Shown piece after piece: positions 1 to 64,000 of a stretch of DNA of 64,000 nucleotides. The position numbers and the translations under genes are program-made. Source of the DNA: an uncultured Chlorobiaceae bacterium (GTDB lineage: Bacteria > Bacteroidota > Chlorobiia > Chlorobiales > Chlorobiaceae); the NCBI GenBank assembly GCA_903939765.1, contig CAJAIK010000126.1, forward strand, positions 1 to 64,000, written 5' to 3'. The notes beneath the pieces are model-generated. The model was not told where the DNA came from and searched no databases. It worked only from the letters and a program-made list of their open reading frames with translations. Within the stretch, counting starts at the first letter, position 1. Each line of letters begins with the position of its first letter.

Positions 1-1409
1 ATGATTCAATCGAAAACGATACGATCATCAATGGCAAGATCATCAATCGTGTCAAGGGTGGTATGACGGTCTCCCTTTCCGGTGTTGAAGCCTTCCTTCC
101 CGGTTCGCAGATTGATGTCAAGCCGGTTCGTGATTTCGATGCTCTTGTCGGTCAGACCATGGACTTCAGGGTTGTCAAAATCAATCCGGTTACACAGAAT
201 ATTGTTGTCAGTCATAAAGTTATTCTCGAAGAGGCCTATGCCGCACGCCGTGAAGAGATGCTTGCCAATATCAAGGTGGGAATGGTTCTGGAAGGTACAG
301 TCAAGAACATTACCGACTTCGGTATCTTCGTCGATCTTGGCGGTCTTGATGGTCTGGTGCACATCACCGACATCACCTGGGGCAGAATCAACCATCCTTC
401 CGAGGTTGTTGATCTTGACCAGCCGATCAAGGTTGTTGTTGTCGGCTTTGACGAGAACACCAAGAGAGTCTCGCTTGGCATGAAGCAGCTTGAGTCTCAC
501 CCTTGGGAAAATATCGAGATCAAATATCCTGTCAGTTCGAAAGCGCAGGGCCGCGTTGTCTCCATTACCGATTACGGCGCTTTTGTCGAAATCGAGAAGG
601 GCATTGAGGGGCTTGTCCACATCTCAGAGATGAGCTGGACACAGCACATCAAGCATCCGGGTCAGTTTGTCACCCTTGGTCAGGAAGTAGAGTGTGTGAT
701 CCTCAATATCGACAAGGATCATACCAAGCTCTCCCTCTCCATGAAGCGTGTGAATGAGGATCCATGGATTGCCCTCTCTGAAAAATACATTGAAGGCTCT
801 CTCCACAAGGGCAGTGTCAGCAATATCACCGATTTTGGTGTCTTTGTTGAGCTCGAACCCGGTGTTGACGGTCTGGTTCATATTTCTGACCTTTCATGGA
901 CCAAGAAAATCCGCCATCCAAGTGAGCTGGTCAAAAAGAACCAGGAGCTGGAAGTCAAGGTTCTCAAGTTTGACGTCCATGCCCGCCGTATCGCTCTTGG
1001 CCACAAACAGATCAACCAGGATCCCTGGGACGAGTTTGAGCAGAAGTATGCCGTAGGTGCAGAGACTCCGGGTGAGATTTCACAGATCATCGAGAAGGGC
1101 GTTATTGTCATTCTGCCTGGTGATGTTGATGGTTTTGTGCCGGTATCACATCTGCTTCAGGGCGGAGTAAAAGATATTCATTCATCGTTCAGCATCGGCG
1201 ATGCACTGCCTCTTCGTGTCATTGAATTCGACAAGGAGAACAAGCGCATCATTCTTTCCGCGCTTGAATATTTCAAGGACAAGAACAAGGAAGAGATCGA
1301 AGCCTACCTGGCGGCTCATCCCAATGAGAAAAAGGAGATTGAGGCGGCTACGGCTGAACTCGAACCTCCGGTCAAATCCTCCGACAAAAAAGTGAGCGAG
1401 AGAGCGTAA
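1..1409 (+). CDS. rpsA: 30S ribosomal protein S1, 5' partial
   Basis: Ribosomal protein S1 recruits mRNA to the 30S subunit through repeated S1 (OB-fold) domains. The reading frame is open from base 3, so the start codon lies outside the window; 468 residues are visible. One partial S1 domain is followed by four complete ones, recognisable by repeats such as [10 protein letters not shown]...[20 protein letters not shown]...[10 protein letters not shown] and [10 protein letters not shown]...[10 protein letters not shown]. The last domain is divergent ([20 protein letters not shown]), as is usual for S1. The C-terminal tail is charged and rich in Lys and Glu. The gene runs toward era and ends at a bidirectional hairpin terminator 33 bases downstream. 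Confidence 0.97.
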
Positions 1410-1442
1410 CAAAAGACACTCTCTCTGGTGACATGCAGTAAC

Positions 1443-1479
1443 AAAAAAAGCCTTCTCTTTATCAGGGAAGGCTTTTTTT
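1443..1479. terminator. bidirectional intrinsic terminator between rpsA and era
   Basis: The stem GCCTTCTC/GGGAAGGC (8 bp, one G-U) has a 7-base loop and is flanked by seven A on the left and seven T on the right. It can therefore end transcription from both convergent genes. Confidence 0.9.
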
Positions 1480-1481
1480 GT

Positions 1482-2399
1482 TCAGTAACCGTAACTTTTC
1501 AGCAGGTTGTTTTTCTTTCGCCAGTCAGGCCTGACCTTGATGAACAGTTCAAGAAACACGGGACGACCAAGCATCTCCTCAATATCTTTGCGTGCCGTCT
1601 GGCCAAGCTTTTTCAGGGCCGTTCCCTTGCTTCCGATCAAAATTTGTTTTTGTGTATCACGCTCAACGATCACGGAGCAGCGGATGAGATCCTTTCTTGT
1701 CGGATCGTTTTCGTGCTGCTCCTTGAACTCGTCAATGACCACTTCAGTCGAGTAGGGTACCTCACGGCCATAGAGCAGAAATATTTTTTCGCGTATGATT
1801 TCACTTACAAAAAAGCGTTCCGGAGCCGTACTGAGTGTATCTTCGGGATAGAGTGGATAGTTGAGAGGAAGGAACGGGCGGATGGCATCGATGAGCTCGG
1901 GGAGGTTGCTCCCTTTCAGCGCTGAAACGGAGAGAACAGCCGCAGGGTTCCAGGTATTCCTGACAAACTCTTCAGCCAGTTTTTGACGCTCAGGGGTGAC
2001 AAGGTCGCACTTGTTGAGCACGGCAATAACCGGTTTTCCTGCTGGTTTCAGCCAGTTATTGAAGAGCTCTTCGGCGAAAAGCCGGTCAAAAAAATCTTTT
2101 TTGCCTGAATAGGGCAGGAGTGCAATGACGACATCAGCATCCTTGAGGGTATCGCGGATAACACCAAGCATCGATTCATGAAGTTTCTGCTGTGGCTTCA
2201 TGATACCCGGCGTATCGAGAAAGATAATCTGGCACTTGTCGTTATGATAGATGCCGGTAATTTTTTTTCTCGTAGTTTGCGGCTTATGTGTTACAATAGA
2301 GAGCTTGTAGTCGAGCAGTTCGTTAAGCAGGGTTGACTTGCCTGCATTGGGCGGTCCGATAATAATCGCAAAACCGCAGGAAAAAGGAGAGGATGCCAT
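1482..2399 (-). CDS. era: GTPase Era
   Basis: Era is an essential GTPase that binds 16S rRNA near its 3' end during 30S assembly. The G motifs are all present: G1 GPPNAGKS, G3 DTPG, G4 NKCD and G5 SALKG. A C-terminal KH domain follows, with the [14 protein letters not shown] loop. The frame is open up to a GTG at 2450, but the Met at 2399 gives [15 protein letters not shown], which lines up with the usual Era N-terminus and gives 305 residues, the normal family length. ATG at 2432 is another option. No strong ribosome binding site separates these choices. It is divergent from rodA and convergent with rpsA. Confidence 0.93.
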
Positions 2400-2504
2400 G
2401 GAACTTTTTTGTGAAAGGTTCAGTCTGTTCATACAAGTACGGTAGCTCACTATACTAAATTAAGCTCTCTCATGATAATGAAAAAGGGGTAACTCACTAC
2501 TCGA

Positions 2505-3743
2505 ATGGAAAAACAATCCAGTCACGACCCGTGGCTTCTGATTCCGACGGCAGGACTTCTGGTTTTCGGACTGATGGCCATCTACAGCGCAACCAATGGA
2601 TCCGGTGACACTTCACTTTTTTACCGTCAGTTGGCATGGGCTTTTTTTGGCCTTGTTGCGTTGGTGTTTGTCGCCTATAATGATGTTCGTTTTGTCAAGG
2701 ATAACGCCTATATTTTTTACGCTGTCGGGATTCTTCTCCTTGTGGCTGTGCTGATATTTGGTAAAAAAATAGCGGGACAGACCAGTTGGATGAAAATAGG
2801 ATGGTTCAGTTTTCAGCCTTCCGAAATAGCCAAGATAGCCACTATTCTTGCCTTTGCACGATTTCTTGCCGATGATGAAACGGATATCCGTTCAATAAAG
2901 CATCTGCTGATTACTCTGGCGATTCCATTTACCCCCGTTCTGCTCATTATGCTGCAGCCGGATATGGGTACCATGCTGACCTTTTTGCCATTGATCGCCA
3001 CCATGCTTCTTATGGCAGGTTTTGATATCTACATTCTTATGCTGATCGTTTTCCCGATCACGCTTATCGTCTCTGGTTTTTTTAATATTTATTTTATTAT
3101 TGCTCTCGCACTGATCTTTATGATTTTGCTGATGGTGCAGCATAAAAAATTCAACGTTCATCAACTCATTGTTATCGGTTCAGCTCTTGCTGCAAGCCTT
3201 TTTACCCACCGATTTGCCAGTGAAATTCTCAAGCCTCATCAGATCAAAAGGATTCAGACCTTTATTGATCCCATGTCGGATCCCCGGGGAGCAGGATACA
3301 ATGCACTCCAGGCTAAAATAGCCATAGGTTCGGGTGGTTTTTTTGGAAAAGGATTTCTCCAGGGAACGCAGACCCAACTGCGTTTTATTCCTGCCCAGTG
3401 GACTGATTTTATTTTTTGTGTTATTGCCGAAGAGTTCGGTTTTCTTGGCGCAGCACTCTTGATTGCGATGTACCTCACACTGATTCTCAGAATCATCTGG
3501 GCTATTTATTCGATAAACAACAAATTTGTTGACTTGACACTTTCAGGATATGCCTCACTGCTCTTTATCCATGTTTTTGTCAATATCGGGATGACACTTG
3601 GTATTATGCCTGTGATTGGTGTGCCTTTGCCGTTTGTCTCTTATGGCGGCTCCTCCCTGGTCGGCAACATGATCATGGTTGGATTGGCGATGAATTTTTA
3701 TCGCAACAGGAGAAGTCTCGGCTATTCAGTGAGATTGGAGTAA
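2505..3743 (+). CDS. rodA: rod shape-determining protein RodA (SEDS glycosyltransferase)
   Basis: This SEDS-family peptidoglycan polymerase sits in the inner membrane and works with a class B penicillin-binding protein in cell elongation. The 412-residue protein has about ten hydrophobic segments. Conserved SEDS stretches include [13 protein letters not shown], the loop QPDMGT, and the C-terminal [14 protein letters not shown] followed by a basic tail. The pattern fits RodA better than FtsW: it is short, with no N-terminal extension and no division genes nearby. AAAGGGG lies about 15 bases before the ATG. The mtaB gene follows after 40 bases and is probably co-transcribed. Confidence 0.92.
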
Positions 3744-3783
3744 TCGTTTTCCGTTTTGCCAGTGACGGAAAAAAACCGGGAAT

Positions 3784-5145
3784 ATGAAAAAACATACAAA
3801 TAAAAAAGTTGCGGCTGTAACTCTTGGATGTAAACTGAACTATTCGGAAACGTCCGCTATTCTTGATGATTTATGCGGAGAGGGATGGCAACTCTCATCA
3901 ATTGAGGATGGGGCGGATCTTATTGTGATTCATACCTGCGCAGTGACCAAACAGGCTGAACAGAAATGCCGTCAGAAAATCAGGGGGATTATCAAAAAAA
4001 ATCCCGCCAGCCGCATAGCGGTTATTGGCTGTTATTCACAGTTCAATCCAGAGGCGCTCTCTGCAATAGAGGGCATCGATGCCATACTTGGCAGCAACGA
4101 TAAATTTGATATACAGTCATATAATGATGTTACACCTGGCACCATACCGCTTCCTCTTGTCAAGGTCTCACCGGCAGGTACATTTGAGAAAATCTATCCG
4201 GGATATTCACTTCATGCAGCAGACAGTGTGGACAGAACCCGTGCGTTTTTAAAAATCCAGGATGGCTGTGATTACGGATGTTCATACTGTGCGATTCCTC
4301 TTTTCAGAGGCCGATCGCGCTCACTGCCTGCCGCAACTCTTGTCGAGCGGGCCCATCTCCTTGCATTGTCCGGTTACCGGGAGATTGTGCTTACCGGGGT
4401 CAATACGGGCGATTATCGCTCTGGTAGTCTCAAGCTGTGCGATCTTTTACGCAAGCTTGAAGAGGTCAGTGTCAGTCGTATCCGTATCAGTTCCATAGAA
4501 CCTGATATTGTTGATAATGAGCTGATTTCGCTTGTTGCGGGATCAAATAAAATTGCACCTCATTTTCATATTCCCCTTCAAAGCGGATCCGACACTATCC
4601 TCCGGGCCATGCGCCGCCGTTATGATACCGCCCTGTACCGCGACAGGGTACTGCAGTCGGTTCAGCGCATTGCGGATTGCGCCATCGGCGCTGATGTGAT
4701 TGTTGGTTATCCTGGTGAAACAGAGGAGGATTTTATCCTTATGTACCGTTTTCTTGAGCAGCTTCCCCTCGCCTCTCTTCATGTGTTCAGTTGTTCCGTC
4801 CGGCCAGGCACCTCGCTTGCCCGTCAGATTGCAACCGGGGAGCGCAAGCCTGTTGACCCGGTAGAGATAAGGCGTCGCTACAGGGAGCTGACTGAGCTTG
4901 GATTGAGGCTTGAAGCCCATTTCAAGGGTCGTTTTATTGGAAAAGAGTGCAAGGTGCTGTTTGAGCGCTCAAAGCCTGCTGGAAAGGGTATGCTGCAGTG
5001 CAGCGGCTATACGCGCAACTATCTCAAAGTCGCGGTTGCATGCGCCGACCTCCAGCAGCAACAAGCCCTCGTGGGCAAGGAATTGCCGGTATTGATAGAC
5101 TCTCTTGACAAGGATTTGAATTTAAAAGGGATCGTGCTATCTTGA
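3784..5145 (+). CDS. mtaB: tRNA (t6A37) methylthiotransferase MtaB
   Basis: This radical SAM methylthiotransferase converts t6A37 to ms2t6A37 in ANN-decoding tRNAs. The 453 residues show the UPF0004 N-terminal domain with its cluster cysteines (TLGCKLNYSE, HTCAVT, IGCYSQ). The radical SAM CX3CX2C follows in DGCDYGCSYCAIP. A C-terminal TRAM-like region ends the protein. CKLNYSE instead of the MiaB/RimO-type CQMN, together with the overall length, points to the MtaB branch. Sua5 (46916-47872), which makes the t6A precursor, is in the same window but not in the same operon. The apt gene follows almost immediately. Confidence 0.92.
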   Translation: MKKHTNKKVAAVTLGCKLNYSETSAILDDLCGEGWQLSSIEDGADLIVIHTCAVTKQAEQKCRQKIRGIIKKNPASRIAVIGCYSQFNPEALSAIEGIDAILGSNDKFDIQSYNDVTPGTIPLPLVKVSPAGTFEKIYPGYSLHAADSVDRTRAFLKIQDGCDYGCSYCAIPLFRGRSRSLPAATLVERAHLLALSGYREIVLTGVNTGDYRSGSLKLCDLLRKLEEVSVSRIRISSIEPDIVDNELISLVAGSNKIAPHFHIPLQSGSDTILRAMRRRYDTALYRDRVLQSVQRIADCAIGADVIVGYPGETEEDFILMYRFLEQLPLASLHVFSCSVRPGTSLARQIATGERKPVDPVEIRRRYRELTELGLRLEAHFKGRFIGKECKVLFERSKPAGKGMLQCSGYTRNYLKVAVACADLQQQQALVGKELPVLIDSLDKDLNLKGIVLS

Positions 5146-5195
5146 ATTTCAGGACAAACCTTATCTCATCTTATCAACACAATCATTGTCTATCC

Positions 5196-5729
5196 ATGCC
5201 CATTAAATCCCGTATCCGTTCGATTCCCGATTATCCAAAAAAAGGGATTCTTTTTCGTGATATTACCACACTCATCAAGGATCCAGTAGGCTTCAGGCTG
5301 GTTATTGACAGTCTGACACAGCACTATCTGCAGGAGGGAATGGATTTTGATGTCATTGTCGGTATTGAGGCAAGAGGATTTATTATCGGCGGCGCCCTCT
5401 CCTATGCCCTTGGCAAAGGGTTTGTGCCCGTCAGAAAGCCAGGGAAACTGCCTGCAGACGTTGTTTCGCAGGAATACCAGCTTGAGTACGGAAGTGACAA
5501 GATCGAGATTCACGTTGACGCACTTGTTCCGGGCCAAAAGGTTCTTCTTGTTGATGATCTGCTTGCAACCGGCGGCACGGCTCTTGCCGCAGCAGCCCTT
5601 GTTGAAAAAGTAGGAGGAATTGTTGCCGAGATGGCTTTCATTGTGAACCTGCCCGATATCGGAGGTGAGAGAAAACTTCTCGAAAAGGGATACAGTGTAT
5701 ACTCACTTACCGACTTTGAAGGGGAGTAA
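5196..5729 (+). CDS. apt: adenine phosphoribosyltransferase
   Basis: Apt salvages adenine with PRPP to form AMP in the cytoplasm. The PRPP-binding motif is clear (VLLVDDLLATGGTALAA), as is the Apt signature SIPDYPKKGILFRDITTL near the N-terminus. The frame is open from a TTG at 5142 that overlaps the mtaB stop. The ATG at 5196 gives MPIKSRIRSIPDYP and 177 residues, the family norm, so I use it. No good Shine-Dalgarno sequence precedes it. The short distance to mtaB suggests one operon with rodA and mtaB. Confidence 0.93.
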   Translation: MPIKSRIRSIPDYPKKGILFRDITTLIKDPVGFRLVIDSLTQHYLQEGMDFDVIVGIEARGFIIGGALSYALGKGFVPVRKPGKLPADVVSQEYQLEYGSDKIEIHVDALVPGQKVLLVDDLLATGGTALAAAALVEKVGGIVAEMAFIVNLPDIGGERKLLEKGYSVYSLTDFEGE

Positions 5730-5776
5730 CAAGCAGCTCGGTGCAACAAAGCCCTGTTTTCGGCACAACACCACCC

Positions 5777-5800
5777 AAACGGCAGCTCCGGCTGCCGTTT
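5777..5800. terminator. symmetric hairpin between convergent apt and HU genes
   Basis: A perfect 10-bp stem AAACGGCAGC/GCTGCCGTTT closes on the tetraloop TCCG. The A/T tracts are short (three each), but the position between two convergent genes fits a bidirectional terminator. Confidence 0.75.
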
Positions 5801-5843
5801 ATCGTTCACTGGCCCCCTTTTCGCCACTCGCACTATCGACCAT

Positions 5844-6152
5844 CTATTCGCTATCGACTTTCAGGCTTTCACTCACTGCGTGCTTGAACTCTTTTGAAAT
5901 TTTGAATGTCGGTACGTTTTTAGGCTCTACGCTCACCTTTTCACCGGTACGCGGGTTTCTTGCCTGGCGGAAATTCTTATGCCTGATATTGAATGAGCCG
6001 AACCCCCTGATCTCAATACGTTTTCCGGTTTTCAGTGAATCAATGATGCTCTCAAACAGGCAGTCAACCACCGACTCTGTTTCATTCTTTGTCAGGCCTG
6101 TTCTGTGAGCGATAACATTGACAAGATCCGCTTTTGTGGTTGTTTTTCCCAT
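5844..6152 (-). CDS. HU/IHF-family DNA-binding protein
   Basis: This small nucleoid protein bends DNA as a dimer. The 102 residues match the HU/IHF fold throughout: MGKTTTKADLVNVIAHRTGL at the start, the RIEIRGFGSFNIR core, and the beta-arm RNPRTGEKVSVEPKNVPTFK. The arm sequence RNPRTGE is shared by HU and IHF subunits, so I do not separate them. A short acidic tail (SLKVDSE) ends the protein. It stands alone, convergent with apt and downstream of the TauE/ftsH pair on the same strand. Confidence 0.93.
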   Translation of the reverse strand: MGKTTTKADLVNVIAHRTGLTKNETESVVDCLFESIIDSLKTGKRIEIRGFGSFNIRHKNFRQARNPRTGEKVSVEPKNVPTFKISKEFKHAVSESLKVDSE

Positions 6153-6188
6153 GGTAAGAAATGGCTTGGGTTACTGTGAAGTATATAC

Positions 6189-6563
6189 TTATTTAAACCA
6201 AAGATGAAGAGCGACAATTCCCATAAAAACAGCAAAAGCTTTACGGAGCATCTCACCCGAAAGATGTGTTGCAATTTTTGCACCAAAATAGGCCCCCCCA
6301 AAGAGCCCGGCGGCAATAACAAGGCCAATCCAGATGTTCCCGGCAGAAATTTTTCCGGCGCGATAATACTCCAGTATACCCAGAAAACCTACCGGCAGAA
6401 GCAGTGCCATCAGCGATGTTGCAATGGCGCTCTGCTGCGTCATCCCGAAGAGCAGCACCAGGGCAGGAACAATAATGATGCCTCCACCAACACCAAACAG
6501 ACCTGACAGAAGGCCAGCCGCAACGCCGACAACAAGCAATCCAATGAGCTGAACGGGATTCAT
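6189..6563 (-). CDS. half-length TauE/SafE (DUF81) membrane protein
   Basis: This is probably a membrane permease of the TauE/SafE family, whose members are linked to export of sulfite or other sulfonates and anions. Only 124 residues are present with about four membrane segments, roughly half of a full TauE protein. The typical repeat motif GLLSGLFGVGGGIIIVPAL and the second half-motif GGAYFGAKIA are present. Such half-size members are thought to dimerise. The frame extends to 6614, but the ATG at 6563 has GGATAAGAG just before it and lies 5 bases after the ftsH stop. Translational coupling with ftsH is therefore likely. The substrate is unknown; sulfur-oxidising metabolism makes a sulfur anion plausible, by inference only. 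Confidence 0.82.
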   Translation of the reverse strand: MNPVQLIGLLVVGVAAGLLSGLFGVGGGIIIVPALVLLFGMTQQSAIATSLMALLLPVGFLGILEYYRAGKISAGNIWIGLVIAAGLFGGAYFGAKIATHLSGEMLRKAFAVFMGIVALHLWFK

Positions 6564-6567
6564 GCTC

Positions 6568-8565
6568 TTATCCCGGCCATGCTGCAGAAGGGGATGAAGC
6601 CGCTTGCTGCTCATACTCTGTAATCTCTTTTATCTCCATTGCATTGAGTGACTCTTTTTCGATAAGAATTTCGGCAAGGCGATGCAGCACTGCGTTTTTT
6701 TCCCTGAGAATGGTCTTTGCATTTTCCATGCATGCCATAATAATACGGCGAACCTCAACATCAATCTGCAGGGCAGTCTCCTCACTGTACTCGCGAATAT
6801 GGGAGTAATCCTTTCCAAGAAATACCTCCTTGTGGCTGTCGCCATAGTTGATTGGGCCGAGTATTTCACTCATTCCCCACTGTCGCACCATTCGTCGTGC
6901 CAGATCGGTAGCCTTTTCAATATCGTTTGCCGCGCCGGTACTAATCTCACTGAATACAAGCTCTTCGGCAACCCGGCCTCCCAGTGCATAGGTAATCATG
7001 GCAAGCAGATACTCCCTGTTATGGGTATAGCGATCCTCAAGCGGCAGGTAGGCGGTAAGCCCGAGACTCCGTCCCCTTGGAATAATGGTCACCTTGTGAA
7101 TCGGATCTGACCCTCTGGTATACATTGAAACCAGCACATGACCCGCTTCGTGATAGGCCGTCAGCTTTTTCTGCTCATCGGAAATGAACATGCTTTTTCT
7201 TTCCGGGCCCATCAATATCTTGTCGCGCGCCTGCTCAAAATTATTCGCTGTAATAAGCTCCTGCCCATTGCGTGCTGCAAGCAGTGCCGCTTCATTGACA
7301 AGATTGGCCAAATCAGCGCCGGAGAATCCAGGAGAGCTTTTTGCGAGCACATTGATATCGACACTCCCGTCAAGAGGTGTATTTTTTGTATGGATTTTCA
7401 GAATAGCCTCTCGACCGCGAATATCAGGTTTGTCGATGGTGATCTGGCGATCAAAGCGGCCCGGTCGCAGCAACGCCGTATCAAGCACATCAGGGCGGTT
7501 TGTTGCTGCAATCAGGATCACATTCTCATTTGTGGTAAAACCATCCATTTCAACAAGCAGTTGGTTCAGCGTCTGCTCCCGTTCATCATGCCCGCCACCA
7601 AGTCCGGCACCCCGGCTTCGTCCGACCGCGTCAATTTCATCGATAAAGACGATGCAGGGCGAATTCTTCTTGGCCTGTTCAAAAAGATCCCGCACCCTTG
7701 CCGCACCGACGCCGACAAACATTTCAACAAAATCCGCGCCTGAAATGGAGAAAAAAGGAACCTTTGCCTCTCCGGCGATCGCTTTGGCAAGCAGGGTTTT
7801 ACCCGTGCCGGGTGGCCCGAGAAGCAACACTCCTTTTGGGATTTTTCCACCAATTTTCTGGAATTTTTCAGGATTCGTGAGAAACTCTACCGTTTCCTGC
7901 AACTCCTCAACCGCCTCGTCAACACCAGCTACATCCTTGAACGTTATTTTAACCTCAAATTCGCTCACCATTTTGGCGCGACTTTTACCAAAGCTGAAAA
8001 TATTTTTTTGCTGGTTCCCGTTCTGACTGCCCATTCGCCGGACAAGAAAAAAATAGAGGAGACCAAAAATAATCCATGGGGCGAAGAGCACAAAAAAGGT
8101 GTTCAGGCCGCTCGTACCCTCCTCAATCTTGAGCTGTATCCCTTTTTCTGCCAACATGTCTGCCTGCTCCAGGCTGAACGAGGGTACCCTCACAGCAAAG
8201 TGATCACCCTGCACCTTTGTTTTATTGATCAACTGCAGTTGGGTCGAAGCGTTAAGCGTTCCGTTCAGGATTGCTGATTTATCTTCGAACGTTTTCACCC
8301 TCACCTCGGTAACGAGGTTTTTCGAAAGTATGGATTTATACTCGTTATAGGTAATTTCAGGGGTGTCGGTTCCGGAAAAAAATCTCTGAAACATAAAGAG
8401 CATAAAGAGCCCCGCAATCAGAAAAATAAGAAAGCCGGGAATCTTGCCCTGTGCACCTCCTCCCCCTCCCTGAAACCATCCGGAGTTACGCTCCTCTTCA
8501 TTCACCGGTTTGAATTTATTGCGGGAAGCATCTTTTCCTGACTTCTTTACGGGATTTTCAGGCAT
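6568..8565 (-). CDS. ftsH: ATP-dependent zinc metalloprotease FtsH
   Basis: FtsH is a membrane-anchored AAA+ protease that removes damaged membrane proteins and selected regulators. The 665 residues contain a glycine-rich N-terminal stretch and two membrane segments around a periplasmic domain. The AAA module has Walker A GPPGTGKT (about residue 258), Walker [12 protein letters not shown] and the second region of homology ATNRPDVLD. The zinc site HEAGH lies near residue 472. The ATG at 8565 ([10 protein letters not shown]) is preferred; the frame extends upstream to 8643, but that stretch is AT-rich and looks non-coding. The short TauE-like gene follows directly. Confidence 0.95.
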
Positions 8566-8816
8566 AAAACAGACTGAATGATGATATAAAATGTAACTTG
8601 CTATCTTGAAAGTAATTAAATTTAAAACGACAATCGAAAACAAAAAGTTTATTTACAATCTTTCATTGACCGAAAAGTTTTCTCCTTTACATCCACAGAA
8701 TTCAAGACTTTCGGGTTAATCTTTTATCTTATGACTTGAAAGCAGCGAGTTTTTTTTAAATTCACAGCTCTTGCGAAAGTTGCCTGTCAAAAACAATTAA
8801 CAGTACGACGCTTATT

Positions 8817-10325
8817 ATGGTTGGTCAAAGGGTTAGAACCAGGTTTGCACCTTCTCCAACAGGATATTTACATGTCGGTGGTCTGAGAACCGCCTTGTAT
8901 AACTACCTGTTTGCAAAAAAAATGCATGGAGAATTCATTATCAGGATTGAAGACACTGATCAAACAAGGAAGGTTGAGGGGGCGCAGCAGAATCTTGTCA
9001 AGTCCCTCGAATGGGCAGGGATTGTGGCTGATGAAAGTCCTGAAAAAGGCGGAAATTTCGGTCCCTATGTCCAGTCCGAAAGGCTTGATATCTATGCCCG
9101 CTATTGTCAGCAACTGCTTGACGACCAGCACGCCTACTACTGTTTTGCCTCGCATGAGGAGCTTGAGGAAAACCGCCAGCTTCAGATAAAGCAGGGGCTT
9201 CAGCCGAAATACAACAGGAAATGGCTGCCTGAAGAGATGGGTGGCTCCATGCCTCCAAGTGCCATAAGAAAAAAACTTGACGAGGGTGGCCCCTATGTCA
9301 TCCGCATGAAAGTGCCCGATTACGTTTCAGTCTGGTTTGAGGATATTATCAGAGGCCCCGTTGAATTTGATTCAGCGACCATTGATGATCAAGTGTTGAT
9401 GAAATCCGATGGATTTCCAACCTATCATTTTGCCAGTGTCATCGATGACCACCTGATGGAGTTTACCCACATTATCCGTGGAGAGGAGTGGCTCTCCTCC
9501 ATGCCCAAACACCTTCTCCTCTATGAGTTTTTCGGCTGGGAGCCTCCAAAGGTTGCCCATCTGCCGCTTTTGCTTAATGCTGATCGCTCAAAACTGAGCA
9601 AACGCCAGGGCGACGTTGCCGTCGAAGATTACATCCGCAAGGGGTACAGCAGTGATGCAATCATCAATTTTGTAGCCATGCTTGGCTGGAACGAAGGAGA
9701 GGGGAGCCAGCAGGAGGTCTACAGCATGGAGCAACTGATTGAGAAATTTTCGCTCGAGCGGGTTGGCAAAGCCGGTGCCGTTTTCAATATCGACAAACTC
9801 AACTGGCTCGAAAAACAGTATATCAAGAGCCGGCCTACCGAGAATCTTGTTGCGGTCATAAAGCCGATTCTTCTTGCCGAGCTTGAGCTTAAAGAGTCGC
9901 TGATGCCCCCGGAGGTAATTACCAGTGATGCTTATCTCGCAAACGTCATAGAGCTGATGCGCGAGCGTGTTGGATTTGAGCATGAATTTGTCTCCTTCTC
10001 CTCCTACTTCTTTTTTGAGCCAGCGACCTATGATGAGGAGGCTGTCAAGAAACGCTGGATGGCTGACACCAATGCTCTTCTTCGTGAGTTTACCGACATT
10101 CTGTACTCTCTTGAAGAGTTCACTGCCGACAATATTGAGGTAAAACTCAAGGAGTTTGTTGCTCCAAAGGGCCTTAAAGCGGCGGCTCTCATTCACCCTT
10201 TGCGGATCGTTGCTTCCGGTGTGAGTTTCGGGCCGAGCCTCTATCACATGCTCGAAGTACTCGGAAAGGAGACGGTACTCCGTCGTATCCTCAAGGGAAT
10301 TGAGCATATTGATGTTCCCTCTTAG
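8817..10325 (+). CDS. gltX: glutamyl-tRNA synthetase
   Basis: A class I aminoacyl-tRNA synthetase that charges tRNA-Glu. In this lineage the product also feeds tetrapyrrole synthesis by the C5 pathway, so it matters for bacteriochlorophyll supply (established for bacteria with the C5 route). The HIGH-type motif is in [20 protein letters not shown] and the KMSKS-type motif is [12 protein letters not shown]. The 502 residues are a normal length, with a helical C-terminal anticodon-binding region. It is divergent from ftsH across a 251-base gap and ends at a strong terminator. Confidence 0.95.
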
Positions 10326-10339
10326 CACAGGCATGAGGA

Positions 10340-10380
10340 GCAGGGAGCAGACATGCAAATGCTCCCTGCGGTTGTTTTTT
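10340..10380 (+). terminator. intrinsic terminator after gltX
   Basis: A perfect 10-bp stem GCAGGGAGCA/TGCTCCCTGC with a 10-base loop is followed by GTTG and a run of T. It separates gltX from the tRNA-Phe transcription unit. Confidence 0.9.
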
Positions 10381-10422
10381 CTTTTGAAGTGAAAGAATTA
10401 TTCCTATATTTTGCCTCTTGAT

Positions 10423-10495
10423 GGACAGATAGCTCAGTTGGTAGAGCAAAGGACTGAAAATCCTTGTGTCGTGGGTTCGATTCCCTCTCTGTCCA
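10423..10495 (+). tRNA. tRNA-Phe (GAA)
   Basis: The 73-base cloverleaf has acceptor stem GGACAGA/TCTGTCC with discriminator A. Its D arm is GCTCAGTTGGTAGAGC. The anticodon arm AGGACTGAAAATCCT puts GAA at 34-36, and the T arm contains GTTCGATTC. The 3' CCA is not encoded (CAC follows the discriminator), so it must be added after transcription. Confidence 0.97.
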
Positions 10496-10649
10496 CACCG
10501 ATGTAACTGAAACGCTTTTTTTGCTGCGACGGTTGCACAATACTTTCTCCGCCTCTTTATTCCTGTTCAATCCACATTACCTGACTCTGCCTCTCTTATG
10601 CAAGGTATCCTGTAATGCTCTTCGTGTTTGAACATCACCAACCGATAGC

Positions 10650-11780
10650 ATGAATATTACCACAAAGCTCGATCATGAACTCTGGCACAATATGCAGGAT
10701 CCGGGCGCTTATGAGTGGTGGTATTTTGATGGAGAAGACACCGAAAGCGGTCTCTCTTTTGTGCTTATCTGGTTTTCCGGTTTTCCGTTTTCTCCTTATT
10801 ACACAAACCATTATGAGAAGTGGAAAACCAGCCGCACTTCCTCAGCCCCTCTGCCATCCAACTACTCGGGTTTCAGCTTCCAGTTATATGAAAATGGTCA
10901 CGAGATCGTCAACTTTATCAAGGAAGGGCGTCAAGAGCTTTTTCAAAGCAGCATCACCGATATCGGTGTCACGTTTGAAAAAAACCGCTTTACCCATAAC
11001 GCACTGCGGGACGAGTACACCCTTGATATTGACTTTTCCTTCCCCGCCCGTCAAAAAGAGATAACGGCAACTCTTCTGTTCAAGGTACGGCGGAGGATCA
11101 TCTACGAAAAAAAAGATACAAACAATAACGGCAGGGTACCGCTTCACCAGTGGCTGTTAAGTGTTCCAAAAGCCCATGTTGAAGGAACGATTACAATAAC
11201 GGAACAACGGAGTGGCACATTCCGCTCCATTCCTGTCAGAGCAACCGGATACCATGATCATAACCTTGGTGCAGTCCCCATGCAGGAGTATATCTCCCGC
11301 TGGTACTGGGGCAGGGCGTTTTCACGGCAGTTCGATCTCATCTATTATGTGGTTTATTTCAAAAACAACGACTATCAGCCGCTCGCCCTGCTGGTTCTTC
11401 ACGACAACCTGACTCAAAAAGTTATCATTCACGATACGGTGAGCTTTCGTGAAAGCAATTTCCGGAGCGGTCTCTTTTCGCCCCGTCACAGTCGCGATCT
11501 TGACCTGCATTATGAAAATATACGGCTGAAGATCCACCATGACCGGGTGCTTGACGCCGGGCCGTTTTATCTCCGTTTCACATCAGCAATCTCATTGCAG
11601 AGAGAGGGGCAGGAGATAGAAGGAATCAGGGGTATATCGGAATTTCTCAATCCCCAGCGTCTGCAATCAAAGTTTATGCGTTTTTTTACCTGCGGGCGGA
11701 TCTGGCGGGATGGAAAGTCGTCGATCATTTACAACAGCTATAATGGTTTTAAGCGCTCTTTGGATTGGAATAATCAATGA
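10650..11780 (+). CDS. crtC: carotenoid 1,2-hydratase-like protein (CrtC family)
   Basis: CrtC-family enzymes add water across the terminal 1,2 double bond of acyclic or monocyclic carotenoids. In green sulfur bacteria this leads toward hydroxychlorobactene and its glucoside esters. The 376-residue protein has the lipocalin-like CrtC hallmarks: PGAYEWWYFDG near residues 18-28 and GYHDHNLGAVPM with SRWYWGRAF in the middle. There is no signal peptide. The Rieske and cytochrome b genes follow on the same strand with a 170-base gap. I recall the same crtC-petC-petB order from Chlorobaculum tepidum. The family call is firm; the exact substrate is inferred. Confidence 0.85.
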   Translation: MNITTKLDHELWHNMQDPGAYEWWYFDGEDTESGLSFVLIWFSGFPFSPYYTNHYEKWKTSRTSSAPLPSNYSGFSFQLYENGHEIVNFIKEGRQELFQSSITDIGVTFEKNRFTHNALRDEYTLDIDFSFPARQKEITATLLFKVRRRIIYEKKDTNNNGRVPLHQWLLSVPKAHVEGTITITEQRSGTFRSIPVRATGYHDHNLGAVPMQEYISRWYWGRAFSRQFDLIYYVVYFKNNDYQPLALLVLHDNLTQKVIIHDTVSFRESNFRSGLFSPRHSRDLDLHYENIRLKIHHDRVLDAGPFYLRFTSAISLQREGQEIEGIRGISEFLNPQRLQSKFMRFFTCGRIWRDGKSSIIYNSYNGFKRSLDWNNQ

Positions 11781-11950
11781 AAAAATTATAAATTCTCTCT
11801 CGGTTCAGGTTAGCATGAATATTTGCTTTAAAGTTACTGTAGTGCAGAAGCAATCCTGAAAACGTCTGTGACAGTGGCTCCTGTTTAACGTATGGGTGAC
11901 AGATGCCTTTTGATTTTATAACAATAGATTTAAAAAGGAGACAGGTTGTA

Positions 11951-12496
11951 ATGGCACAACAAGGTAATTTCAAGGGCCCGTCAAGACTGGGTGAACTTGG
12001 ACATGGTGCAACACTCTCTTCCGCTGGTACGGTTTCCGGCGGCAAGCCTCGTGCTCAGGGGTTGAAGGATGTTGATTTTGAACGTCGCAGTTTTCTTGTA
12101 AAAGTTGTGGGGGGAATCGGTGCAGCAGTAGCCATATCGACCATCTATCCGGTGATCAAATACATTGTCCCGCCCGTCAAAAAGTTTTCAAACCTCAGCG
12201 AAAAGGTTGTCGGAAAAGCCTCTGATGTTCCTGAAAACACTGGAAAGATTTTCCAGTTCAACAAAGACAAGGTGATCGTCATCAACGACAACGGTAAACT
12301 CACCGCATGCAGTGCAGTCTGTACCCACCTTGGCTGCCTTGTGCATTGGGACAATGCCCAGAATCTTATCGCCTGCCCCTGTCATGGAGCAAAATACAAA
12401 CAGACGGGAGAGATCATCTCCGGTCCTCAGCCTTTACCTTTGCCCGGTTTTAAAGCAAGGGTTGAAGGGGAAGATCTCATTATTTCAAAAGCTTAA
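11951..12496 (+). CDS. petC: Rieske iron-sulfur protein of the menaquinol:cytochrome c reductase
   Basis: This subunit carries the [2Fe-2S] cluster that takes electrons from menaquinol in the bc-type complex. Cluster-binding motifs are CTHLGCLVHW and CPCHGAKY, with the conserved Ser-Gly-Pro-Gln-Pro loop after them. A twin-arginine-like ERRSFLVK precedes a single membrane anchor (about residues 43-70), the usual Rieske export and anchoring signal. The start at 11951 is set by AAAGGAG ten bases upstream and gives 181 residues; the frame is open from 11903 without a site. The petB gene follows after 35 bases, so the two form an operon. Confidence 0.95.
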   Translation: MAQQGNFKGPSRLGELGHGATLSSAGTVSGGKPRAQGLKDVDFERRSFLVKVVGGIGAAVAISTIYPVIKYIVPPVKKFSNLSEKVVGKASDVPENTGKIFQFNKDKVIVINDNGKLTACSAVCTHLGCLVHWDNAQNLIACPCHGAKYKQTGEIISGPQPLPLPGFKARVEGEDLIISKA

Positions 12497-12531
12497 CCTT
12501 TAATTCTTGAAAACCAAGGGAGTCAGGAAAG

Positions 12532-13722
12532 ATGGCTGAAAACAATCAGAACGCTGTGGCTGGAAGTGCTCCGGTCAAGCAAAATCCCGTCGTGACCAAA
12601 GGCGGTGTCTATAAACCTGCGGTAGAGCGAGCCGACGCGAATCCCTACAAGGATTCCCGACTCAGTTCCGTTGGCGCATGGCTTCAGGAGCGATTCTATG
12701 TCGTCATGCCGGTAATCGATTACCTGAAGAAAAAGGAGGTGCCAAAACACCGACTCTCATTCTGGTACTATTTTGGCGGCCTTGGCCTCTTTTTTTTCAT
12801 GGTACAGATCGTTACAGGGTTGCTGCTGATGCAGTACTACAAACCAACGACTGCTGAGGCCTATGCCTCATTTGTCTTTCTTCAGCAAGAGGTCTCTTTC
12901 GGCTGGCTTATCCGCCAGATCCATGCATGGTCAGCGAACCTCATGGTCCTGATGGTTTTTGTGCATATGTTCAGTTCCTTTTTTATGAAGTCCTACCGCA
13001 AGCCACGTGAGCTTATGTGGTTGACTGGTTCTGTGCTTTTTGTCCTCACGCTCGGTTTCGGATTTACCGGCTATCTTCTTCCCTGGAATGAAATTGCATT
13101 CTTTGCAACCCAGGTTGGGACTGAAGTGCCCAAAGTTGCTCCAGGCGGTGCTTTTATTGTCAACATTCTTCGTGGTGGCGAAGAGGTTACCGGTGAAACG
13201 CTTACCCGTATGTTCTCGGTACACGTTGTGCTGCTGCCAGGCCTTCTCCTGTTGCTTCTTTCGGCCCATCTGCTTCTTGTGCAGATCCTTGGAACTTCAG
13301 CGCCAATCGGCTACAAAGAGACCGGACGCATCAAAGGCTACGATAAGTTTTTCCCTACCTTTCTTGCAAAAGACGCCATCGGCTGGCTGATCGGTTTTGG
13401 CCTTATCCTCTATCTTGCCGTGTTTTTCCCGGGGCCGGTAGGTATTGAAGCCAATCCTCTTGCTCCTGCACCGATGGGCATCAAGCCGGAATGGTATTTC
13501 TGGGCGCAGTTCCTTATGCTGAAAGACTTCAGCTTCCCGAATGGCGAACTTATTGCTATTTTTGTCATCACTCTGGGTGCTGCTTTCTGGTTCTTCATTC
13601 CCTTCCTTGACCATCGCGCATCAAGAGAGGAGAAAAGCCCGATATTTACCATCATAGGCCTTCTCTATCTTGCCGGTCTGGTCATCAACACCTATCGTGT
13701 TTTTGCCGAGTACGGCTGGTAA
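12532..13722 (+). CDS. petB: cytochrome b, b6 and subunit IV fused
   Basis: The membrane core of the menaquinol oxidising complex, 396 residues. Haem-ligating histidine pairs are His131/His145 and His231/His246. The 14- and 15-residue spacings are the b6 pattern rather than the 14/14 of mitochondrial cytochrome b. The quinol-site motif KPEWYFW (PEWY) lies in the C-terminal part, which corresponds to subunit IV, so both are one polypeptide. A hydrophilic N-terminal extension of about 70 residues precedes the first membrane segment. No cytochrome c1 or f gene follows; the transcript ends at a terminator. This agrees with what is known for Chlorobi, which lack a linked c1. Confidence 0.95.
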
Positions 13723-13746
13723 ACAGGCACTTGCTCTTTCCAATAC

Positions 13747-13771
13747 AAAAGCCCGGTTCAGCCGGGCTTTT
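13747..13771. terminator. bidirectional terminator between petB and the GH13 gene
   Basis: A perfect 10-bp stem AAAAGCCCGG/CCGGGCTTTT with a 5-base loop includes its own A and T tracts. It serves the convergent petB and GH13 genes. Confidence 0.9.
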
Positions 13772-13803
13772 GTGTTGGTGTCGCTGTATGGTACAAGCCA
13801 TTT

Positions 13804-16800
13804 TCAAGCTCTCTGCAGTAACAACTCTCCCATCTCATAGCCCGAAAGGAACGCCTGCATGTCGAGCTTTTCAGATGCTTCTAACCATTCGCCGACAGAT
13901 GCTTCCCATTCCGTCGGGGTTTTCGGTTGTTGCAGTAACTCCTGTAAAGCCAGCCAGGAGACAAGAAGAGTAAAACGATGTTCCCTGAACCAGCTTTTCT
14001 TGTGCCGGTCATCAAACTGCAACATGCGGCTCAGATGCGGCTGGTTGAGCGTCAAGAGCGTTTGCAGAAGAGTGAGTATGCGAGCATGCAACGTTTCATC
14101 CGGTTTTGTTGCAGGCTTTGGAGTAATCATGCAGACAAGCAGATCGGGCAGGTGCTCACCAGGCATGCCGATCATGGGCGATCCCTGATAGATTGTTTCG
14201 AGCGCTTCACTCATCAGCCAGTCATCAATAAGGTTCGAGTGGAGCTCTCCGGCAGATGCCGTCATCTGCTGAAGCGTATCAAGCACAATCCACTGCCATG
14301 CAATCGCCCGGTACTCTGCTCCGTCGTTGCTCAGGCCAAGAGCTGCCTGAAATTTTCGGGAATTGGGCACTGTTTTCAGAAGAGCCGGAAAGCAAAGTAC
14401 CTCCCTGTACAGCTCCGCCGCTTGTGCAGCAAGCTCGACAGGCACAGCAAGCGGTTTTTCCATAAGTTCACTGAACTGCAGGGCAACCCGGTCGAGCAGC
14501 GTGGCAACAGCTTTTTCAAACTCCTGAATACTCACCTTTTCCTGACGCTCTTTTTCGGCAGGAGAGATCAGTCCGGCTGCAAGAGCCGCGGTCACGGTAG
14601 CGTGCAGTGGTGAAAGGCTCATCGTGAGGGCGGCACGCTCTATCGACAAGGTTCCGCGCCCATTGAGTTCTGCCGAAAGCCGATCGTAAGGCCTTAGTTT
14701 TGAAGGCTGTACCTCACTGAAGTCAAGAAAGACGTTATACTTGTAGCCGTCGAGTGCAACAAGGAGCCCATTGTCGGCAATTTCGCGGCACGAGCGGATA
14801 AACTCCATGCCACTTGCATGATCTTTGAAAATAACAAAGCTCCTCTCATCGCGGCTGATACTCAGCCCCTCAGAAAGCGAGCCCTGGCGGATTTCGTCGT
14901 TCTGGCGGTAGCCGGCCGATGTTTTAATCCAGCCGGTCGTCTGCTCAAAGCAGTTGTTGAAGACGACAAGGGCTCTCTCCATACCAAGCCGGTTGGAATA
15001 GGCAAAAACATTCTCGTTTACCCTCCCTTCCGGCGAATACAGATCATAGAGAAAAAAGTTACACACCTCAGCAAAGAGCGGACGCTTTTTCATGATGGGA
15101 AAAATCTCATGGTAGTGGCGCCAGACGAGGTGTTCATCCGGTTGCTCATCATAATAGGCCTTGGCATACTCCATGCCATACTTTTCGGTAAAGCCCTCGA
15201 CCTGACCGTGGCCGAACATCGGCAATCCCGGCATGGTCAGCATCATCATACAGACACCAAAATATTTATCACCCCGTCCAAACTGCGCAATGGCCGTATC
15301 TTCATCGGGATTATTCATGAAGTTGACATAGCGCTTGAGAATTTCCGGGTCAAATTCGAGCGTATTCTTGATCAGGTTACGATAATTGGCATTATCCTCC
15401 TTCTTGAGCATGTGCATAAAGGCGCTGTTATAGACCCTGTGCATGCCAAGGGTGCGGACAAAATAACCTTCGAGCATCCAGAACGCTTCTGCAAGCAGCA
15501 GGGTATCGGGGACTTCACGCTGAATGCGGTCAACCACCTCGCGCCAGAACTCTTCGGGTATGGCTGCATCAAATTCAGCCATGCTCATGGCATAAGCCGA
15601 GCGCGACGCAATGGCCGCACTCTGGCCATGAAGCGGAAACCAGAGGCGCTGAATGTGCCGTTTAGCCAGCACCATGGCTGCGTCGAAACGGATAATGGGG
15701 AACATTCTTGCAACCTGCAGAATCTGCTGAATCACACCCTCCCGGACCTCTGCACTGAGAAAGTTCAACTGCGCAGTATCGTTCCACGGCATGATGGTGC
15801 CGTCATTGCCATGGTAGATGTATCGTGTATCGCCAGTCAGGTAATCAACCCGCTTGAAGGTGACCGCCGCATCGGAACGGTTCCAGTAGCCATCTTCAAG
15901 AAAGATGCCATAGCGGGAATCATTGCTGAGGTTCGGCCCGTTATAGGAGTAGTTATAATAGGGTGCGCTTTCGGAGGAGAGGAACCAGTCCGGATTGTTC
16001 CGTACCAGCTCTGAATCCATTGCGGTGTGGTTCGGCACCATGTCACTGGCAAGACGGATGCCGCGCAGTCTGGCCCTCTGCATAAGGTTCTTATACCCTT
16101 CCTGGCCACCGATGTCGCCGGAAATCTCATATTTCTCAAGAGCATAAGCCGAAGCCTTCGCTTCAGGATTGCCCTGAAGCTGCTTGATCTTCTGTGAAGC
16201 ATGGCTTCGCTGCCAGAGTCCTATCAGCCACAATGCCGTAAAACCCCGTTCAGCGATAAGGTCGAGTTCTGCATCAGGAATATCCTGCAGGCGGGTAATG
16301 GGGAGCCGGTAACTTTTGCTGAGCTGGTCGAGCCAGACATAGGTACTTTTGGCAAGCATGACCACTTCAGGCATCCACGATGAATCCATGGAGTAGTTCG
16401 CCGGAGCATTGGCATCATCCGGTGAGTTGTACTCCGGTACATGAACCTCTTTTTCAAACTCAGTACCATCATTACGGAGTGCTCGCTCTTGAGTAATGCG
16501 CTCAAAAAAGAGGTACTTGTCTTCATCCTGGATAAAATCAATGGCACCTTCAAGCAATCCCCATAAAGGCGACTCTTCAAGCAGCCCTTCCCAGTTCAGA
16601 CGGATATAACGAAGCTGTTCAAGAATTGAGGCTGGCGCATGTTTTATCGGCCTGATGAGCAGTTCGGCCAGGTCAAGACTCTCTGCTCCCACCGGCCCCA
16701 TTGCCTGCATTGAGCTCCGCATGGTCATGATCAGCTTTTGGTAGGCAACCTCACGGTTCAGTTTTTCATCGGTCAAAAGATCGGAAAACTGTTCAAGAGC

Positions 16801-17298
16801 AGGGTTCTGATTATTGATCCAGACAAGAAAAGACTCCTCAAGCAGCTCCAATTTGTTCTTACGCAGCTTCAGCCACTCAGCGGCGGTTTCTGATCCGGCA
16901 TAAATATCTTTTGTCGGAAAGGTTGTGATAAATCGGGCAAGATACTCTTCCGACTGCTCCTCGGAGAGCTCCTGGGTCAGCGTTCCATAGACCCGGTCAA
17001 GAAAGTCTGGTTGCCGTAAGGCTATGGCTTTCGTTATGAGCGAGTGAAAAAGGGCATGCAGCAGTTTCATACCGTTGAACTGCGCCGGCAGTACCGGTTT
17101 TGCATCGGCACCCTTCCGCTTTTTCAAAAAATCATTGATAATGGCACTCTGCCGTTCGGCCGTTTGGATGCTTTCCTGGCCGGAAGCTGGTAAAGAGAGG
17201 AATTCCGGGTCAGTTAACCCGAAGAGCTCTCTGGCATTTCTGGTTACATAAAAGTGTTCTTTGTTCTGTACTGCCGGAAGTTTTTGCTTGGTTGTCAT
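13804..17298 (-). CDS. very large GH13 alpha-amylase-family protein
   Basis: A 1164-residue protein with a central GH13 (alpha/beta)8 catalytic domain. It probably acts on an alpha-glucan or trehalose-type sugar in the cytoplasm, as no signal peptide is visible. Recognisable GH13 regions are region I SDMVPNHT (about residue 418), region II IRFDAAMVL with the nucleophile Asp (about 538), and region III LLLAEAFW with the acid Glu (about 603). Region IV reads FMNNPDED (about 663): the Asp is kept, but the usual His before it is Pro. Some 330 residues precede the barrel and about 350 helical residues follow; I cannot assign either. The start at 17298 (MTTKQKLP) is chosen over upstream codons up to 17388. 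Glycogen turnover is a plausible role, by inference. Confidence 0.8.
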   Translation of the reverse strand: MTTKQKLPAVQNKEHFYVTRNARELFGLTDPEFLSLPASGQESIQTAERQSAIINDFLKKRKGADAKPVLPAQFNGMKLLHALFHSLITKAIALRQPDFLDRVYGTLTQELSEEQSEEYLARFITTFPTKDIYAGSETAAEWLKLRKNKLELLEESFLVWINNQNPALEQFSDLLTDEKLNREVAYQKLIMTMRSSMQAMGPVGAESLDLAELLIRPIKHAPASILEQLRYIRLNWEGLLEESPLWGLLEGAIDFIQDEDKYLFFERITQERALRNDGTEFEKEVHVPEYNSPDDANAPANYSMDSSWMPEVVMLAKSTYVWLDQLSKSYRLPITRLQDIPDAELDLIAERGFTALWLIGLWQRSHASQKIKQLQGNPEAKASAYALEKYEISGDIGGQEGYKNLMQRARLRGIRLASDMVPNHTAMDSELVRNNPDWFLSSESAPYYNYSYNGPNLSNDSRYGIFLEDGYWNRSDAAVTFKRVDYLTGDTRYIYHGNDGTIMPWNDTAQLNFLSAEVREGVIQQILQVARMFPIIRFDAAMVLAKRHIQRLWFPLHGQSAAIASRSAYAMSMAEFDAAIPEEFWREVVDRIQREVPDTLLLAEAFWMLEGYFVRTLGMHRVYNSAFMHMLKKEDNANYRNLIKNTLEFDPEILKRYVNFMNNPDEDTAIAQFGRGDKYFGVCMMMLTMPGLPMFGHGQVEGFTEKYGMEYAKAYYDEQPDEHLVWRHYHEIFPIMKKRPLFAEVCNFFLYDLYSPEGRVNENVFAYSNRLGMERALVVFNNCFEQTTGWIKTSAGYRQNDEIRQGSLSEGLSISRDERSFVIFKDHASGMEFIRSCREIADNGLLVALDGYKYNVFLDFSEVQPSKLRPYDRLSAELNGRGTLSIERAALTMSLSPLHATVTAALAAGLISPAEKERQEKVSIQEFEKAVATLLDRVALQFSELMEKPLAVPVELAAQAAELYREVLCFPALLKTVPNSRKFQAALGLSNDGAEYRAIAWQWIVLDTLQQMTASAGELHSNLIDDWLMSEALETIYQGSPMIGMPGEHLPDLLVCMITPKPATKPDETLHARILTLLQTLLTLNQPHLSRMLQFDDRHKKSWFREHRFTLLVSWLALQELLQQPKTPTEWEASVGEWLEASEKLDMQAFLSGYEMGELLLQRA

Positions 17299-17463
17299 AG
17301 TAGGAAGGCAATGCCGGAGCATTACGCTGGTTGAGATTTTAGTGCAGCCCGGAAATATTGTCGGGCATGTTCGCCTGTCGTGGCGCAAAAAACGGAATTT
17401 CCGTAAAAAAAAAGCCTGACTGCTGCCTGGCGGTTTTGCCCGAACAGAGAGGTGATGGCACTG

Positions 17464-17853
17464 CTATGTGATTTTTTTTTCGATATATCGCTGAAGACAG
17501 GCAAATCCCAGCTCCTTTGCGCTGCGGAGCGCTTCAAGTCCGATAGCCGAGAGCGCATTTTCACCGCGCGACGGCGCGCGTTCCACAGGAGCGCAATGAA
17601 CTTGCCCCATTGGTGCGGAAGAGCGTCTGGTGCCCCTTACGGCCTTGCCAAGCAGCAACCCTGCAGCAAAAACGACTGTTGTAACCACAAAAGGGTATTT
17701 TTCGACAATTCTGACCGGCGAAAGCTCAGCCTCAATCTCCTCTTTCAGTTTTCGGGTTTTTGCCTTGATCTGCTCCTCTCTCTTCGCAATACTCTTCTGC
17801 AGTTCTTCGATACGTGCCTGAATACCGTCTAAAGGTTCATTTATTGGAGTCAT
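17464..17853 (-). CDS. small coiled-coil and membrane-anchored protein
   Basis: The 129-residue protein is not assigned to a family. A charged, heptad-like helix (about residues 8-48, many Glu/Lys, IEELQKSIAKREEQIKAK) is followed by one hydrophobic segment (about 55-70, VVTTVVFAAGLLLGKAV) and a polar tail. It overlaps the upstream holin-like gene by 17 bases. Together with the two genes before it, it resembles the enterobacterial yqjD-yqjE-yqjK arrangement in layout, not in detectable identity. An envelope or stress role is inference only. Confidence 0.6.
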   Translation of the reverse strand: MTPINEPLDGIQARIEELQKSIAKREEQIKAKTRKLKEEIEAELSPVRIVEKYPFVVTTVVFAAGLLLGKAVRGTRRSSAPMGQVHCAPVERAPSRGENALSAIGLEALRSAKELGFACLQRYIEKKIT

Positions 17854-18247
17854 AGAGCGATAAAAGAATTTTCTGAATCAGGGTTTTCAAAAATAATGGT
17901 TTGAATCTGGTGAAAAACAGAAAGCATGAAAGAAAAAGCATGCTCACAATGAGATAACCGAGAAAAGGATGACCCAGAAGTTCGCCCGCAAGCAGTGCCA
18001 ACGTGGTGACAAAGTAGCCTGCCCCGACCATAAGTATAACCCCAAGGGCGGCCGCAGTGGCGAGAACAGAAACCTGCCCGGCCAGCTCAATCTTGAGCAG
18101 TTCAAACTTTGCCTCAACAATGGCAACCACGTCATCGTAAAGAGAGGTGGCGGTCTCATCAACAAGTTCAGGAATGCTGCTGCGTTTACGTCCCGAAGAG
18201 GTTGAGCCCTGCTCCTTTTCTGCCTGGCGCTTCATCATGTTTTTCAA
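17837..18247 (-). CDS. YqjE-like / holin superfamily III membrane protein
   Basis: The 136-residue protein has a charged N-terminal 40 residues, an amphipathic helix (LYDDVVAIVEAKFELLKIELAG) and two strong membrane segments (about 60-84 and 90-112). This is the layout of the Phage_holin_3_6/YqjE group of chromosomal proteins, which are not phage lysis genes. It sits in a three-gene set, 16 bases after the YqjD-like gene and overlapping the next. Its function is not known. Confidence 0.65.
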   Translation of the reverse strand: MKNMMKRQAEKEQGSTSSGRKRSSIPELVDETATSLYDDVVAIVEAKFELLKIELAGQVSVLATAAALGVILMVGAGYFVTTLALLAGELLGHPFLGYLIVSMLFLSCFLFFTRFKPLFLKTLIQKILLSLYDSNK

Positions 18248-18262
18248 GTGGTCAATGGCTGG

Positions 18263-18538
18263 TTATCGTCCTCTTTTCATAAACAGTCCAAACAGAACGC
18301 CAGTGCCCAGTGAAACAAGCATCGAGCGAGCCGGATTGTTTTTGATATACTGCCTTGTTTTTTCAGTGCTCTCCAGAATCAACTCCCAGGAATCGCTCTC
18401 CCTGAAACAGGAAAGAGCCTCTGAGACCATTTCACCCAACTCCTTGAGTTGTTCCGGGATGTTTGACTGCTGCTGCGCTTCCTCGGGCTTCTCTGCCTGT
18501 TCAGCGCCATGAATGGTGACCTTGACATCCTGTTCCAT
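18263..18538 (-). CDS. YqjD/ElaB-like (DUF883-type) small membrane protein
   Basis: The 91-residue protein has an acidic, helical first half (PEQLKELGEMVSEAL), then RQYIKNNPARSMLVSLGTGVLFG. The motif of Asn-Pro, small residues and a glycine-rich single membrane helix is typical of the ElaB/YqjD/DUF883 group, tail-anchored proteins some of which bind ribosomes in E. coli. It is the first gene of the three-gene set. The family call is tentative because the protein is short. Confidence 0.6.
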   Translation of the reverse strand: MEQDVKVTIHGAEQAEKPEEAQQQSNIPEQLKELGEMVSEALSCFRESDSWELILESTEKTRQYIKNNPARSMLVSLGTGVLFGLFMKRGR

Positions 18539-18639
18539 AAAAGAGTGAAAACCGGTTATGCTTTTTTCCTGCGCGAGCCTGAATTCAAAAAAGTCTGGAG
18601 AACAATATATAAAAACAATATGGTCTTTGCATGGCTCTC

Positions 18640-19377
18640 TTACTGCAGAAGCCGTCCTCCCTCTACATTGATAACCTGACCGGTGATATAGTCACTCTCA
18701 AGAAGAAAGATGATGGTCTTGACAATATCAAGCGGATCACCAGAACGGCGGAGCGCTATTTTTTTTATCATCTCCTCCTGCGGCTCCATCTCTGTTTCCG
18801 TTTTCAGTGTGACCGTTCCCGGAGCCACAGAGTTCACCAGAATCGTCGGAGCAAACTCTTTGGCAAAAATTCGCGTCAAGTGCTGTATCCCTGCTTTCGA
18901 GACGGTGTAGGGGGCAAAATTTCGCCAGACCAGATCGGCAGAAATATCGGTCATGGTAATGATGCGCGAGATGAACGGCTGTTTCTGCATTATCCTGGCC
19001 GCCTCCTGCATGGTAAAAAAGGTTCCCTTCAGATTGGTATCGACCAGGCTGTCCCACTCCTCTTCAGTAACTCCGGGCAGGGGAGTACTGAAAAAATTCG
19101 AAGCACTGGTAATAAGCAGGTCAAGTCGGTCAAAACCTTCACAAAACGCCGCAAAGGCGCTCATGATATCTGCGGTTTTCGATACGTCACACCGAACCAT
19201 TTGCGACTCAGGGCTTATCCACCGGATTTTTTCAAGGGTTTCGGCCGCCCTCTCTTCCGAAGCGTGCCAGGTAAAAAAGAGAGTATACCCCTGACCAGCC
19301 ACAGCAAGAGCAATCTCACTGCCAAGCACACCCGACGCTCCGGTCATGAAGCATACCTTCCTGCCTGTTGGTTTCAT
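18640..19377 (-). CDS. short-chain dehydrogenase/reductase
   Basis: An NAD(P)-dependent SDR oxidoreductase of 245 residues. The nucleotide-binding glycine motif is TGASGVLG, and DVS follows strand 3. The catalytic Tyr-Lys pair is YTVSKAG, preceded by a Ser/Thr-rich IITMTDISAD. The C-terminus SDYITGQVINVEGG is standard for classical SDRs. The residue after the second beta strand (HASEERA) suggests NADPH, as in pteridine or FabG-like reductases, but I cannot name the substrate. Met at 19377 is chosen over the Met at 19422, which has no ribosome binding site. It lies between modC and the small envelope genes, on the same strand. Confidence 0.8.
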   Translation of the reverse strand: MKPTGRKVCFMTGASGVLGSEIALAVAGQGYTLFFTWHASEERAAETLEKIRWISPESQMVRCDVSKTADIMSAFAAFCEGFDRLDLLITSASNFFSTPLPGVTEEEWDSLVDTNLKGTFFTMQEAARIMQKQPFISRIITMTDISADLVWRNFAPYTVSKAGIQHLTRIFAKEFAPTILVNSVAPGTVTLKTETEMEPQEEMIKKIALRRSGDPLDIVKTIIFLLESDYITGQVINVEGGRLLQ

Positions 19378-19521
19378 CGTTTTGCCTGGTTTAATTTCCG
19401 GTTCATACCTTTTGACAAACATGAACGGAGGCTAAAAAGTTGATTGGCTTTATCGATTGCCGGGGTCAAAATATCATAGAACTTGCACCGCCGCGTCGGT
19501 CATTTTGTATGAAATGCACGT

Positions 19522-20577
19522 TCAGGCAAGTTTTCTGAACGAGGAGGCCTTGATTGCGGCAAAAAGGGTTGATCCCACTCTGATCTCCAGCTCCTTTGCG
19601 GCCGAACGAACAATTTCAGCGACAAGTTTTTCACCTTCGACCGATAGCACAATGCCAACTCTGCCCTCAGAGTCAAACATCTCCGTAACCGTGCATTCCA
19701 GCAAGTTTCGTGCACTGATGGCGTCAGGATGCTTTTTAAAAAGGATGATATCACGTGAAGAGAGTTCAAAAAGGGATGATCCGGTTGGCTCTCCGTCTGA
19801 AATCAAGAGGGTATTGAGGCCCCAGGGGTAGGCATATAAGCCGTTATTTTGAACCGGCCCGGAAAGATGGAGCAGGTTGAGATAGCCTTTCGGGCTTTGG
19901 GCCATGCTGTTTCGTGCAAGCTGGTCGGGAGTTGTCGGCTCAGCCATCCGGCCGCAACTGATTACAACAATCCGGTCAGCCATCAGTTGCATCTCAAGGA
20001 TTGAGTGTGAAATAAAGAGATAGGGGATTCCGAATTCCTCACTCACGCTTTTCAGGTAAGGAATTATCTGGAACCGCAGGGTATCATCAAGAGCAGATAG
20101 CGGTTCATCCATCAAAAGCAGTCGGGGGTTTGCAAGCACCGCCCGGCCAAGAGCCACACGCTGTTTTTCACCGCCTGAAAGATTATGCACCCCGCGCTTC
20201 ATGAGCGGCTCCAGTTTCAGGAGAGCAATCAGGGTTTCCGGCCTGATACGGCGGTTTTCAGTGCGGCACCGCCTGTAGCCGTAGAGCAGGTTGGCTTTGA
20301 CGGAGAGGTGTGGAAAAAGCATTGCCTGCTGAAAAACAATGGCAATGCGACGGCGTTCAGGCGAGAGATTCACTCCCTTCCCGCTGCTGAAGAGGCACTC
20401 GTCATCAAGATAGATTTCACCCCTGTCCGGCTGAAGAAGTCCTGAAATGAGATGCACAAGTGTTGACTTGCCGCTTCCGGACTGTCCGAAAATTCCGATC
20501 CGTTCGCCTGAAACTTCCGCATTTACCTGCAGGAGGAAGCTGCCCTGTTTTTTTTCAACAGCAATTCGGAGGTTCAT
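19522..20577 (-). CDS. modC: molybdate ABC transporter ATP-binding protein
   Basis: The ATPase of the molybdate importer. Walker A is GQSGSGKST, the signature is NLSGGEKQRVALGRA and Walker B is LLLMDEPLSALDD. The C-terminal part (about residues 285-350) is a TOBE domain (ECTVTEMFDSEGRVGIVLS), the oxyanion-binding fold typical of ModC. The 351 residues are a normal length. Its start overlaps the end of modB by 4 bases, so the two are translationally coupled. It closes the modDABC operon. Confidence 0.93.
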   Translation of the reverse strand: MNLRIAVEKKQGSFLLQVNAEVSGERIGIFGQSGSGKSTLVHLISGLLQPDRGEIYLDDECLFSSGKGVNLSPERRRIAIVFQQAMLFPHLSVKANLLYGYRRCRTENRRIRPETLIALLKLEPLMKRGVHNLSGGEKQRVALGRAVLANPRLLLMDEPLSALDDTLRFQIIPYLKSVSEEFGIPYLFISHSILEMQLMADRIVVISCGRMAEPTTPDQLARNSMAQSPKGYLNLLHLSGPVQNNGLYAYPWGLNTLLISDGEPTGSSLFELSSRDIILFKKHPDAISARNLLECTVTEMFDSEGRVGIVLSVEGEKLVAEIVRSAAKELEIRVGSTLFAAIKASSFRKLA

Positions 20578-21260
20578 AATGCGCTCCTCCGATCAAGTTT
20601 TTTGCCGAGCAGTTCATGAACGAAAAGTACAACGACCGAAATCAGAACGGAGACCAGACAGAGCGAGAGCGCCATGGTTACACTTGAGGGTGAACTGGCA
20701 TAATCGTAGATGGCCAGTGGAATGGTTTGGGTGATGCCAGGAATATTGCCGGCAACAATAATGGTTGCGCCGAATTCACCAAGGCTCCGGGCAAACATCA
20801 GCAACGAACCAGCCATTATTCCCCGCAGCGAGAGCGGGAGAATAATGGTTGCAACGGTATCGTACCATGCAGCTCCAAGGCTTCGGGATGCCTCGATAAG
20901 CTGCTGGTCGATGGACTCCATACCAAGCCGGATTGAGCGTACCAGCAGGGGAAAGCCGACTGTGGCAGAGGCAATGACGGCGGCTTTCCAAGTAAAAATG
21001 ATCGGGACGCCCGATGCATCAAGCACTTTTCCGATCCAGCCGTTTTTGCCAAGCAGCAGCAGCAGAAAAAAACCAATCACCACCGGAGGGAGCGTGAGCG
21101 GGAGGTTGACAAGCACCTCGAGCACCACTTTTCCCCTGAATTGCCTGAAAACGATCAGCCAGGCAAGGGCAAAGCCGAAAGGCAGCGCAAGGACAGTTGC
21201 CGTAAGCGCCACTTTCAGAGAGAGCCAGATGGCAGCAATATCTTCAGGTATAAGCATCAT
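20574..21260 (-). CDS. modB: molybdate ABC transporter permease
   Basis: The inner-membrane channel of the molybdate importer, 228 residues with about five membrane segments. The EAA loop, which docks on ModC, reads EASRSLGAAWYDTVATIILPLSLRG in outline (Glu-Ala...Gly-Ala...Ile-Leu-Pro). The motif RSLGEFGATIIVAGN is characteristic of ModB and related oxyanion permeases. It is 37 bases downstream of modA and overlaps modC by 4 bases. Confidence 0.93.
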   Translation of the reverse strand: MMLIPEDIAAIWLSLKVALTATVLALPFGFALAWLIVFRQFRGKVVLEVLVNLPLTLPPVVIGFFLLLLLGKNGWIGKVLDASGVPIIFTWKAAVIASATVGFPLLVRSIRLGMESIDQQLIEASRSLGAAWYDTVATIILPLSLRGIMAGSLLMFARSLGEFGATIIVAGNIPGITQTIPLAIYDYASSPSSVTMALSLCLVSVLISVVVLFVHELLGKKLDRRSAL

Positions 21261-21297
21261 AGAGTCTTGGGTGTATTATTCTTTTCCCGTGTTCTGC

Positions 21298-22035
21298 TTA
21301 TTTAATTTCAAAGCCATATTTACGGAGAACCGATTTTGCCTCAGTGCCCTGCAAGAAGAGATAGAAGGCCTTAGCCTCCACGTTTTGTGCAGCTTTCAGA
21401 GTCAATGCCATCGGGTAAGTTACTCTTGGATAAAGTTTTTGCGGCACCACAAAGAGCATTTTGGCTTTTTGCGCCAGCATGGCGTCGGTGCGGTAAACAA
21501 ACGCGCCATCAACTTCTCCAAGTTCGCTATACATAAGGCACTCCCTGACATCCTTGGCCATCACAAGCTTTCCGGCAAGCTGCCTGTCAATGCCCGCTTT
21601 AGTCATGGCGGTCATGGCGTACTCACCTGCGGGGACACTCTTAGGGCTGCCAATGGCAATCTTGTCGAGTTTCAGCAGGTCGTTCATTGAGGCAACCTTT
21701 TTTGTGGTTGTTCCGGCAAAAACCAGCGAGTTCCAGGCAAACATCTTTACGTTGGCGCCATCCACAAGATTTTTTGTTTTCAGATAATCGATCCACTGGT
21801 TGTTTGCAGCAATAAAGAGGTCAGCCGGTGCACCGTTTTCAATCTGACCGGCAAGCGTGCCCGACGGACCGAAATTCTTGATAAAAACCGTTGAAGGATG
21901 TTTTGCCGTGTAACTCGCACTCAGTTCATTGATCACCTCTTTCAGGCTTGCAGCAGCCGAGAGGTTCAGCTCCCCGGCCTTTGCTGGAACTGCCATAATG
22001 AGCAGAGCAAAACAGAGCAGCGTGATTCGTTTCAT
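21298..22035 (-). CDS. modA: molybdate-binding periplasmic protein
   Basis: The periplasmic substrate-binding protein of the molybdate importer. A signal peptide is clear (MKRITLLCFALLIMAVPAKA, cleavage about residue 20), followed by the mature start GELNLSAAASLKEVINEL. The oxyanion-site serines (AASLK, FGPSGTLAGQIENGAPADLF) are those expected for ModA. The start at 22035 gives 245 residues; a Met four codons upstream (22047) is equally possible. The longer open frame to 22335 lies inside modD in another frame and is not coding. There is no clear Shine-Dalgarno sequence; the start is 12-26 bases after the modD stop, so coupling is likely. Confidence 0.93.
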   Translation of the reverse strand: MKRITLLCFALLIMAVPAKAGELNLSAAASLKEVINELSASYTAKHPSTVFIKNFGPSGTLAGQIENGAPADLFIAANNQWIDYLKTKNLVDGANVKMFAWNSLVFAGTTTKKVASMNDLLKLDKIAIGSPKSVPAGEYAMTAMTKAGIDRQLAGKLVMAKDVRECLMYSELGEVDGAFVYRTDAMLAQKAKMLFVVPQKLYPRVTYPMALTLKAAQNVEAKAFYLFLQGTEAKSVLRKYGFEIK

Positions 22036-22060
22036 TGATTGTATCATAATGATAGCTGTT

Positions 22061-22915
22061 TTATGGTTGTAAGGAAGTGATCGAAACTGCGATATCCGAA
22101 GGCTTGCCGAAATAGACCGCCGAGAGCACAAGCATGTCAACACCGGTTTCAGCATAAGCCGAGGCATTTTCTGCAATGATGCCTCCTGCGGCTGAAATTT
22201 TGACTGCAGGCGCCACGATGTGCAGTTGCTGAACCAGCCGTGTGAGTGCTTCTGGCTGGAGCTTGTCAAGCTGAACCACATCAACGCCCGCAACCGCAAT
22301 GGCAAGCGCCTCTTCCGCGCTATCGGCCTCAACAATGATTTTATGTTCCGGTGCTTTCGCTTTCATCCCCGTCACGGTTTGAAGAAAAAGCTCAAGCCCG
22401 CCGCAGAATGCGGTATGCTGCCGGAAAACAAGCACGGATTCCGACAAGCCAAGCCGGTGGGGGAGCGCACCGCCAGCCATGATAGCCTTGATTGCAACCT
22501 TTTTTGTTCCCGGAAACGACTTGCGGGTTGTGACGACCGTAATGGAGTCGTTAACCGCTTTGACCCGGTTCACAATTTTCCGTGTCCGTGTAGCAATGCC
22601 TGAAGCGTACTCAAGCAAATTCAAGGCCACTTTCCATCCGGCGTGCAGGCTCCCTGCTGCTCCGCTGGCCGAGAGAAAGGTTACGCCCGCATCAATCGTT
22701 GAGCCACTGGGCAGCAAAAAGTTAACGGCCGCACCGCATCGTTCAAGAACGCGCGCCGCCTCCTCCGTGCAGCAGAGTGTTGTCGCCTCACGGCTTGTAA
22801 AGGTGATCTCTCCCCGCAGAGCGCCGATGCCAAGCAGCATGGTCGTCAGATCACCGTAAGGCACATCCTCATCCATAAACCGTTCGATATCGCTGTCGGG
22901 CAGTTGATAAAGCAT
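22061..22915 (-). CDS. modD: ModD, NadC-like phosphoribosyltransferase of the mod operon
   Basis: The 284-residue protein is a paralogue of nicotinate-nucleotide pyrophosphorylase (NadC), of the ModD type found with molybdate transport genes. NadC-like features are DEDVPYGDLTT near the start, TRKSFPGTKK with basic residues that bind phosphoribosyl groups, IIVEADSAEEA, and the C-terminal ISAAGGI...YAETGVDMLVLSA. It is the first gene of modDABC. What ModD does in molybdate uptake is not known, and it need not make NAD. The leader upstream holds a terminator-like hairpin. Confidence 0.87.
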   Translation of the reverse strand: MLYQLPDSDIERFMDEDVPYGDLTTMLLGIGALRGEITFTSREATTLCCTEEAARVLERCGAAVNFLLPSGSTIDAGVTFLSASGAAGSLHAGWKVALNLLEYASGIATRTRKIVNRVKAVNDSITVVTTRKSFPGTKKVAIKAIMAGGALPHRLGLSESVLVFRQHTAFCGGLELFLQTVTGMKAKAPEHKIIVEADSAEEALAIAVAGVDVVQLDKLQPEALTRLVQQLHIVAPAVKISAAGGIIAENASAYAETGVDMLVLSAVYFGKPSDIAVSITSLQP

Positions 22916-22961
22916 CTGTAAGCTGTTTAATCGTTATAACCCTGCATATATTCCGCAGCAT

Positions 22962-23015
22962 AAAAAAAAGCCCCTGCCGGTATAAAAACTCTGGAAACGC
23001 CCTCTTTTTGGCAGG
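22962..23015 (-). promoter_or_regulatory. possible transcription attenuator in the mod leader
   Basis: Read on the minus strand, CCTGCC pairs with GGCAGG across 31 bases, with an AAAAA/TTTTT inner pairing. It is followed by GGC and eight T. This is an intrinsic-terminator shape ending 47 bases before the modD start codon. It would stop the operon's own transcript unless overridden. No ligand-binding aptamer was recognised upstream. Confidence 0.45.
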
Positions 23016-23091
23016 TTATTATCCCTGATCCGGGTTGCGTTTTTTTTGTGAGGCCGTTGTTATTGTTGTTTATTGCTTAAAAATAGTAATA

Positions 23092-23123
23092 AATTAAGGA
23101 ATTGCAAGCAAATATCCTTAATT
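23092..23123. repeat. AT-rich inverted repeat in the mod/toxin gap
   Basis: AATTAAGGA and TCCTTAATT form perfect 9-base arms around 14 bases. It could be an operator for the mod operon, as it sits where a minus-strand promoter would be expected. No match to the known ModE site is seen. Confidence 0.45.
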
Positions 23124-23321
23124 ATTTAAATAAAGCGGTTTTTCTCCAGCGATTTTTGTTACAGCAATGTTGTTTTGCTGTGGAGCCCTGCGTTGCATTT
23201 TTTTGTGGAACTTGCCTGTATCCGTTGTGTTGTACGGAATATAACGATTTCATTCCTTTCTGAAAATCCCCTGAGAGCGAGGCTTGCACCCCTGCAATTC
23301 CTGGAGATGAAAGAGAATAAT

Positions 23322-23359
23322 TTGCAGGATTATACGGTATTGCCTATAATACCGCTATG
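23322..23359 (+). promoter_or_regulatory. toxin-antitoxin promoter with overlapping operator; leaderless start
   Basis: A -35 TTGCAG (23322-23327), a 17-base spacer and a -10 TATAAT (23345-23350) form a near-consensus sigma70 promoter. The +1 position expected from the -10 box is 23357, the A of the toxin ATG. An inverted repeat CGGTATT-N6-AATACCG (23335-23354) covers the spacer end and the -10, where an autorepressor would block RNA polymerase. Confidence 0.7.
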
Positions 23360-23764
23360 AAGAGAATTGTCATAGACACGAATGTTTTTATCAGCGCACT
23401 CCGTTCAAACAGGGGAGCATCGTTTCGATTGCTTTCACTGGTTGGCACAGAACGATTTGATTTTTGTCTTTCTGTTCCACTGATTCTGGAGTTTGAGGCT
23501 GTAGCCAAACGAGAACCCGGAATATTTGGATTGGCTCCATCTGAAATTGATGATATCCTTGATTACCTTTGTGCGGCAGGAGAGAAGCGGCAAATTTTTT
23601 ATTTGTGGAGGCCGTTGCTTAAAGATTCGAAAGATGATATGGTTCTGGAGCTTGCAGTTGAATCGGAGAGCAATTGGATTGTCACGTTTAACAAGCGTGA
23701 TTTTAAGGGATGCGAAACATTTGGCATCAATCTTGCTACACCAAAAGAATTTTTACATCAGTAG
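23357..23764 (+). CDS. PIN-domain toxin (COG1569 type)
   Basis: A putative ribonuclease toxin of 135 residues. PIN active-site acids are visible: Asp in IVIDTNVFISAL (about residue 7), Glu in PLILEFEAVAK, Asp in DSKDDMVLELA (about 92-93) and the last acid in NKRDF. The opening MKRIVIDTNVFISALRS is typical of the TIGR00305/COG1569 group. The antitoxin-like gene follows 12 bases downstream, so the toxin is first, the reverse of the usual order. There is no ribosome binding site in front of the ATG, in line with a leaderless mRNA. Confidence 0.85.
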   Translation: MKRIVIDTNVFISALRSNRGASFRLLSLVGTERFDFCLSVPLILEFEAVAKREPGIFGLAPSEIDDILDYLCAAGEKRQIFYLWRPLLKDSKDDMVLELAVESESNWIVTFNKRDFKGCETFGINLATPKEFLHQ

Positions 23765-23776
23765 GGAGAGTAGATC

Positions 23777-24013
23777 ATGAGCACGTTAAGTATAAGGCTT
23801 CCCGAGTCACTGCATCGGAAGGCAAAAGAGCTGGCGGCAGAGGAGCATATATCGGTAAATCAGTTCATCAGTTCTGCGCTGGCAGAAAAAATATCAGCCC
23901 TGATTACCGAAGAGTATCTCCTGCAAAGAGCTGTACGAGGGAGCCGCGACAAGTTTTTGAAAGCGCTCTCTAAAGTCAAGGCTGTTGAACCGGATGCAGA
24001 TGATCGGCTGTGA
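23777..24013 (+). CDS. ribbon-helix-helix antitoxin
   Basis: A small DNA-binding protein, 78 residues, expected to neutralise the PIN toxin and to repress the operon. The N-terminal MSTLSIRLPESLHRKAKELA followed by EEHISVNQFISSALAEKI is a CopG/HicB-type ribbon-helix-helix domain. The charged C-terminal 30 residues would be the toxin-binding tail. GGGAGAG lies about ten bases before its ATG, so it has its own strong translation start, unlike the toxin. That could give antitoxin excess despite its second position (inference). Confidence 0.8.
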   Translation: MSTLSIRLPESLHRKAKELAAEEHISVNQFISSALAEKISALITEEYLLQRAVRGSRDKFLKALSKVKAVEPDADDRL

Positions 24014-24095
24014 ACGGCCGTTGTGATTATTCTTGTTGCTTTGCTTTTTTGTTAATCGTATATTTGCGATGAACTATAAGAAAAAGGGCTTTGTT

Positions 24096-24431
24096 ATGAA
24101 GAGAACGCTGTCGATGGTTGAATACAGTGGGGAAGAGGAGGTTATGGCATCGATTGCCAAGGCGATCAGCCATCCGGTCCGCATCAGGATTTTGAAGCTG
24201 CTTGCAAGCCAGCAGTGTTGTTTTACGGGGGAGTTGACGGAGATTATCCCTATGGCGCAGTCAACTATTTCGCAGCACCTCAAGGCGTTGCTCGACTCGG
24301 GGCTGATTCAGGGCGAAATTAATCCTCCAAAAGTCCGTTACTGCATTAATCGCGCAAACTGGCTGAAAGCCTATTCGATGTTTGGTGGTTTTTTTAACGC
24401 AGACCTGACATGCAGGTGCGATTGCCGGTAA
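24096..24431 (+). CDS. ArsR-family metal/metalloid-responsive repressor
   Basis: A winged-helix repressor, 111 residues from ATG 24096, which has AAGGG nearby; ATG 24069 is an alternative. The ArsR fold is clear: AKAISHPVRIRILKLLASQQCCFTGEL, then MAQSTISQHLKALLDSGLIQGE. The classical CVC sensor in the third helix is replaced by QQCCFTGEL, a Cys-Cys pair. The C-terminus adds TCRCDCR, three more cysteines. Both sites could bind As(III) or another soft metal. It heads the cluster with the thioredoxin-like protein, permease, ArsC and Acr3. Confidence 0.85.
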   Translation: MKRTLSMVEYSGEEEVMASIAKAISHPVRIRILKLLASQQCCFTGELTEIIPMAQSTISQHLKALLDSGLIQGEINPPKVRYCINRANWLKAYSMFGGFFNADLTCRCDCR

Positions 24432-24541
24432 GTATCGTTTTTTTATTAAAGGGAAACGATATCCGCTAACAGGTTGCAACAAGATCGGACAATGATTTTT
24501 TTAATCGGTCATATATAAATAAACAGTTAAACGATACAACT

Positions 24542-24844
24542 ATGAAAAGGGTAAAAATTCTTGGAAGCGGCTGTGCATCATGCAATCAGCTTGTCGATGC
24601 GGTAAAAGCAGTTATTGCCGCTGAAGGTATTAACGCTTCGGTCGAAAAAGTCGAAGACATCCAGCAGATCATGGCCTATAACGTCATCTCAACACCGGCA
24701 CTCGTTGTTGATGAACAGGTAGTCTGTAAAGGGCGTGTTCCTTCTCGTGAAGAAATCCGTGAGCTTTTGATGGCTAAACCACAGGGGTGTTGCGGAAGCC
24801 ACGGCACAAAAACTGCCGGCGGTGGTTCAGGCTGCTGTTGTTAA
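24542..24844 (+). CDS. small thioredoxin-like protein with Cys-rich tail
   Basis: The 100-residue protein is of the thioredoxin_3 (MTH895/TM0996) redox-active disulfide group, with the CxxC site GSGCASCNQL and the cis-Pro region NVISTPALVVDEQVV. This family is often encoded next to ArsP-type permeases. Beyond the fold, residues 82-100 form an unusual tail: GCCGSHG, a glycine-rich link and GCCC, five extra cysteines that could bind a metal or metalloid. It is probably the redox or metal-delivery partner of the following permease (inference). Confidence 0.85.
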   Translation: MKRVKILGSGCASCNQLVDAVKAVIAAEGINASVEKVEDIQQIMAYNVISTPALVVDEQVVCKGRVPSREEIRELLMAKPQGCCGSHGTKTAGGGSGCCC

Positions 24845-24924
24845 GAGTCTGCATGGTATTGAACGTTGTGCCGGCGTTTTCCGGCAAGATGTTGAAAAGC
24901 GATAAGTAAACGGTATTGAAAGAG

Positions 24925-25989
24925 ATGAAGCAAGGTTCCCGGCAGCAACTCCCAACGGCTTTTGGGCGGAAAAATGTGCAATGGCTCATCGGTGTTCTTG
25001 CCGGGGCCGTGCTCTGGATTCTGCTTTACAGTAATCTTGAGTGGTTGGCCACACTATCACTTTCGTTTTCCGGCATTACCAGGGTAAACCGTTTCGGTGA
25101 AGCGCTCTGCTTTTTTCTCTATGAGGTGCCAAAAGTGCTGCTGCTGCTTACGGCCGTAGTCTTTTTGATGGGGGTTGTGCACACCTTCATCTCCGCCGAG
25201 CGCACCCGGGCATTGCTATCGGGGCGGCGTACCGGGGTCGGAAACATTATGGCGGCGTCACTCGGCATTGTGACCCCCTTCTGCTCCTGCTCGGCTGTGC
25301 CGCTTTTTATCGGTTTTCTCCAGGCGGGAGTGCCGCTTGGCGTCACCTTCTCTTTTTTGATATCAGCACCGATGATCAACGAGGTTGCTCTCGCGCTGCT
25401 CTTTGGTATGTTCGGCTGGAAGGTGGCGCTGCTCTATTCCGCCATGGGCCTCGCTGTTGCCATTATTGCCGGGATGGTGATCGGCAAACTCCGTATGGAG
25501 CGTTTTCTGGAAGAGTGGGTGCAGAAGCTGCAGGAGAGAGTGGTTTCTCCGGAAGTGGAGGGCGAGGCAATGAGCCTGCATCTGCGGCTCCGCGAGGGGC
25601 TGCACCACGTCCGGGATATTGTTGGCAAGGTGTGGCTCTACATTGTGCTTGGCGTAGGGCTGGGCGCGGGAATCCACGGCTATGTTCCTGAAAACTTCAT
25701 GGCCTCATTGATGGGCAAAAGTGTCTGGTGGTCGGTGCCCGTTGCGGTGCTGATCGGCGTTCCCATGTACTCCAACGCAGCAGGTATTCTCCCCGTTGTG
25801 GAGGCGCTGCTCGGCAAGGGAGCCGCCCTTGGAACGGTGATGGCCTTCATGATGAGTGTCATCGCCCTCTCCGCCCCGGAGATGATCATTCTCCGCAAGG
25901 TGTTGAAACCCCGTCTTATTGCCGTATTTGCCGGAGTTGTGGCGCTGGGAATCATGCTGGTGGGCTTCGTTTTCAATCTCGTTTTATGA
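24925..25989 (+). CDS. ArsP-like permease (UPF0718/DUF318)
   Basis: An integral membrane protein of about 354 residues with some eight membrane segments. It belongs to the permease family that includes ArsP, an exporter of trivalent organoarsenicals. The conserved loop TPFCSCSAVPLFIGF carries the metal-binding cysteine pair, and the mirrored half has GVPMYSNAAGILPV. The frame opens with TTG at 24916; ATG 24925 is the more usual start but its purine-rich sequence is very close. It lies directly after the thioredoxin-like gene, the common pairing for this family. The substrate is not proven. Confidence 0.82.
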   Translation: MKQGSRQQLPTAFGRKNVQWLIGVLAGAVLWILLYSNLEWLATLSLSFSGITRVNRFGEALCFFLYEVPKVLLLLTAVVFLMGVVHTFISAERTRALLSGRRTGVGNIMAASLGIVTPFCSCSAVPLFIGFLQAGVPLGVTFSFLISAPMINEVALALLFGMFGWKVALLYSAMGLAVAIIAGMVIGKLRMERFLEEWVQKLQERVVSPEVEGEAMSLHLRLREGLHHVRDIVGKVWLYIVLGVGLGAGIHGYVPENFMASLMGKSVWWSVPVAVLIGVPMYSNAAGILPVVEALLGKGAALGTVMAFMMSVIALSAPEMIILRKVLKPRLIAVFAGVVALGIMLVGFVFNLVL

Positions 25990-26071
25990 ATATAGCCCTG
26001 GATACTCCTGCAGTGTTTGGGGAAAAGCAGTTTTCGGTTAACCAATGGAGGCTCAAAACAAGTAATCAACA

Positions 26072-26500
26072 ATGAAAAAATCCATCCTTATTCTCTGTAC
26101 CGGAAACTCCTGCCGCAGCCAGATGGCCGAAGGGTTTCTTCGTTCATTCGACTCCTCGCTTGAGGTCTCTTCTGCAGGCACAAAACCTGCGGCGGCGGTT
26201 CACCCGCTTGCGGTCCAGGTGATGCGTGAAGAGTGGGTCGATATCAGCCTGAACATGCCGAAAAGTGTTGATGAATTTCTCGGCAAAGCCTTCGACTATG
26301 TGATAACGGTCTGTGACGGGGCCAATGAATCCTGCCCGGTTTTTACCGGCAAGGTTGAGCATCGCCTCCACATCGGTTTTGACGACCCCGCAGAGGCAGA
26401 GGGGACAAAAGAGGAGCAGCTTGCCATGTTCCGGCGCATCCGCAACGAAATCAACCAGCGCTTCAGGCAGTTTTATAACGAGAATGTAAAAGGGAAATAA
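26072..26500 (+). CDS. arsC: arsenate reductase, thioredoxin-coupled type
   Basis: It reduces arsenate to arsenite. The low-molecular-weight phosphatase fold has the P-loop [13 protein letters not shown] (CX5R). The two resolving cysteines are in [12 protein letters not shown], the pattern of the thioredoxin-dependent (pI258-type) enzyme rather than the glutaredoxin type. The 142 residues are a normal length. The acr3 gene follows after 2 bases, so reduction and export are coupled in one operon. Confidence 0.92.
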
Positions 26501-26502
26501 CG

Positions 26503-27552
26503 ATGAGTAATGCCACAAAACAGTTGTCGTTTCTCGACCGCTACCTGACGCTCTGGATTTTTCTTGCCATGGGCCTCGGTGTGCTCTCCGGCTGGCTCTA
26601 TCCCGCCATTCCGGGCTTCTGGAATCTCTTTCAGTCGGGCACCACAAACATGCTGATCGCCGCCGGCCTCATCGTCATGATGTACCCGCCTCTCGCAAAG
26701 GTAAAGTATGAAGAGTTGGGTGATGTTTTCCGCAACACCAGGGTGCTTGCCCTTTCACTGGTGCAGAACTGGGTGATTGGCCCGATACTGATGTTCGTGC
26801 TTGCCGTGCTTCTGCTCTCCGACATGCCGCACTATATGGCCGGTCTCATCATGATCGGGCTTGCCCGCTGCATCGCCATGGTCATTGTCTGGAATGAGCT
26901 TGCCAAAGGAGATACGGAGTATGCTGCCGGCCTTGTCGCCTTCAACTCAATATTCCAGGTACTCTTCTTTCCCCTCTATGCCTGGATCTTTCTGACGGTG
27001 CTGCCCAGGTGGCTCGGTATCAGCTCCTTTGCTGTCGACATCTCCATCGCCGATATTGCCCTCTCGGTCTTTATCTACCTCGGCATTCCCTTTATTGCCG
27101 GCTTTCTGACCCGCTTTGTGCTGCTGCGTATGAAAGGAAAGGAGTGGTACGAAGGCGCGTTCATCCCCCGCATCAGCCCGCTGACGCTGATGGCCCTGCT
27201 CTTTACCATTGTGGTGATGTTCTCGCTGAAGGGCAGCTCCATCATCCGGATTCCCATTGATGTGGTGCGCATTGCCATTCCCCTTATGATCTATTTTGTG
27301 ATCATGTTTTTGCTCTCCTTTTACATGGGGCGCAAGTTTGGTGCGGGCTACTCCAAAACCGCAACGCTCGCTTTTACCGCCGCAAGCAACAATTTTGAAC
27401 TTGCAATTGCCGTGGCAGTAGCCACCTTCGGTATCAACTCAGGCGAAGCTTTTGCCGCTGTTATCGGCCCTCTCGTTGAGGTTCCGGCCCTGATTGCATT
27501 GGTCAATGTCGCCCTCTGGTTCAAGGGCAGATATTTTGGTGAAACCGTGTAG
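26503..27552 (+). CDS. acr3: arsenite efflux transporter Acr3
   Basis: An arsenite:H+ antiporter of the ACR3 family, 349 residues with about ten membrane segments. The essential cysteine is in the conserved [19 protein letters not shown], and the second motif [17 protein letters not shown] is present. It is the last gene of the arsenic-type cluster. Its TAG stop codon lies inside a copy of the dispersed GTAGGGGCGGG element (27549-27559). Confidence 0.94.
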
Positions 27553-27559
27553 GGGCGGG
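27549..27559 (+). repeat. dispersed GTANGGGCGGG element, copy 1
   Basis: GTAGGGGCGGG contains the acr3 stop codon. A second G/C-rich stretch at about 27586-27608 (GGGGGCGGGAGAACCCCTCC) could fold with itself. Other copies are at 37928, 58857 and 59752. Confidence 0.5.
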
Positions 27560-27771
27560 ATTGGGAAAATTGTTGTTATCCGTCATGGGGGCGGGAGAAC
27601 CCCTCCCCTGCGGAATGGGTTGTTGTATGGCTCTTCGGAGCAACTGCAAATAGCGCTCCCTCTTTCAGCCTTTTTTGTTATAATGAACCTGTATGTGCCG
27701 CAGCGGTTATTTTTTGCCATGTGCGGTGCTTTCCCCGGGGTAATCACATGGAACAATGAACGCAGCAACTG

Positions 27772-28515
27772 ATGGCTGAAACCATACTCAGGCTTGAAAA
27801 TATCAGAAAAGAGCTTGGCCTCTCCAAGGCCATCCGCCAGACCATCATTCCCAACCTCTCTCTGGAGGTTATGGCGGGTGACTTTGTTGCCATAACAGGA
27901 CCGTCGGGTTCAGGCAAATCGACACTGCTCTACATCATGGGAGGGCTCGACAGACCAACAGCAGGCAAGGTCTGGCTCGACGGAGATGTGATTACCGACA
28001 AAAACGAAGCAGAGATGAACCGTATCCGCAATGAAAAAATTGGCTTTATCTATCAGTTTCATTTTTTGCTGCCCGAGTTCGATGCCGTTGAAAACGTCAG
28101 TATGCCGATGATGATCAACGGCCGCCGCAGCCGGAAAGAGATCAGGGAGCGGGCCATGAAACTGCTCGATATGGTTGACATGCAGAACAAATATGATAAC
28201 AAGCCAAGCCAGCTCTCCGGTGGCCAGCAGCAGCGCGTAGCCATTGCACGGGCACTGGCCAACGAACCAAAAATCCTGCTTGGCGATGAACCGACCGGCA
28301 ACCTCGATTCCCGTTCGGCCAATAATGTCTATCAGCTTTTTGAGCGCCTGAACCAGGAGCTGAACCAGACCGTTATTGTCGTTACCCACGATGAGGTGTT
28401 TGCCAACCGTGCGCGGCGGCGCCTTCATCTTGTAGACGGTCAAATTGAGAGCGACCGGCCACTCCGGCCGATGGTTAACGATTCCACCAATACGCAAAGG
28501 CAGGATCAACACTAA
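27772..28515 (+). CDS. LolD/MacB-type ABC transporter ATP-binding protein
   Basis: A 247-residue ATPase of the family that drives lipoprotein release (LolCDE) or MacB-type export. Walker A is GPSGSGKST, the Q-loop is [12 protein letters not shown], the signature is [16 protein letters not shown] and Walker B is [12 protein letters not shown]; the long YQF region is typical of LolD. No permease gene is next to it, so the partner lies elsewhere. Its ATG shares a base with the TGA of a short upstream frame. An extended -10 (TGTTATAAT, 27676-27684) lies about 90 bases upstream. The carotenoid cyclase gene follows after 22 bases. Confidence 0.85.
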
Positions 28516-28537
28516 CATCCTTTATCTGCGCTCTTTC

Positions 28538-30076
28538 ATGCATACGTCACTCAATCATATCCGGATCACCCATCCCTGTCTGTTCAGGGCATTTTCAACG
28601 CTTCCGGATGGAGAGCGCCATCTGCACCGTATCAGTGAGCTCGACCATTACTGGCAGCGGCTTAAACAGCCTGTCCGGCCGGTCATTTTGGCCGGCGACA
28701 GCATGCCCAAAGAGGCCCGCATCAGCGGGGAGTACGATCTGATTTATGCGGGCGGGACGCTCAGCCTGCTTCATGCGGCGGTAATGGCGGGGAAGTATGG
28801 CCGGAAGGTGATGATTTTTGACCGTCAGACTCCCGCAAAATCGACCAGAGACTGGAACATATCAAGGGATGAACTGCTCAATCTCTCCTCTGCCGGACTT
28901 TTTACCGAGAGCGAAATTGATTCCGTCATTGTCCGCCGGTACAAAACCGGCTGGGTTGAATTTTACCAGCCTGACGGCCGCCAGAAAAGGCTGACCATGG
29001 AAAACGTGCTCGATTGCGCCGTTGATGCCGACAAACTGCTTGCTCTGGCAAAAGAGAAGGTAATGGCCGTAACCGGCACCACCCTCCTTGCCGAAACCAC
29101 CTTTATCCGTTCTTACCAGTTTGACGATCATATTGTGGTGCAGGTTGAGGATCGCCACGCCAAACCATTCTGGTACAAAGCCAAAGTGCTGGTGGATGTG
29201 ATGGGCATACTCTCGCCCATTGCCATGCAGCTCAACGAAGGCTCGCCGCAGACCCATGTCTGCCCCACAGTCGGCACCATAGCGAGCGGTTTTGAAGACG
29301 TTGATTTTGAGACCGGTGAAATTCTTGCCACGACAGGGCCCGCCGAGATCTTTCAAGGAGGGGGGCGGCAACTTATCTGGGAAGGCTTTCCTGCCGACGG
29401 GCAAAAATATATCACCTATCTTTTCTTTTATGACGAGGCCGACTCCCCGAACGATAAATCCCTGCTCAGCCTCTTCGAAAGTTACTTCAAGAAGCTTCCG
29501 GAGTACAAAAAGCCGGGTAAGGATTTTGTGATTCACCGCCCCGTCTACGGCATCATTCCAGCCTATTGCCATGACGGCTTCAACCGTACGCGCGAGATTG
29601 CCGATGACCACATCATTCTTTTCGGTGACGCGGCCTCACTTGGCTCTCCGCTCACCTTCTGCGGCTTTGGATCGATGGTACGCAACCTTCACCATCTTAC
29701 CGCTGATCTTGACCGGGCGCTTCTCGACAACAATCTCTCCAAAAAGCACCTTGAAACCATCAGCGCCTACGAACCCAATGTTGCCTCGATGGCCAATCTC
29801 ATGAAATACATGTGCTTCAATGCGGTTACTGATGAACCCAATTTTGTCAACGACCTGATGAACGAGGTGATGCTGGTGCTCGACGACCTTCCCCCGCACT
29901 ATCGTCAGGCCATGTTCCGCGACGAAATGAAGATTGAAGAGCTTGTTGTGGTTATGCTGCGCGTTGCCTGGCGCTACCCCAGGGTGCTGACGGCCACCTG
30001 GGAGAAGCTCGGAATACAGGGCTCTCTCAGCTTTTTCAAAAATCTTGCCGGCTGGGCATTTTCAGCCGTCCGATAA
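28538..30076 (+). CDS. cruA: lycopene cyclase, CruA/CruB family
   Basis: A FAD/NAD-type flavoprotein that cyclises the end of lycopene or gamma-carotene in green sulfur bacteria. It has 512 residues from ATG 28538; the open frame to 28445 runs into the ATPase gene and is not needed. The dinucleotide-binding fold is YDLIYAGGTLSLLHAAVMA...VMIFDR, and the second conserved part is ILFGDAASLGSPLTFCGFG. CruA makes gamma-carotene, and CruB (in brown strains) makes the second ring; from the sequence alone I cannot separate them. It sits between the LolD-like gene and ligA, 15 bases before the latter, probably in one operon. Confidence 0.85.
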   Translation: MHTSLNHIRITHPCLFRAFSTLPDGERHLHRISELDHYWQRLKQPVRPVILAGDSMPKEARISGEYDLIYAGGTLSLLHAAVMAGKYGRKVMIFDRQTPAKSTRDWNISRDELLNLSSAGLFTESEIDSVIVRRYKTGWVEFYQPDGRQKRLTMENVLDCAVDADKLLALAKEKVMAVTGTTLLAETTFIRSYQFDDHIVVQVEDRHAKPFWYKAKVLVDVMGILSPIAMQLNEGSPQTHVCPTVGTIASGFEDVDFETGEILATTGPAEIFQGGGRQLIWEGFPADGQKYITYLFFYDEADSPNDKSLLSLFESYFKKLPEYKKPGKDFVIHRPVYGIIPAYCHDGFNRTREIADDHIILFGDAASLGSPLTFCGFGSMVRNLHHLTADLDRALLDNNLSKKHLETISAYEPNVASMANLMKYMCFNAVTDEPNFVNDLMNEVMLVLDDLPPHYRQAMFRDEMKIEELVVVMLRVAWRYPRVLTATWEKLGIQGSLSFFKNLAGWAFSAVR

Positions 30077-30091
30077 CCCTTTTTTTCATTA

Positions 30092-32104
30092 ATGACCGAT
30101 AGCACGAGCGCCAGAGAGACGATCACACAGCTTCGCCGGGAGATTGAGCGCCACAACCAGCTCTATTACGTTGAGGCAAAGCCGGAACTCACCGATTTCG
30201 ACTTTGACCGCCTCCTCGAGCAACTCATCGCCCTTGAGCGGCAGTTTCCGGAGCTGCTTACCCCCGACAGCCCTTCGCAGCGGGTGGGAGGAGCCATTAC
30301 GAAAGCCTTCCCCCCGGTGCAGCACCGTGAACCAATGCTCAGCCTCTCCAATACCTACTCCACCCGGGAGGTTGAGGAGTTTGTCAACCGCGTTAAAAAG
30401 CTGCTTCTCCTCGAAGGGGTGGAGGAGCAGGAGATGGTCGCCGAACTGAAGTTTGACGGCGTCGCCATCAGCCTCCTCTACCGTGACGGCATCCTGGTCA
30501 GGGGCGCAACACGCGGGGACGGACGCCAGGGCGACGACATCACGGCAAACCTGCGTACCATTCCCTCAATTCCCTTGCGGCTGAACGCACTTCGTGAGGG
30601 AGGAGAAGGTGAAGTAGAAGTTCGCGGCGAAGTTTTCATGCGCAAGGAGGATTTTGAGCGCATCAACGAAAGCCGCCCGGAAGAAGATCGATTTGCCAAC
30701 CCCCGCAATGCCACGGCAGGCAGCCTCAAGCTCCAGGATTCAGCCGAAGTTGCCCGTCGCCGAATGTGCTTTGTCGCCTACTACCTCAAAGGGCTTCAAG
30801 ATGAATCGATCGCACATCTCCGCCGTCTTGAACTTCTCAGCCAGCTCGGCTTCTTTACCGGCGACCATTACCGGCTCTGCCTGGGTGTGCCCGAGATCAA
30901 CGATTTTATTGCCCGATGGTCAGAAGAGCGCTGGCAACTCCCCTATGAGACCGACGGCGTCGTGCTGAAACTCAACGATGTCGGCTGCTGGGCAAAACTT
31001 GGCGCAACCGCCAAAAGCCCCCGCTGGGCCATCGCCTACAAATATCCGGCACAGCAGGCAAGAACCATAGTGCACAAGGTCACTTTTCAGGTTGGCCGAC
31101 TCGGCACCATCACCCCGGTAGCCGAACTTGAGCCGGTGCTCATTGCCGGTTCAACCGTCTCGCGCTCAACCCTGCACAATTTTGACGAAATCGAGCGACT
31201 TGGCCTCATGCTTCATGACCGGGTCATTATCGAAAAATCAGGCGAGGTGATTCCCAAAGTGGTGCGCACCATTCCCGAAGAGCGTCCCGAGGATGCCGAG
31301 CCCATTCTGCCGCCCGTGAATTGCCCCTCATGCCAGACGCCGCTCGTCAGGCCGGAAAATGAAGTCAGTTACTCCTGCCCGAACGAAGAGGAGTGCCCGG
31401 CCCAGATAAAAGGGCGGGTGCTCCACTTTGCCTCGCGCAACGCCATGGATATCCAGACCCTCGGCGACGCCCTCGTTGAGCAGCTTGTGGCTAAAGCGCT
31501 CATCAAAGGCCCTGCTGATCTCTATTTTCTTGAGGAGGAAGAGCTTGCAAAGCTTGACCGCATGGGCAAAAAATCGGCACAGAACATTTTGCATGCCCTT
31601 GAAAAAAGTCGTGAAAAGAGCTATGAACAGCTTCTCTACGCTCTCGGAATCCGTCACGTCGGACGCGCTACGGCCCGTGAACTTTCGCAAGCCTGCCCCT
31701 CAATTGATACCCTCCAGCAGGCAAGCGAGGAGCAGCTTGCAACCATACCCGATATCGGCCCCGTGGTTGCGAGAAGCATTATCGACTACTTTTCAAGGGG
31801 CTCATGGCCAGCCCTCCTCCAAAAACTGCGTTCTGCCAGCCTGCCTCTTTCGGCCTCAGAACCAAAAGAGCAGGTTAACAGCAACTTCGAAGGGCTTACG
31901 GTGCTCTTTACCGGCGCTCTTGAGCGTTACGACCGTCAAAAAGCTGCGGAACTGGTGATGGAGCGCGGCGGCAGGGTAGTCGGCTCGGTCAGCAAAAAGA
32001 CCGGCATGGTTGTTGCGGGCAGTGACGCGGGCAGCAAACTCCAGAAAGCGCTCAAGCTCGGCGTCAGGATTGCCACAGAAGAGGAGTTTGAGGCGATGCT
32101 CTGA
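30092..32104 (+). CDS. ligA: NAD-dependent DNA ligase
   Basis: The replicative ligase, which seals nicks with NAD+ as adenylate donor. The 670 residues have the normal domain order. An Ia domain ([19 protein letters not shown]) is followed by the adenylation domain with the lysine motif [13 protein letters not shown] and the OB fold. The four-cysteine zinc finger (CPSC...SCPNEEECP), helix-hairpin-helix repeats ([12 protein letters not shown]) and a C-terminal BRCT domain follow. The TGA stop lies in the left arm of a terminator hairpin shared with menG. Confidence 0.96.
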
Positions 32105-32134
32105 ATCCCGCACTGTCCGAAGCGCGGGATTCAG
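32101..32134. terminator. hairpin between ligA and menG containing the ligA stop codon
   Basis: A perfect 11-bp stem CTGAATCCCGC/GCGGGATTCAG has a 12-base loop. The ligA TGA (32102-32104) is in the left arm. It separates two convergent genes; the T-rich stretch on the right (CACCTTTTACTTTTT) supports termination of ligA. Confidence 0.8.
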
Positions 32135-32140
32135 CACCTT

Positions 32141-32890
32141 TTACTTTTTGGCAACGTAGAGAATTGAAGTCTCAAAGGTCATCGGAAAATAGTCAGCCTT
32201 TTTGAAGCCGCTCTTTTTCAGGATGGCGGTGAAGGCCTCAGCCTGCGGAAACTTTTCAACCGAGTGGGGCAGATAGTCGTAGGCAAAAGTGGACTTGCTG
32301 AACAACCCGGCAATTTTTGGCAGCACCTGTTTGAAATAGACCAGGTAAAGCTTTTTCATGATCGCATTGCGTGGTATCATCGGCTCGATAATGAGCGCAT
32401 GGCCGCCCGGTTTCAGGACGCGATGGAACTCCCGCATTCCTTCGTTCAGGTTTTCAAAATTTCTCACACCGAAACCGGCGCTGACCACATCAAAGCTCGC
32501 ATTGTTAAAGGGGAGCTTTTCGGCATACCCCTCAATAAAGGTGATCTGCGGATACTTTTTGCGCGCAAGCAGCAGCATTTCGGGCGAAAGGTCAAGAGCG
32601 GTCACCTTTGCGCCCGCTATTTTGGCCATGGCGTTCGCCAGGTCACCCGTCCCGGTAGCAACATCAAGAATCCGGGGAGCCGTATTTCTGCCGAGCAGCT
32701 CTTTTGCCCTGCTTGTCGCCTTTGCCCGCCAGTAGTTGTCGATTCCAAGACTGAGCAGATGATTCAAAAAGTCGTAGGTCGGAGCAACCTCGTCAAACAT
32801 GCTCTTGATTGAGGCTCTCGACTTGGTCTGATTCAGAGATTTTGCGCTCTCTCTGGCCAGATTGCCCGTCAGGTCAGCTTTTTTTGCCAT
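32141..32890 (-). CDS. menG: demethylmenaquinone methyltransferase (UbiE/MenG)
   Basis: A SAM-dependent C-methyltransferase for the last step of menaquinone synthesis, the quinone used by the bc-type complex of these bacteria. Motifs are [21 protein letters not shown], the SAM-binding [19 protein letters not shown], and the UbiE signature [16 protein letters not shown]. The start at 32890 (MAKKADLTG) follows GGAAG by six bases and gives 249 residues. It overlaps the end of hisI by 17 bases, so the two genes are coupled. The frame extends to 32992 within hisI, which is not coding. Confidence 0.92.
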
Positions 32891-33287
32891 AAACATCTTC
32901 CGGGTTAAACATGAGTGTATCGCAAATCTCCATCGAGAGGTCGCTCGTGGCTTTGCGGTAAAAGCAGGAGTGGTAGCCGACGTGGCAGGCACCGCCGGTC
33001 TGTGAAACTTTTAAAAGCAGTGTGTCGCCATCGCAGTCGATCAGAATATCGTGCACCACCTGCATATTGCCCGACGATTCACCTTTCAGCCAAAGCTCCT
33101 TGCGGCTGCGGCTCCAGTAACAGGCCCTCTTTTTTTCGAGGGTCATCTCAAGACTCTGGCGGTTCATCCAGGCCATCATCAAAACCTTGCCTGTTTCATG
33201 ATCCTGCACAATTGCCGGCACAAGCCCTTTTTCATCAAACTTTACTGTTTCAAGAAAGCTTTTCTGGATATCTTGATTATCGCCCAT
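32874..33287 (-). CDS. hisI: phosphoribosyl-AMP cyclohydrolase
   Basis: It hydrolyses the purine ring of PR-AMP in the third step of histidine synthesis. The 137-residue stand-alone HisI has [21 protein letters not shown], the metal-binding region [11 protein letters not shown], and the cysteine/histidine motif [14 protein letters not shown]. No HisE domain is fused, so PR-ATP hydrolysis must be done by a separate protein. The hisH and hisA genes are 9 kb away and do not share this operon. Confidence 0.94.
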
Positions 33288-33455
33288 TGATGGTGTAGAT
33301 TAAGTGGTTTTTATCCCTGGGCCCCTCATGCGCGAGGAGAGGGACAAGAAAAATGTTTTTAAAGATTGATAAAATTATGGAAAAACCAAGATCGGAATGG
33401 ATAAAAAGATCAAAACAGGTAACTTCCCTAAGGTGAATTCATAATAATCAAGGTC

Positions 33456-34538
33456 ATGCAGCCCCTACAGAAATTTCTTCCAAAATATACCATCGCTCTT
33501 GCCGTTCTTTTTGCAGCCACGGTCATTTTCCTTATGACAAGGGGTAATACGGTCAATATCGAGGTGGTGCAGGTGACCAATGCCGAGCTGGTTCAGGCCA
33601 TCTATGCAACAGGATTTGTTGAAGCCGATGCCGTCGCCAATCTCAGTGCTGAATCTTCAGGAACGGTCAGTTATGTCGGCGCGCTCGAAGGGCAGCAGGT
33701 CACTGCCGGCCAGAAAATCCTTCAATTCAGCAGCCCGCAGCCACAACTTGCCATTCGTGAAGCAAGGGCAGCCCTGGCCGAACAGCAGGCCCAGGCAACC
33801 GACAACAGGCGGCGTCGTATTCGAAAGAAAAACCTTTTCGCTGAAGGAGCGATATCGCGTCAGGAGCTCGATGATGCCGAAAAAATGAACACCCAGGGCG
33901 AAGAGTTGCTCCAGCAGAAGGCTCTCCAGTTGAAGATGCGCGAGGATGACCTGAAAAAATTGACCGTGATAGCCCCCTTTGCGGGTATACTCACCTTGCA
34001 GAATGTCAAGGAGGGCGACTATGTAATGCTCAACACCCTCGTTGCACGGGTGGTTGATACCTCAAGCTACATAATCACCGTTGAGGTTGATGAACTCGAT
34101 ATTCCCCGCATACGTAACGGCCAGAAGGCAACCGTCGCCTTTGATGCCTGGCCCGACAAGCGGCTCTCGGCCGTTGTCTCCCGTATTGTACCCCAGACCG
34201 ACCGGATAACGAAGACGTCAAAGATTTATCTGACGCTCGACTATCCAGCCACCGATATTCAGGCAGGGATGAGTGCAACAGCAAACATCATCTACAATAT
34301 CAGGCCCAATGCCCTTCTGGTCAAAAAAAGCTCGCTTCTTGACGAAAACCGTCAAATCTATGTCTGGAAAATTGAAAACGGCAAACTGAAAAAACAGATA
34401 ATTCAGACTGGTGCCAGTGATATGACCTTTGTTGAGGTGCTGCAGGGGCTTAAAAAAGGAGATACCATCGCCCTTACCCCCGAAAAAGGGTTTCATGAGG
34501 GGATGCAGGTCAACATCATTGCTAAAAAGAAGAGCTGA
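33456..34538 (+). CDS. orphan HlyD/RND-type membrane-fusion protein
   Basis: A periplasmic adaptor subunit for an efflux pump, 360 residues. One N-terminal membrane anchor or signal (about 10-28, IALAVLFAATVIFLM) is followed by a lipoyl-like half (SAESSGTVSYVGALEGQQVTAG). A coiled-coil hairpin of about 70 residues comes next, then the second lipoyl half (VIAPFAGILTLQNVKEGDYV), a beta-barrel and a membrane-proximal domain. No transporter or outer-membrane partner adjoins it. A NYN-domain gene follows after 7 bases. The LolD-like ATPase at 27.8 kb is also without a permease, but a link is speculative. Confidence 0.85.
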   Translation: MQPLQKFLPKYTIALAVLFAATVIFLMTRGNTVNIEVVQVTNAELVQAIYATGFVEADAVANLSAESSGTVSYVGALEGQQVTAGQKILQFSSPQPQLAIREARAALAEQQAQATDNRRRRIRKKNLFAEGAISRQELDDAEKMNTQGEELLQQKALQLKMREDDLKKLTVIAPFAGILTLQNVKEGDYVMLNTLVARVVDTSSYIITVEVDELDIPRIRNGQKATVAFDAWPDKRLSAVVSRIVPQTDRITKTSKIYLTLDYPATDIQAGMSATANIIYNIRPNALLVKKSSLLDENRQIYVWKIENGKLKKQIIQTGASDMTFVEVLQGLKKGDTIALTPEKGFHEGMQVNIIAKKKS

Positions 34539-34545
34539 GGTTATT

Positions 34546-35406
34546 ATGGGCCGTGCGGCTGTTTATATTGATGGAGCGAACCTCTTTTTTACACAGCGTC
34601 ATTTGGGGTGGCAGATCGATTTTTCACGTCTGATGGCCTTTTTCATCTCCACCTACGCCTCGGTGCAGGCAAATTACTACGTCCCGGCATCCGAACCGGT
34701 TTCAGAGGAAAATGCCGCATTCACCAGAGTACTGACAGCCCATGGCTACCAAATCACCTCAAAACCGGTTAAAAAGATCGTAAACAAAGAGACCGGAGTG
34801 GTGGTCATGAAAGGCAATCTCGATGTTGAACTGGTTGTTGATGCATTGAGTGCAGCCGATCAGTACGACACCTTTATCCTCTTCAGTGGCGACAGTGATT
34901 TTCTACCCCTGCTGAGGGCTTTAAAAGAGAAGGGAAAAGAGATTATTGTCTATTCCACCCAGGGGCTGAGCGCAAGGGAGTTGCTTGCTGAACCAGGCGT
35001 ATCCTATTGTGATCTTGCTCTTCTCAAAGAGCGGGTTGAGCAGGTCAGGCCGGGAGAGACGCAGCGTGTTGAGGGGCTGGCGGGGGGCAATGAGCCGGAC
35101 TTTTCGCTTCCCCTTCCCGATGTTGGAACAATCTTTACCGGCAGCGTCCTGAAGGTACAGCCGTACGGGATTTTTCTCAGCAACCCCTATCATGTCAAAT
35201 GTCTTCTGCCCCTCGGTTTTCTTGGTATCAGCCGTCATATCGCCGACCTGACAGCGATTGTGCGGATGAGCGACATGTTTGACGTGGTGGTCTTTCACGT
35301 TAATGCTGCTCGTGATGTTGCCGAAATTACCGTCAAACTGGCCGACAAAAAGATGACGGAGGTTTTATCGTCGCGCATAGAGGGGCCAGCGGAGAATTAT
35401 CACTGA
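34546..35406 (+). CDS. NYN-domain protein with a C-terminal S1-like domain
   Basis: A predicted ribonuclease-like protein, 286 residues. The NYN (LabA/DUF88, PIN-like) domain spans about residues 1-165, with acid motifs YIDGANLFFT, KGNLDVELVVDA and LFSGDSDFLPLL. These are the positions expected for a Mg-dependent nuclease site. The C-terminal part (about 190-270, GTIFTGSVLKVQPYGIFL...VKCLLPLGFLG) looks like an S1/OB RNA-binding fold. The fusion suggests an RNA target, by inference. GAGG lies six bases before the ATG; the open frame to 34429 lies in the preceding gene. Its 3' end overlaps convergent cbiO by 7 bases. Confidence 0.78.
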   Translation: MGRAAVYIDGANLFFTQRHLGWQIDFSRLMAFFISTYASVQANYYVPASEPVSEENAAFTRVLTAHGYQITSKPVKKIVNKETGVVVMKGNLDVELVVDALSAADQYDTFILFSGDSDFLPLLRALKEKGKEIIVYSTQGLSARELLAEPGVSYCDLALLKERVEQVRPGETQRVEGLAGGNEPDFSLPLPDVGTIFTGSVLKVQPYGIFLSNPYHVKCLLPLGFLGISRHIADLTAIVRMSDMFDVVVFHVNAARDVAEITVKLADKKMTEVLSSRIEGPAENYH

Positions 35407-36116
35407 AGGCGGAGCGGAAGCTCAAGACTGTTGGCTTCAAGCAGTTCACGGTTGCTGAGAATATCTCTGGCGGGGCCCTCCTCCACAATGCGACCCTTAT
35501 TCATGATGCAGACCCTCTGGCAGGTATCCCACACAAAGTCGAGATCATGAGATACCGTTACTTTTGTTATTCCAAGCCCGTTGATCAGGTTGATCAGCTT
35601 TCTGCGGTTTTTCGGGTCAAGATCGGCTGTAGGTTCATCCATGACAATCACCTCGGGGTTCATGACCAGCACCGTGGCAAAGGAGGCAAACCGCTTCTGA
35701 CCTTGCGACAGGTGTGCAGGAGGCTTGTCGCGCAACTCCCAGAGGTTCAGCTCCCGGAGCACATTTTCGACCAGCGTTGCAATATCAGCGGCCTTCATGC
35801 CGAGATTTTCCGGTCCGAAGGCAACATCGTCATACAGCCTTGCCATAAAAAGCTGGTCATCCGGGTTTTGAAAAAGCAGGCCAACCATTTTATGGATCTG
35901 GTCAAGATTTTTCTTGTTCACCCTTATGCCGCCAATCGAAACGGAACCTTCCATGGGCAGGAAGAAGCCGTTCAGGTGGTTTACGAGCGTCGATTTCCCT
36001 GCACCGTTTGCCCCCACAATACCCACAGAGCTCCCTTCGGCTATGGCAAGGCTCATCTGGTCAATGGCCTTTGTTCCGTCAGGATAGGAAAAACTGAGCC
36101 CTTCGATGGCAATCAT
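35400..36116 (-). CDS. cbiO: ECF nickel/cobalt transporter ATPase (CbiO/NikO)
   Basis: The ATPase of an energy-coupling-factor importer, 238 residues. Walker A is GANGAGKST, the signature is HLSQGQKRFASFA and Walker B is VIVMDEPTADLDPK. The signature starts LSQGQK rather than LSGGQ, a common CbiO variant. It closes an operon of the barrel gene, fused M-N, Q and O. The upstream NikR and the fused MN subunit favour nickel over cobalt, without proof. Confidence 0.88.
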   Translation of the reverse strand: MIAIEGLSFSYPDGTKAIDQMSLAIAEGSSVGIVGANGAGKSTLVNHLNGFFLPMEGSVSIGGIRVNKKNLDQIHKMVGLLFQNPDDQLFMARLYDDVAFGPENLGMKAADIATLVENVLRELNLWELRDKPPAHLSQGQKRFASFATVLVMNPEVIVMDEPTADLDPKNRRKLINLINGLGITKVTVSHDLDFVWDTCQRVCIMNKGRIVEEGPARDILSNRELLEANSLELPLRLQ

Positions 36117-36128
36117 TCCGGTAATAAT

Positions 36129-36899
36129 TTAAAAGATCAGGCGAAGTGCAAGAAAGAGGAGCGACCAGAGAGCGATGGTTTTCCAGTCACCGGGGCTTAT
36201 TTTTTCACCATGCCGAGTTGACATTTGTCCATGGAAACCCCTTGCGGCCATAGCCCGGTAAAGCCTTTCAGCACGGTTTACCGTTCTTAAAAGCAGCGAT
36301 CCGACAAGTGATGCTGTGTTAGAAAACTCTCTTCCCCTCCGGCCAAACGACCGCAGATCCCTTGCTTTCTGCATCGAAAGAGCCTCCTCCTGCAATACGG
36401 AACTGTAGCGGTAAAGCAGCATCAGTTGCGTGACCAGTACTTCCGGGACATGAAACGCTTCAAGGGCGCGGCATATCCGGTAAAAGGGAATGCAGAGGGT
36501 AACCGAAAGCAGGCCTGCCAGAGAGATGATGCTTTTTGCAACAATGACCGCTCCTGAAATCATTCCTCCGCTGAGGGTTACTCCAGAGATTTGCATGACA
36601 GGGCTCCGGTCGAGCAAAAGATTTCCGGAAGCCATAACGAGCACGAAAGGAGAAATCTGCAACAGTCGTTTCGTCACCATTCCAGCGGGACCCTTTGCCA
36701 CGCTCATGAGAAAAAGCGGAAAAGCTCCGAAAGCAATCACTCCCGGAAGGTTGAATTTCGAGATTGAAAGCAGAGATAAAATAAAAAGCGCTGTCACCAG
36801 AAGAGCAGACCGGTCACTTCCGAGGAATGGAGAGGCCTGAGCCGCTGTTTCCTGTCCAGCAAGAGCAGAGCCAATGGACGATACCCGTGACTGCATCAC
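36129..36899 (-). CDS. cbiQ: ECF transporter transmembrane protein (CbiQ/NikQ)
   Basis: The T component that joins ATPase and substrate-binding subunit, 256 residues with about five to six membrane segments. The coupling helices are recognisable: ALSMQKARDLRSFG and RAERLYRAMAARGFHG, whose Ala-Arg-Gly motif docks on CbiO. The first codons overlap the end of the M-N gene by 4 bases. Twelve bases separate it from cbiO. Confidence 0.88.
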   Translation of the reverse strand: MMQSRVSSIGSALAGQETAAQASPFLGSDRSALLVTALFILSLLSISKFNLPGVIAFGAFPLFLMSVAKGPAGMVTKRLLQISPFVLVMASGNLLLDRSPVMQISGVTLSGGMISGAVIVAKSIISLAGLLSVTLCIPFYRICRALEAFHVPEVLVTQLMLLYRYSSVLQEEALSMQKARDLRSFGRRGREFSNTASLVGSLLLRTVNRAERLYRAMAARGFHGQMSTRHGEKISPGDWKTIALWSLLFLALRLIF

Positions 36900-37909
36900 A
36901 AGTGTTTTGGTTCGTTTCGTTTTCTGCCCAGTAAAAGACCGGCAGTTCCGGCAACAGCAAGGACAGAAAGAGTGCCGACGATGCCTGACAAACTGGTGCC
37001 GGCATTGACAGGTGATTCCGGGTTTGCGAGGGATTCCGGGGCAGATTTGAAGCCGTAATCGGGAAGAAATGCCATCTTCTGCTGAAAAGCTGCAAGTGCT
37101 TCATGCACAGGATTGCCTGCCGGGCTGAACTCAGCGGAGCCCGTCACCTTCTTAATCGACCATTCAAGGCCGTCAGGTTGCGAAGAGGCAAACCACGATA
37201 CCACGCTTCCGACGAGGAGTGCCAGAACGGCAAACAGTGCAAAAGTGAAACGGGGACGAACAGATGATTTGGCAGGAACGAGCAGTGCCGGATCTGTTCG
37301 TGCAACGAAAGCAAGTACTCCCCAGGTAACCAATCCCTCAATAATCCCGATGGCAAGATGGACTGGCAGCATGAAAAGAACAAAGGTGCTGAACGGCAAC
37401 TCAGTTATACCAGAAACGAGCGTTTCAAAAACAACAAAAAATGCCCCCATCAAGAGTCCTGCTGTTGCGGCCATCATGCTGCCAGCCGCAAGTTTTCCCG
37501 GAGTTGGAGCATTACCGGCAATAATCCGATAGATGAAAGGGTAAGCAATAAATGCAGGAAAAAATGCCAGGTTGAAAATATTGCAGCCCAGAGCGAGCAG
37601 TCCGCCATCAGCGAAAAAAAGGCACTGAATAATAAGCACCGAGGCAAGTGTGATAAATGCCCGGTAAGGGCCGAGCAATACGGTAAGGAGAAGCCCACCG
37701 CCAAGGTGTCCGCTTGAACCGGTGCCGGGGATGCTGAAGTTGATCATCTGCGCAGCAAAAACAAAAGCTCCAAGCACACCCATGAGCGGCGTTTTCATCA
37801 CATCATGCTCCTCAGTGATCTTTTTTGCCGAATAGCCGATAAGCGCACCGCTTGCAATCCAGAATGCGCCGCCCGTAACCGGTGACAAAAGTGCATCAGC
37901 CATATGCAT
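36896..37909 (-). CDS. fused substrate-specific ECF component CbiM-CbiN (NikMN type)
   Basis: The metal-binding S component, 337 residues. The N-terminal MHMADALLSPVTGGAFW with His2 matches the CbiM/NikM rule that an N-terminal Met-His forms the metal site. About seven membrane segments follow, then a periplasmic PDGLE domain (QPDGLEWSIKKVTG, near residue 240) and a final membrane helix, which is the CbiN/NikN role. Fusion of M and N in one chain is a common nickel variant. A copy of the dispersed G-rich element lies 19 bases upstream of the start codon. Confidence 0.88.
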   Translation of the reverse strand: MHMADALLSPVTGGAFWIASGALIGYSAKKITEEHDVMKTPLMGVLGAFVFAAQMINFSIPGTGSSGHLGGGLLLTVLLGPYRAFITLASVLIIQCLFFADGGLLALGCNIFNLAFFPAFIAYPFIYRIIAGNAPTPGKLAAGSMMAATAGLLMGAFFVVFETLVSGITELPFSTFVLFMLPVHLAIGIIEGLVTWGVLAFVARTDPALLVPAKSSVRPRFTFALFAVLALLVGSVVSWFASSQPDGLEWSIKKVTGSAEFSPAGNPVHEALAAFQQKMAFLPDYGFKSAPESLANPESPVNAGTSLSGIVGTLSVLAVAGTAGLLLGRKRNEPKHL

Positions 37910-37927
37910 AATACTATCTCCCGTAGT

Positions 37928-37943
37928 GTAAGGGCGGGGTCAT
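37928..37943 (+). repeat. dispersed GTANGGGCGGGGTCA element, copy 2
   Basis: GTAAGGGCGGGGTCAT lies in the 84-base gap between the barrel gene and the M-N gene. It differs from copy 3 by one base. It is followed by CCCTCCC, so GGGCGGG can pair with it imperfectly. Confidence 0.55.
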
Positions 37944-37993
37944 CCCTCCCAATCCCGATTCAAACAAAATCCCCATTGATAAACGTCCCGCAT

Positions 37994-38785
37994 TTAAAAC
38001 CGGGCGGCAAGCCCGGCAAGAAAAGTTGTGTCAGTTTCAGTTTCATTGAGTCCGCATTTCAGGCCAAGATCGATATCGAAGTTTTCATCAAGGCTATAGA
38101 TCACTCCTCCGATGAGAAAAACAGGGTGAACCTCCGATGTTTTATCCTCATTGGTTTCAACACCGATGTTTGCGACAGAACGGATGTTGCCGGTCAGGTT
38201 GATTTCGGCAGCCAGCGATGCATGCCAGATATCGTTTCTTGCACTCTTATTGTTCTCTTCGATGCCATAGTTATTGGTGCGGTAACCCAGATTGCAGTGC
38301 ACGGCTCCGAGCCTGCCTTCATGGGTTGCAATCAATGTCATCCCTCCTCTCAGCGCTCCGCTTCCAAGCCCCTTGTGCTCATCCCCGGAAGGTATTGAAA
38401 GGCCCGGTTTCAGCGCAAGGCTCATACCCTCCTCTTCAGCTTCGACCAATCGCCATTTCAGTTCAATTCCCGTATCACCGAAACCACTTTCGTCAGCTAC
38501 AGTCACGCCCCCTTCCCTGACCGTGTACCACTGCAGCGGCATGCCCACAATGAGGTCGATGTTGTCCGAAATTCCATACGACAGAGCAAACCCTGTCTCG
38601 CCACCTCTTTCTTGTACCGATAATCCATCAGCTTGTTTTTTATCCGTGGAGTATTCGCTGTTTATTTCAATCTGAAATTTCCCTTTTCCCAAGGTACCAG
38701 CATCATCAGTGATGAGCGGATGAGCCGCATAAGCGTTTGTGGAGAAAAACAGGGTGAACAAGAGAAAGAGATTTTTTTTCAGCAT
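37994..38785 (-). CDS. outer-membrane barrel protein (MetA-pathway-like)
   Basis: The 263-residue protein has a signal peptide (MLKKNLFLLFTLFFSTNAYA), a beta-strand-rich body and a terminal Phe (LAGLAARF), as expected of an outer-membrane barrel. Its opening HPLITDDAGTLGKGKFQIEI is typical of the 'MetA-pathway of phenol degradation' family, a loosely named transporter-like group. It is the first gene of the nickel/cobalt operon and lies behind a NikR-like operator. That suggests it passes metal or a metal chelate through the outer membrane (inference). Confidence 0.75.
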   Translation of the reverse strand: MLKKNLFLLFTLFFSTNAYAAHPLITDDAGTLGKGKFQIEINSEYSTDKKQADGLSVQERGGETGFALSYGISDNIDLIVGMPLQWYTVREGGVTVADESGFGDTGIELKWRLVEAEEEGMSLALKPGLSIPSGDEHKGLGSGALRGGMTLIATHEGRLGAVHCNLGYRTNNYGIEENNKSARNDIWHASLAAEINLTGNIRSVANIGVETNEDKTSEVHPVFLIGGVIYSLDENFDIDLGLKCGLNETETDTTFLAGLAARF

Positions 38786-38835
38786 GGCCGGACATAAAAA
38801 ATTGTGCTCTTTTTGTGGAGAGCTGAGAACAGTGA

Positions 38836-38871
38836 TAGCACTAAAATAATAAATGTGCTACCGTTAGTCAA
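38836..38871 (-). promoter_or_regulatory. sigma70 promoter overlapped by a NikR-like operator
   Basis: Minus-strand -35 TTGACT (38866-38871), a 17-base spacer and -10 TATTTT (38843-38848) face the barrel gene. The inverted repeat TAGCAC-N13-GTGCTA (38836-38860) covers the -10 and most of the spacer. NikR sites in other bacteria are similar dyads of 6-7 base arms with 13-16 bases between them. The nikR gene itself ends 43 bases upstream of the -35. Confidence 0.65.
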
Positions 38872-38913
38872 AAAAAATTCTCTCCGTCAAGGCAGAAGCA
38901 GGTTTCATCCGGT

Positions 38914-39321
38914 TCAGTCCGCAGATGAAGAGATGCTCAGGCTGAGGTGCTTGACTCCGACCTGCACCTTGAGGGTTGTGGCCAGTTTTTCAACGTCCGG
39001 GGCCCGGCCTTTTACCGCAATGATTTCAAGGCAGTGGTGATGATCGAGGTGAACATGCTGGGTTGAAATAATGGTCTCCTGAAAGTCATGCTGTATGTCA
39101 AGCAGCACGCTGACCAGTTCGCGCTTGTGATGGTCATAGGTCATCACAATGGCCCCCGCAACGATGCCGCCCTCTGTCCACTCTTTTCTTACCAGCTCTT
39201 CACGGATAAGATCCCTGATCGCTTCCGAACGACTTTTATAGTGCTTTGAGCTGATGTGACGGTCAAAAGCCTCAATCAGTGTTTTTTCAAGGGAAACGCC
39301 AAATCGGTAAAGATCGCTCAT
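38914..39321 (-). CDS. nikR: nickel-responsive regulator NikR
   Basis: A ribbon-helix-helix repressor with a C-terminal ACT-like nickel-sensing domain, 135 residues. The N-terminus LYRFGVSLEKTLIEAFDRHI and SEAIRDLIREEL make the DNA-binding part. The nickel ligands are expected in STQHVHLDHHHCLEIIAVKG (His, His and Cys), as in the E. coli protein. It lies directly upstream of the operon it probably represses, with a fitting operator in the 128-base gap between them. Confidence 0.92.
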   Translation of the reverse strand: MSDLYRFGVSLEKTLIEAFDRHISSKHYKSRSEAIRDLIREELVRKEWTEGGIVAGAIVMTYDHHKRELVSVLLDIQHDFQETIISTQHVHLDHHHCLEIIAVKGRAPDVEKLATTLKVQVGVKHLSLSISSSAD

Positions 39322-39443
39322 TTGGGGTTACAGGGTTGGTGAACAAAACGAGGCTGTCTCAACAGGTCAGCAATACCGGCAAAAAGAGGGCCACTTCCGG
39401 CAGCCCTCCCGCCAGCAGATGCAGAGTCAACCGACTTGAGGGC

Positions 39444-40880
39444 TCAATCTTCTTTTCTGCCCATCAGCTTTTCATGAATTGCCGCCGCCGCAGTACGTCC
39501 TGCGCCCATGGCAAGAATAACCGTTGCTCCTCCGGTCACAATATCGCCGCCAGCATAGACGTTCTCCTTCGAGGTTGCCATGGTATTGATATCGACCACA
39601 ATCGTATCCCGCTTACTGACGTCAATATCCGGTGTTGTCTGCTTGATGAGCGGATTGGAACCGTTACCGATCGAAATAATCGCCATATCGATGGGCAAAA
39701 TAAATTCAGAATCTTTGATGGGCACCGGGCGTCGTCGTCCAGAATCATCCGGCTCGCCCAGCTCCATCCGCAGGCATTTGGCTCCTGTAAGCCACTGCTC
39801 CTCATTGCCGATAAATTCCAGCGGGTTCATCAGCACAAGGAATTCAATGCCCTCCTCTTTGGCATGATGAACCTCTTCAAGGCGTGCCGGCATCTCCGCC
39901 TCTGAACGGCGATAGACGATGTATGCATGTTCAGCCCCAAGCCGCTTGGCTGTCCGAACAGCATCCATCGCCGTATTGCCGCCGCCGAAGACCGCCACAT
40001 TTTTACCCGTGCAATTGAAGACCGGCGTATCGTTTTCGGGGAACTGATAAGACTTCATCAGGTTAACCCTTGTCAAAAACTCATTGGCCGAATAGACCCC
40101 GAGCAGATTTTCACCAGGGATACCCATAAACCATGGCAGGCCGGCTCCAACCCCGATAAAGACGGCATCAAATTCCTCCTCCTTGAGTAACTCATCAACG
40201 GTGACGGAACGGCCAGCGACCGCATTGGTGACAAAGTTCACACCAAGCTTTTTCATCCCCTCAATTTCAGCTTGTACAATCTCTTTTGGAAGGCGGAACT
40301 CAGGAATACCGTACATCAGCACGCCACCAAGCTCATGCAACGCCTCAAAAACCGTCACTGCGTGACCCAACTGCACCAAATCATTGGCACAGCTCAGCCC
40401 TGCCGGTCCGCTGCCGATAACCGCAACCTTTTTTCCTGTCGGAGGGGCTACCTGTGGCAACTCCACCTGTCCGGTTTCGCGCTCATAATCAGCCGCGAAC
40501 CGTTCGAGATTGCCGATAGCCACCGAGGTATATTTTTTTGTGAGAACGCACTCCTTCTCACACTGGTCTTCCTGCGGGCAGACCCTGCCGCAGACCGCAG
40601 GTAAAACATTATCCTCCTTGATCTTTCTTGCGGCACCCGTAAAATCACCATGAGCAATGAGCTTGATAAACTGGTCAATCTTGATGTTGACCGGGCACCC
40701 CTTCACACATGCAGGGCTTTTACACTGAAGGCAACGCTGAGCCTCCCGCTGTGCAAGCTCCTTTGTATAGCCAAGATTGACCTCCTCGAAATTATGACTC
40801 CGCACTTCCGGATTCTGTGACGGCATCTCCTGACGTGGAATGGCCATACGTTCTTTGGTCGTAATAGATTGTGCGTCCAT
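39444..40880 (-). CDS. NfnAB large subunit (GltD-like NADPH oxidoreductase)
   Basis: The flavoprotein subunit of NADH-dependent reduced ferredoxin:NADP+ oxidoreductase, also annotated SudA or GltA-like. The 478 residues carry N-terminal iron-sulfur motifs CLQCKSPACVKGCP and CGRVCPQEDQCEKEC. Two dinucleotide-binding sites follow: VIGSGPAGLSCAN for FAD and VFGGGNTAMDAVR for NADPH. No glutamate synthase large chain is nearby, and the small subunit lies 112 bases upstream. A transhydrogenase role is therefore more likely than glutamate synthesis. In a ferredoxin-based phototroph it would balance NADPH, NADH and reduced ferredoxin. Confidence 0.85.
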   Translation of the reverse strand: MDAQSITTKERMAIPRQEMPSQNPEVRSHNFEEVNLGYTKELAQREAQRCLQCKSPACVKGCPVNIKIDQFIKLIAHGDFTGAARKIKEDNVLPAVCGRVCPQEDQCEKECVLTKKYTSVAIGNLERFAADYERETGQVELPQVAPPTGKKVAVIGSGPAGLSCANDLVQLGHAVTVFEALHELGGVLMYGIPEFRLPKEIVQAEIEGMKKLGVNFVTNAVAGRSVTVDELLKEEEFDAVFIGVGAGLPWFMGIPGENLLGVYSANEFLTRVNLMKSYQFPENDTPVFNCTGKNVAVFGGGNTAMDAVRTAKRLGAEHAYIVYRRSEAEMPARLEEVHHAKEEGIEFLVLMNPLEFIGNEEQWLTGAKCLRMELGEPDDSGRRRPVPIKDSEFILPIDMAIISIGNGSNPLIKQTTPDIDVSKRDTIVVDINTMATSKENVYAGGDIVTGGATVILAMGAGRTAAAAIHEKLMGRKED

Positions 40881-40992
40881 AGTAATGCTTCTTTAAAAAA
40901 AGAGAATTTGAGTATGCAAAAAAAAGCTTTCACCGGCAGAGAGCCGGAGCAAGAGGGTCATCATTGAGAGCGAAATAAAGCCGGTGGCGCAC

Positions 40993-41838
40993 TCAGAACT
41001 GCTTCTGGAGGTTGCACTTGTGTGTCAATGCTTCAACTGCCTGCCGCTCCTGGGGCAAATACATCTTGTTCCGGTCAGAAAGGTTTTTGAAATCAACCAG
41101 ATGAGCGTCAAACTCAGGGCCGTCAACACAGGCAAACTTGATCTGGTTGTCCACCGTAACCCTGCAACCACCGCACATGCCGGTACCGTCAACCATAATC
41201 GGATTGAGGCTCACCATGGTTTTGATATGATAGGGGCGGGTAACCTCAGCAATGGCTCTCATCATCGGTATCGGCCCGATGGCAAGCACATAATCGATGG
41301 TTTTTCCGGCATCAATAAGCTCCTGCAGTTTCTGTGTAACAAAACCGTGAAAGCCGTACGATCCATCATCGGTCGTGATGTAGGCCTCATCACTCACCGC
41401 ACGCATCTCCTCTTCAAGAATCACCAGCTCTTTTGACCGGGCGCCGTTGATTGTAATGACATAATTTCCAGCCTCCTTCAGCGCCACGGCAGTCGGATAA
41501 GCAATTGCCGCGCCGAGTCCTCCGCCGATGCTCACCGCGGTACCAAATTTTTCAATATGCGATGGCGCGCCAAGCGGACCCACAATATCGTGGATGCTCT
41601 CACCAGCCTCCTTGCCGTTCAGCTCCCTGGTCGATTTACCCATACCCTGAACAATGATGGTAATGGTACCTTTTTCAGTATCCGAACCAGCAATCGTCAG
41701 CGGTATCCTTTCGCCCGTCTCGCTCACCCTGATCATGACAAACTGACCCGCTTTGCTTTTTTTTGCAATGCGGGGGGCCTCGATCTCAATTTTTTTGATA
41801 TTTTCAGCTAAAAATATTGCAGAAACAATTTTGTGCAT
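40993..41838 (-). CDS. NfnAB small subunit (ferredoxin reductase-like)
   Basis: The 281-residue protein is of the dihydroorotate dehydrogenase electron-transfer (PyrK/SudB) type. An FAD-binding barrel (FVMIRVSETGERIPLTI), an NAD-binding part (VSIGGGLGAAIAYP) and a C-terminal [2Fe-2S] site (GTGMCGGCRVTV...FACVDGPEF) are visible. Paired with the next gene it forms the bifurcating Nfn complex or sulfide dehydrogenase SudAB; the two names describe the same gene pair. It is divergent from hisH. Confidence 0.85.
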   Translation of the reverse strand: MHKIVSAIFLAENIKKIEIEAPRIAKKSKAGQFVMIRVSETGERIPLTIAGSDTEKGTITIIVQGMGKSTRELNGKEAGESIHDIVGPLGAPSHIEKFGTAVSIGGGLGAAIAYPTAVALKEAGNYVITINGARSKELVILEEEMRAVSDEAYITTDDGSYGFHGFVTQKLQELIDAGKTIDYVLAIGPIPMMRAIAEVTRPYHIKTMVSLNPIMVDGTGMCGGCRVTVDNQIKFACVDGPEFDAHLVDFKNLSDRNKMYLPQERQAVEALTHKCNLQKQF

Positions 41839-42043
41839 TGGTTCCCTGATTTCGTATGATGATGGAGAGCTTCCGGTTTTTCTGGCAAGATGAAAAAGTT
41901 ATTATAATAATCATTAATTATCCAATATAAAAGGCCCCTTTTCTGCTTGCTGCAAGCAGTTTGATGGCTGGGGTGGCGCGGTCAGGCAACTCCCGCAAGG
42001 GTACTCTGCCGGCCGGTCTGCAATTTTAAAGTTGTTAACACTC

Positions 42044-42649
42044 ATGGTATTTATTGCCGATTATGGCGCAGGAAATCTCCGATCTGTCCTCAAGGCATTT
42101 GATTATCTCGGAGTCAAGGCGATTGTCAGCAGTGATCCTGCCAAGCTTGCCGGGTACAAAAAAGTCATTCTTCCCGGTGTCGGAGCCTTCGGCTCTGCCA
42201 TAAACTCACTTGACGCGTCGGGTTTTACCGAAGCAATCGCGGAGCATGTCGATAAAGGAGGTCAGCTCCTTGGAATATGCCTTGGAATGCAGTTGCTGCT
42301 TACAGAGAGTGAAGAGATGGGTACGCATAAGGGAATGGATCTGATACCTGGTAAAGTGGTTCACTTCAGGAGCGAAACCGACAAAATTCCCCAGATCGGG
42401 TGGAACTCCGTTGACCAGCAGAAAGAGAGCATTCTTTTTCGGGGAATTGAGGACCACACCTTCTTCTATTTTGTACACTCCTACTACTGTGAGCCCGAAA
42501 GCCCCGACTCCGTGGCGGCAACCACCTGGTTCGCCGGAAAAAACTTTTGTTCAGCCATTGAAAAAAATGGTATTTTCGCTGTTCAGTTTCATCCGGAAAA
42601 GAGCTCCGATGCCGGTTTGCAGGTGCTCAAAAACTTTGCCGGGTGCTAA
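42044..42649 (+). CDS. hisH: imidazole glycerol phosphate synthase, glutaminase subunit
   Basis: A class I glutaminase that gives ammonia to HisF in histidine synthesis, 201 residues. The nucleophile elbow is GICLGMQLL, and His-Glu are in VQFHPEKSS; the N-terminus is IADYGAGNL. The ATG at 42044 is used; the frame opens four codons earlier with TTG. The hisA gene follows after 21 bases. HisF is not in the window. Confidence 0.95.
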   Translation: MVFIADYGAGNLRSVLKAFDYLGVKAIVSSDPAKLAGYKKVILPGVGAFGSAINSLDASGFTEAIAEHVDKGGQLLGICLGMQLLLTESEEMGTHKGMDLIPGKVVHFRSETDKIPQIGWNSVDQQKESILFRGIEDHTFFYFVHSYYCEPESPDSVAATTWFAGKNFCSAIEKNGIFAVQFHPEKSSDAGLQVLKNFAGC

Positions 42650-42670
42650 ATCCGATTTTTGTTATTTGTT

Positions 42671-43441
42671 ATGTTGATTATTCCAGCCATAGACATTAAA
42701 GAGGGAAAGTGTGTTCGACTGACCCGTGGCGACTTCAGCCAGAAAAAAATATATCTCGACAACCCCCGCGACATGGCCATTATCTGGCGCAAGCAGAATG
42801 CCAAAATGCTTCATATTGTCGACCTTGATGCGGCCCTCACGGGCGAAATGGTCAACTTTGAGAAAATCAGGGAGATTGTCGTGAATATCGACATCCCGGT
42901 ACAGGTCGGTGGTGGAATTCGCTCCGCCGATGCGGTGAAGCGCTATCTGGATATCGGTGTTGCCCGTGTCGTCATCGGTTCGGCCGCAGTAACCAATCCG
43001 AAACTGGTCGAAGAGCTTTTGACGCGTTACACCCCGTCACAGATTGTGGTGGGCATCGATGCTGAAAACGGTATTCCAAAAATCAAGGGGTGGACTGAAA
43101 GCAGCGCGCTCCATGATTACGATCTGGGGCTGCAGATGAAAGGGATGGGCATTGAGCGCGTGATTTATACCGACATAAGCCGTGACGGCATGATGCAGGG
43201 TTTTGGGTATGAGAGCACCAAGCGGTTTGCCGAAAAAACGGGCATGAAAATCACCGCTTCCGGCGGCGTTACCACCTCCGAAGACCTGAAAAAACTCAAT
43301 GGGCTTGCCGCTTTCGGAGTTGATTCCGTCATCATAGGCAAGGCCCTCTACGAATGCAATTTTCCCTGTCAGGAGCTCTGGTACAGCTTTGAAGAGGGCA
43401 TAAGCATCGATCATAATTTTTCGACGGCACGGAAAAAATAG
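42671..43441 (+). CDS. hisA: ProFAR isomerase
   Basis: 1-(5-phosphoribosyl)-5-[(5-phosphoribosylamino)methylideneamino]imidazole-4-carboxamide isomerase, the step before HisHF. The 256-residue (beta/alpha)8 protein has the catalytic Asp in IIPAIDIKEGKCVRL and the second Asp in YTDISRDGMMQG. Phosphate-binding loops are VQVGGGIR and ITASGGV. ATG 42671 is preferred over a TTG four codons upstream. Confidence 0.95.
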   Translation: MLIIPAIDIKEGKCVRLTRGDFSQKKIYLDNPRDMAIIWRKQNAKMLHIVDLDAALTGEMVNFEKIREIVVNIDIPVQVGGGIRSADAVKRYLDIGVARVVIGSAAVTNPKLVEELLTRYTPSQIVVGIDAENGIPKIKGWTESSALHDYDLGLQMKGMGIERVIYTDISRDGMMQGFGYESTKRFAEKTGMKITASGGVTTSEDLKKLNGLAAFGVDSVIIGKALYECNFPCQELWYSFEEGISIDHNFSTARKK

Positions 43442-43458
43442 GAGATAACCCCCACAAC

Positions 43459-44088
43459 GTGCAGAAGCCGGAGTTACAGTTACAGCAACAGATTGAGGCG
43501 CTCATTTTTGCCTCCGAAGAGGCGATAACCTTCCAGTCTGTCAGGCAGGTTATCGGCATCGATCTCAACGCAAACGAGCTTCATGCCATTGTTGAGCGTC
43601 TCAACAGGGAGTATGAAGAGAGCGGAAGGAGTTTTCATATCCACCGGATTGCCAGTGGTTACCGATTTCTTACCAGACCGGAATTCGGTGATATCCTCAA
43701 AAAATTTCTTGCCCCGAAAATCCGCAAAAGGCTTTCAAACTCTCTGCTTGAAGTTCTTGCGGTTATTGCCTATAATCAGCCTGTCACCAGGGGGGAGATT
43801 CAGCAGATTCGTGGAGCGAGCCCCGATTACGCCCTCGACAGGCTTTTGCTTCGCGGATATATCGAAGTCCGCGGAAGAGCTGATTCTCCCGGTAAACCCC
43901 TGCAATACGGAACCACCCCGGAGTTTCTCGACCTCTTCAATTTATCAACAGTAAAAGAGCTCCCTGAACTTCGCGAGATAAAGGAAATTCTTCAGGAGCA
44001 CGAAGAACAGCAATCCCTTAACCGGCTGACGGGCAACGAGAGTGCCGCATCCGGCAACGAACAAGCAGGAAACGATACAGGAATATGA
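43459..44088 (+). CDS. scpB: SMC complex subunit ScpB
   Basis: The kleisin-associated winged-helix protein of the condensin-like SMC-ScpAB complex, 209 residues. It is recognised by LQQQIEALIFASEEAITF, FHIHRIASGYRFLTRPEFG, VLAVIAYNQPVTRGEIQQIRG and LRGYIEVRGRADSPGKPL. It starts with GTG. No scpA is next to it; smc is at 55.1-58.7 kb. Its stop overlaps the rluB start by four bases (ATGA), an arrangement common for scpB-rluB. Confidence 0.93.
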   Translation: MQKPELQLQQQIEALIFASEEAITFQSVRQVIGIDLNANELHAIVERLNREYEESGRSFHIHRIASGYRFLTRPEFGDILKKFLAPKIRKRLSNSLLEVLAVIAYNQPVTRGEIQQIRGASPDYALDRLLLRGYIEVRGRADSPGKPLQYGTTPEFLDLFNLSTVKELPELREIKEILQEHEEQQSLNRLTGNESAASGNEQAGNDTGI

Positions 44089-44828
44089 AAAACAGCAGTA
44101 AAGATGATGAAGTAAGAATCAACCGTTACCTCGCCTCATGCGGCATCGCATCGCGCAGGGCCGCCGACCAGCTTGTTCTGGACGGCAGGGTGATGGTCAA
44201 CGGCGTTGTCGTCACGACGCCGGGTATCAAGGTCAGCCCTTCACGCGATGAGGTTATTGTGGATGGTGAAAAATTTGCCCAGCCCGAGCACCGCAAGGTC
44301 TATATACTCTTCAACAAACCAAGAAACGTCATTACTACCAACAGTGACGAAAAAAAACGGGAGATGGTGCTCGATTTTATTGATGTCGAAGAACGTATTT
44401 TCCCCGTAGGCCGGCTCGACCGAAAAACGACCGGCGTCATTCTCCTCACCAACGACGGTACACTGGCGCACAAATTGATGCATCCTTCGTCAAATGTAAA
44501 AAAAGAGTATATTGCTGAGCTTGGTGAAAAGTTTACTCCAAATCTTTTGCCTCAACTGACCGGCGGAATGCGTTTAAAAGATACCGGTGAAAAAGTCAGT
44601 CCCTGCCGCGCAAAAATACTTGATGAGGGAATGCAGGTACTGGTAAGCATTCATGAAGGAAAAAATCACCAGGTCAGACGAATGTTCGAGACCCTCGGCT
44701 TTGAGGTAAAACGGCTTGAACGTGTTGCTTATGCAGGCCTTCAGGCAGGAGAGCTCCGGCGTGGCGAATGGCGTTATCTGAGCCGCAATGAGGTTCAGGC
44801 ACTCTACAAGTTGACGGAAAGCCCATAA
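44085..44828 (+). CDS. rluB: 23S rRNA pseudouridine synthase, RluB family
   Basis: A pseudouridine synthase of the RsuA/RluB/RluE/RluF group, 247 residues. An N-terminal S4 domain (VRINRYLASCGIASRRAADQ) is followed by the catalytic Asp in PVGRLDRKTTGVILLTNDG. KKEYIAEL and GKNHQVRRMFETLG complete the fold. The scpB linkage favours the RluB branch. It is translationally coupled to scpB. Confidence 0.9.
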   Translation: MKNSSKDDEVRINRYLASCGIASRRAADQLVLDGRVMVNGVVVTTPGIKVSPSRDEVIVDGEKFAQPEHRKVYILFNKPRNVITTNSDEKKREMVLDFIDVEERIFPVGRLDRKTTGVILLTNDGTLAHKLMHPSSNVKKEYIAELGEKFTPNLLPQLTGGMRLKDTGEKVSPCRAKILDEGMQVLVSIHEGKNHQVRRMFETLGFEVKRLERVAYAGLQAGELRRGEWRYLSRNEVQALYKLTESP

Positions 44829-44868
44829 GCCATCAGCCGGTTTTGTTAACTGAAAGCAAAACCCCTGG

Positions 44869-46890
44869 ATGATTATGCGCCAACCGCACATTTTTCAAAA
44901 ACGTCATGCCGTTCGCCGGGTTATGACGTTTTTCCTTCTCATTACCTCTCCCTGTTGCACCGTTCAAGCGCTCCCGGCCGAAAACAGCGACATGCAGGAT
45001 TTGCTCAACAATGCCGAATCAGAATCAAATATCGAGCAGTTGCTTGATTTGTTTGACCGGCTGAAAAGCAGTAAAATTTTGATCAACCAGGCTGATGCCG
45101 ACGAGTTGTGCCAACTGCCCTGGCTCACGAGAGCCGATGCCGATGCCATCATTATCCACCGGCGCGACCAGGGGCCCATTCTCTCCCTGCAGGAGCTCGA
45201 ACCGCTCATCGGAAAAGAGAAAACAACAAGCATTGCACCCTATATCCTCTTTACAAAAGGTCGAGCTTCCCGTCAGCAACCCGGAGCAAAAGCCGTTCTG
45301 GTTGATGGCTCACTCTACAGCCGCATCTACTGGGAAACAACTCCTCGCCAGGGTCTGCTCAACGGCTCCTACGCTGGCGAAAACTACAAGCTCTACAATC
45401 GGTTGCAGTTTTCGGCTCCCCACCTCAAAGCCAGCCTGGTACAGGAAAAGGATATCGGAGAGCCTGATGTGGCCGACTTCAGCTCAATCAGCCTCAATGC
45501 ATACGACCTTGGCCACCTGAAAAGTGCCGTGCTCGGCAACTACAAACTCAACATTGCCCAGGGGTTGCTCATCGGGCAGGGACGTTATTTTTCCAAGGGG
45601 AGTGACCCCACCGGCAGCGTCCGCCTGCCCTCAAAGCAGCTCTTGCCATCCTCTTCAAGCACGGAATCCGGTTTTCTCCAGGGGGCCGCAGCGACACTGA
45701 AGCTCGATGCTTTTGAAGTGACCCTCTTTTACTCCTCCAACCATCGTGATGCCGTCATCAATGCCGATGACGTCATCACCAGTTTCAGCTCCTCAGGTTA
45801 CCATCGCACCGAGCTTGAAATTGGCCGAAAAGACAACGTGACCGAAACCATCTCCGGCGCAAATATTCTCTATCGCTATCAGGCAGGCCTCTTCAGCGGC
45901 AAGGCAGGGGGCAGCGTACTGAACTACAAATATCCATTACCGATTGATGATCATTACTTCTCTTCGGCAACCATGTACAGTCTCGAAACCGATCTCTCCA
46001 TTGGCCATACAAGCCTCTTTGGCGAAGCGGCCTTTTCCACTCGTCTCGCTGACGCATCATGGACGGCAGGCGCTGAGTATGAGATTCTTAAAGGCATCAG
46101 CACTGTTGCCGCAATCCGGCGCTATGGTGACGGCTACGCCTCCCCTTTTGCCGGGGCATTTGCCGAACGGGGGAGTGATGCCTCAAATGAGCGGGGATAC
46201 TATGTCGGCCTCAACGCAAAAATCAGCAAGCGGCTTTCAGTTGCCGCCTATTATGACCACTTCACCTTTCCAAAGCTTGGCGTTCATTGCCCGTACCCTT
46301 CCAGTGGCAACGATTCACGGCTCCTCATCACCTGGAAACAGTCCCCCCTCATCACCTGGAACCTGCAACTCCAGCACAAATACAAGGAGGAAGAGTCAAA
46401 TCAGGAAGCATCAGGCGATCCTCTCTATACGGCGCTTCCTAAAATCACCGACCGCTGCCGGCTCGATTGCGATGTTGCCCTTTCGAGCAAGGTGCAGCTC
46501 AGAAGCCGCGGAGAGGTGAAAAAAGTTGTCAAAAAGTATCTTGCCGGAAATCAGCAATTTTATGGATGGCTTGCCAGCCAGCAGGCGGGGTACTCGTCCG
46601 GAAAATTTGGCCTTAAAGGGCGCGTTACTGTTTTTAATACTGAAGATTATGATGCCGCACTCTATGCCTATGAGGATGACCTGCCCCTCACCTCCTCCCT
46701 CGGAATGTACAACGGGCGGGGCAAATCCCTTTTTGTGGTGGCAACATGGCAAGTCATCCCGCAGATGAAACTTGGAGCGCGATACGAAGTGACCTGGTAC
46801 AGCGACCGGGCGGTATACAGCAGCGGCAACGACGAGCGGGCAACCAGTGCGCCGGGCTCATTCCATCTTGGCTGCTTTTTAACATTCTGA
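44869..46890 (+). CDS. helix-hairpin-helix domain fused to a predicted outer-membrane barrel
   Basis: The 673-residue protein starts with an export signal (RRVMTFFLLITSPCCTVQA, with a possible cleavage after Ala). It continues with a ComEA-like helix-hairpin-helix part (about 65-125: INQADADELCQLPWLTRADA, then ILSLQELEPLIG). About 540 residues of beta-strand-rich sequence follow, ending in Phe (LGCFLTF), as in outer-membrane barrels. A double helix-hairpin-helix suggests DNA binding in the periplasm, perhaps for DNA uptake or surface retention. I do not know a proven function for this architecture. Confidence 0.7.
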   Translation: MIMRQPHIFQKRHAVRRVMTFFLLITSPCCTVQALPAENSDMQDLLNNAESESNIEQLLDLFDRLKSSKILINQADADELCQLPWLTRADADAIIIHRRDQGPILSLQELEPLIGKEKTTSIAPYILFTKGRASRQQPGAKAVLVDGSLYSRIYWETTPRQGLLNGSYAGENYKLYNRLQFSAPHLKASLVQEKDIGEPDVADFSSISLNAYDLGHLKSAVLGNYKLNIAQGLLIGQGRYFSKGSDPTGSVRLPSKQLLPSSSSTESGFLQGAAATLKLDAFEVTLFYSSNHRDAVINADDVITSFSSSGYHRTELEIGRKDNVTETISGANILYRYQAGLFSGKAGGSVLNYKYPLPIDDHYFSSATMYSLETDLSIGHTSLFGEAAFSTRLADASWTAGAEYEILKGISTVAAIRRYGDGYASPFAGAFAERGSDASNERGYYVGLNAKISKRLSVAAYYDHFTFPKLGVHCPYPSSGNDSRLLITWKQSPLITWNLQLQHKYKEEESNQEASGDPLYTALPKITDRCRLDCDVALSSKVQLRSRGEVKKVVKKYLAGNQQFYGWLASQQAGYSSGKFGLKGRVTVFNTEDYDAALYAYEDDLPLTSSLGMYNGRGKSLFVVATWQVIPQMKLGARYEVTWYSDRAVYSSGNDERATSAPGSFHLGCFLTF

Positions 46891-46915
46891 GCGCCCTCAG
46901 CAGGCAGCAGGGGGG

Positions 46916-47872
46916 TCAGGCAAGCCCGGCGGCCCGCATCAGCCTATCCCTGATTGCCCTGCCAAGTCCCTCGTCCGAAGGCAGCTCGCAATAGATAACG
47001 CCGATGCCGCTCGCATCGCAAAGCCGGAAAAAGCGGAAAAGCTCCCGGCCATACTCCTCAAGGGAGGAGCAAACCTTGAACAGCGCAACCCCTTTCGGTT
47101 GCGCCGCCGTGCCGATATAGGCTGCAGGCGACTCGTTGAGGTCGATTTTTTCGACCTCTGTACAGAGAAGAATCGACGCCTTCGGCGCATAATGGGGATA
47201 CTTCAGCCCCGGGCACTTCGGCCTCTCCTCCGGCTCCGTAACCGCAACGGTCGTTATTTCAGGTACCACCGTGCGCAGTTGTTCCAGCGTGATCGCCCCG
47301 GCCCTGAGCAAAAGCGGCCTCTCTCCCGAACAATCAACAATGGTCGATTCAAGGCCGATGGCACTCGGTGTTCCCCGCAGCAGGCAGTCAATTTTTCCAT
47401 CAAGATCCTGCATTACCGCCTCCCAGCTTGTCGCACTTGGCAGCCCCGAACGATTTGCCGAAGGAGCGGCAACCGGGCAGCAGGCGAGACGGAGAAACTC
47501 CCGGGCGACCAAATTTGCCGGACAGCGCACCCCGACGGTTTCAAGACCGGCCGTAACCGTGTAAGGGACAGAGAAATTTTTTTTAAGCACCAGTGTCAGT
47601 GGGCCGGGAAAAAAGCGTTCAATCAACTGCTCGGCTTGCAAAGAGAGTGAAGAGGCAACCTCGGCAACCTGCCCGACGCTGGAGAGATGCACAATCAGCG
47701 GATTATCCGCCGGACGCCCTTTTGCCCGAAAAAGCCGGAGGAGTGCTTCAGGATGGCAGATGCCGGCGCCAAGGCCATAGACCGTTTCTGTTGGAAACGC
47801 CACAACTCCGCCTGAGTTCAAAATAGCGGCGGCCTCTTCAACTGAATCGGTAAGCGTGGTATGCATGATCAT
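46916..47872 (-). CDS. L-threonylcarbamoyladenylate synthase (Sua5 type)
   Basis: It makes threonylcarbamoyl-AMP from Thr, bicarbonate and ATP for the t6A37 tRNA modification. The YrdC domain is clear (GGVVAFPTETVYGLG, LFRAKGRPADNPLIVHL, RCPANLVAREFLR). About 110 C-terminal residues form the Sua5 extension (CPGLKYPHYAPKASILL), which the short TsaC form lacks. The total of 318 residues fits Sua5. A second Met two codons downstream could be the start. It provides the substrate modification that MtaB (3784-5145) acts on later. Confidence 0.92.
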   Translation of the reverse strand: MIMHTTLTDSVEEAAAILNSGGVVAFPTETVYGLGAGICHPEALLRLFRAKGRPADNPLIVHLSSVGQVAEVASSLSLQAEQLIERFFPGPLTLVLKKNFSVPYTVTAGLETVGVRCPANLVAREFLRLACCPVAAPSANRSGLPSATSWEAVMQDLDGKIDCLLRGTPSAIGLESTIVDCSGERPLLLRAGAITLEQLRTVVPEITTVAVTEPEERPKCPGLKYPHYAPKASILLCTEVEKIDLNESPAAYIGTAAQPKGVALFKVCSSLEEYGRELFRFFRLCDASGIGVIYCELPSDEGLGRAIRDRLMRAAGLA

Positions 47873-47887
47873 TCTGAAAGAGGGTAG

Positions 47888-48517
47888 CTACCTGAAAATG
47901 GGAAGAAGGGTACAGAGCGTGCCCACCACGGCACTCGAAAGAGGAATCGAGAGGTTATCGTCAATCTTGAACTCCCCGACACGCACCATGAATGCCTCGG
48001 TCAACGTTGCCGTTACAGCCATGATGAGGCCGATAAAAAAATTAAGGCCCGGTACGATGCTGACCACAACCAGTGCGGAGAAAAAAAATGCCGCACTTCC
48101 CTCCACGCTTTTTTGCCCGAATCGGTGCTTCCCGAAACTTTTACCAATAATGGCGGCAAGGGTATCTGAAATCGCCACAAGGCTGAAGGCGGTAACGGCA
48201 ATGATTTTTGGAAAAAAAAGCACCAGAAGAAGTGCCGCCATCATAATATAGGTCGCACCGTTCAGATGTTTTTTTTCCCGCTTGAGCTCATGCGTTCTCA
48301 GCATCGAATCAAACGTCTTGTGATACCAGACCGAAACCGGCGTAAAAAAATTTTTCAGCAGGTCAATCAGAAAAAAACCGGAAAAAAGCGGGATAAGCAG
48401 CAAAAGCGCAAGTTCCCGGCTGATAAACCAGTAAATAACCGGAATGGAGAGCGAAGAGAGATGAATTGCTTTTCGCGCAACTTCATAGCGGAGTTCCAGC
48501 CGGTCAATTTCTTCCAT
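47888..48517 (-). CDS. polyprenol/diacylglycerol kinase-like membrane protein
   Basis: The 209-residue membrane protein of the SEC59/DGK1/VTE5 (CTP-dependent prenol kinase) group has about six membrane segments. Family features are the N-terminal ELRYEVARKAIHLSSLSIPV, the loop KREKKHLNGATYIM and the motif AISDTLAAIIGKSFGKHRFG with KSVEGSAAFF. Members phosphorylate phytol, dolichol or diacylglycerol; in a bacteriochlorophyll producer, phytol or farnesol salvage is possible (inference). ATG 48517 is used, three codons inside the longest frame. Sua5 follows after 15 bases. Confidence 0.8.
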   Translation of the reverse strand: MEEIDRLELRYEVARKAIHLSSLSIPVIYWFISRELALLLLIPLFSGFFLIDLLKNFFTPVSVWYHKTFDSMLRTHELKREKKHLNGATYIMMAALLLVLFFPKIIAVTAFSLVAISDTLAAIIGKSFGKHRFGQKSVEGSAAFFFSALVVVSIVPGLNFFIGLIMAVTATLTEAFMVRVGEFKIDDNLSIPLSSAVVGTLCTLLPIFR

Positions 48518-48716
48518 AATAAACAAGCGCTGAGCAAAAATCGTAAATGGTTATCGATGAAACGGCCTTCGTCGCCCCCCGATTTCAGGCTTGAATATAC
48601 ACCAAAATCTTTTTTTCCCGATCATCAATCCCGCCCCGCTCGAACTCTTTTTCCGTTTCAATTGCAAAACATGTATTTTGCCTCGCTTAATAAAGAGCAT
48701 TTTGAACCAGTCAGGC

Positions 48717-50276
48717 ATGAAGAGTGAAAAATTAAGGGTTGCCGCCATCGATCTCGGAACCAACTCCTTCCACATGATTATTGTCGAAGAGAGTCTGCAA
48801 AAGGGGATTGTTGAGATTGATCGCGTCAAGGATATGATCTGTATTGGCCGTGGCAGCATTTCCACAAAAATGCTTGGTGAAGAGGCAATGCAGTCAGGTA
48901 TTGCCGCTTTGAAAAATTTTCTTGTTCTTGCCCGGCAGCATGGTGTGGCGCCTGAAAATGTTCTTGCCTTTGCCACCAGTGCCATTCGCGAGGCAAAAAA
49001 CCGGTATGATTTTATTCGCCGAATCAGGGAGGATACCGGCCTGAAAGTCAAGGTAATCTCCGGAAGGGAGGAGGCCGAATTTATCTACTACGGAATTCGT
49101 AACGCCGTAAAGATTGGCAAAACCGCCGATCTTCTCTTCGATATCGGCGGTGGATCAGTCGAATTTGTGCTCGTCAACCAGAAGGGGATACAACTGCTTG
49201 AAAGTCGTAAAATCGGTGTGGCGAGAATGTGTGAGCGCTTCGTTACCTCAGAACCCATAGCCCTCCGCGACATCCATCTCCTCGAACAGTTTTTTGCGGC
49301 CGAGATGGTCTCCGCCGTCGAAAAAGCCTCCCAACTTCAGGTCACCAGGGCTGTAGCCTCCTCAGGCACGGCCCAGAACATCGCCCGCATGATCGCCTCC
49401 ATGTGTGGCCGCGAGAGTGATGTATCGCTCAACAACAGTTCCTTCAGCCGTAAGGAGTTTGAGGCTCTTTACCGGGCAGTCATTCCGCTTGGCGGCGCCG
49501 AACGAAAACAACTGACCGGTCTTGACGAAAAAAGGGTTGACCTCATTGTGCCGGGCCTCATTCTTTTCGACATGATTTTCAAGCTTTTCAATCTCAAGGA
49601 GATTGTGATTTCAGATTCAGCCCTGCGTGAAGGCATGGTGCTCCACTATCTGAAGCACCGAATTGCTTCCGGTACAAAGCGGGGAGAGGACGATGAACTC
49701 GACATTCGCCGTGAAAGTGTCTATGAACTCGGTTTCCGATGTAACTGGACGCGTGACCATGCAGAGCATATTGCCCGACTCTGCCTCCAGCTCTTCGACA
49801 AGCTTGAACCCCTGCACCATCTCGAAAAATCCTACCGCGAACTGCTCGAGTACGCATCGCTGCTGCACAACATTGGCACATTTATCTCCATCTCATCCCA
49901 TCACAAGCACGGCCAATACATCATTCTTAACGGAGAGCTTCGCGGATTTTCCCCTTCGGAAATCGAGATTATTGCTCATGTTGTCCGCTACCACCGTAAA
50001 TCGGCCCCTTCGGAGCGCCATACCGCCTACTGCCAGCTCAAACCGGCGCATAAACAGGCAGTTGACCTGCTTTCCGGCATTCTGCGAATAGCCAACGGTC
50101 TGGAACGCGGCCACCGCAAGAACATCCAGAAAATCAGCGTAGAGCTCAAAGAGCGCAACATAACGCTTCGCCTCAAAAGCCGCTGTGCGCCCGACATTGA
50201 AATCTGGGCCGCCGACCTGCTGAAACCCTGGCTCGAAACCGTGCTCGACAAAACCATTACCATTCTGCCGATCTGA
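48717..50276 (+). CDS. exopolyphosphatase / pppGpp phosphatase family with HD domain
   Basis: The 519-residue Ppx/GppA protein has the N-terminal phosphatase fold with AAIDLGTNSFHMIIVE and LLFDIGGGSVEFVLV. The middle part SDSALREGMV is typical of the family. The C-terminal HD-like domain contains YASLLHNIGTFISISSHHKHG and VVRYHRKSAPSE. It hydrolyses polyphosphate or pppGpp, and the two cannot be separated here. The start at 48717 removes 42 unsupported upstream codons. The pabBC gene starts one base after its stop. Confidence 0.88.
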   Translation: MKSEKLRVAAIDLGTNSFHMIIVEESLQKGIVEIDRVKDMICIGRGSISTKMLGEEAMQSGIAALKNFLVLARQHGVAPENVLAFATSAIREAKNRYDFIRRIREDTGLKVKVISGREEAEFIYYGIRNAVKIGKTADLLFDIGGGSVEFVLVNQKGIQLLESRKIGVARMCERFVTSEPIALRDIHLLEQFFAAEMVSAVEKASQLQVTRAVASSGTAQNIARMIASMCGRESDVSLNNSSFSRKEFEALYRAVIPLGGAERKQLTGLDEKRVDLIVPGLILFDMIFKLFNLKEIVISDSALREGMVLHYLKHRIASGTKRGEDDELDIRRESVYELGFRCNWTRDHAEHIARLCLQLFDKLEPLHHLEKSYRELLEYASLLHNIGTFISISSHHKHGQYIILNGELRGFSPSEIEIIAHVVRYHRKSAPSERHTAYCQLKPAHKQAVDLLSGILRIANGLERGHRKNIQKISVELKERNITLRLKSRCAPDIEIWAADLLKPWLETVLDKTITILPI

Positions 50277-50277
50277 A

Positions 50278-52284
50278 ATGAGGCGAGAGCCCCCTTGTAA
50301 ACGAATTGCCAGCACCCTTTTGCGTGAGGGGTCGCTCTGGCTTGAATCGGCCTTCTGCAACGAGCATCATGGCGGAGCGCTGCTCTTCTCCGACCCGACG
50401 GAGGTGGTGACGCTCACCTCTCTCTCCGGACTTGAGAGCTTTTTTCGCAGGCTTGAAAAAAAGCTTGATGAAGGCTTTTTTCTTGCCGGCTGGCTTACCT
50501 ACGAGGCCGGTTACGGTTTTGAAGATTGCCTTGCCGACCATGCCCGCACCCTTCCGCCTTCGCCGCTCGGCTGGTTTGGCGTCTACCCTCAACCAGAGCG
50601 CTTTTCTGCCCGGGAGGTCGAAGAGCTCTTTGCCGAAGCGGGAACCCTCTCTGCCCCCATCCTCAATAATCTCTCATTCAACCTCTCCCAGGCAGAGTAC
50701 GACGGTAAAATTGAGCGCATCCGTGAGCAGATTGCCGCAGGAAATGTTTATCAGGTAAACTTCACCGGGCGATACCGCTTTACCTTCAATGGCGCGGCAC
50801 CGGCACTTTTTGCAGCACTGCGGGGCGTGCAACCCTCCTCATACACCGCCCTCCTCAACAGCAAAGAGCGCACCATCATCTCCTTCTCCCCCGAGCTCTT
50901 TTTCAGGTGCAGCGGCTCGCTCATCGAAACCATGCCGATGAAGGGGACCGCACCAAGAGGCCGCACGGCCGAAGAGGACAACACACTCAAAGAGGGGCTT
51001 GGGCGATGCCCGAAAAACCGGGCCGAAAATCTCATGATTGTCGATCTCCTGCGCAACGATCTTGGCCGGATATGCAAGCCCGGCTCCGTTGAGGCAGGGG
51101 AGCTCTTTGCTACCCAAAGCTGGCCGACACTCCATCAAATGCTCTCCACCATCCGGGGCGAGCAACGTCCTGATGTCGGGCTCTACCAGCTCTTCAAGGC
51201 GCTCTACCCCTCAGGCTCAATAACCGGAGCGCCCAAAATAAACGCCATGAAGCTCATACAAAGCCTTGAAGCGGAACCAAGAGGAATTTATACCGGCACC
51301 ATCGGCTATATCACCCCCGAGCGTGACATGGTTTTCAGCGTAGCCATCCGCACCATTGAGATCTTCGGAAATCAGGGGCTCTACGGCTCAGGAGGAGGCA
51401 TCGTCTGGGACTCCAACCCCGCCGAAGAGTACCGGGAGTGCCAGCTCAAGGCAAAGATTCTGGAGCCTGGCGCCTTGCACTCACTCTCCGATTCAGAAAT
51501 AAGGTGCACGGAGCACCACCTTGCGGCAAAGAATCTCGTCAGCACTTGCGGCAAAGAGTTTGGGCTTTTCGAAAGTATCCTCTGGAACGGGAGCTATCTC
51601 TGGCTTGACGAGCATCTTCAGCGGCTTGCAGCATCGGCCGCAACACTCGGCTTTTCCTGCAACATCGCCACCGCTACCCTGCTCCTCAGCAATCTCGAAG
51701 AGGAGCTGCGCCAGATTTGCACCATCAACCTTGCCCGCAACCGAGCCCAATACCGAGCCCAAAACCGTGCCAAGCCAGGCGGAATGCCGCTCACCGAGGC
51801 TCATGCCACCCGATTCAAGGTAAAGCTCAGCCTCTCCCTGCCGGGAAGCTTCAGTGTTAGCCACGAGCCCATAGCGGTGCAGCCTTCCGCCGCCACGCTT
51901 CGCGTGTGCATTGCCAGCCACCGAACCGATTCCCGAAACCCCTTGCTCCACCACAAAACCACCGAAAGGGAGCTCTTCGACCGCTACCTCACCCTCGCCC
52001 GTCAAAGCGGTTACGATGAAGTGCTCTTTTTGAACGAGCGCGGAGAGCTGACCGAAGGGGCCATCAGCACCCTTTTTATCCGTCAAGGCCAGCAACTCCT
52101 GACGCCCCCGCTCCACGCCGGCCTGCTCAACGGTATTTTCCGCAGCAACTTCCTCGCCACCCGCCCCTTCGCCGCCGAAAAAACCATAACGCTCCACGAC
52201 CTCGAAACCGCCAGCACCCTCTATATCGCAAATTCAGTCCGGGGCCTCAGGCCGGCTCTCTTCACTGGCCATCAAATATTATGA
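50278..52284 (+). CDS. pabB: fused aminodeoxychorismate synthase I and aminodeoxychorismate lyase
   Basis: A 668-residue bifunctional enzyme for p-aminobenzoate, the folate precursor. The first part (about 1-395) is a chorismate-binding PabB domain with the active-site Lys in MPMKGTAPRG and the C-terminal GGIVWDSNPAEEYRE. The second part (about 415-660) is a class IV aminotransferase-fold PabC, with the PLP Lys in HHKTTERELFDRYL and LFLNERGELTEGAIST. A basic linker-like stretch around residue 490 carries a 12-bp tandem repeat. The PabA glutaminase is not present, and folP is 6.5 kb away. It is coupled to ppx/gppA. Confidence 0.9.
   Translation: MRREPPCKRIASTLLREGSLWLESAFCNEHHGGALLFSDPTEVVTLTSLSGLESFFRRLEKKLDEGFFLAGWLTYEAGYGFEDCLADHARTLPPSPLGWFGVYPQPERFSAREVEELFAEAGTLSAPILNNLSFNLSQAEYDGKIERIREQIAAGNVYQVNFTGRYRFTFNGAAPALFAALRGVQPSSYTALLNSKERTIISFSPELFFRCSGSLIETMPMKGTAPRGRTAEEDNTLKEGLGRCPKNRAENLMIVDLLRNDLGRICKPGSVEAGELFATQSWPTLHQMLSTIRGEQRPDVGLYQLFKALYPSGSITGAPKINAMKLIQSLEAEPRGIYTGTIGYITPERDMVFSVAIRTIEIFGNQGLYGSGGGIVWDSNPAEEYRECQLKAKILEPGALHSLSDSEIRCTEHHLAAKNLVSTCGKEFGLFESILWNGSYLWLDEHLQRLAASAATLGFSCNIATATLLLSNLEEELRQICTINLARNRAQYRAQNRAKPGGMPLTEAHATRFKVKLSLSLPGSFSVSHEPIAVQPSAATLRVCIASHRTDSRNPLLHHKTTERELFDRYLTLARQSGYDEVLFLNERGELTEGAISTLFIRQGQQLLTPPLHAGLLNGIFRSNFLATRPFAAEKTITLHDLETASTLYIANSVRGLRPALFTGHQIL
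51740..51769 (+). repeat. 12-bp in-frame tandem repeat in pabBC
   Basis: Two near-identical units, ACCGAGCCCAAT and ACCGAGCCCAAA, are followed by a partial third (ACCGTGCCA). They encode Asn-Arg-Ala-Gln, Tyr-Arg-Ala-Gln and Asn-Arg-Ala-Lys in the PabC half. Confidence 0.8.
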
Positions 52285-52441
52285 AAAATACCATTGTGTC
52301 GTCCTGTGCGTATTCTGACGGATGCAATGCCAGTAACCACAGGTTCTCGTGCATGATCATTCTGAGCAGAAAAATGTTTATTATGGAGAGGAAAAACGGT
52401 AACACAAAAAGCTCAACAAATATCCAATCTCCCGCAGGCTT

Positions 52442-52726
52442 ATGCGTCTTAGCCCATCTCAATCACAAATGATTTGCCAGCAGATACACTGGCATTTTGG
52501 TGATGGTGCCCTCATTTGGCTCTTCGGTTCACGTCTTGATGATCATAAAAAAGGTGGGGATGTTGACCTGTATGTTGAAGCTTCGCATCATACACTGCTC
52601 GACGAAATTCGTTGCAAAATCAAACTTGAAGAGGGCCTCGATATGCCGGTTGACTTGATTGTTCGCCACCCAAAAGAGAATTCACTCATTGCAAAAATTG
52701 CCAAAAGTCAGGGAGAAAGGCTATGA
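52442..52726 (+). CDS. MNT-type nucleotidyltransferase domain protein
   Basis: The 94-residue protein is of the minimal nucleotidyltransferase group. The GS...DxD site is present (WLFGSRLDDHKKGGDVDLYVE), with the third acid in MPVDLIVRHP. Such genes are usually paired with a HEPN gene as a toxin-antitoxin unit. Here only a 33-codon frame (52723-52824) overlaps the stop by four bases; it shows no HEPN motif, so the partner may be lost. The 157 bases before it hold no gene I can support. Confidence 0.75.
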   Translation: MRLSPSQSQMICQQIHWHFGDGALIWLFGSRLDDHKKGGDVDLYVEASHHTLLDEIRCKIKLEEGLDMPVDLIVRHPKENSLIAKIAKSQGERL

Positions 52727-52784
52727 GAAAACTCCGTATATTCCCCTATAATCAAAAAACGCAACACCATAACCTTCACTCACC

Positions 52785-53246
52785 ATGCGCGACCACACCC
52801 CTGACTTCAAAATGCATGAGCTGACCGACCGGAACAAATTGCTCATTCGCCAAACCGTACAGCAACTGCTGGAGAAACTTGCTGCTGACGGCAAGCTGAC
52901 CTCCGACACCCTGCTTGAATTCTGGATTGAAGTGCCCGGTGTCAAACGACCAAGGGGAAGCTTCAGGGGCGGCTTTCTGATGCCCGACAGCTTTGTCTAC
53001 CTCAGCGACTATTTTAGGCCTGACGTACCTCACGCGCTCACTCCCGGAGCAGCATATCCCGATGGTGAAGCTGGTCTTGATAATGTTTGGGATGACTTGC
53101 TCGATGAACTCTTTTACCAGGTCGAAATTTTCACCTCTCCGCTCTCAACGGGAAAAGGGATAACGCTTGAACTGTGGGCAGGCAATCGCCAGCGGCCCGA
53201 AGGAGAGTGGCTCTACGCCGTCGATCGTAAAGTGGAACTTGGTTAG
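52785..53246 (+). CDS. conserved hypothetical protein
   Basis: The 153-residue protein is not assigned to a family. It is acidic, soluble-looking, with no signal peptide or membrane segment. Features are an N-terminal helix (NKLLIRQTVQQLLEKLAADGK), a central FRGGFLMPDSFVYLSDYFRPD and a Trp/Glu-rich end (LELWAGNRQRPEGEWLYAVD). The even coding character and the tight 3' overlap with nth support a real gene. The preceding nucleotidyltransferase gene is only 58 bases away, but a link is not evident. Confidence 0.65.
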   Translation: MRDHTPDFKMHELTDRNKLLIRQTVQQLLEKLAADGKLTSDTLLEFWIEVPGVKRPRGSFRGGFLMPDSFVYLSDYFRPDVPHALTPGAAYPDGEAGLDNVWDDLLDELFYQVEIFTSPLSTGKGITLELWAGNRQRPEGEWLYAVDRKVELG

Positions 53247-53881
53247 TTTTTTGAGCTGTAGTCGCAGATGCTGATGATGGAACAGTTTGCACAATCAGGC
53301 TTTTTTGCCTTGCAGGTGTAACGGCCGTGCAGCAGCAGATAGTGGTGAAAGGGGAGGACCCACGCTTGGGGAATAATCTTCATCAGCTCCCGTTCGGTCT
53401 CGTCCACTTTTGTTGTCTGAACCAGCCCGATCCGGTTTGAGACCCGGTGCACATGGGTATCGACCGGCATTACCGGGATGCCAAAAGCGTTGCTCAGCAC
53501 AACGTTCGCTGTTTTTCGGCCAACTCCCGGCAGGCTTTCGAGCTCCTCCCGCGTCCCGGGAACTTCACCATGAAAGCGCTCAACCAGAATCCGGCTTACC
53601 TCAAGAATATTTTTCGCCTTGTTGTTACAGTAATTGATGGAGCGGACAAGAGTTCTGACCTCTTCAAGCTCCATTTGGCTCATGCTCACGCAGCCAGGTG
53701 CACGCCGGAAGAGCTCACGGGTAATGACATTGACCTGCTTGTCCGTTGCCTGGGCCGCCAGAATGGTAGCCACAAGCAGTTGGAAAGGGGAGTTGTAGCA
53801 GAGCTCGCTTTTGGGGTTCGGGTATGCTGCGCCAAGCACCTCGTTGAGAAAAACAATTTTTTGTTCAGGGCTCTCTTTCAT
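53243..53881 (-). CDS. nth: endonuclease III
   Basis: A DNA glycosylase/AP lyase for oxidised pyrimidines, 212 residues. The helix-hairpin-helix is LESLPGVGRKTANVVLSNA, and it contains the catalytic Lys. The catalytic Asp is in MPVDTHVHRVSNRIG. The C-terminal [4Fe-4S] cluster is bound by CKAKKPDCANCSIISIC. The nusB gene lies 8 bases upstream on the same strand; the 3' end overlaps the convergent hypothetical gene by 4 bases. Confidence 0.95.
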   Translation of the reverse strand: MKESPEQKIVFLNEVLGAAYPNPKSELCYNSPFQLLVATILAAQATDKQVNVITRELFRRAPGCVSMSQMELEEVRTLVRSINYCNNKAKNILEVSRILVERFHGEVPGTREELESLPGVGRKTANVVLSNAFGIPVMPVDTHVHRVSNRIGLVQTTKVDETERELMKIIPQAWVLPFHHYLLLHGRYTCKAKKPDCANCSIISICDYSSKN

Positions 53882-53889
53882 TCGCCCCC

Positions 53890-54405
53890 TCAGCTCTCGA
53901 TTTCCGGGCTCTCCTCCTCACTCTCGCTCTTCTGAAGCTTGGCCACCGACTGGTCGATCAGTCCCCGTCCGTTTTTGTGCACCTTCCCCTCACCTTTGAG
54001 ATCGTTATAAATCGCATCAAGAATGCCATTGACAAACTTGCTGCTCTTATCGGTGCTGTTGAACTTCTTTGCAATTTCAATAGCCTCGTTAATCGAAACC
54101 TTGGGCGGAATATCCTCGCAATAGAGAATTTCCGTCAGCGCCATGCGAATGATATTCTTGTCAATGATGGCAATGCGGCTCATATCCCAGTTAAAGGTAT
54201 GCTTCACAATATAGAGGTCAATCTCATCCTTATGCTCCTTGATGTTTTTCAGAAGCGTATTGAAAAACTTCATGGCATTGGCATCTGCCAGAATCTCCTC
54301 GGTCAAAAGCCAGCCAGCCGCAGAGTCGATGTCGGTATCACGGATTTCAATGGTATAGAGTGCCTGTAAAATCTTTTCACGTATTTGCCGTCGGTAGGTC
54401 TTCAT
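53890..54405 (-). CDS. nusB: transcription antitermination factor NusB
   Basis: It binds boxA RNA with S10 (NusE) in rRNA antitermination complexes. The NusB fold is visible as [60 protein letters not shown] (in outline) and [10 protein letters not shown]. It has 171 residues from ATG 54405, which removes 27 upstream codons that overlap the HAD gene. A charged tail of about 35 residues ([13 protein letters not shown]) goes beyond the usual length. Confidence 0.92.
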
Positions 54406-54415
54406 AAAAGAGCAA

Positions 54416-55117
54416 TTAATTGATTGAGGAGTGGAGGATTTCATGGAGAACAACATCCGTTTGCCCGAGGTTTTCATACAAAACATGCGGATGATGCTTT
54501 TTCAGCTCCCGGGTTGAAAAATTTCCGGTCGCTACGGCAATGGACTTTGCGTTCAGAACCCTGGCACAGGCAATATCGTGTTCTGTATCGCCGATGATGA
54601 TAATATCGTGGTTCACAAACGTTGTTCCGGTCAGTTGGCGGGCTTTTTCGACCGCAACCGCCGGCAGTTCATTGCGGGTTGGTGCGTCATCGGCAAAGGC
54701 ACCAAAGGGAAAGTAGTGGTTTATTTCAGGAAGCATGAGCTTATGCCGTCCAGAGGCTTCAAAATTTCCGGTCAAAAGAGCGAGCAGCACTTCGGCACGC
54801 CCCGAAAGCTCCTGAAGAAGTTCAGGGATACCCACCATCAGTTGGACGTCCGAAGCTTGAGCGGTCTGGCGAAAGAGATCAATATAACACGCCTTGGCGC
54901 GCTCAAATTTTTGCGCAATCTCACCCTTGTCGAGACCCGCATTCTGCAAGACCTCATAAATGATAATGCTGTCCATCTTGCCGCAAAAATTGTGCGTTGC
55001 CGCGCTTCCCGCAGTACCATAGACCTCCGTCAAGGCATCAACCAGCACGCTACGGTTGATCTTGCTCACCGAAAGCAATGTCCCGTCTATATCAAATAAC
55101 ACAAGTTTCTTCAGCAT
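54416..55117 (-). CDS. HAD-superfamily hydrolase, phosphoglycolate phosphatase-like
   Basis: A 233-residue phosphatase with the HAD motifs: [12 protein letters not shown] (nucleophile Asp and acid Asp), [11 protein letters not shown] (Thr), III Lys in VEKARQL and [14 protein letters not shown]. The helical cap after motif I is of the Gph/PGP type. The real substrate may be phosphoglycolate or another small sugar phosphate. It sits between smc and nusB on the same strand with gaps of 19 and 10 bases. Confidence 0.85.
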
Positions 55118-55136
55118 AACATCTCTTGGGAACCTC

Positions 55137-58100
55137 TCAAATCCTTATTTTTTCAAGTCGTACGGGAATCAGTCTCGACACACCCTCCTCCTCCATGGTG
55201 ACTCCGTAAAGCGCCTGGCAGGAGGCCATGGTTTTTTTGTTGTGCGTAACAATAATGAATTGGGTGTTATTCTCAAATTTTTTCAGGAGTTTAATAAATC
55301 GGGTCACATTGGCATCATCCAGCGGGGCATCCACTTCATCAAGAATACAGAAGGGGCTCGGCTTCACCAGATAGATGGCAAAGAGGAGCGAAAGCGCCGT
55401 CAGAGCTTTCTCTCCGCCACTCAACTGCTCAATGGAGAGAGGCTTTTTCCCCCTCGGTTTGGCCACAATTTCGATGTGGGCGTCAAGAGGATCTTCACCG
55501 GAATGAATAAGCAGATCCGCCTCATCCTCCAGTTCAAAGAGCTCCCGAAAAAGAGCAATAAAGTTTTTTCTCACCTCGCAAAATGTTGCCTCAAATTTTT
55601 GAAGCGCCGCCTTGTTGATCTCCTCAATGGTCGACCGAAGCTCCTGCTCGGCCTTATGCAGATCCGCCCGTTGCGTGGCAAGAAAATCGAGCCGCTCTTT
55701 TTCCGCCTCATACTCATCAAGCGCCAGCTCATTGACCGCGCCAAACTGTTCACGCTGTTTCGTCAGCAGCTCAAGCTTCTCTTTGGCCTCATGGCGGTCA
55801 AAAGCTGCATCAAGGGGCGGCTCAGCCATCAAGGCAAGGTCGCAGTTGTATTTTACCTGTGCCTCCGTAAAGAGATGATCGAGCAACTGCTCCAGTTGCC
55901 TGGAGTCGTGGGTGAGGGTTGCGAGCAACTGCCGCCGGAGATCATGCTTCCGCCTCAGCTCTCTCAGCCCGGCCTGGGCGGTGTGATGCTGCGCCTGCCG
56001 CTCCCGGTAAAGCAACCCGAGCTCACCAACCCTTTTCTGCTCCCCGGCAGCCCCCAGAAGCAGCTCCTCCAGCTCCTTTTTCATCTTTTCCGAGGCTGTG
56101 CGGCCCATGATCCCTCTTTTTTCAGCGGCAGCACGTTCCGCCTGGAGCCTTGTAATCTCTTCATGCAGCGCGCTCCGGTTGCTGGCAGAGGTTGCAATAC
56201 TGAAGTTGAGCTTTTCAAGATCGCGCAACGCATCCTTGTAGCGGCTCTGACGGCTCTGCACCTCCCGGCCAAAAAGATGATGCCGGCTTTCAAGTGCGGT
56301 AAGGTTCTCCTGCAGCAGACGAATCTTTTCACTGAAAAGTGCTGCCGCCGACGCCTTGCGGCCGATAGCAGGCAAGAGCGCCTGAAGCTCAGCCTCACAG
56401 ACCGCTTTTTGCGCAACCATTGCCCCTCTTTCCGCTGCCGACTGTTCACTCTCCCGCCTGCGGGCACTCTCCTCGGCATCCAGACGGGCCGCCCTTTTCT
56501 CAATCGCTCCCAGTTCACCCGCCAAACGCTCAACCTCCCGACGCTCCTCATCCGCCCTGACAGAACCAAGCTCCCTCTGCAGTTGCAGCAGCGCATCCTC
56601 CTCTTTCGCAATGTTTTTTTCAAGCAGAGCAAGCTCTTTGCGGAGACGCTCACGCAAAGCCTTTCTTCCCAGCCGCAGCCCCTCACTGTTTTTTGAGCTT
56701 CCACCCAAAAGGAGCCCCCTGCCGGCAAATTTTTCGCCCTCGATGGTAACAAACGAGCAGTCAGGATGGAGCAAGGCAAGCGATTCCGCTGTTTTAAGAT
56801 CTGGTACCACATAGCTTTTGCCGAGCATCAGCAGCAGGGCGTAATGCAGTTCCGGAGGATAGCTGATAAGCTCAACCGTTTTCTGTGCGCCCGGAATTTC
56901 CGGATAGTCAACCCCATTGCTCCGGCTCACCAGATCGAGCACCAGAAAATGAACCTTCCCCTTGTTGGAAAGCCTCAGATTGGCAATTCCCTCCTTCGCC
57001 TCCTGCAGCGACTGGCAGAGATAATAGCTCATGCTGTCGCCAAGCGCCGCATTGACCGCCTTGTGGCAGGAACCCTCAAGCGAGAGAAGATCTGACAAAC
57101 AGCCCAGCCCCGGCTTTCCGCCCTTCTGCTTTTCAAGAAAGCCGATCCCCTCCGGCATTCCATCAAAATTATCAAGCACCGAGTTGGCCAGCAAAATCTG
57201 GTTCTGCACCTTATCCCGCTCAGATCGCTGCAAAAGAAGAGCCTCCTGCATCTCCCTGACGTGCCCATTCATCTCCTCAAGCCTTTCACGCACACCCGCT
57301 TCCCGCTCTTTCGCCTCATCAATCTCCCTTTTTTTGCCCGAGGCCTCCAGGCGCAACTCCTCTTCATCACTGCGCGACCCCGCCAACTTCTCCAGAGTGG
57401 CCGCCTCCTTTGCCTCAAGCCGCTCAATCGTCAAACGCAGATACTCCCTCTTCGACTCAAGGCTGTGTTTCGTCAACGCCAGATGGTTGGCCTCACTCTG
57501 CTCCTCTGCACAGAGCATTCGTTCACGGGCAAGCTCCTCGCGCTGCTGGCCGAGCGTCGTATTGAGCTGGTCATACTCCGTTGCAAGGCTCTGAAATGCC
57601 GCGTGCAGCTCCTCGCACGCCGCTTCAGCAGGAGCTTTCTGCTGCCGCAGTTCCTGCTCGCGCAACTCCTCTTCAGCGCTTTTTTGCTCTTTATTGCTGA
57701 TAATTGCCCTGAAGCGAGCACTATCGGAGGCAAGGTTTTTCTGCTGCTCCTCATGCTGCAACAGCGCCTTTTCGAGGCTGTGAATCCGCTGATTACTCTC
57801 GTTCAGCCTTTTCTGACTCTCCGCCGTGGCGCTCTCCTCCTTCAAAAGCAGCAGCTCCCGCTCCTCAGCGGCACTCTCCTCCGTCGCGATTGCTGTCGCA
57901 CATGCATGGTTCAGCCTCTCCTCCTCACTGATGCGCTGCTGCATCGGCTCAAGCTGCTCGCGCAACTCCTCCATCCGGAGCCAGGAAAGCGCAAGATCAA
58001 GCTCACGAATTCTCTTTTTCAGCTCCCTCAGCTTCTCAGCCTTGCGCACCTGCAGTTTCAGGCTGCGCACCTTCTTTTCAACCTCAGCCACCACATCATC

Positions 58101-58673
58101 AACGCGGGAGAGGTCGCGCGACGTACTTTCGAGCAGCTTGAAACTCTGTTTCCGACGCTGTTTATAACGGGTTATTCCTGCCGCCTCCTCAAAAAGCTTC
58201 AGGCGCTCCTCACTCTTGTTGCTGATAATCTCCTCAATCATCTTCAGCTCAATAACCGAATAGGCATCGCTCCCCATACCGGTATCCGTAAAAAGGTCAA
58301 GAATATCGCGCAACCGGCAGGGCACCATATTCAGCAAAAACTCACTCTCGCCGTTACGGTACAAGCGGCGCGTAACCGTCACCTCGGTATACTCGACCGG
58401 CAGCACATTCCGATTATTCTCAATCGTGAGAGAGACTTCCGCAAGACTGAGCGGCTTGAGGTTCCTCGAACCATTAAAAATGATATTCTCCATCTTCGCC
58501 GACCGCAACAGCGACGACTTCTGCTCGCCCAGCACCCAGCGCATGGCATCCACCACATTCGTCTTGCCACACCCGTTAGGCCCCACAATTGCCGTAAGCC
58601 CCTTGTCAAACTTTATTCTGACACGATGCGCAAAGCTTTTAAAGCCCAGGAGCTCAATTTTCGAAAGATACAT
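55137..58673 (-). CDS. smc: chromosome partition protein SMC
   Basis: The ATPase of the bacterial condensin, 1178 residues. Walker A is VGPNGCGKTNVVDAM at the N-terminus. Two long coiled-coil arms surround a hinge at the middle (about 500-660, EGIGFLEKQKGGKPGLGCLS). The C-terminal signature is QLSGGEKALTALSLLFAI and Walker B is FCILDEVDAPLDDANV. The Met at 58673 gives MYLSKIELLGFKSFAHRV, the standard SMC start. The frame runs on to 58799 without support. Its partner ScpB is at 43.5 kb. Confidence 0.96.
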   Translation of the reverse strand: MYLSKIELLGFKSFAHRVRIKFDKGLTAIVGPNGCGKTNVVDAMRWVLGEQKSSLLRSAKMENIIFNGSRNLKPLSLAEVSLTIENNRNVLPVEYTEVTVTRRLYRNGESEFLLNMVPCRLRDILDLFTDTGMGSDAYSVIELKMIEEIISNKSEERLKLFEEAAGITRYKQRRKQSFKLLESTSRDLSRVDDVVAEVEKKVRSLKLQVRKAEKLRELKKRIRELDLALSWLRMEELREQLEPMQQRISEEERLNHACATAIATEESAAEERELLLLKEESATAESQKRLNESNQRIHSLEKALLQHEEQQKNLASDSARFRAIISNKEQKSAEEELREQELRQQKAPAEAACEELHAAFQSLATEYDQLNTTLGQQREELARERMLCAEEQSEANHLALTKHSLESKREYLRLTIERLEAKEAATLEKLAGSRSDEEELRLEASGKKREIDEAKEREAGVRERLEEMNGHVREMQEALLLQRSERDKVQNQILLANSVLDNFDGMPEGIGFLEKQKGGKPGLGCLSDLLSLEGSCHKAVNAALGDSMSYYLCQSLQEAKEGIANLRLSNKGKVHFLVLDLVSRSNGVDYPEIPGAQKTVELISYPPELHYALLLMLGKSYVVPDLKTAESLALLHPDCSFVTIEGEKFAGRGLLLGGSSKNSEGLRLGRKALRERLRKELALLEKNIAKEEDALLQLQRELGSVRADEERREVERLAGELGAIEKRAARLDAEESARRRESEQSAAERGAMVAQKAVCEAELQALLPAIGRKASAAALFSEKIRLLQENLTALESRHHLFGREVQSRQSRYKDALRDLEKLNFSIATSASNRSALHEEITRLQAERAAAEKRGIMGRTASEKMKKELEELLLGAAGEQKRVGELGLLYRERQAQHHTAQAGLRELRRKHDLRRQLLATLTHDSRQLEQLLDHLFTEAQVKYNCDLALMAEPPLDAAFDRHEAKEKLELLTKQREQFGAVNELALDEYEAEKERLDFLATQRADLHKAEQELRSTIEEINKAALQKFEATFCEVRKNFIALFRELFELEDEADLLIHSGEDPLDAHIEIVAKPRGKKPLSIEQLSGGEKALTALSLLFAIYLVKPSPFCILDEVDAPLDDANVTRFIKLLKKFENNTQFIIVTHNKKTMASCQALYGVTMEEEGVSRLIPVRLEKIRI

Positions 58674-58856
58674 CTGAAAAATGAAGACAATAAGGGTTTG
58701 ACAGTCACAATCCAGGCCAAAAACACCAATGTAACAAAAAACAAACCCGCAAAAAACACCACCCCGCACGGGCAAGGTCATCCTGCCGCCACCCACCAAA
58801 CCCGAACGGGCGTTGGCAAAAAAATGGATAAACGAAACGACGATGGGAAAGGCTAC

Positions 58857-58872
58857 ATGACCCCGCCCCTAC
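58857..58872 (-). repeat. dispersed GTANGGGCGGGGTCA element, copy 3
   Basis: Read on the minus strand it is GTAGGGGCGGGGTCAT. The TAG is the folP stop codon, the same placement as copy 1 in acr3. Confidence 0.55.
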
Positions 58873-59738
58873 GATGATGGGGTGTGGGTGGCGCGGAGGA
58901 TGGCGGCGGTGGCGGCGGCGGCAGCGACGTCGTGGACACGTAAAATGGTTGCGCCACGCATCAGGGCGATTGTTTGTGCGGCGATGGTGGCGGCCAGCCT
59001 TTCGGAGGGCGGTGGGGTTTGGCCACCGGGCGGGGTAATGGCATGGCCAAGAAAGGATTTTCGCGACAAGCCCGCCAGAATTGGACGACCAAGGGCAAGC
59101 AGCGAATCGAGCTGATCAAGCAGTTGAAAATTCTCCGCAACGCTTTTGCCAAACCCGAAACCCGGATCGATAATGATCTCTTCGATCGAATGCTCTTCAG
59201 CCAGCGCAATGGAACGCGCCAGAAAACGGCTCACCCGCACCACAATGTCCTCTCCTTCCCGCTCGGCAGCCGTGCTCCACTGCATCGACTCCGGCCTCAC
59301 CGCCGTATGCATCAACACCACCGCCGCCTGGTACTTCCGGCAAACAGCGGGAAGATCGCAGTCAAAGGTAAAGCCCGAAATATCATTGACCATATCCGCA
59401 CCGGCCTGCAATGCCGCTTCGGCCACCTCCGCCTTATAGGTATCGATTGAAATCATGACGTCGCTTCTCTGGCGCAAAAGGGCAATCAGCGGCACCGTAC
59501 GCTCAATCTCCTCACCGGCAGAGACTTTTGCAGCTCCCGGTCGTGACGACTCACCGCCAACATCAATAATTCGGGCCCCCGCCGCGATCATCCTGAACGC
59601 CTGATCGAGCGCCCGCTCAAGGTCAACAGCTCCGGTACCCTGGTGCAACACCCCGCCGTCATAAAACGAATCGGGCGTCGTATTCAGTATTCCCATGATG
59701 ACAGGCCCCGCCGAAAGATCGATCAAATTGAGATTCAT
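58869..59738 (-). CDS. folP: dihydropteroate synthase
   Basis: It joins p-aminobenzoate with the pterin pyrophosphate to form dihydropteroate. The 289-residue TIM-barrel has the two signatures MGILNTTPDSFYDGG and IDVGGESSRPGA. ISIDTYKAEVA, DPGFGFGKS and LAGLSRKSFLG are also present. The fused PabBC of this window makes its substrate. The stop codon is inside a copy of the dispersed G-rich element. The M50 protease gene lies 32 bases upstream. Confidence 0.95.
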   Translation of the reverse strand: MNLNLIDLSAGPVIMGILNTTPDSFYDGGVLHQGTGAVDLERALDQAFRMIAAGARIIDVGGESSRPGAAKVSAGEEIERTVPLIALLRQRSDVMISIDTYKAEVAEAALQAGADMVNDISGFTFDCDLPAVCRKYQAAVVLMHTAVRPESMQWSTAAEREGEDIVVRVSRFLARSIALAEEHSIEEIIIDPGFGFGKSVAENFQLLDQLDSLLALGRPILAGLSRKSFLGHAITPPGGQTPPPSERLAATIAAQTIALMRGATILRVHDVAAAAATAAILRATHTPSS

Positions 59739-59751
59739 GCCTCTGCATTAT

Positions 59752-59767
59752 TTGACCCCGCCCATAC
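59752..59767 (-). repeat. dispersed GTANGGGCGGGGTCA element, copy 4
   Basis: Read on the minus strand it is GTATGGGCGGGGTCAA, four bases after the stop codon of the M50 protease gene and just before folP. Confidence 0.5.
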
Positions 59768-59770
59768 CGC

Positions 59771-60799
59771 TCAGCTCACTCCGAACGGCACCGGGGTGAA
59801 GGTGATAACAAAGATCGCTATGGCCACCCATCCGCAGACTGTTCTTCCTGTTGATAGGGGATGGTCATGAACGGTCGGAGGATGGTTCACACCGACAACA
59901 CGCGAAAGAATCAGTGTCCACAGCATCCAGCCCGGCCATGACCAGCGCAGCAACTCCGGCGGAATCAGGGCAATTGCCTCAGGATTCAGCCACGAAAGCA
60001 GCAGTTCCAGAAATGAAGGAAAGCCGAGAAAAATGATAAAGAGGAGAAAAAAACGGGCAGCCGCAGCATGTCCCCTCCGGCCGAAAAGGGCATAACTGAT
60101 ATGCCCCCCGTCAAGCTGGCCAACCGGAAGGAGGTTCAGTGCCGTTACAAGAGAACCGAGCCAGCCTGCAAAAAGAAAGGGATAGTGGTACATCTCCGTC
60201 ATTGGCGGAAGGTTTTTCGGCGCTATCACATACTCCAGCCCCATCCAGAGGAGATTTTTGCCAAGCACAAGGGTGCCCGCAGGTACAGGGGCATGAAAGC
60301 CGCCCACGGAAGCATACTCAGGATGAATGCCATAAATAAAATCCACTGGTGGAAGATGCAAAAAACCGTAAACCAGAAGCCCCACGCAAACGGCAAAGCC
60401 GCCTAACGGACCCGAAACACCAATATCGAAAAGAGAGTTTGTGCCTGGAATCCGCTCTTTCACCTTTATCACCGCCCCCATTGTTCCAAGGCTGAGAAGA
60501 GAGGGGAGGGGAGGCACAGGAATGTAATAGGGGAGCGTTGCCCGCACACGATGGTGCAAAGCCGCAAAAAAATGGCCAAACTCATGAACCGTCAAAAAGA
60601 GCAGCAGAGAGGCCGAGTAGGTCGCACCCGTGGCAAGCGAGCTGAAAAAAAGCGGAAGAGAGGTGAATTTTACCGCATGGCCGCCCCAGAAGGCTCCCGC
60701 CCAGAGTGTGGTCACTACCGTTAAAAGAAAAAGAAGCAGATGAAGAGGGTAGTTCTGGCTGGCAGGAATAGCCCGTTTCGAAAAGATCGAAAAACTCAT
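59771..60799 (-). CDS. site-2 protease family membrane metalloprotease (M50)
   Basis: The 342-residue membrane protein has about eight hydrophobic segments. The zinc motif HEFGH lies in TVHEFGHFFAALHH, and the third ligand is in NLLPVGQLDGGHISYAL. There is no PDZ domain, unlike RseP. The group resembles the plant EGY and bacterial sterol-type proteases. It may cleave membrane-bound regulators; its target is unknown. ATG 60799 is chosen, since the longer frame to 60904 overlaps the haem-protein gene. Confidence 0.85.
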   Translation of the reverse strand: MSFSIFSKRAIPASQNYPLHLLLFLLTVVTTLWAGAFWGGHAVKFTSLPLFFSSLATGATYSASLLLFLTVHEFGHFFAALHHRVRATLPYYIPVPPLPSLLSLGTMGAVIKVKERIPGTNSLFDIGVSGPLGGFAVCVGLLVYGFLHLPPVDFIYGIHPEYASVGGFHAPVPAGTLVLGKNLLWMGLEYVIAPKNLPPMTEMYHYPFLFAGWLGSLVTALNLLPVGQLDGGHISYALFGRRGHAAAARFFLLFIIFLGFPSFLELLLSWLNPEAIALIPPELLRWSWPGWMLWTLILSRVVGVNHPPTVHDHPLSTGRTVCGWVAIAIFVITFTPVPFGVS

Positions 60800-60881
60800 G
60801 AAATTATTGCAGAAACAGTTGTGAAGCACTCTAACCCGTCGCCGCCCCGCAGCCTTGCAGGGCGGATCTGTCGGGGCATGA

Positions 60882-61403
60882 CTAATCTTTGTCGTTATCG
60901 CCATCCTTACCCTTTACTGTACCCTTCTCGCCCTTTTCGCCTTTCTCGCCGGCACCTTTTTTGTCACCCGCTTTTTCCTCACCAAACGTGGCCGCCAGCC
61001 CCTTGGCCAGCTCACCCTTCTCATCAGCCGTCAGCTTTGCCTCTGGATGCGCCGGCAGGTAAAAAAACGGAGGCATTTTGCCCTCTCTCACCTCGCCCGC
61101 AGCCTTATCGCTCTCATTTTCACCCGTCGTGCGTCCCAACTCCGACACGTTAAACGCAGCCCGTCCACTAACGACGTCAAACTGTGTCAGCCAGGAAGCC
61201 GGTGCCACCGAACTGTACCACGGCCAGACGGTCTCGTTCGAATGGCAGTTCTTGCAGGCGCGGCCAAAAAGTTCACTGGTACGCGGGGAATCCCACTTCG
61301 GTTCACCATTTACCGGAGGGTTCTTGTGGTCACGGCCGTAAGGAACAAGCTGAATTGCCGCCAGTGCAATTGCCGCTCCCGCCAGAAATTTGAAAAGCTT
61401 CAT
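60882..61403 (-). CDS. periplasmic haem-binding domain protein (c-type)
   Basis: The 173-residue exported protein has a signal peptide ([20 protein letters not shown]). A haem-c attachment motif is in [21 protein letters not shown], the pattern of the Haem_bd (DUF) family. A Met-containing [17 protein letters not shown] follows. The C-terminal 35 residues are a low-complexity tail of repeated Gly-Glu-Lys ([10 protein letters not shown]) ending in Asp/Lys. The start at 61403 has AAGGAG ten bases upstream, so the eleven codons beyond it are excluded. It may be an electron carrier or a sensor; its partner is not known. Confidence 0.85.
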
Positions 61404-61599
61404 AGTCAAACTCTCCTTATTTTTTTTGATGAACAAAACTACAATTTAACCGTGAATATACGTGAATTTTTGTTTTAACCCACGAGGAGGCTCTTTCATT
61501 TGCCCTGCCGAATGGAAGAACGGAACCATTTCTGCGACCTGCTGGTCAACAACGTGTAAAAATCCCCAACTAATATTGTATCTTTATTCATTTTATTGG

Positions 61600-61634
61600 T
61601 TGACGGTCAATGATTCAAGTATATAATACCTATG
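61600..61634 (+). promoter_or_regulatory. consensus promoter abutting the radical SAM start codon
   Basis: -35 TTGACG (61600-61605), a 16-base spacer and -10 TATAAT (61622-61627), with the ATG only four bases later. Transcription would start at or within the start codon. The -35 lies in a palindrome TTGAC-G-GTCAA (61600-61610). There is no ribosome binding site. Confidence 0.6.
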
Positions 61635-63452
61635 GCATATTTCAACCATATCTGTCTCGTTGAGGCACCCCAGACCATTATCGCACCCTTTCCCCGTTTC
61701 ATAACCGACTGTATAGGAGTCTGTTACCTGGCGGCGGCCGTCGAGCATGATGTCGAAAGCATTGTCATGCCCGAAAATTATTACAACGAAGGCATTTTCG
61801 ACAGTCTCCGTTCACTGCTGAAAAAAAAGCCGGTTGACCTGGTAGCCATCTCCTCCATGACCGGCGCCTTCAACCAGGCCGAGCGGCTTGCCGTCATAGC
61901 CAAAGAGGCTGGCGCCTTTGTTGTTATGGGCGGTTTTCACCCCACAGCCCTTCCTGAAGAGGTGCTGAAACTCTCCAGCGTTGACGTTGTCGTTATCGGA
62001 GAGGGCGAAGAGACCTTCCGCGAGCTCGTGCTTAACGGCCCCTCACGAGAGGTCAAGGGGCTTGCCTTCCGCGAAAATGGCGCCATTGTTTACACCGAAC
62101 CAAGGCCCACCATCCAGAATATCGACTCCATCCGATTTCCGATGCGCTCCCTTCGCCCCAACCGTTACGGCGAAAAAGGCAACTCCTACTCCATCGACAC
62201 CATCTACACCTCCCGGGGCTGCCCATGGAGCTGCTCCTTTTGCGCCAACGACCAGATGCACAAAGGGTGGAGAGGGCGGAGTGCCGAAAATGTGGTCGAA
62301 GAGATCGCCCTTTTGCACGACCCGAAAAACAAAAAACTGCTCAAAATCTGGGACGCCAACTTTTTGACCAACATCGGCCGCGCAGAAAAAATCTGCGACC
62401 TCATGATCGAGCGCGGACTGACCAACTTCCGCATCATGACCGAAACGAGGGCCAAAGATCTTGTTCGCGCCGAACGGATACTTGGTAAACTCCACAAAAT
62501 CGGGCTCAGCAAGGTCGGCCTCGGCATCGAAAGCCCCAACGAAGCCACCCTGGCGCTCATGAACAAAAAAAACAGCCTTGGCGATGTTTCAAAGGCCATT
62601 GCGCTCTGCCGTGAGCACCACATCGGAGCTGAAGGGTACTTCATCATCGGCCACTACACCGAAACCATTGAGGATACCATTGTTTACCCCGACTTTGCCC
62701 GCTCACTCGGTCTCCGCCAGGCTCTTTTCATGATCATGACCCCCTACCCCGGAACCGGTATCTTCAAAGAGTACAAAGAGGAAGGCAAAATCTGCTCATT
62801 CGACTGGGACTTCTACAACAACTACTGCCCCGTCATCGAAACCCGCACCATGAACAGCGCCACGCTGGTCGACATGCTGGCCTACTGCAACGTCGCCTTC
62901 AACCGCTATCGCTCCGTCATGAAGCGCAACACGCCCAGGGAGCTGCTGCTCAACTTTTTGATCGACCTCTTCCAGCTTTGCTTTCTCATGCGGGTGAACA
63001 AAAACCTCAACACCGAGCAGATTACCAGCCTTGTCTTCAAAGCGCTCATGCGCCTGCTTGAACACGAGCATGGCAAAATTGAGGAGCCCGCGCTCCCTTC
63101 ATGCAAGCCCTTGCCGCAGCCGCTCACCCTGCGTATCCGCCGCTCACCCCTTGAGAGCATCACCTTCACCCTCCAGGCGCGCGGCGCCAACCGCGTCCTT
63201 ACCATGAAGGCCCAGCAACCCGGTACCGCTTTTCATGCCATCACCGGCCCGGAAATCGATCTCGACAAACTGGTCGAATGCGCCTGCTCCCTCTCCATGG
63301 AAACGCTTATGAGCGCCCTCTACCGCAACGAATGGCTGCACAACAACCCCGGCCGCGTCAACGGCCAGATACTCTCCATCCTGACCGACCCCGAAATTCT
63401 GCGCTTCGGTGGCCGGATTGCCGCGCTCTACATCAGCACCTGGCGCAAATAA
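61632..63452 (+). CDS. B12-binding-domain radical SAM protein with C-terminal extension
   Basis: The 606-residue protein has an N-terminal cobalamin-binding Rossmann domain (about 1-140: [29 protein letters not shown]). The radical SAM core has the CX3CX2C cluster motif in [16 protein letters not shown] (about 195-205) and [16 protein letters not shown]. The final 110 residues are an extension not found in minimal members ([17 protein letters not shown] onward). This superfamily includes BchE, BchQ, BchR and BciD, which modify bacteriochlorophyll in green sulfur bacteria, but also hopanoid and other methylases. I cannot place this protein in a named branch. It is followed by recQ after 27 bases. 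Confidence 0.8.
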
Positions 63453-63479
63453 CAAAAGCTGACTCACTACCCCCGAATT

Positions 63480-64000
63480 ATGCTCAACACGCTCCGCAAG
63501 GTCTTTGGTTTCCATGAATTTCGTCCAAACCAGGAGCGTGTTGTGCGCGCACTGCTCGAAAAGCAGGACGTTCTGGCCATCATGCCCACCGGCGGCGGCA
63601 AATCACTCTGCTACCAGCTTCCCGCCCTTCTGCTCCCCGGCACCTGCATGGTCATCAGCCCGCTCATCGCCCTCATGAAAGACCAGGTCGACGGCGCCCG
63701 CTCCAACGGCATCCGCGCCGCCTTCCTCAACAGCTCCCAGAGCCCTGACGAACGCGACGAGGTGATGCACCTGCTCCTCACCGGCAGCCTCGACCTCCTC
63801 TACGTCGCGCCCGAACGCTTTATCCTCAGCCACTTTCGCGAAACCCTCAGCCGGGTGCCGCTCAGCATGGCCGTCATCGACGAAGCGCACTGCATCTCCG
63901 AATGGGGGCACGACTTCCGCCCCGACTACCTCTCACTCTCCGACCTCGTCACCCTCTTTCCCGGCACCCCGGTTGCCGCCTTCACCGCAACGGCAACACA
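63480..64000 (+). CDS. recQ: ATP-dependent DNA helicase RecQ, 3' truncated by the window
   Basis: The first 173 codons of a RecQ helicase. The N-terminal motif 0 is FGFHEFRPNQERVVRALLE. Walker A is MPTGGGKSLCYQLPALL and motif II is VIDEAHCISEWGHDFRPDY (DEAH). Motif III begins as FTATAT at the window edge. The zinc and HRDC domains lie beyond the end. The ATG at 63480 follows the radical SAM stop by 27 bases. Confidence 0.95.
   Translation, partial: MLNTLRKVFGFHEFRPNQERVVRALLEKQDVLAIMPTGGGKSLCYQLPALLLPGTCMVISPLIALMKDQVDGARSNGIRAAFLNSSQSPDERDEVMHLLLTGSLDLLYVAPERFILSHFRETLSRVPLSMAVIDEAHCISEWGHDFRPDYLSLSDLVTLFPGTPVAAFTATAT

Follow-up and report, generated by a model that had tools for sequence, protein, structure and literature searches.

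When supply is low, the passage of bare divalent metals across the outer membrane is, to our knowledge, poorly understood, the routes described being TonB-dependent receptors or general porins. The question is raised for nickel by one locus in the window (the whole stretch of 64,000 nucleotides analyzed here), where the gene of an outer-membrane beta-barrel lies between nikR and the genes of an ECF-type importer. The barrel belongs to PF13557/COG4313; COG4313 is widespread, its function is mostly not known and its name comes from phenol degradation. The promoter of barrel and importer appears to be controlled by a nickel-sensing repressor, and the arguments below concern that control and what it implies for the barrel.

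The nik operon and its promoter

On the minus strand of the window, nikR, the barrel gene, nikMN, nikQ and nikO follow one after another (Table 1). The start of nikMN lies 84 bp downstream of the barrel gene, and the M(N), Q and O components of a NikMNQO/CbiMNQO ECF importer are all in one operon. A preliminary description of this DNA, made from its letters, had placed nikR directly upstream and had read a minus-strand promoter, TTGACT-17-TATTTT, covered by TAGCAC-N13-GTGCTA; gene, promoter and dyad were all recovered as described. The 36-base interval that it gave (38836-38871) contains both dyad and promoter, the dyad by itself occupying only 38836-38860. Since the promoter runs from 38871 to 38843, its spacer and −10 element are filled by the dyad.

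Table 1. Features of the operator-promoter region and the operon (positions in the window)
Feature	Position	Strand	Basis or remark
NikR-type operator dyad TAGCAC-N13-GTGCTA	38836..38860		exact match; kept in 39/41 relatives
sigma70-type promoter TTGACT-17-TATTTT, overlapped by the dyad	38843..38871	-	same 17-bp spacing in relatives
nikR, 135 aa	38914..39321	-	RHH_1 + NikR_C
outer-membrane beta-barrel gene, 263 aa	37994..38785	-	PF13557/COG4313; signal peptide, then AHPLITDD
mature N-terminal motif AHPLITDD (H/M, then two Asp)	38702..38725	-	alignment; plug position by analogy (PMC4493636)
nikMN (CbiM + PDGLE), substrate-binding membrane component of ECF-type importer	36896..37909	-	domain matches
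nikQ, T component; overlaps nikMN end	36129..36899	-	PF02361
nikO, ATPase	35400..36116	-	profile matches

The dyad (TAGCACTAAAATAATAAATGTGCTA, an exact match to the pattern; GTAGCAC-N13-GTGCTAT with flanks when read on the minus strand) was the single exact match to TAGCAC-N13-GTGCTA in the 64-kb window, against none in 100 dinucleotide-preserving shuffles. The whole 2.98-Mb genome holds two copies, the second on another contig. Promoter- and terminator-like matches inside the operon were no commoner than in shuffles.

The window's NikR matched RHH_1 and NikR_C (95 bits) and the NCBIfam NikR equivalog (148 bits; cut-off 105), and a search of the window's genome found nikR in one copy only. We take its nickel ligands to be H78, H89, H91 and C97, by reference to E. 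coli NikR; the HVH and C of the nickel site are also visible in the alignment to PDB 2bj1. Judged on its RHH and NikR_C domains and its three-His/one-Cys nickel site, the protein is a member of the NikR family. The importer of the window did not reach the NCBIfam equivalog cut-offs for CbiM, and its nickel specificity thus rests on NikR and context.

Conservation and identity of the operator

To place the operator among relatives, 98 genomes of the order were searched, with the barrel found in 60 and nikR in 58, and 76 barrel loci were retrieved. A nickel-type M(N)QO importer follows the barrel in 41 of these loci, which are mutually related, so that counts among them are not counts of independent events. 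In 39 of the 41 (Chlorobiaceae), a dyad within 0-2 mismatches of GTRRCAC-N13-GTGYYAY lies 47-117 bp upstream of the barrel gene, one (L098) having a perfect GTAACAC-N13-GTGTTAC. Promoter spacing is fixed at 17 bp throughout these 39 relatives, all of which have a −10 element of the form TAnnnT (TATTTT in 33), and about 37 have a −35 TTG (column frequencies T 100%, T 97%, G 95%). A Chlorobium relative (L093:2540-2720) carries the half-sites swapped, as GTGTTAC-N13-GTAGCAC, which is the Geobacter-type NikR orientation; going by this site, both operator orientations occur within one family. The sole siteless locus of the 41 (L153, genome G084) has no dyad, and nikR is absent from the locus and from the genome search. 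The preliminary description had let its reading stand or fall with the recurrence in other Chlorobi of the dyad and of the link between barrel and nickel transport: the dyad was kept in 39 loci, swapped in one and lost together with nikR in one, and a nickel-type ECF importer was linked to the barrel in all 41.

In all 38 loci measured, the transcription unit opens with the barrel gene, which lies on the strand of nikMN and precedes it by 26-235 bp. The order sudA-nikR-barrel-nikMN-nikQ-nikO was seen in seven Chlorobiaceae contigs (sudB also in view in six; we assigned the names sudA and sudB from translations), and the upstream alignment of the seven shows GTRRCAC-N13-GTGYYAY with a strongly conserved AT spacer. 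The dyad also lies directly upstream of nikM at barrel-less loci (L155-L158, L196, L206, L207). Exact matches to GTRRCAC-N13-GTGYYAY numbered 34 in the 98 genomes, and 27 of them were directly upstream of a barrel gene or nikM.

The NikR motif of deltaproteobacteria reads GTGTTAC-[N13/14]-GTAACAC (Rodionov et al. 2004, PMC545781), and a reversed form, GTAACAC-[N13/14]-GTGTTAC, is present in D. psychrophila and before nikK in D. vulgaris (PMC545781). The Chlorobi dyad has the half-sites and 13-bp spacer of the reversed type, in genomes with nikR and upstream of nickel transport genes; it is the reversed form of the deltaproteobacterial motif (PMC545781). The preliminary description had cited no NikR motif.

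By themselves, these twelve letters do not single out NikR sites, because the CIRCE element, TTAGCACTC-N9-GAGTGCTAA (PMC545781), holds an exact TAGCAC-N13-GTGCTA, and a scan of Chlorobi for the letters alone picks up HrcA sites together with those of NikR. The genome's other exact match, at G000:C23:54053-54077 (L001), is just such a CIRCE (HrcA) element. It is nonetheless hardly conceivable that the dyad of the window is itself a heat-shock operator: the outer letters are common to both, but the halves in the window are ATAGCACTA and ATGTGCTAC, the inner CTC/GAG of CIRCE is absent there and in the relatives, the half-sites of relatives vary to GTAACAC/GTGGCAC as those of NikR do, and the dyad disappears together with nikR. 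A CIRCE/HrcA identity was rejected on the differing inner letters and the variation of half-sites among relatives. From gene order and operator conservation we hold it very probable that NikR regulates the barrel and that the barrel is cotranscribed with the nickel importer.

A second NikR-like dyad, GTAACAC-N13-GTGTTAT, lies at G000:C29:6441-6467 (L016:2442-2468), just before a gene whose translation resembles TspO; by chance, a genome should hold about one site of this kind. In several genomes the nik operon is present while the barrel gene is missing or broken. At L151 and L154 (G047 and G049) and on G076:C98, split matches or an internal stop suggest a broken barrel gene; at L151 and L154 the nik operon and operator remain, and the barrel therefore seems dispensable there.

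The barrel protein and its partners at other metal loci

The barrel matched PF13557 over nearly the whole protein (E = 1e-22, 81.8 bits; cut-off 22). PF13557 was its only Pfam match, and the 263-aa sequence contained no plug or TonB-receptor domain, which sets it apart from TonB-dependent receptors. Its structure model is an all-beta barrel (pLDDT 74.6, pTM 0.71) with 13 strand segments listed, where the family's channel has 12 strands and an N-terminal plug, and with low confidence at the N-terminus, and a Foldseek search with this model returned 5o65 and 4rl8 (E 1e-8 to 1e-9), the nearest solved folds being FapF and the COG4313 channel Pput2725 (4rl8). A sequence profile search of the PDB with the barrel alignment gave no true match, which leaves the model as the basis for the link by fold. 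In the alignment, the most conserved part of the subfamily is the mature N-terminal segment, mostly A-H/M-P-L-x-T-D-D-T-G-T-Q-G; conservation is thus strongest where model confidence is lowest. Pput2725, the one solved COG4313 channel, showed weak ion conductance and bound detergent (PMC4493636). Its lumen is plugged by the N-terminal ~14 residues except for a narrow path, electronegative at the mouth, that lets ions through, and its authors favor hydrophobic substrates moving by lateral diffusion while not excluding transport into the periplasm (PMC4493636). By analogy, we suggest that His/Met and two Asp at this position would suit a metal-selective plug.

The residue after the signal-peptide Ala is His or Met, with Tyr in a few cobalt-linked barrels and Ala/Gly in some orphan barrels. 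On plasmids, homologues were found on three Burkholderia replicons only (unannotated, ~34% identity), where none of the four importer types lies beside the barrel homologue and one neighbor is a cation P-type ATPase.

The preliminary description had confined the barrel to nickel. The linkage to a nickel importer stands, but that scope proved too narrow, with sister barrels at cobalt, ferrous-iron and Nramp loci: across the order, a divalent-metal importer adjoins the barrel in 58 of 76 loci, and no importer stands beside the other 18. Ten Co-type loci read cobalamin riboswitch - barrel - cbiM - (cbiN) - cbiQ - cbiO - tetrapyrrole methylase - cbiK, the importer cluster after the barrel being cbiM(N)QO-cbiL-cbiK. 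The riboswitch (93-103 bits) is directly upstream of the barrel in all ten, and their barrels form one group on the barrel tree (100% support). At four iron loci the order is barrel - feoA - feoA - feoB - feoC (L128, L148, L119 and L122; genomes G011, G077, G020 and G016), and at L128 and L148 the cluster includes a gene for a DtxR-type repressor with a FeoA domain. The motif TTATTTRGAYWAATTnnAAAT, derived from these same four loci, lies upstream of the barrel in all four and nowhere else in 1.41 Mb of retrieved loci, and is possibly the operator of the DtxR-type repressor. In three further loci the barrel lies 97-216 bp after Nramp. An Rfam scan of the iron, Nramp and second nickel-type loci returned no match.

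Evidence from outside the Chlorobi rests on L013, L014 and L161. In Nitrospira (L013), fur, a Fur-type box and feoB surround the barrel; in Geobacteraceae (L014) the barrel occurs with feoB; and a distant Bacteroidota locus reads feoB - TonB receptor - barrel. On the barrel tree, metal setting requires only 12 changes, against a mean of 38 after shuffling, with a single origin for cobalt and at least three changes for iron. As read from this tree, the barrel was probably re-paired with importers more than once.

Three observations concern individual loci. In the barrel-feo operon, a His-rich stretch is inserted in the first FeoA (L122:4738-5019; L119 about 4740-5005). The window's genome has a second barrel (L150, G000:C66:19154-19876) in a clade that otherwise adjoins Nramp; a tail-specific protease gene is nearby, and none of the four importer types is beside it. 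At L145 and L146, two barrels stand beside an export cluster of MacB-HlyD-TolC type, an exception to the importer pattern.

Proposed role of the barrel and comparison with known systems

Taken as a whole, the locus reads most plausibly (probability roughly 0.6) as a nickel-repressed nickel-acquisition operon in which the barrel would be the outer-membrane route for Ni(II), its subfamily being reused with other importers. The proposed unit comprises operator/promoter, barrel, nikMN, nikQ and nikO, and nikR, the gene of its repressor, immediately precedes it. With enough nickel in the cytoplasm, Ni-NikR would occupy the 25-27 bp dyad and block RNA polymerase, because the half-sites flank the −10 element and lie inside the promoter spacer; the overlap of dyad and −10 predicts repression by occlusion. 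When nickel is scarce, barrel and ECF importer would be made together, and Ni(II), free or as a small complex, would cross the outer membrane via the barrel, possibly past an N-terminal plug bearing His/Met and two Asp, after which NikMNQO would move it across the inner membrane. The subfamily would likewise serve Cbi (cobalt), FeoB (ferrous iron) and Nramp, the first two behind a fitting metal or cofactor switch. NikR binding, repression, metal-ion conductance by the barrel and the role of the plug are steps that we infer. Since the nik operon is found in several genomes with no barrel or a broken one, the barrel would not be essential.

The repeated pairing with ion importers is what makes a metal entry channel the best explanation of the barrel, and we consider it somewhat probable that divalent metals enter through it across the outer membrane, independently of TonB, and that it is controlled by the metal regulator of the importer with which it is paired. 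The broader proposition is that this PF13557/COG4313 subfamily generally admits divalent transition metals through the outer membrane without TonB, having been copied and re-wired for each inner-membrane importer: to a NikR site where that importer is NikMNQO, to a cobalamin riboswitch where it is CbiMNQO and to DtxR- or Fur-type control where it is FeoB, with Nramp as the fourth partner. To us this seems an even chance.

Two other accounts of the barrel deserve weighing. Its cargo might be a metal chelate or an amphipathic ligand (a metallophore or metal-thiolate) taken in through a lateral opening instead of bare ions, with the operator reading still correct. The functional COG4313 relatives SphA and TcpY and the detergent-bound structure do point to hydrophobic cargo (PMC4493636), but its partners Nik/CbiMNQO, FeoB and Nramp transport metals as bare ions, the barrel is common to four unrelated ion importers, and no metallophore synthesis genes were seen among the neighbor families examined, which together make chelate import unlikely. 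It is rather improbable, too, that the barrel merely travels as a passenger in metal operons, having acquired their regulation in this way while its own role is structural or lies in efflux or stress. Hitchhiking would hardly produce independent pairings with four unrelated importers in three phyla, and the pairing extends to NikR sites, cobalamin riboswitches and the DtxR-linked motif or Fur; repressible control by metal starvation, moreover, fits import and not efflux. Such a passenger would nevertheless account for the 18 loci with no importer neighbor, for barrels near MacB-HlyD-TolC export genes or a heavy-metal P-type ATPase, and for nik operons that do without a barrel.

Within a single bacterial family, COG4313 members are thus tied to importers of nickel, cobalt and iron and to Nramp, either by the regulator of the metal or by gene neighborhood. 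The matched paralogues offer a direct hypothesis for comparing metal selectivity, and TAGCAC-N13-GTGCTA over a 17-spaced promoter is usable as an annotation rule for NikR sites in Chlorobi. The literature searched held no report connecting PF13557 with nickel and no study of a Chlorobi NikR regulon; the main comparative study of nickel and cobalt and the supplements of riboswitch surveys, which lay outside its scope, may note parts of this. The barrel would be a regulator-matched outer-membrane partner of a metal importer, but one drawn from a small non-TonB family that this literature had not tied to metals.

The closest regulatory parallel is the NikR regulon of deltaproteobacteria, which shares NikR, a nikMNQO-type importer and a 27-bp dyad with a 13-bp spacer (PMC545781). 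In Chlorobi, by contrast, G predominates at the center of the half-site (TAGCAC/GTGCTA), a whole family has the reversed orientation as a rule, and the first gene of the operon encodes an outer-membrane barrel. In Helicobacter pylori, the outer-membrane proteins FecA3 and FrpB4 are repressed by NikR and have been proposed to admit nickel (cited in PMC11247825). They resemble the barrel in control and proposed function; however, they are TonB-dependent receptors, whereas the protein of the window is a 263-residue barrel with no match to a plug or TonB-receptor domain. Hypothetical porins under Fur control stand beside feoAB in Geobacter and Desulfuromonas (psp, PF07396, and an OprB-type protein in X-feoA-feoA-feoB2), and passage of ferrous iron has been proposed for them (PMC545781). 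As at the iron loci described here, a barrel accompanies feoA-feoA-feoB under an iron regulator, although those porins belong to other barrel families and no nickel or cobalt counterparts were described there (PMC545781). Pput2725 (PDB 4rl8), SphA and TcpY (PMC4493636) share with the barrel its Pfam family, the modeled barrel fold and an N-terminal segment before the first strand; their cargo is known or assumed to be hydrophobic, whereas the Chlorobi subfamily is tied to metal importers and metal switches.
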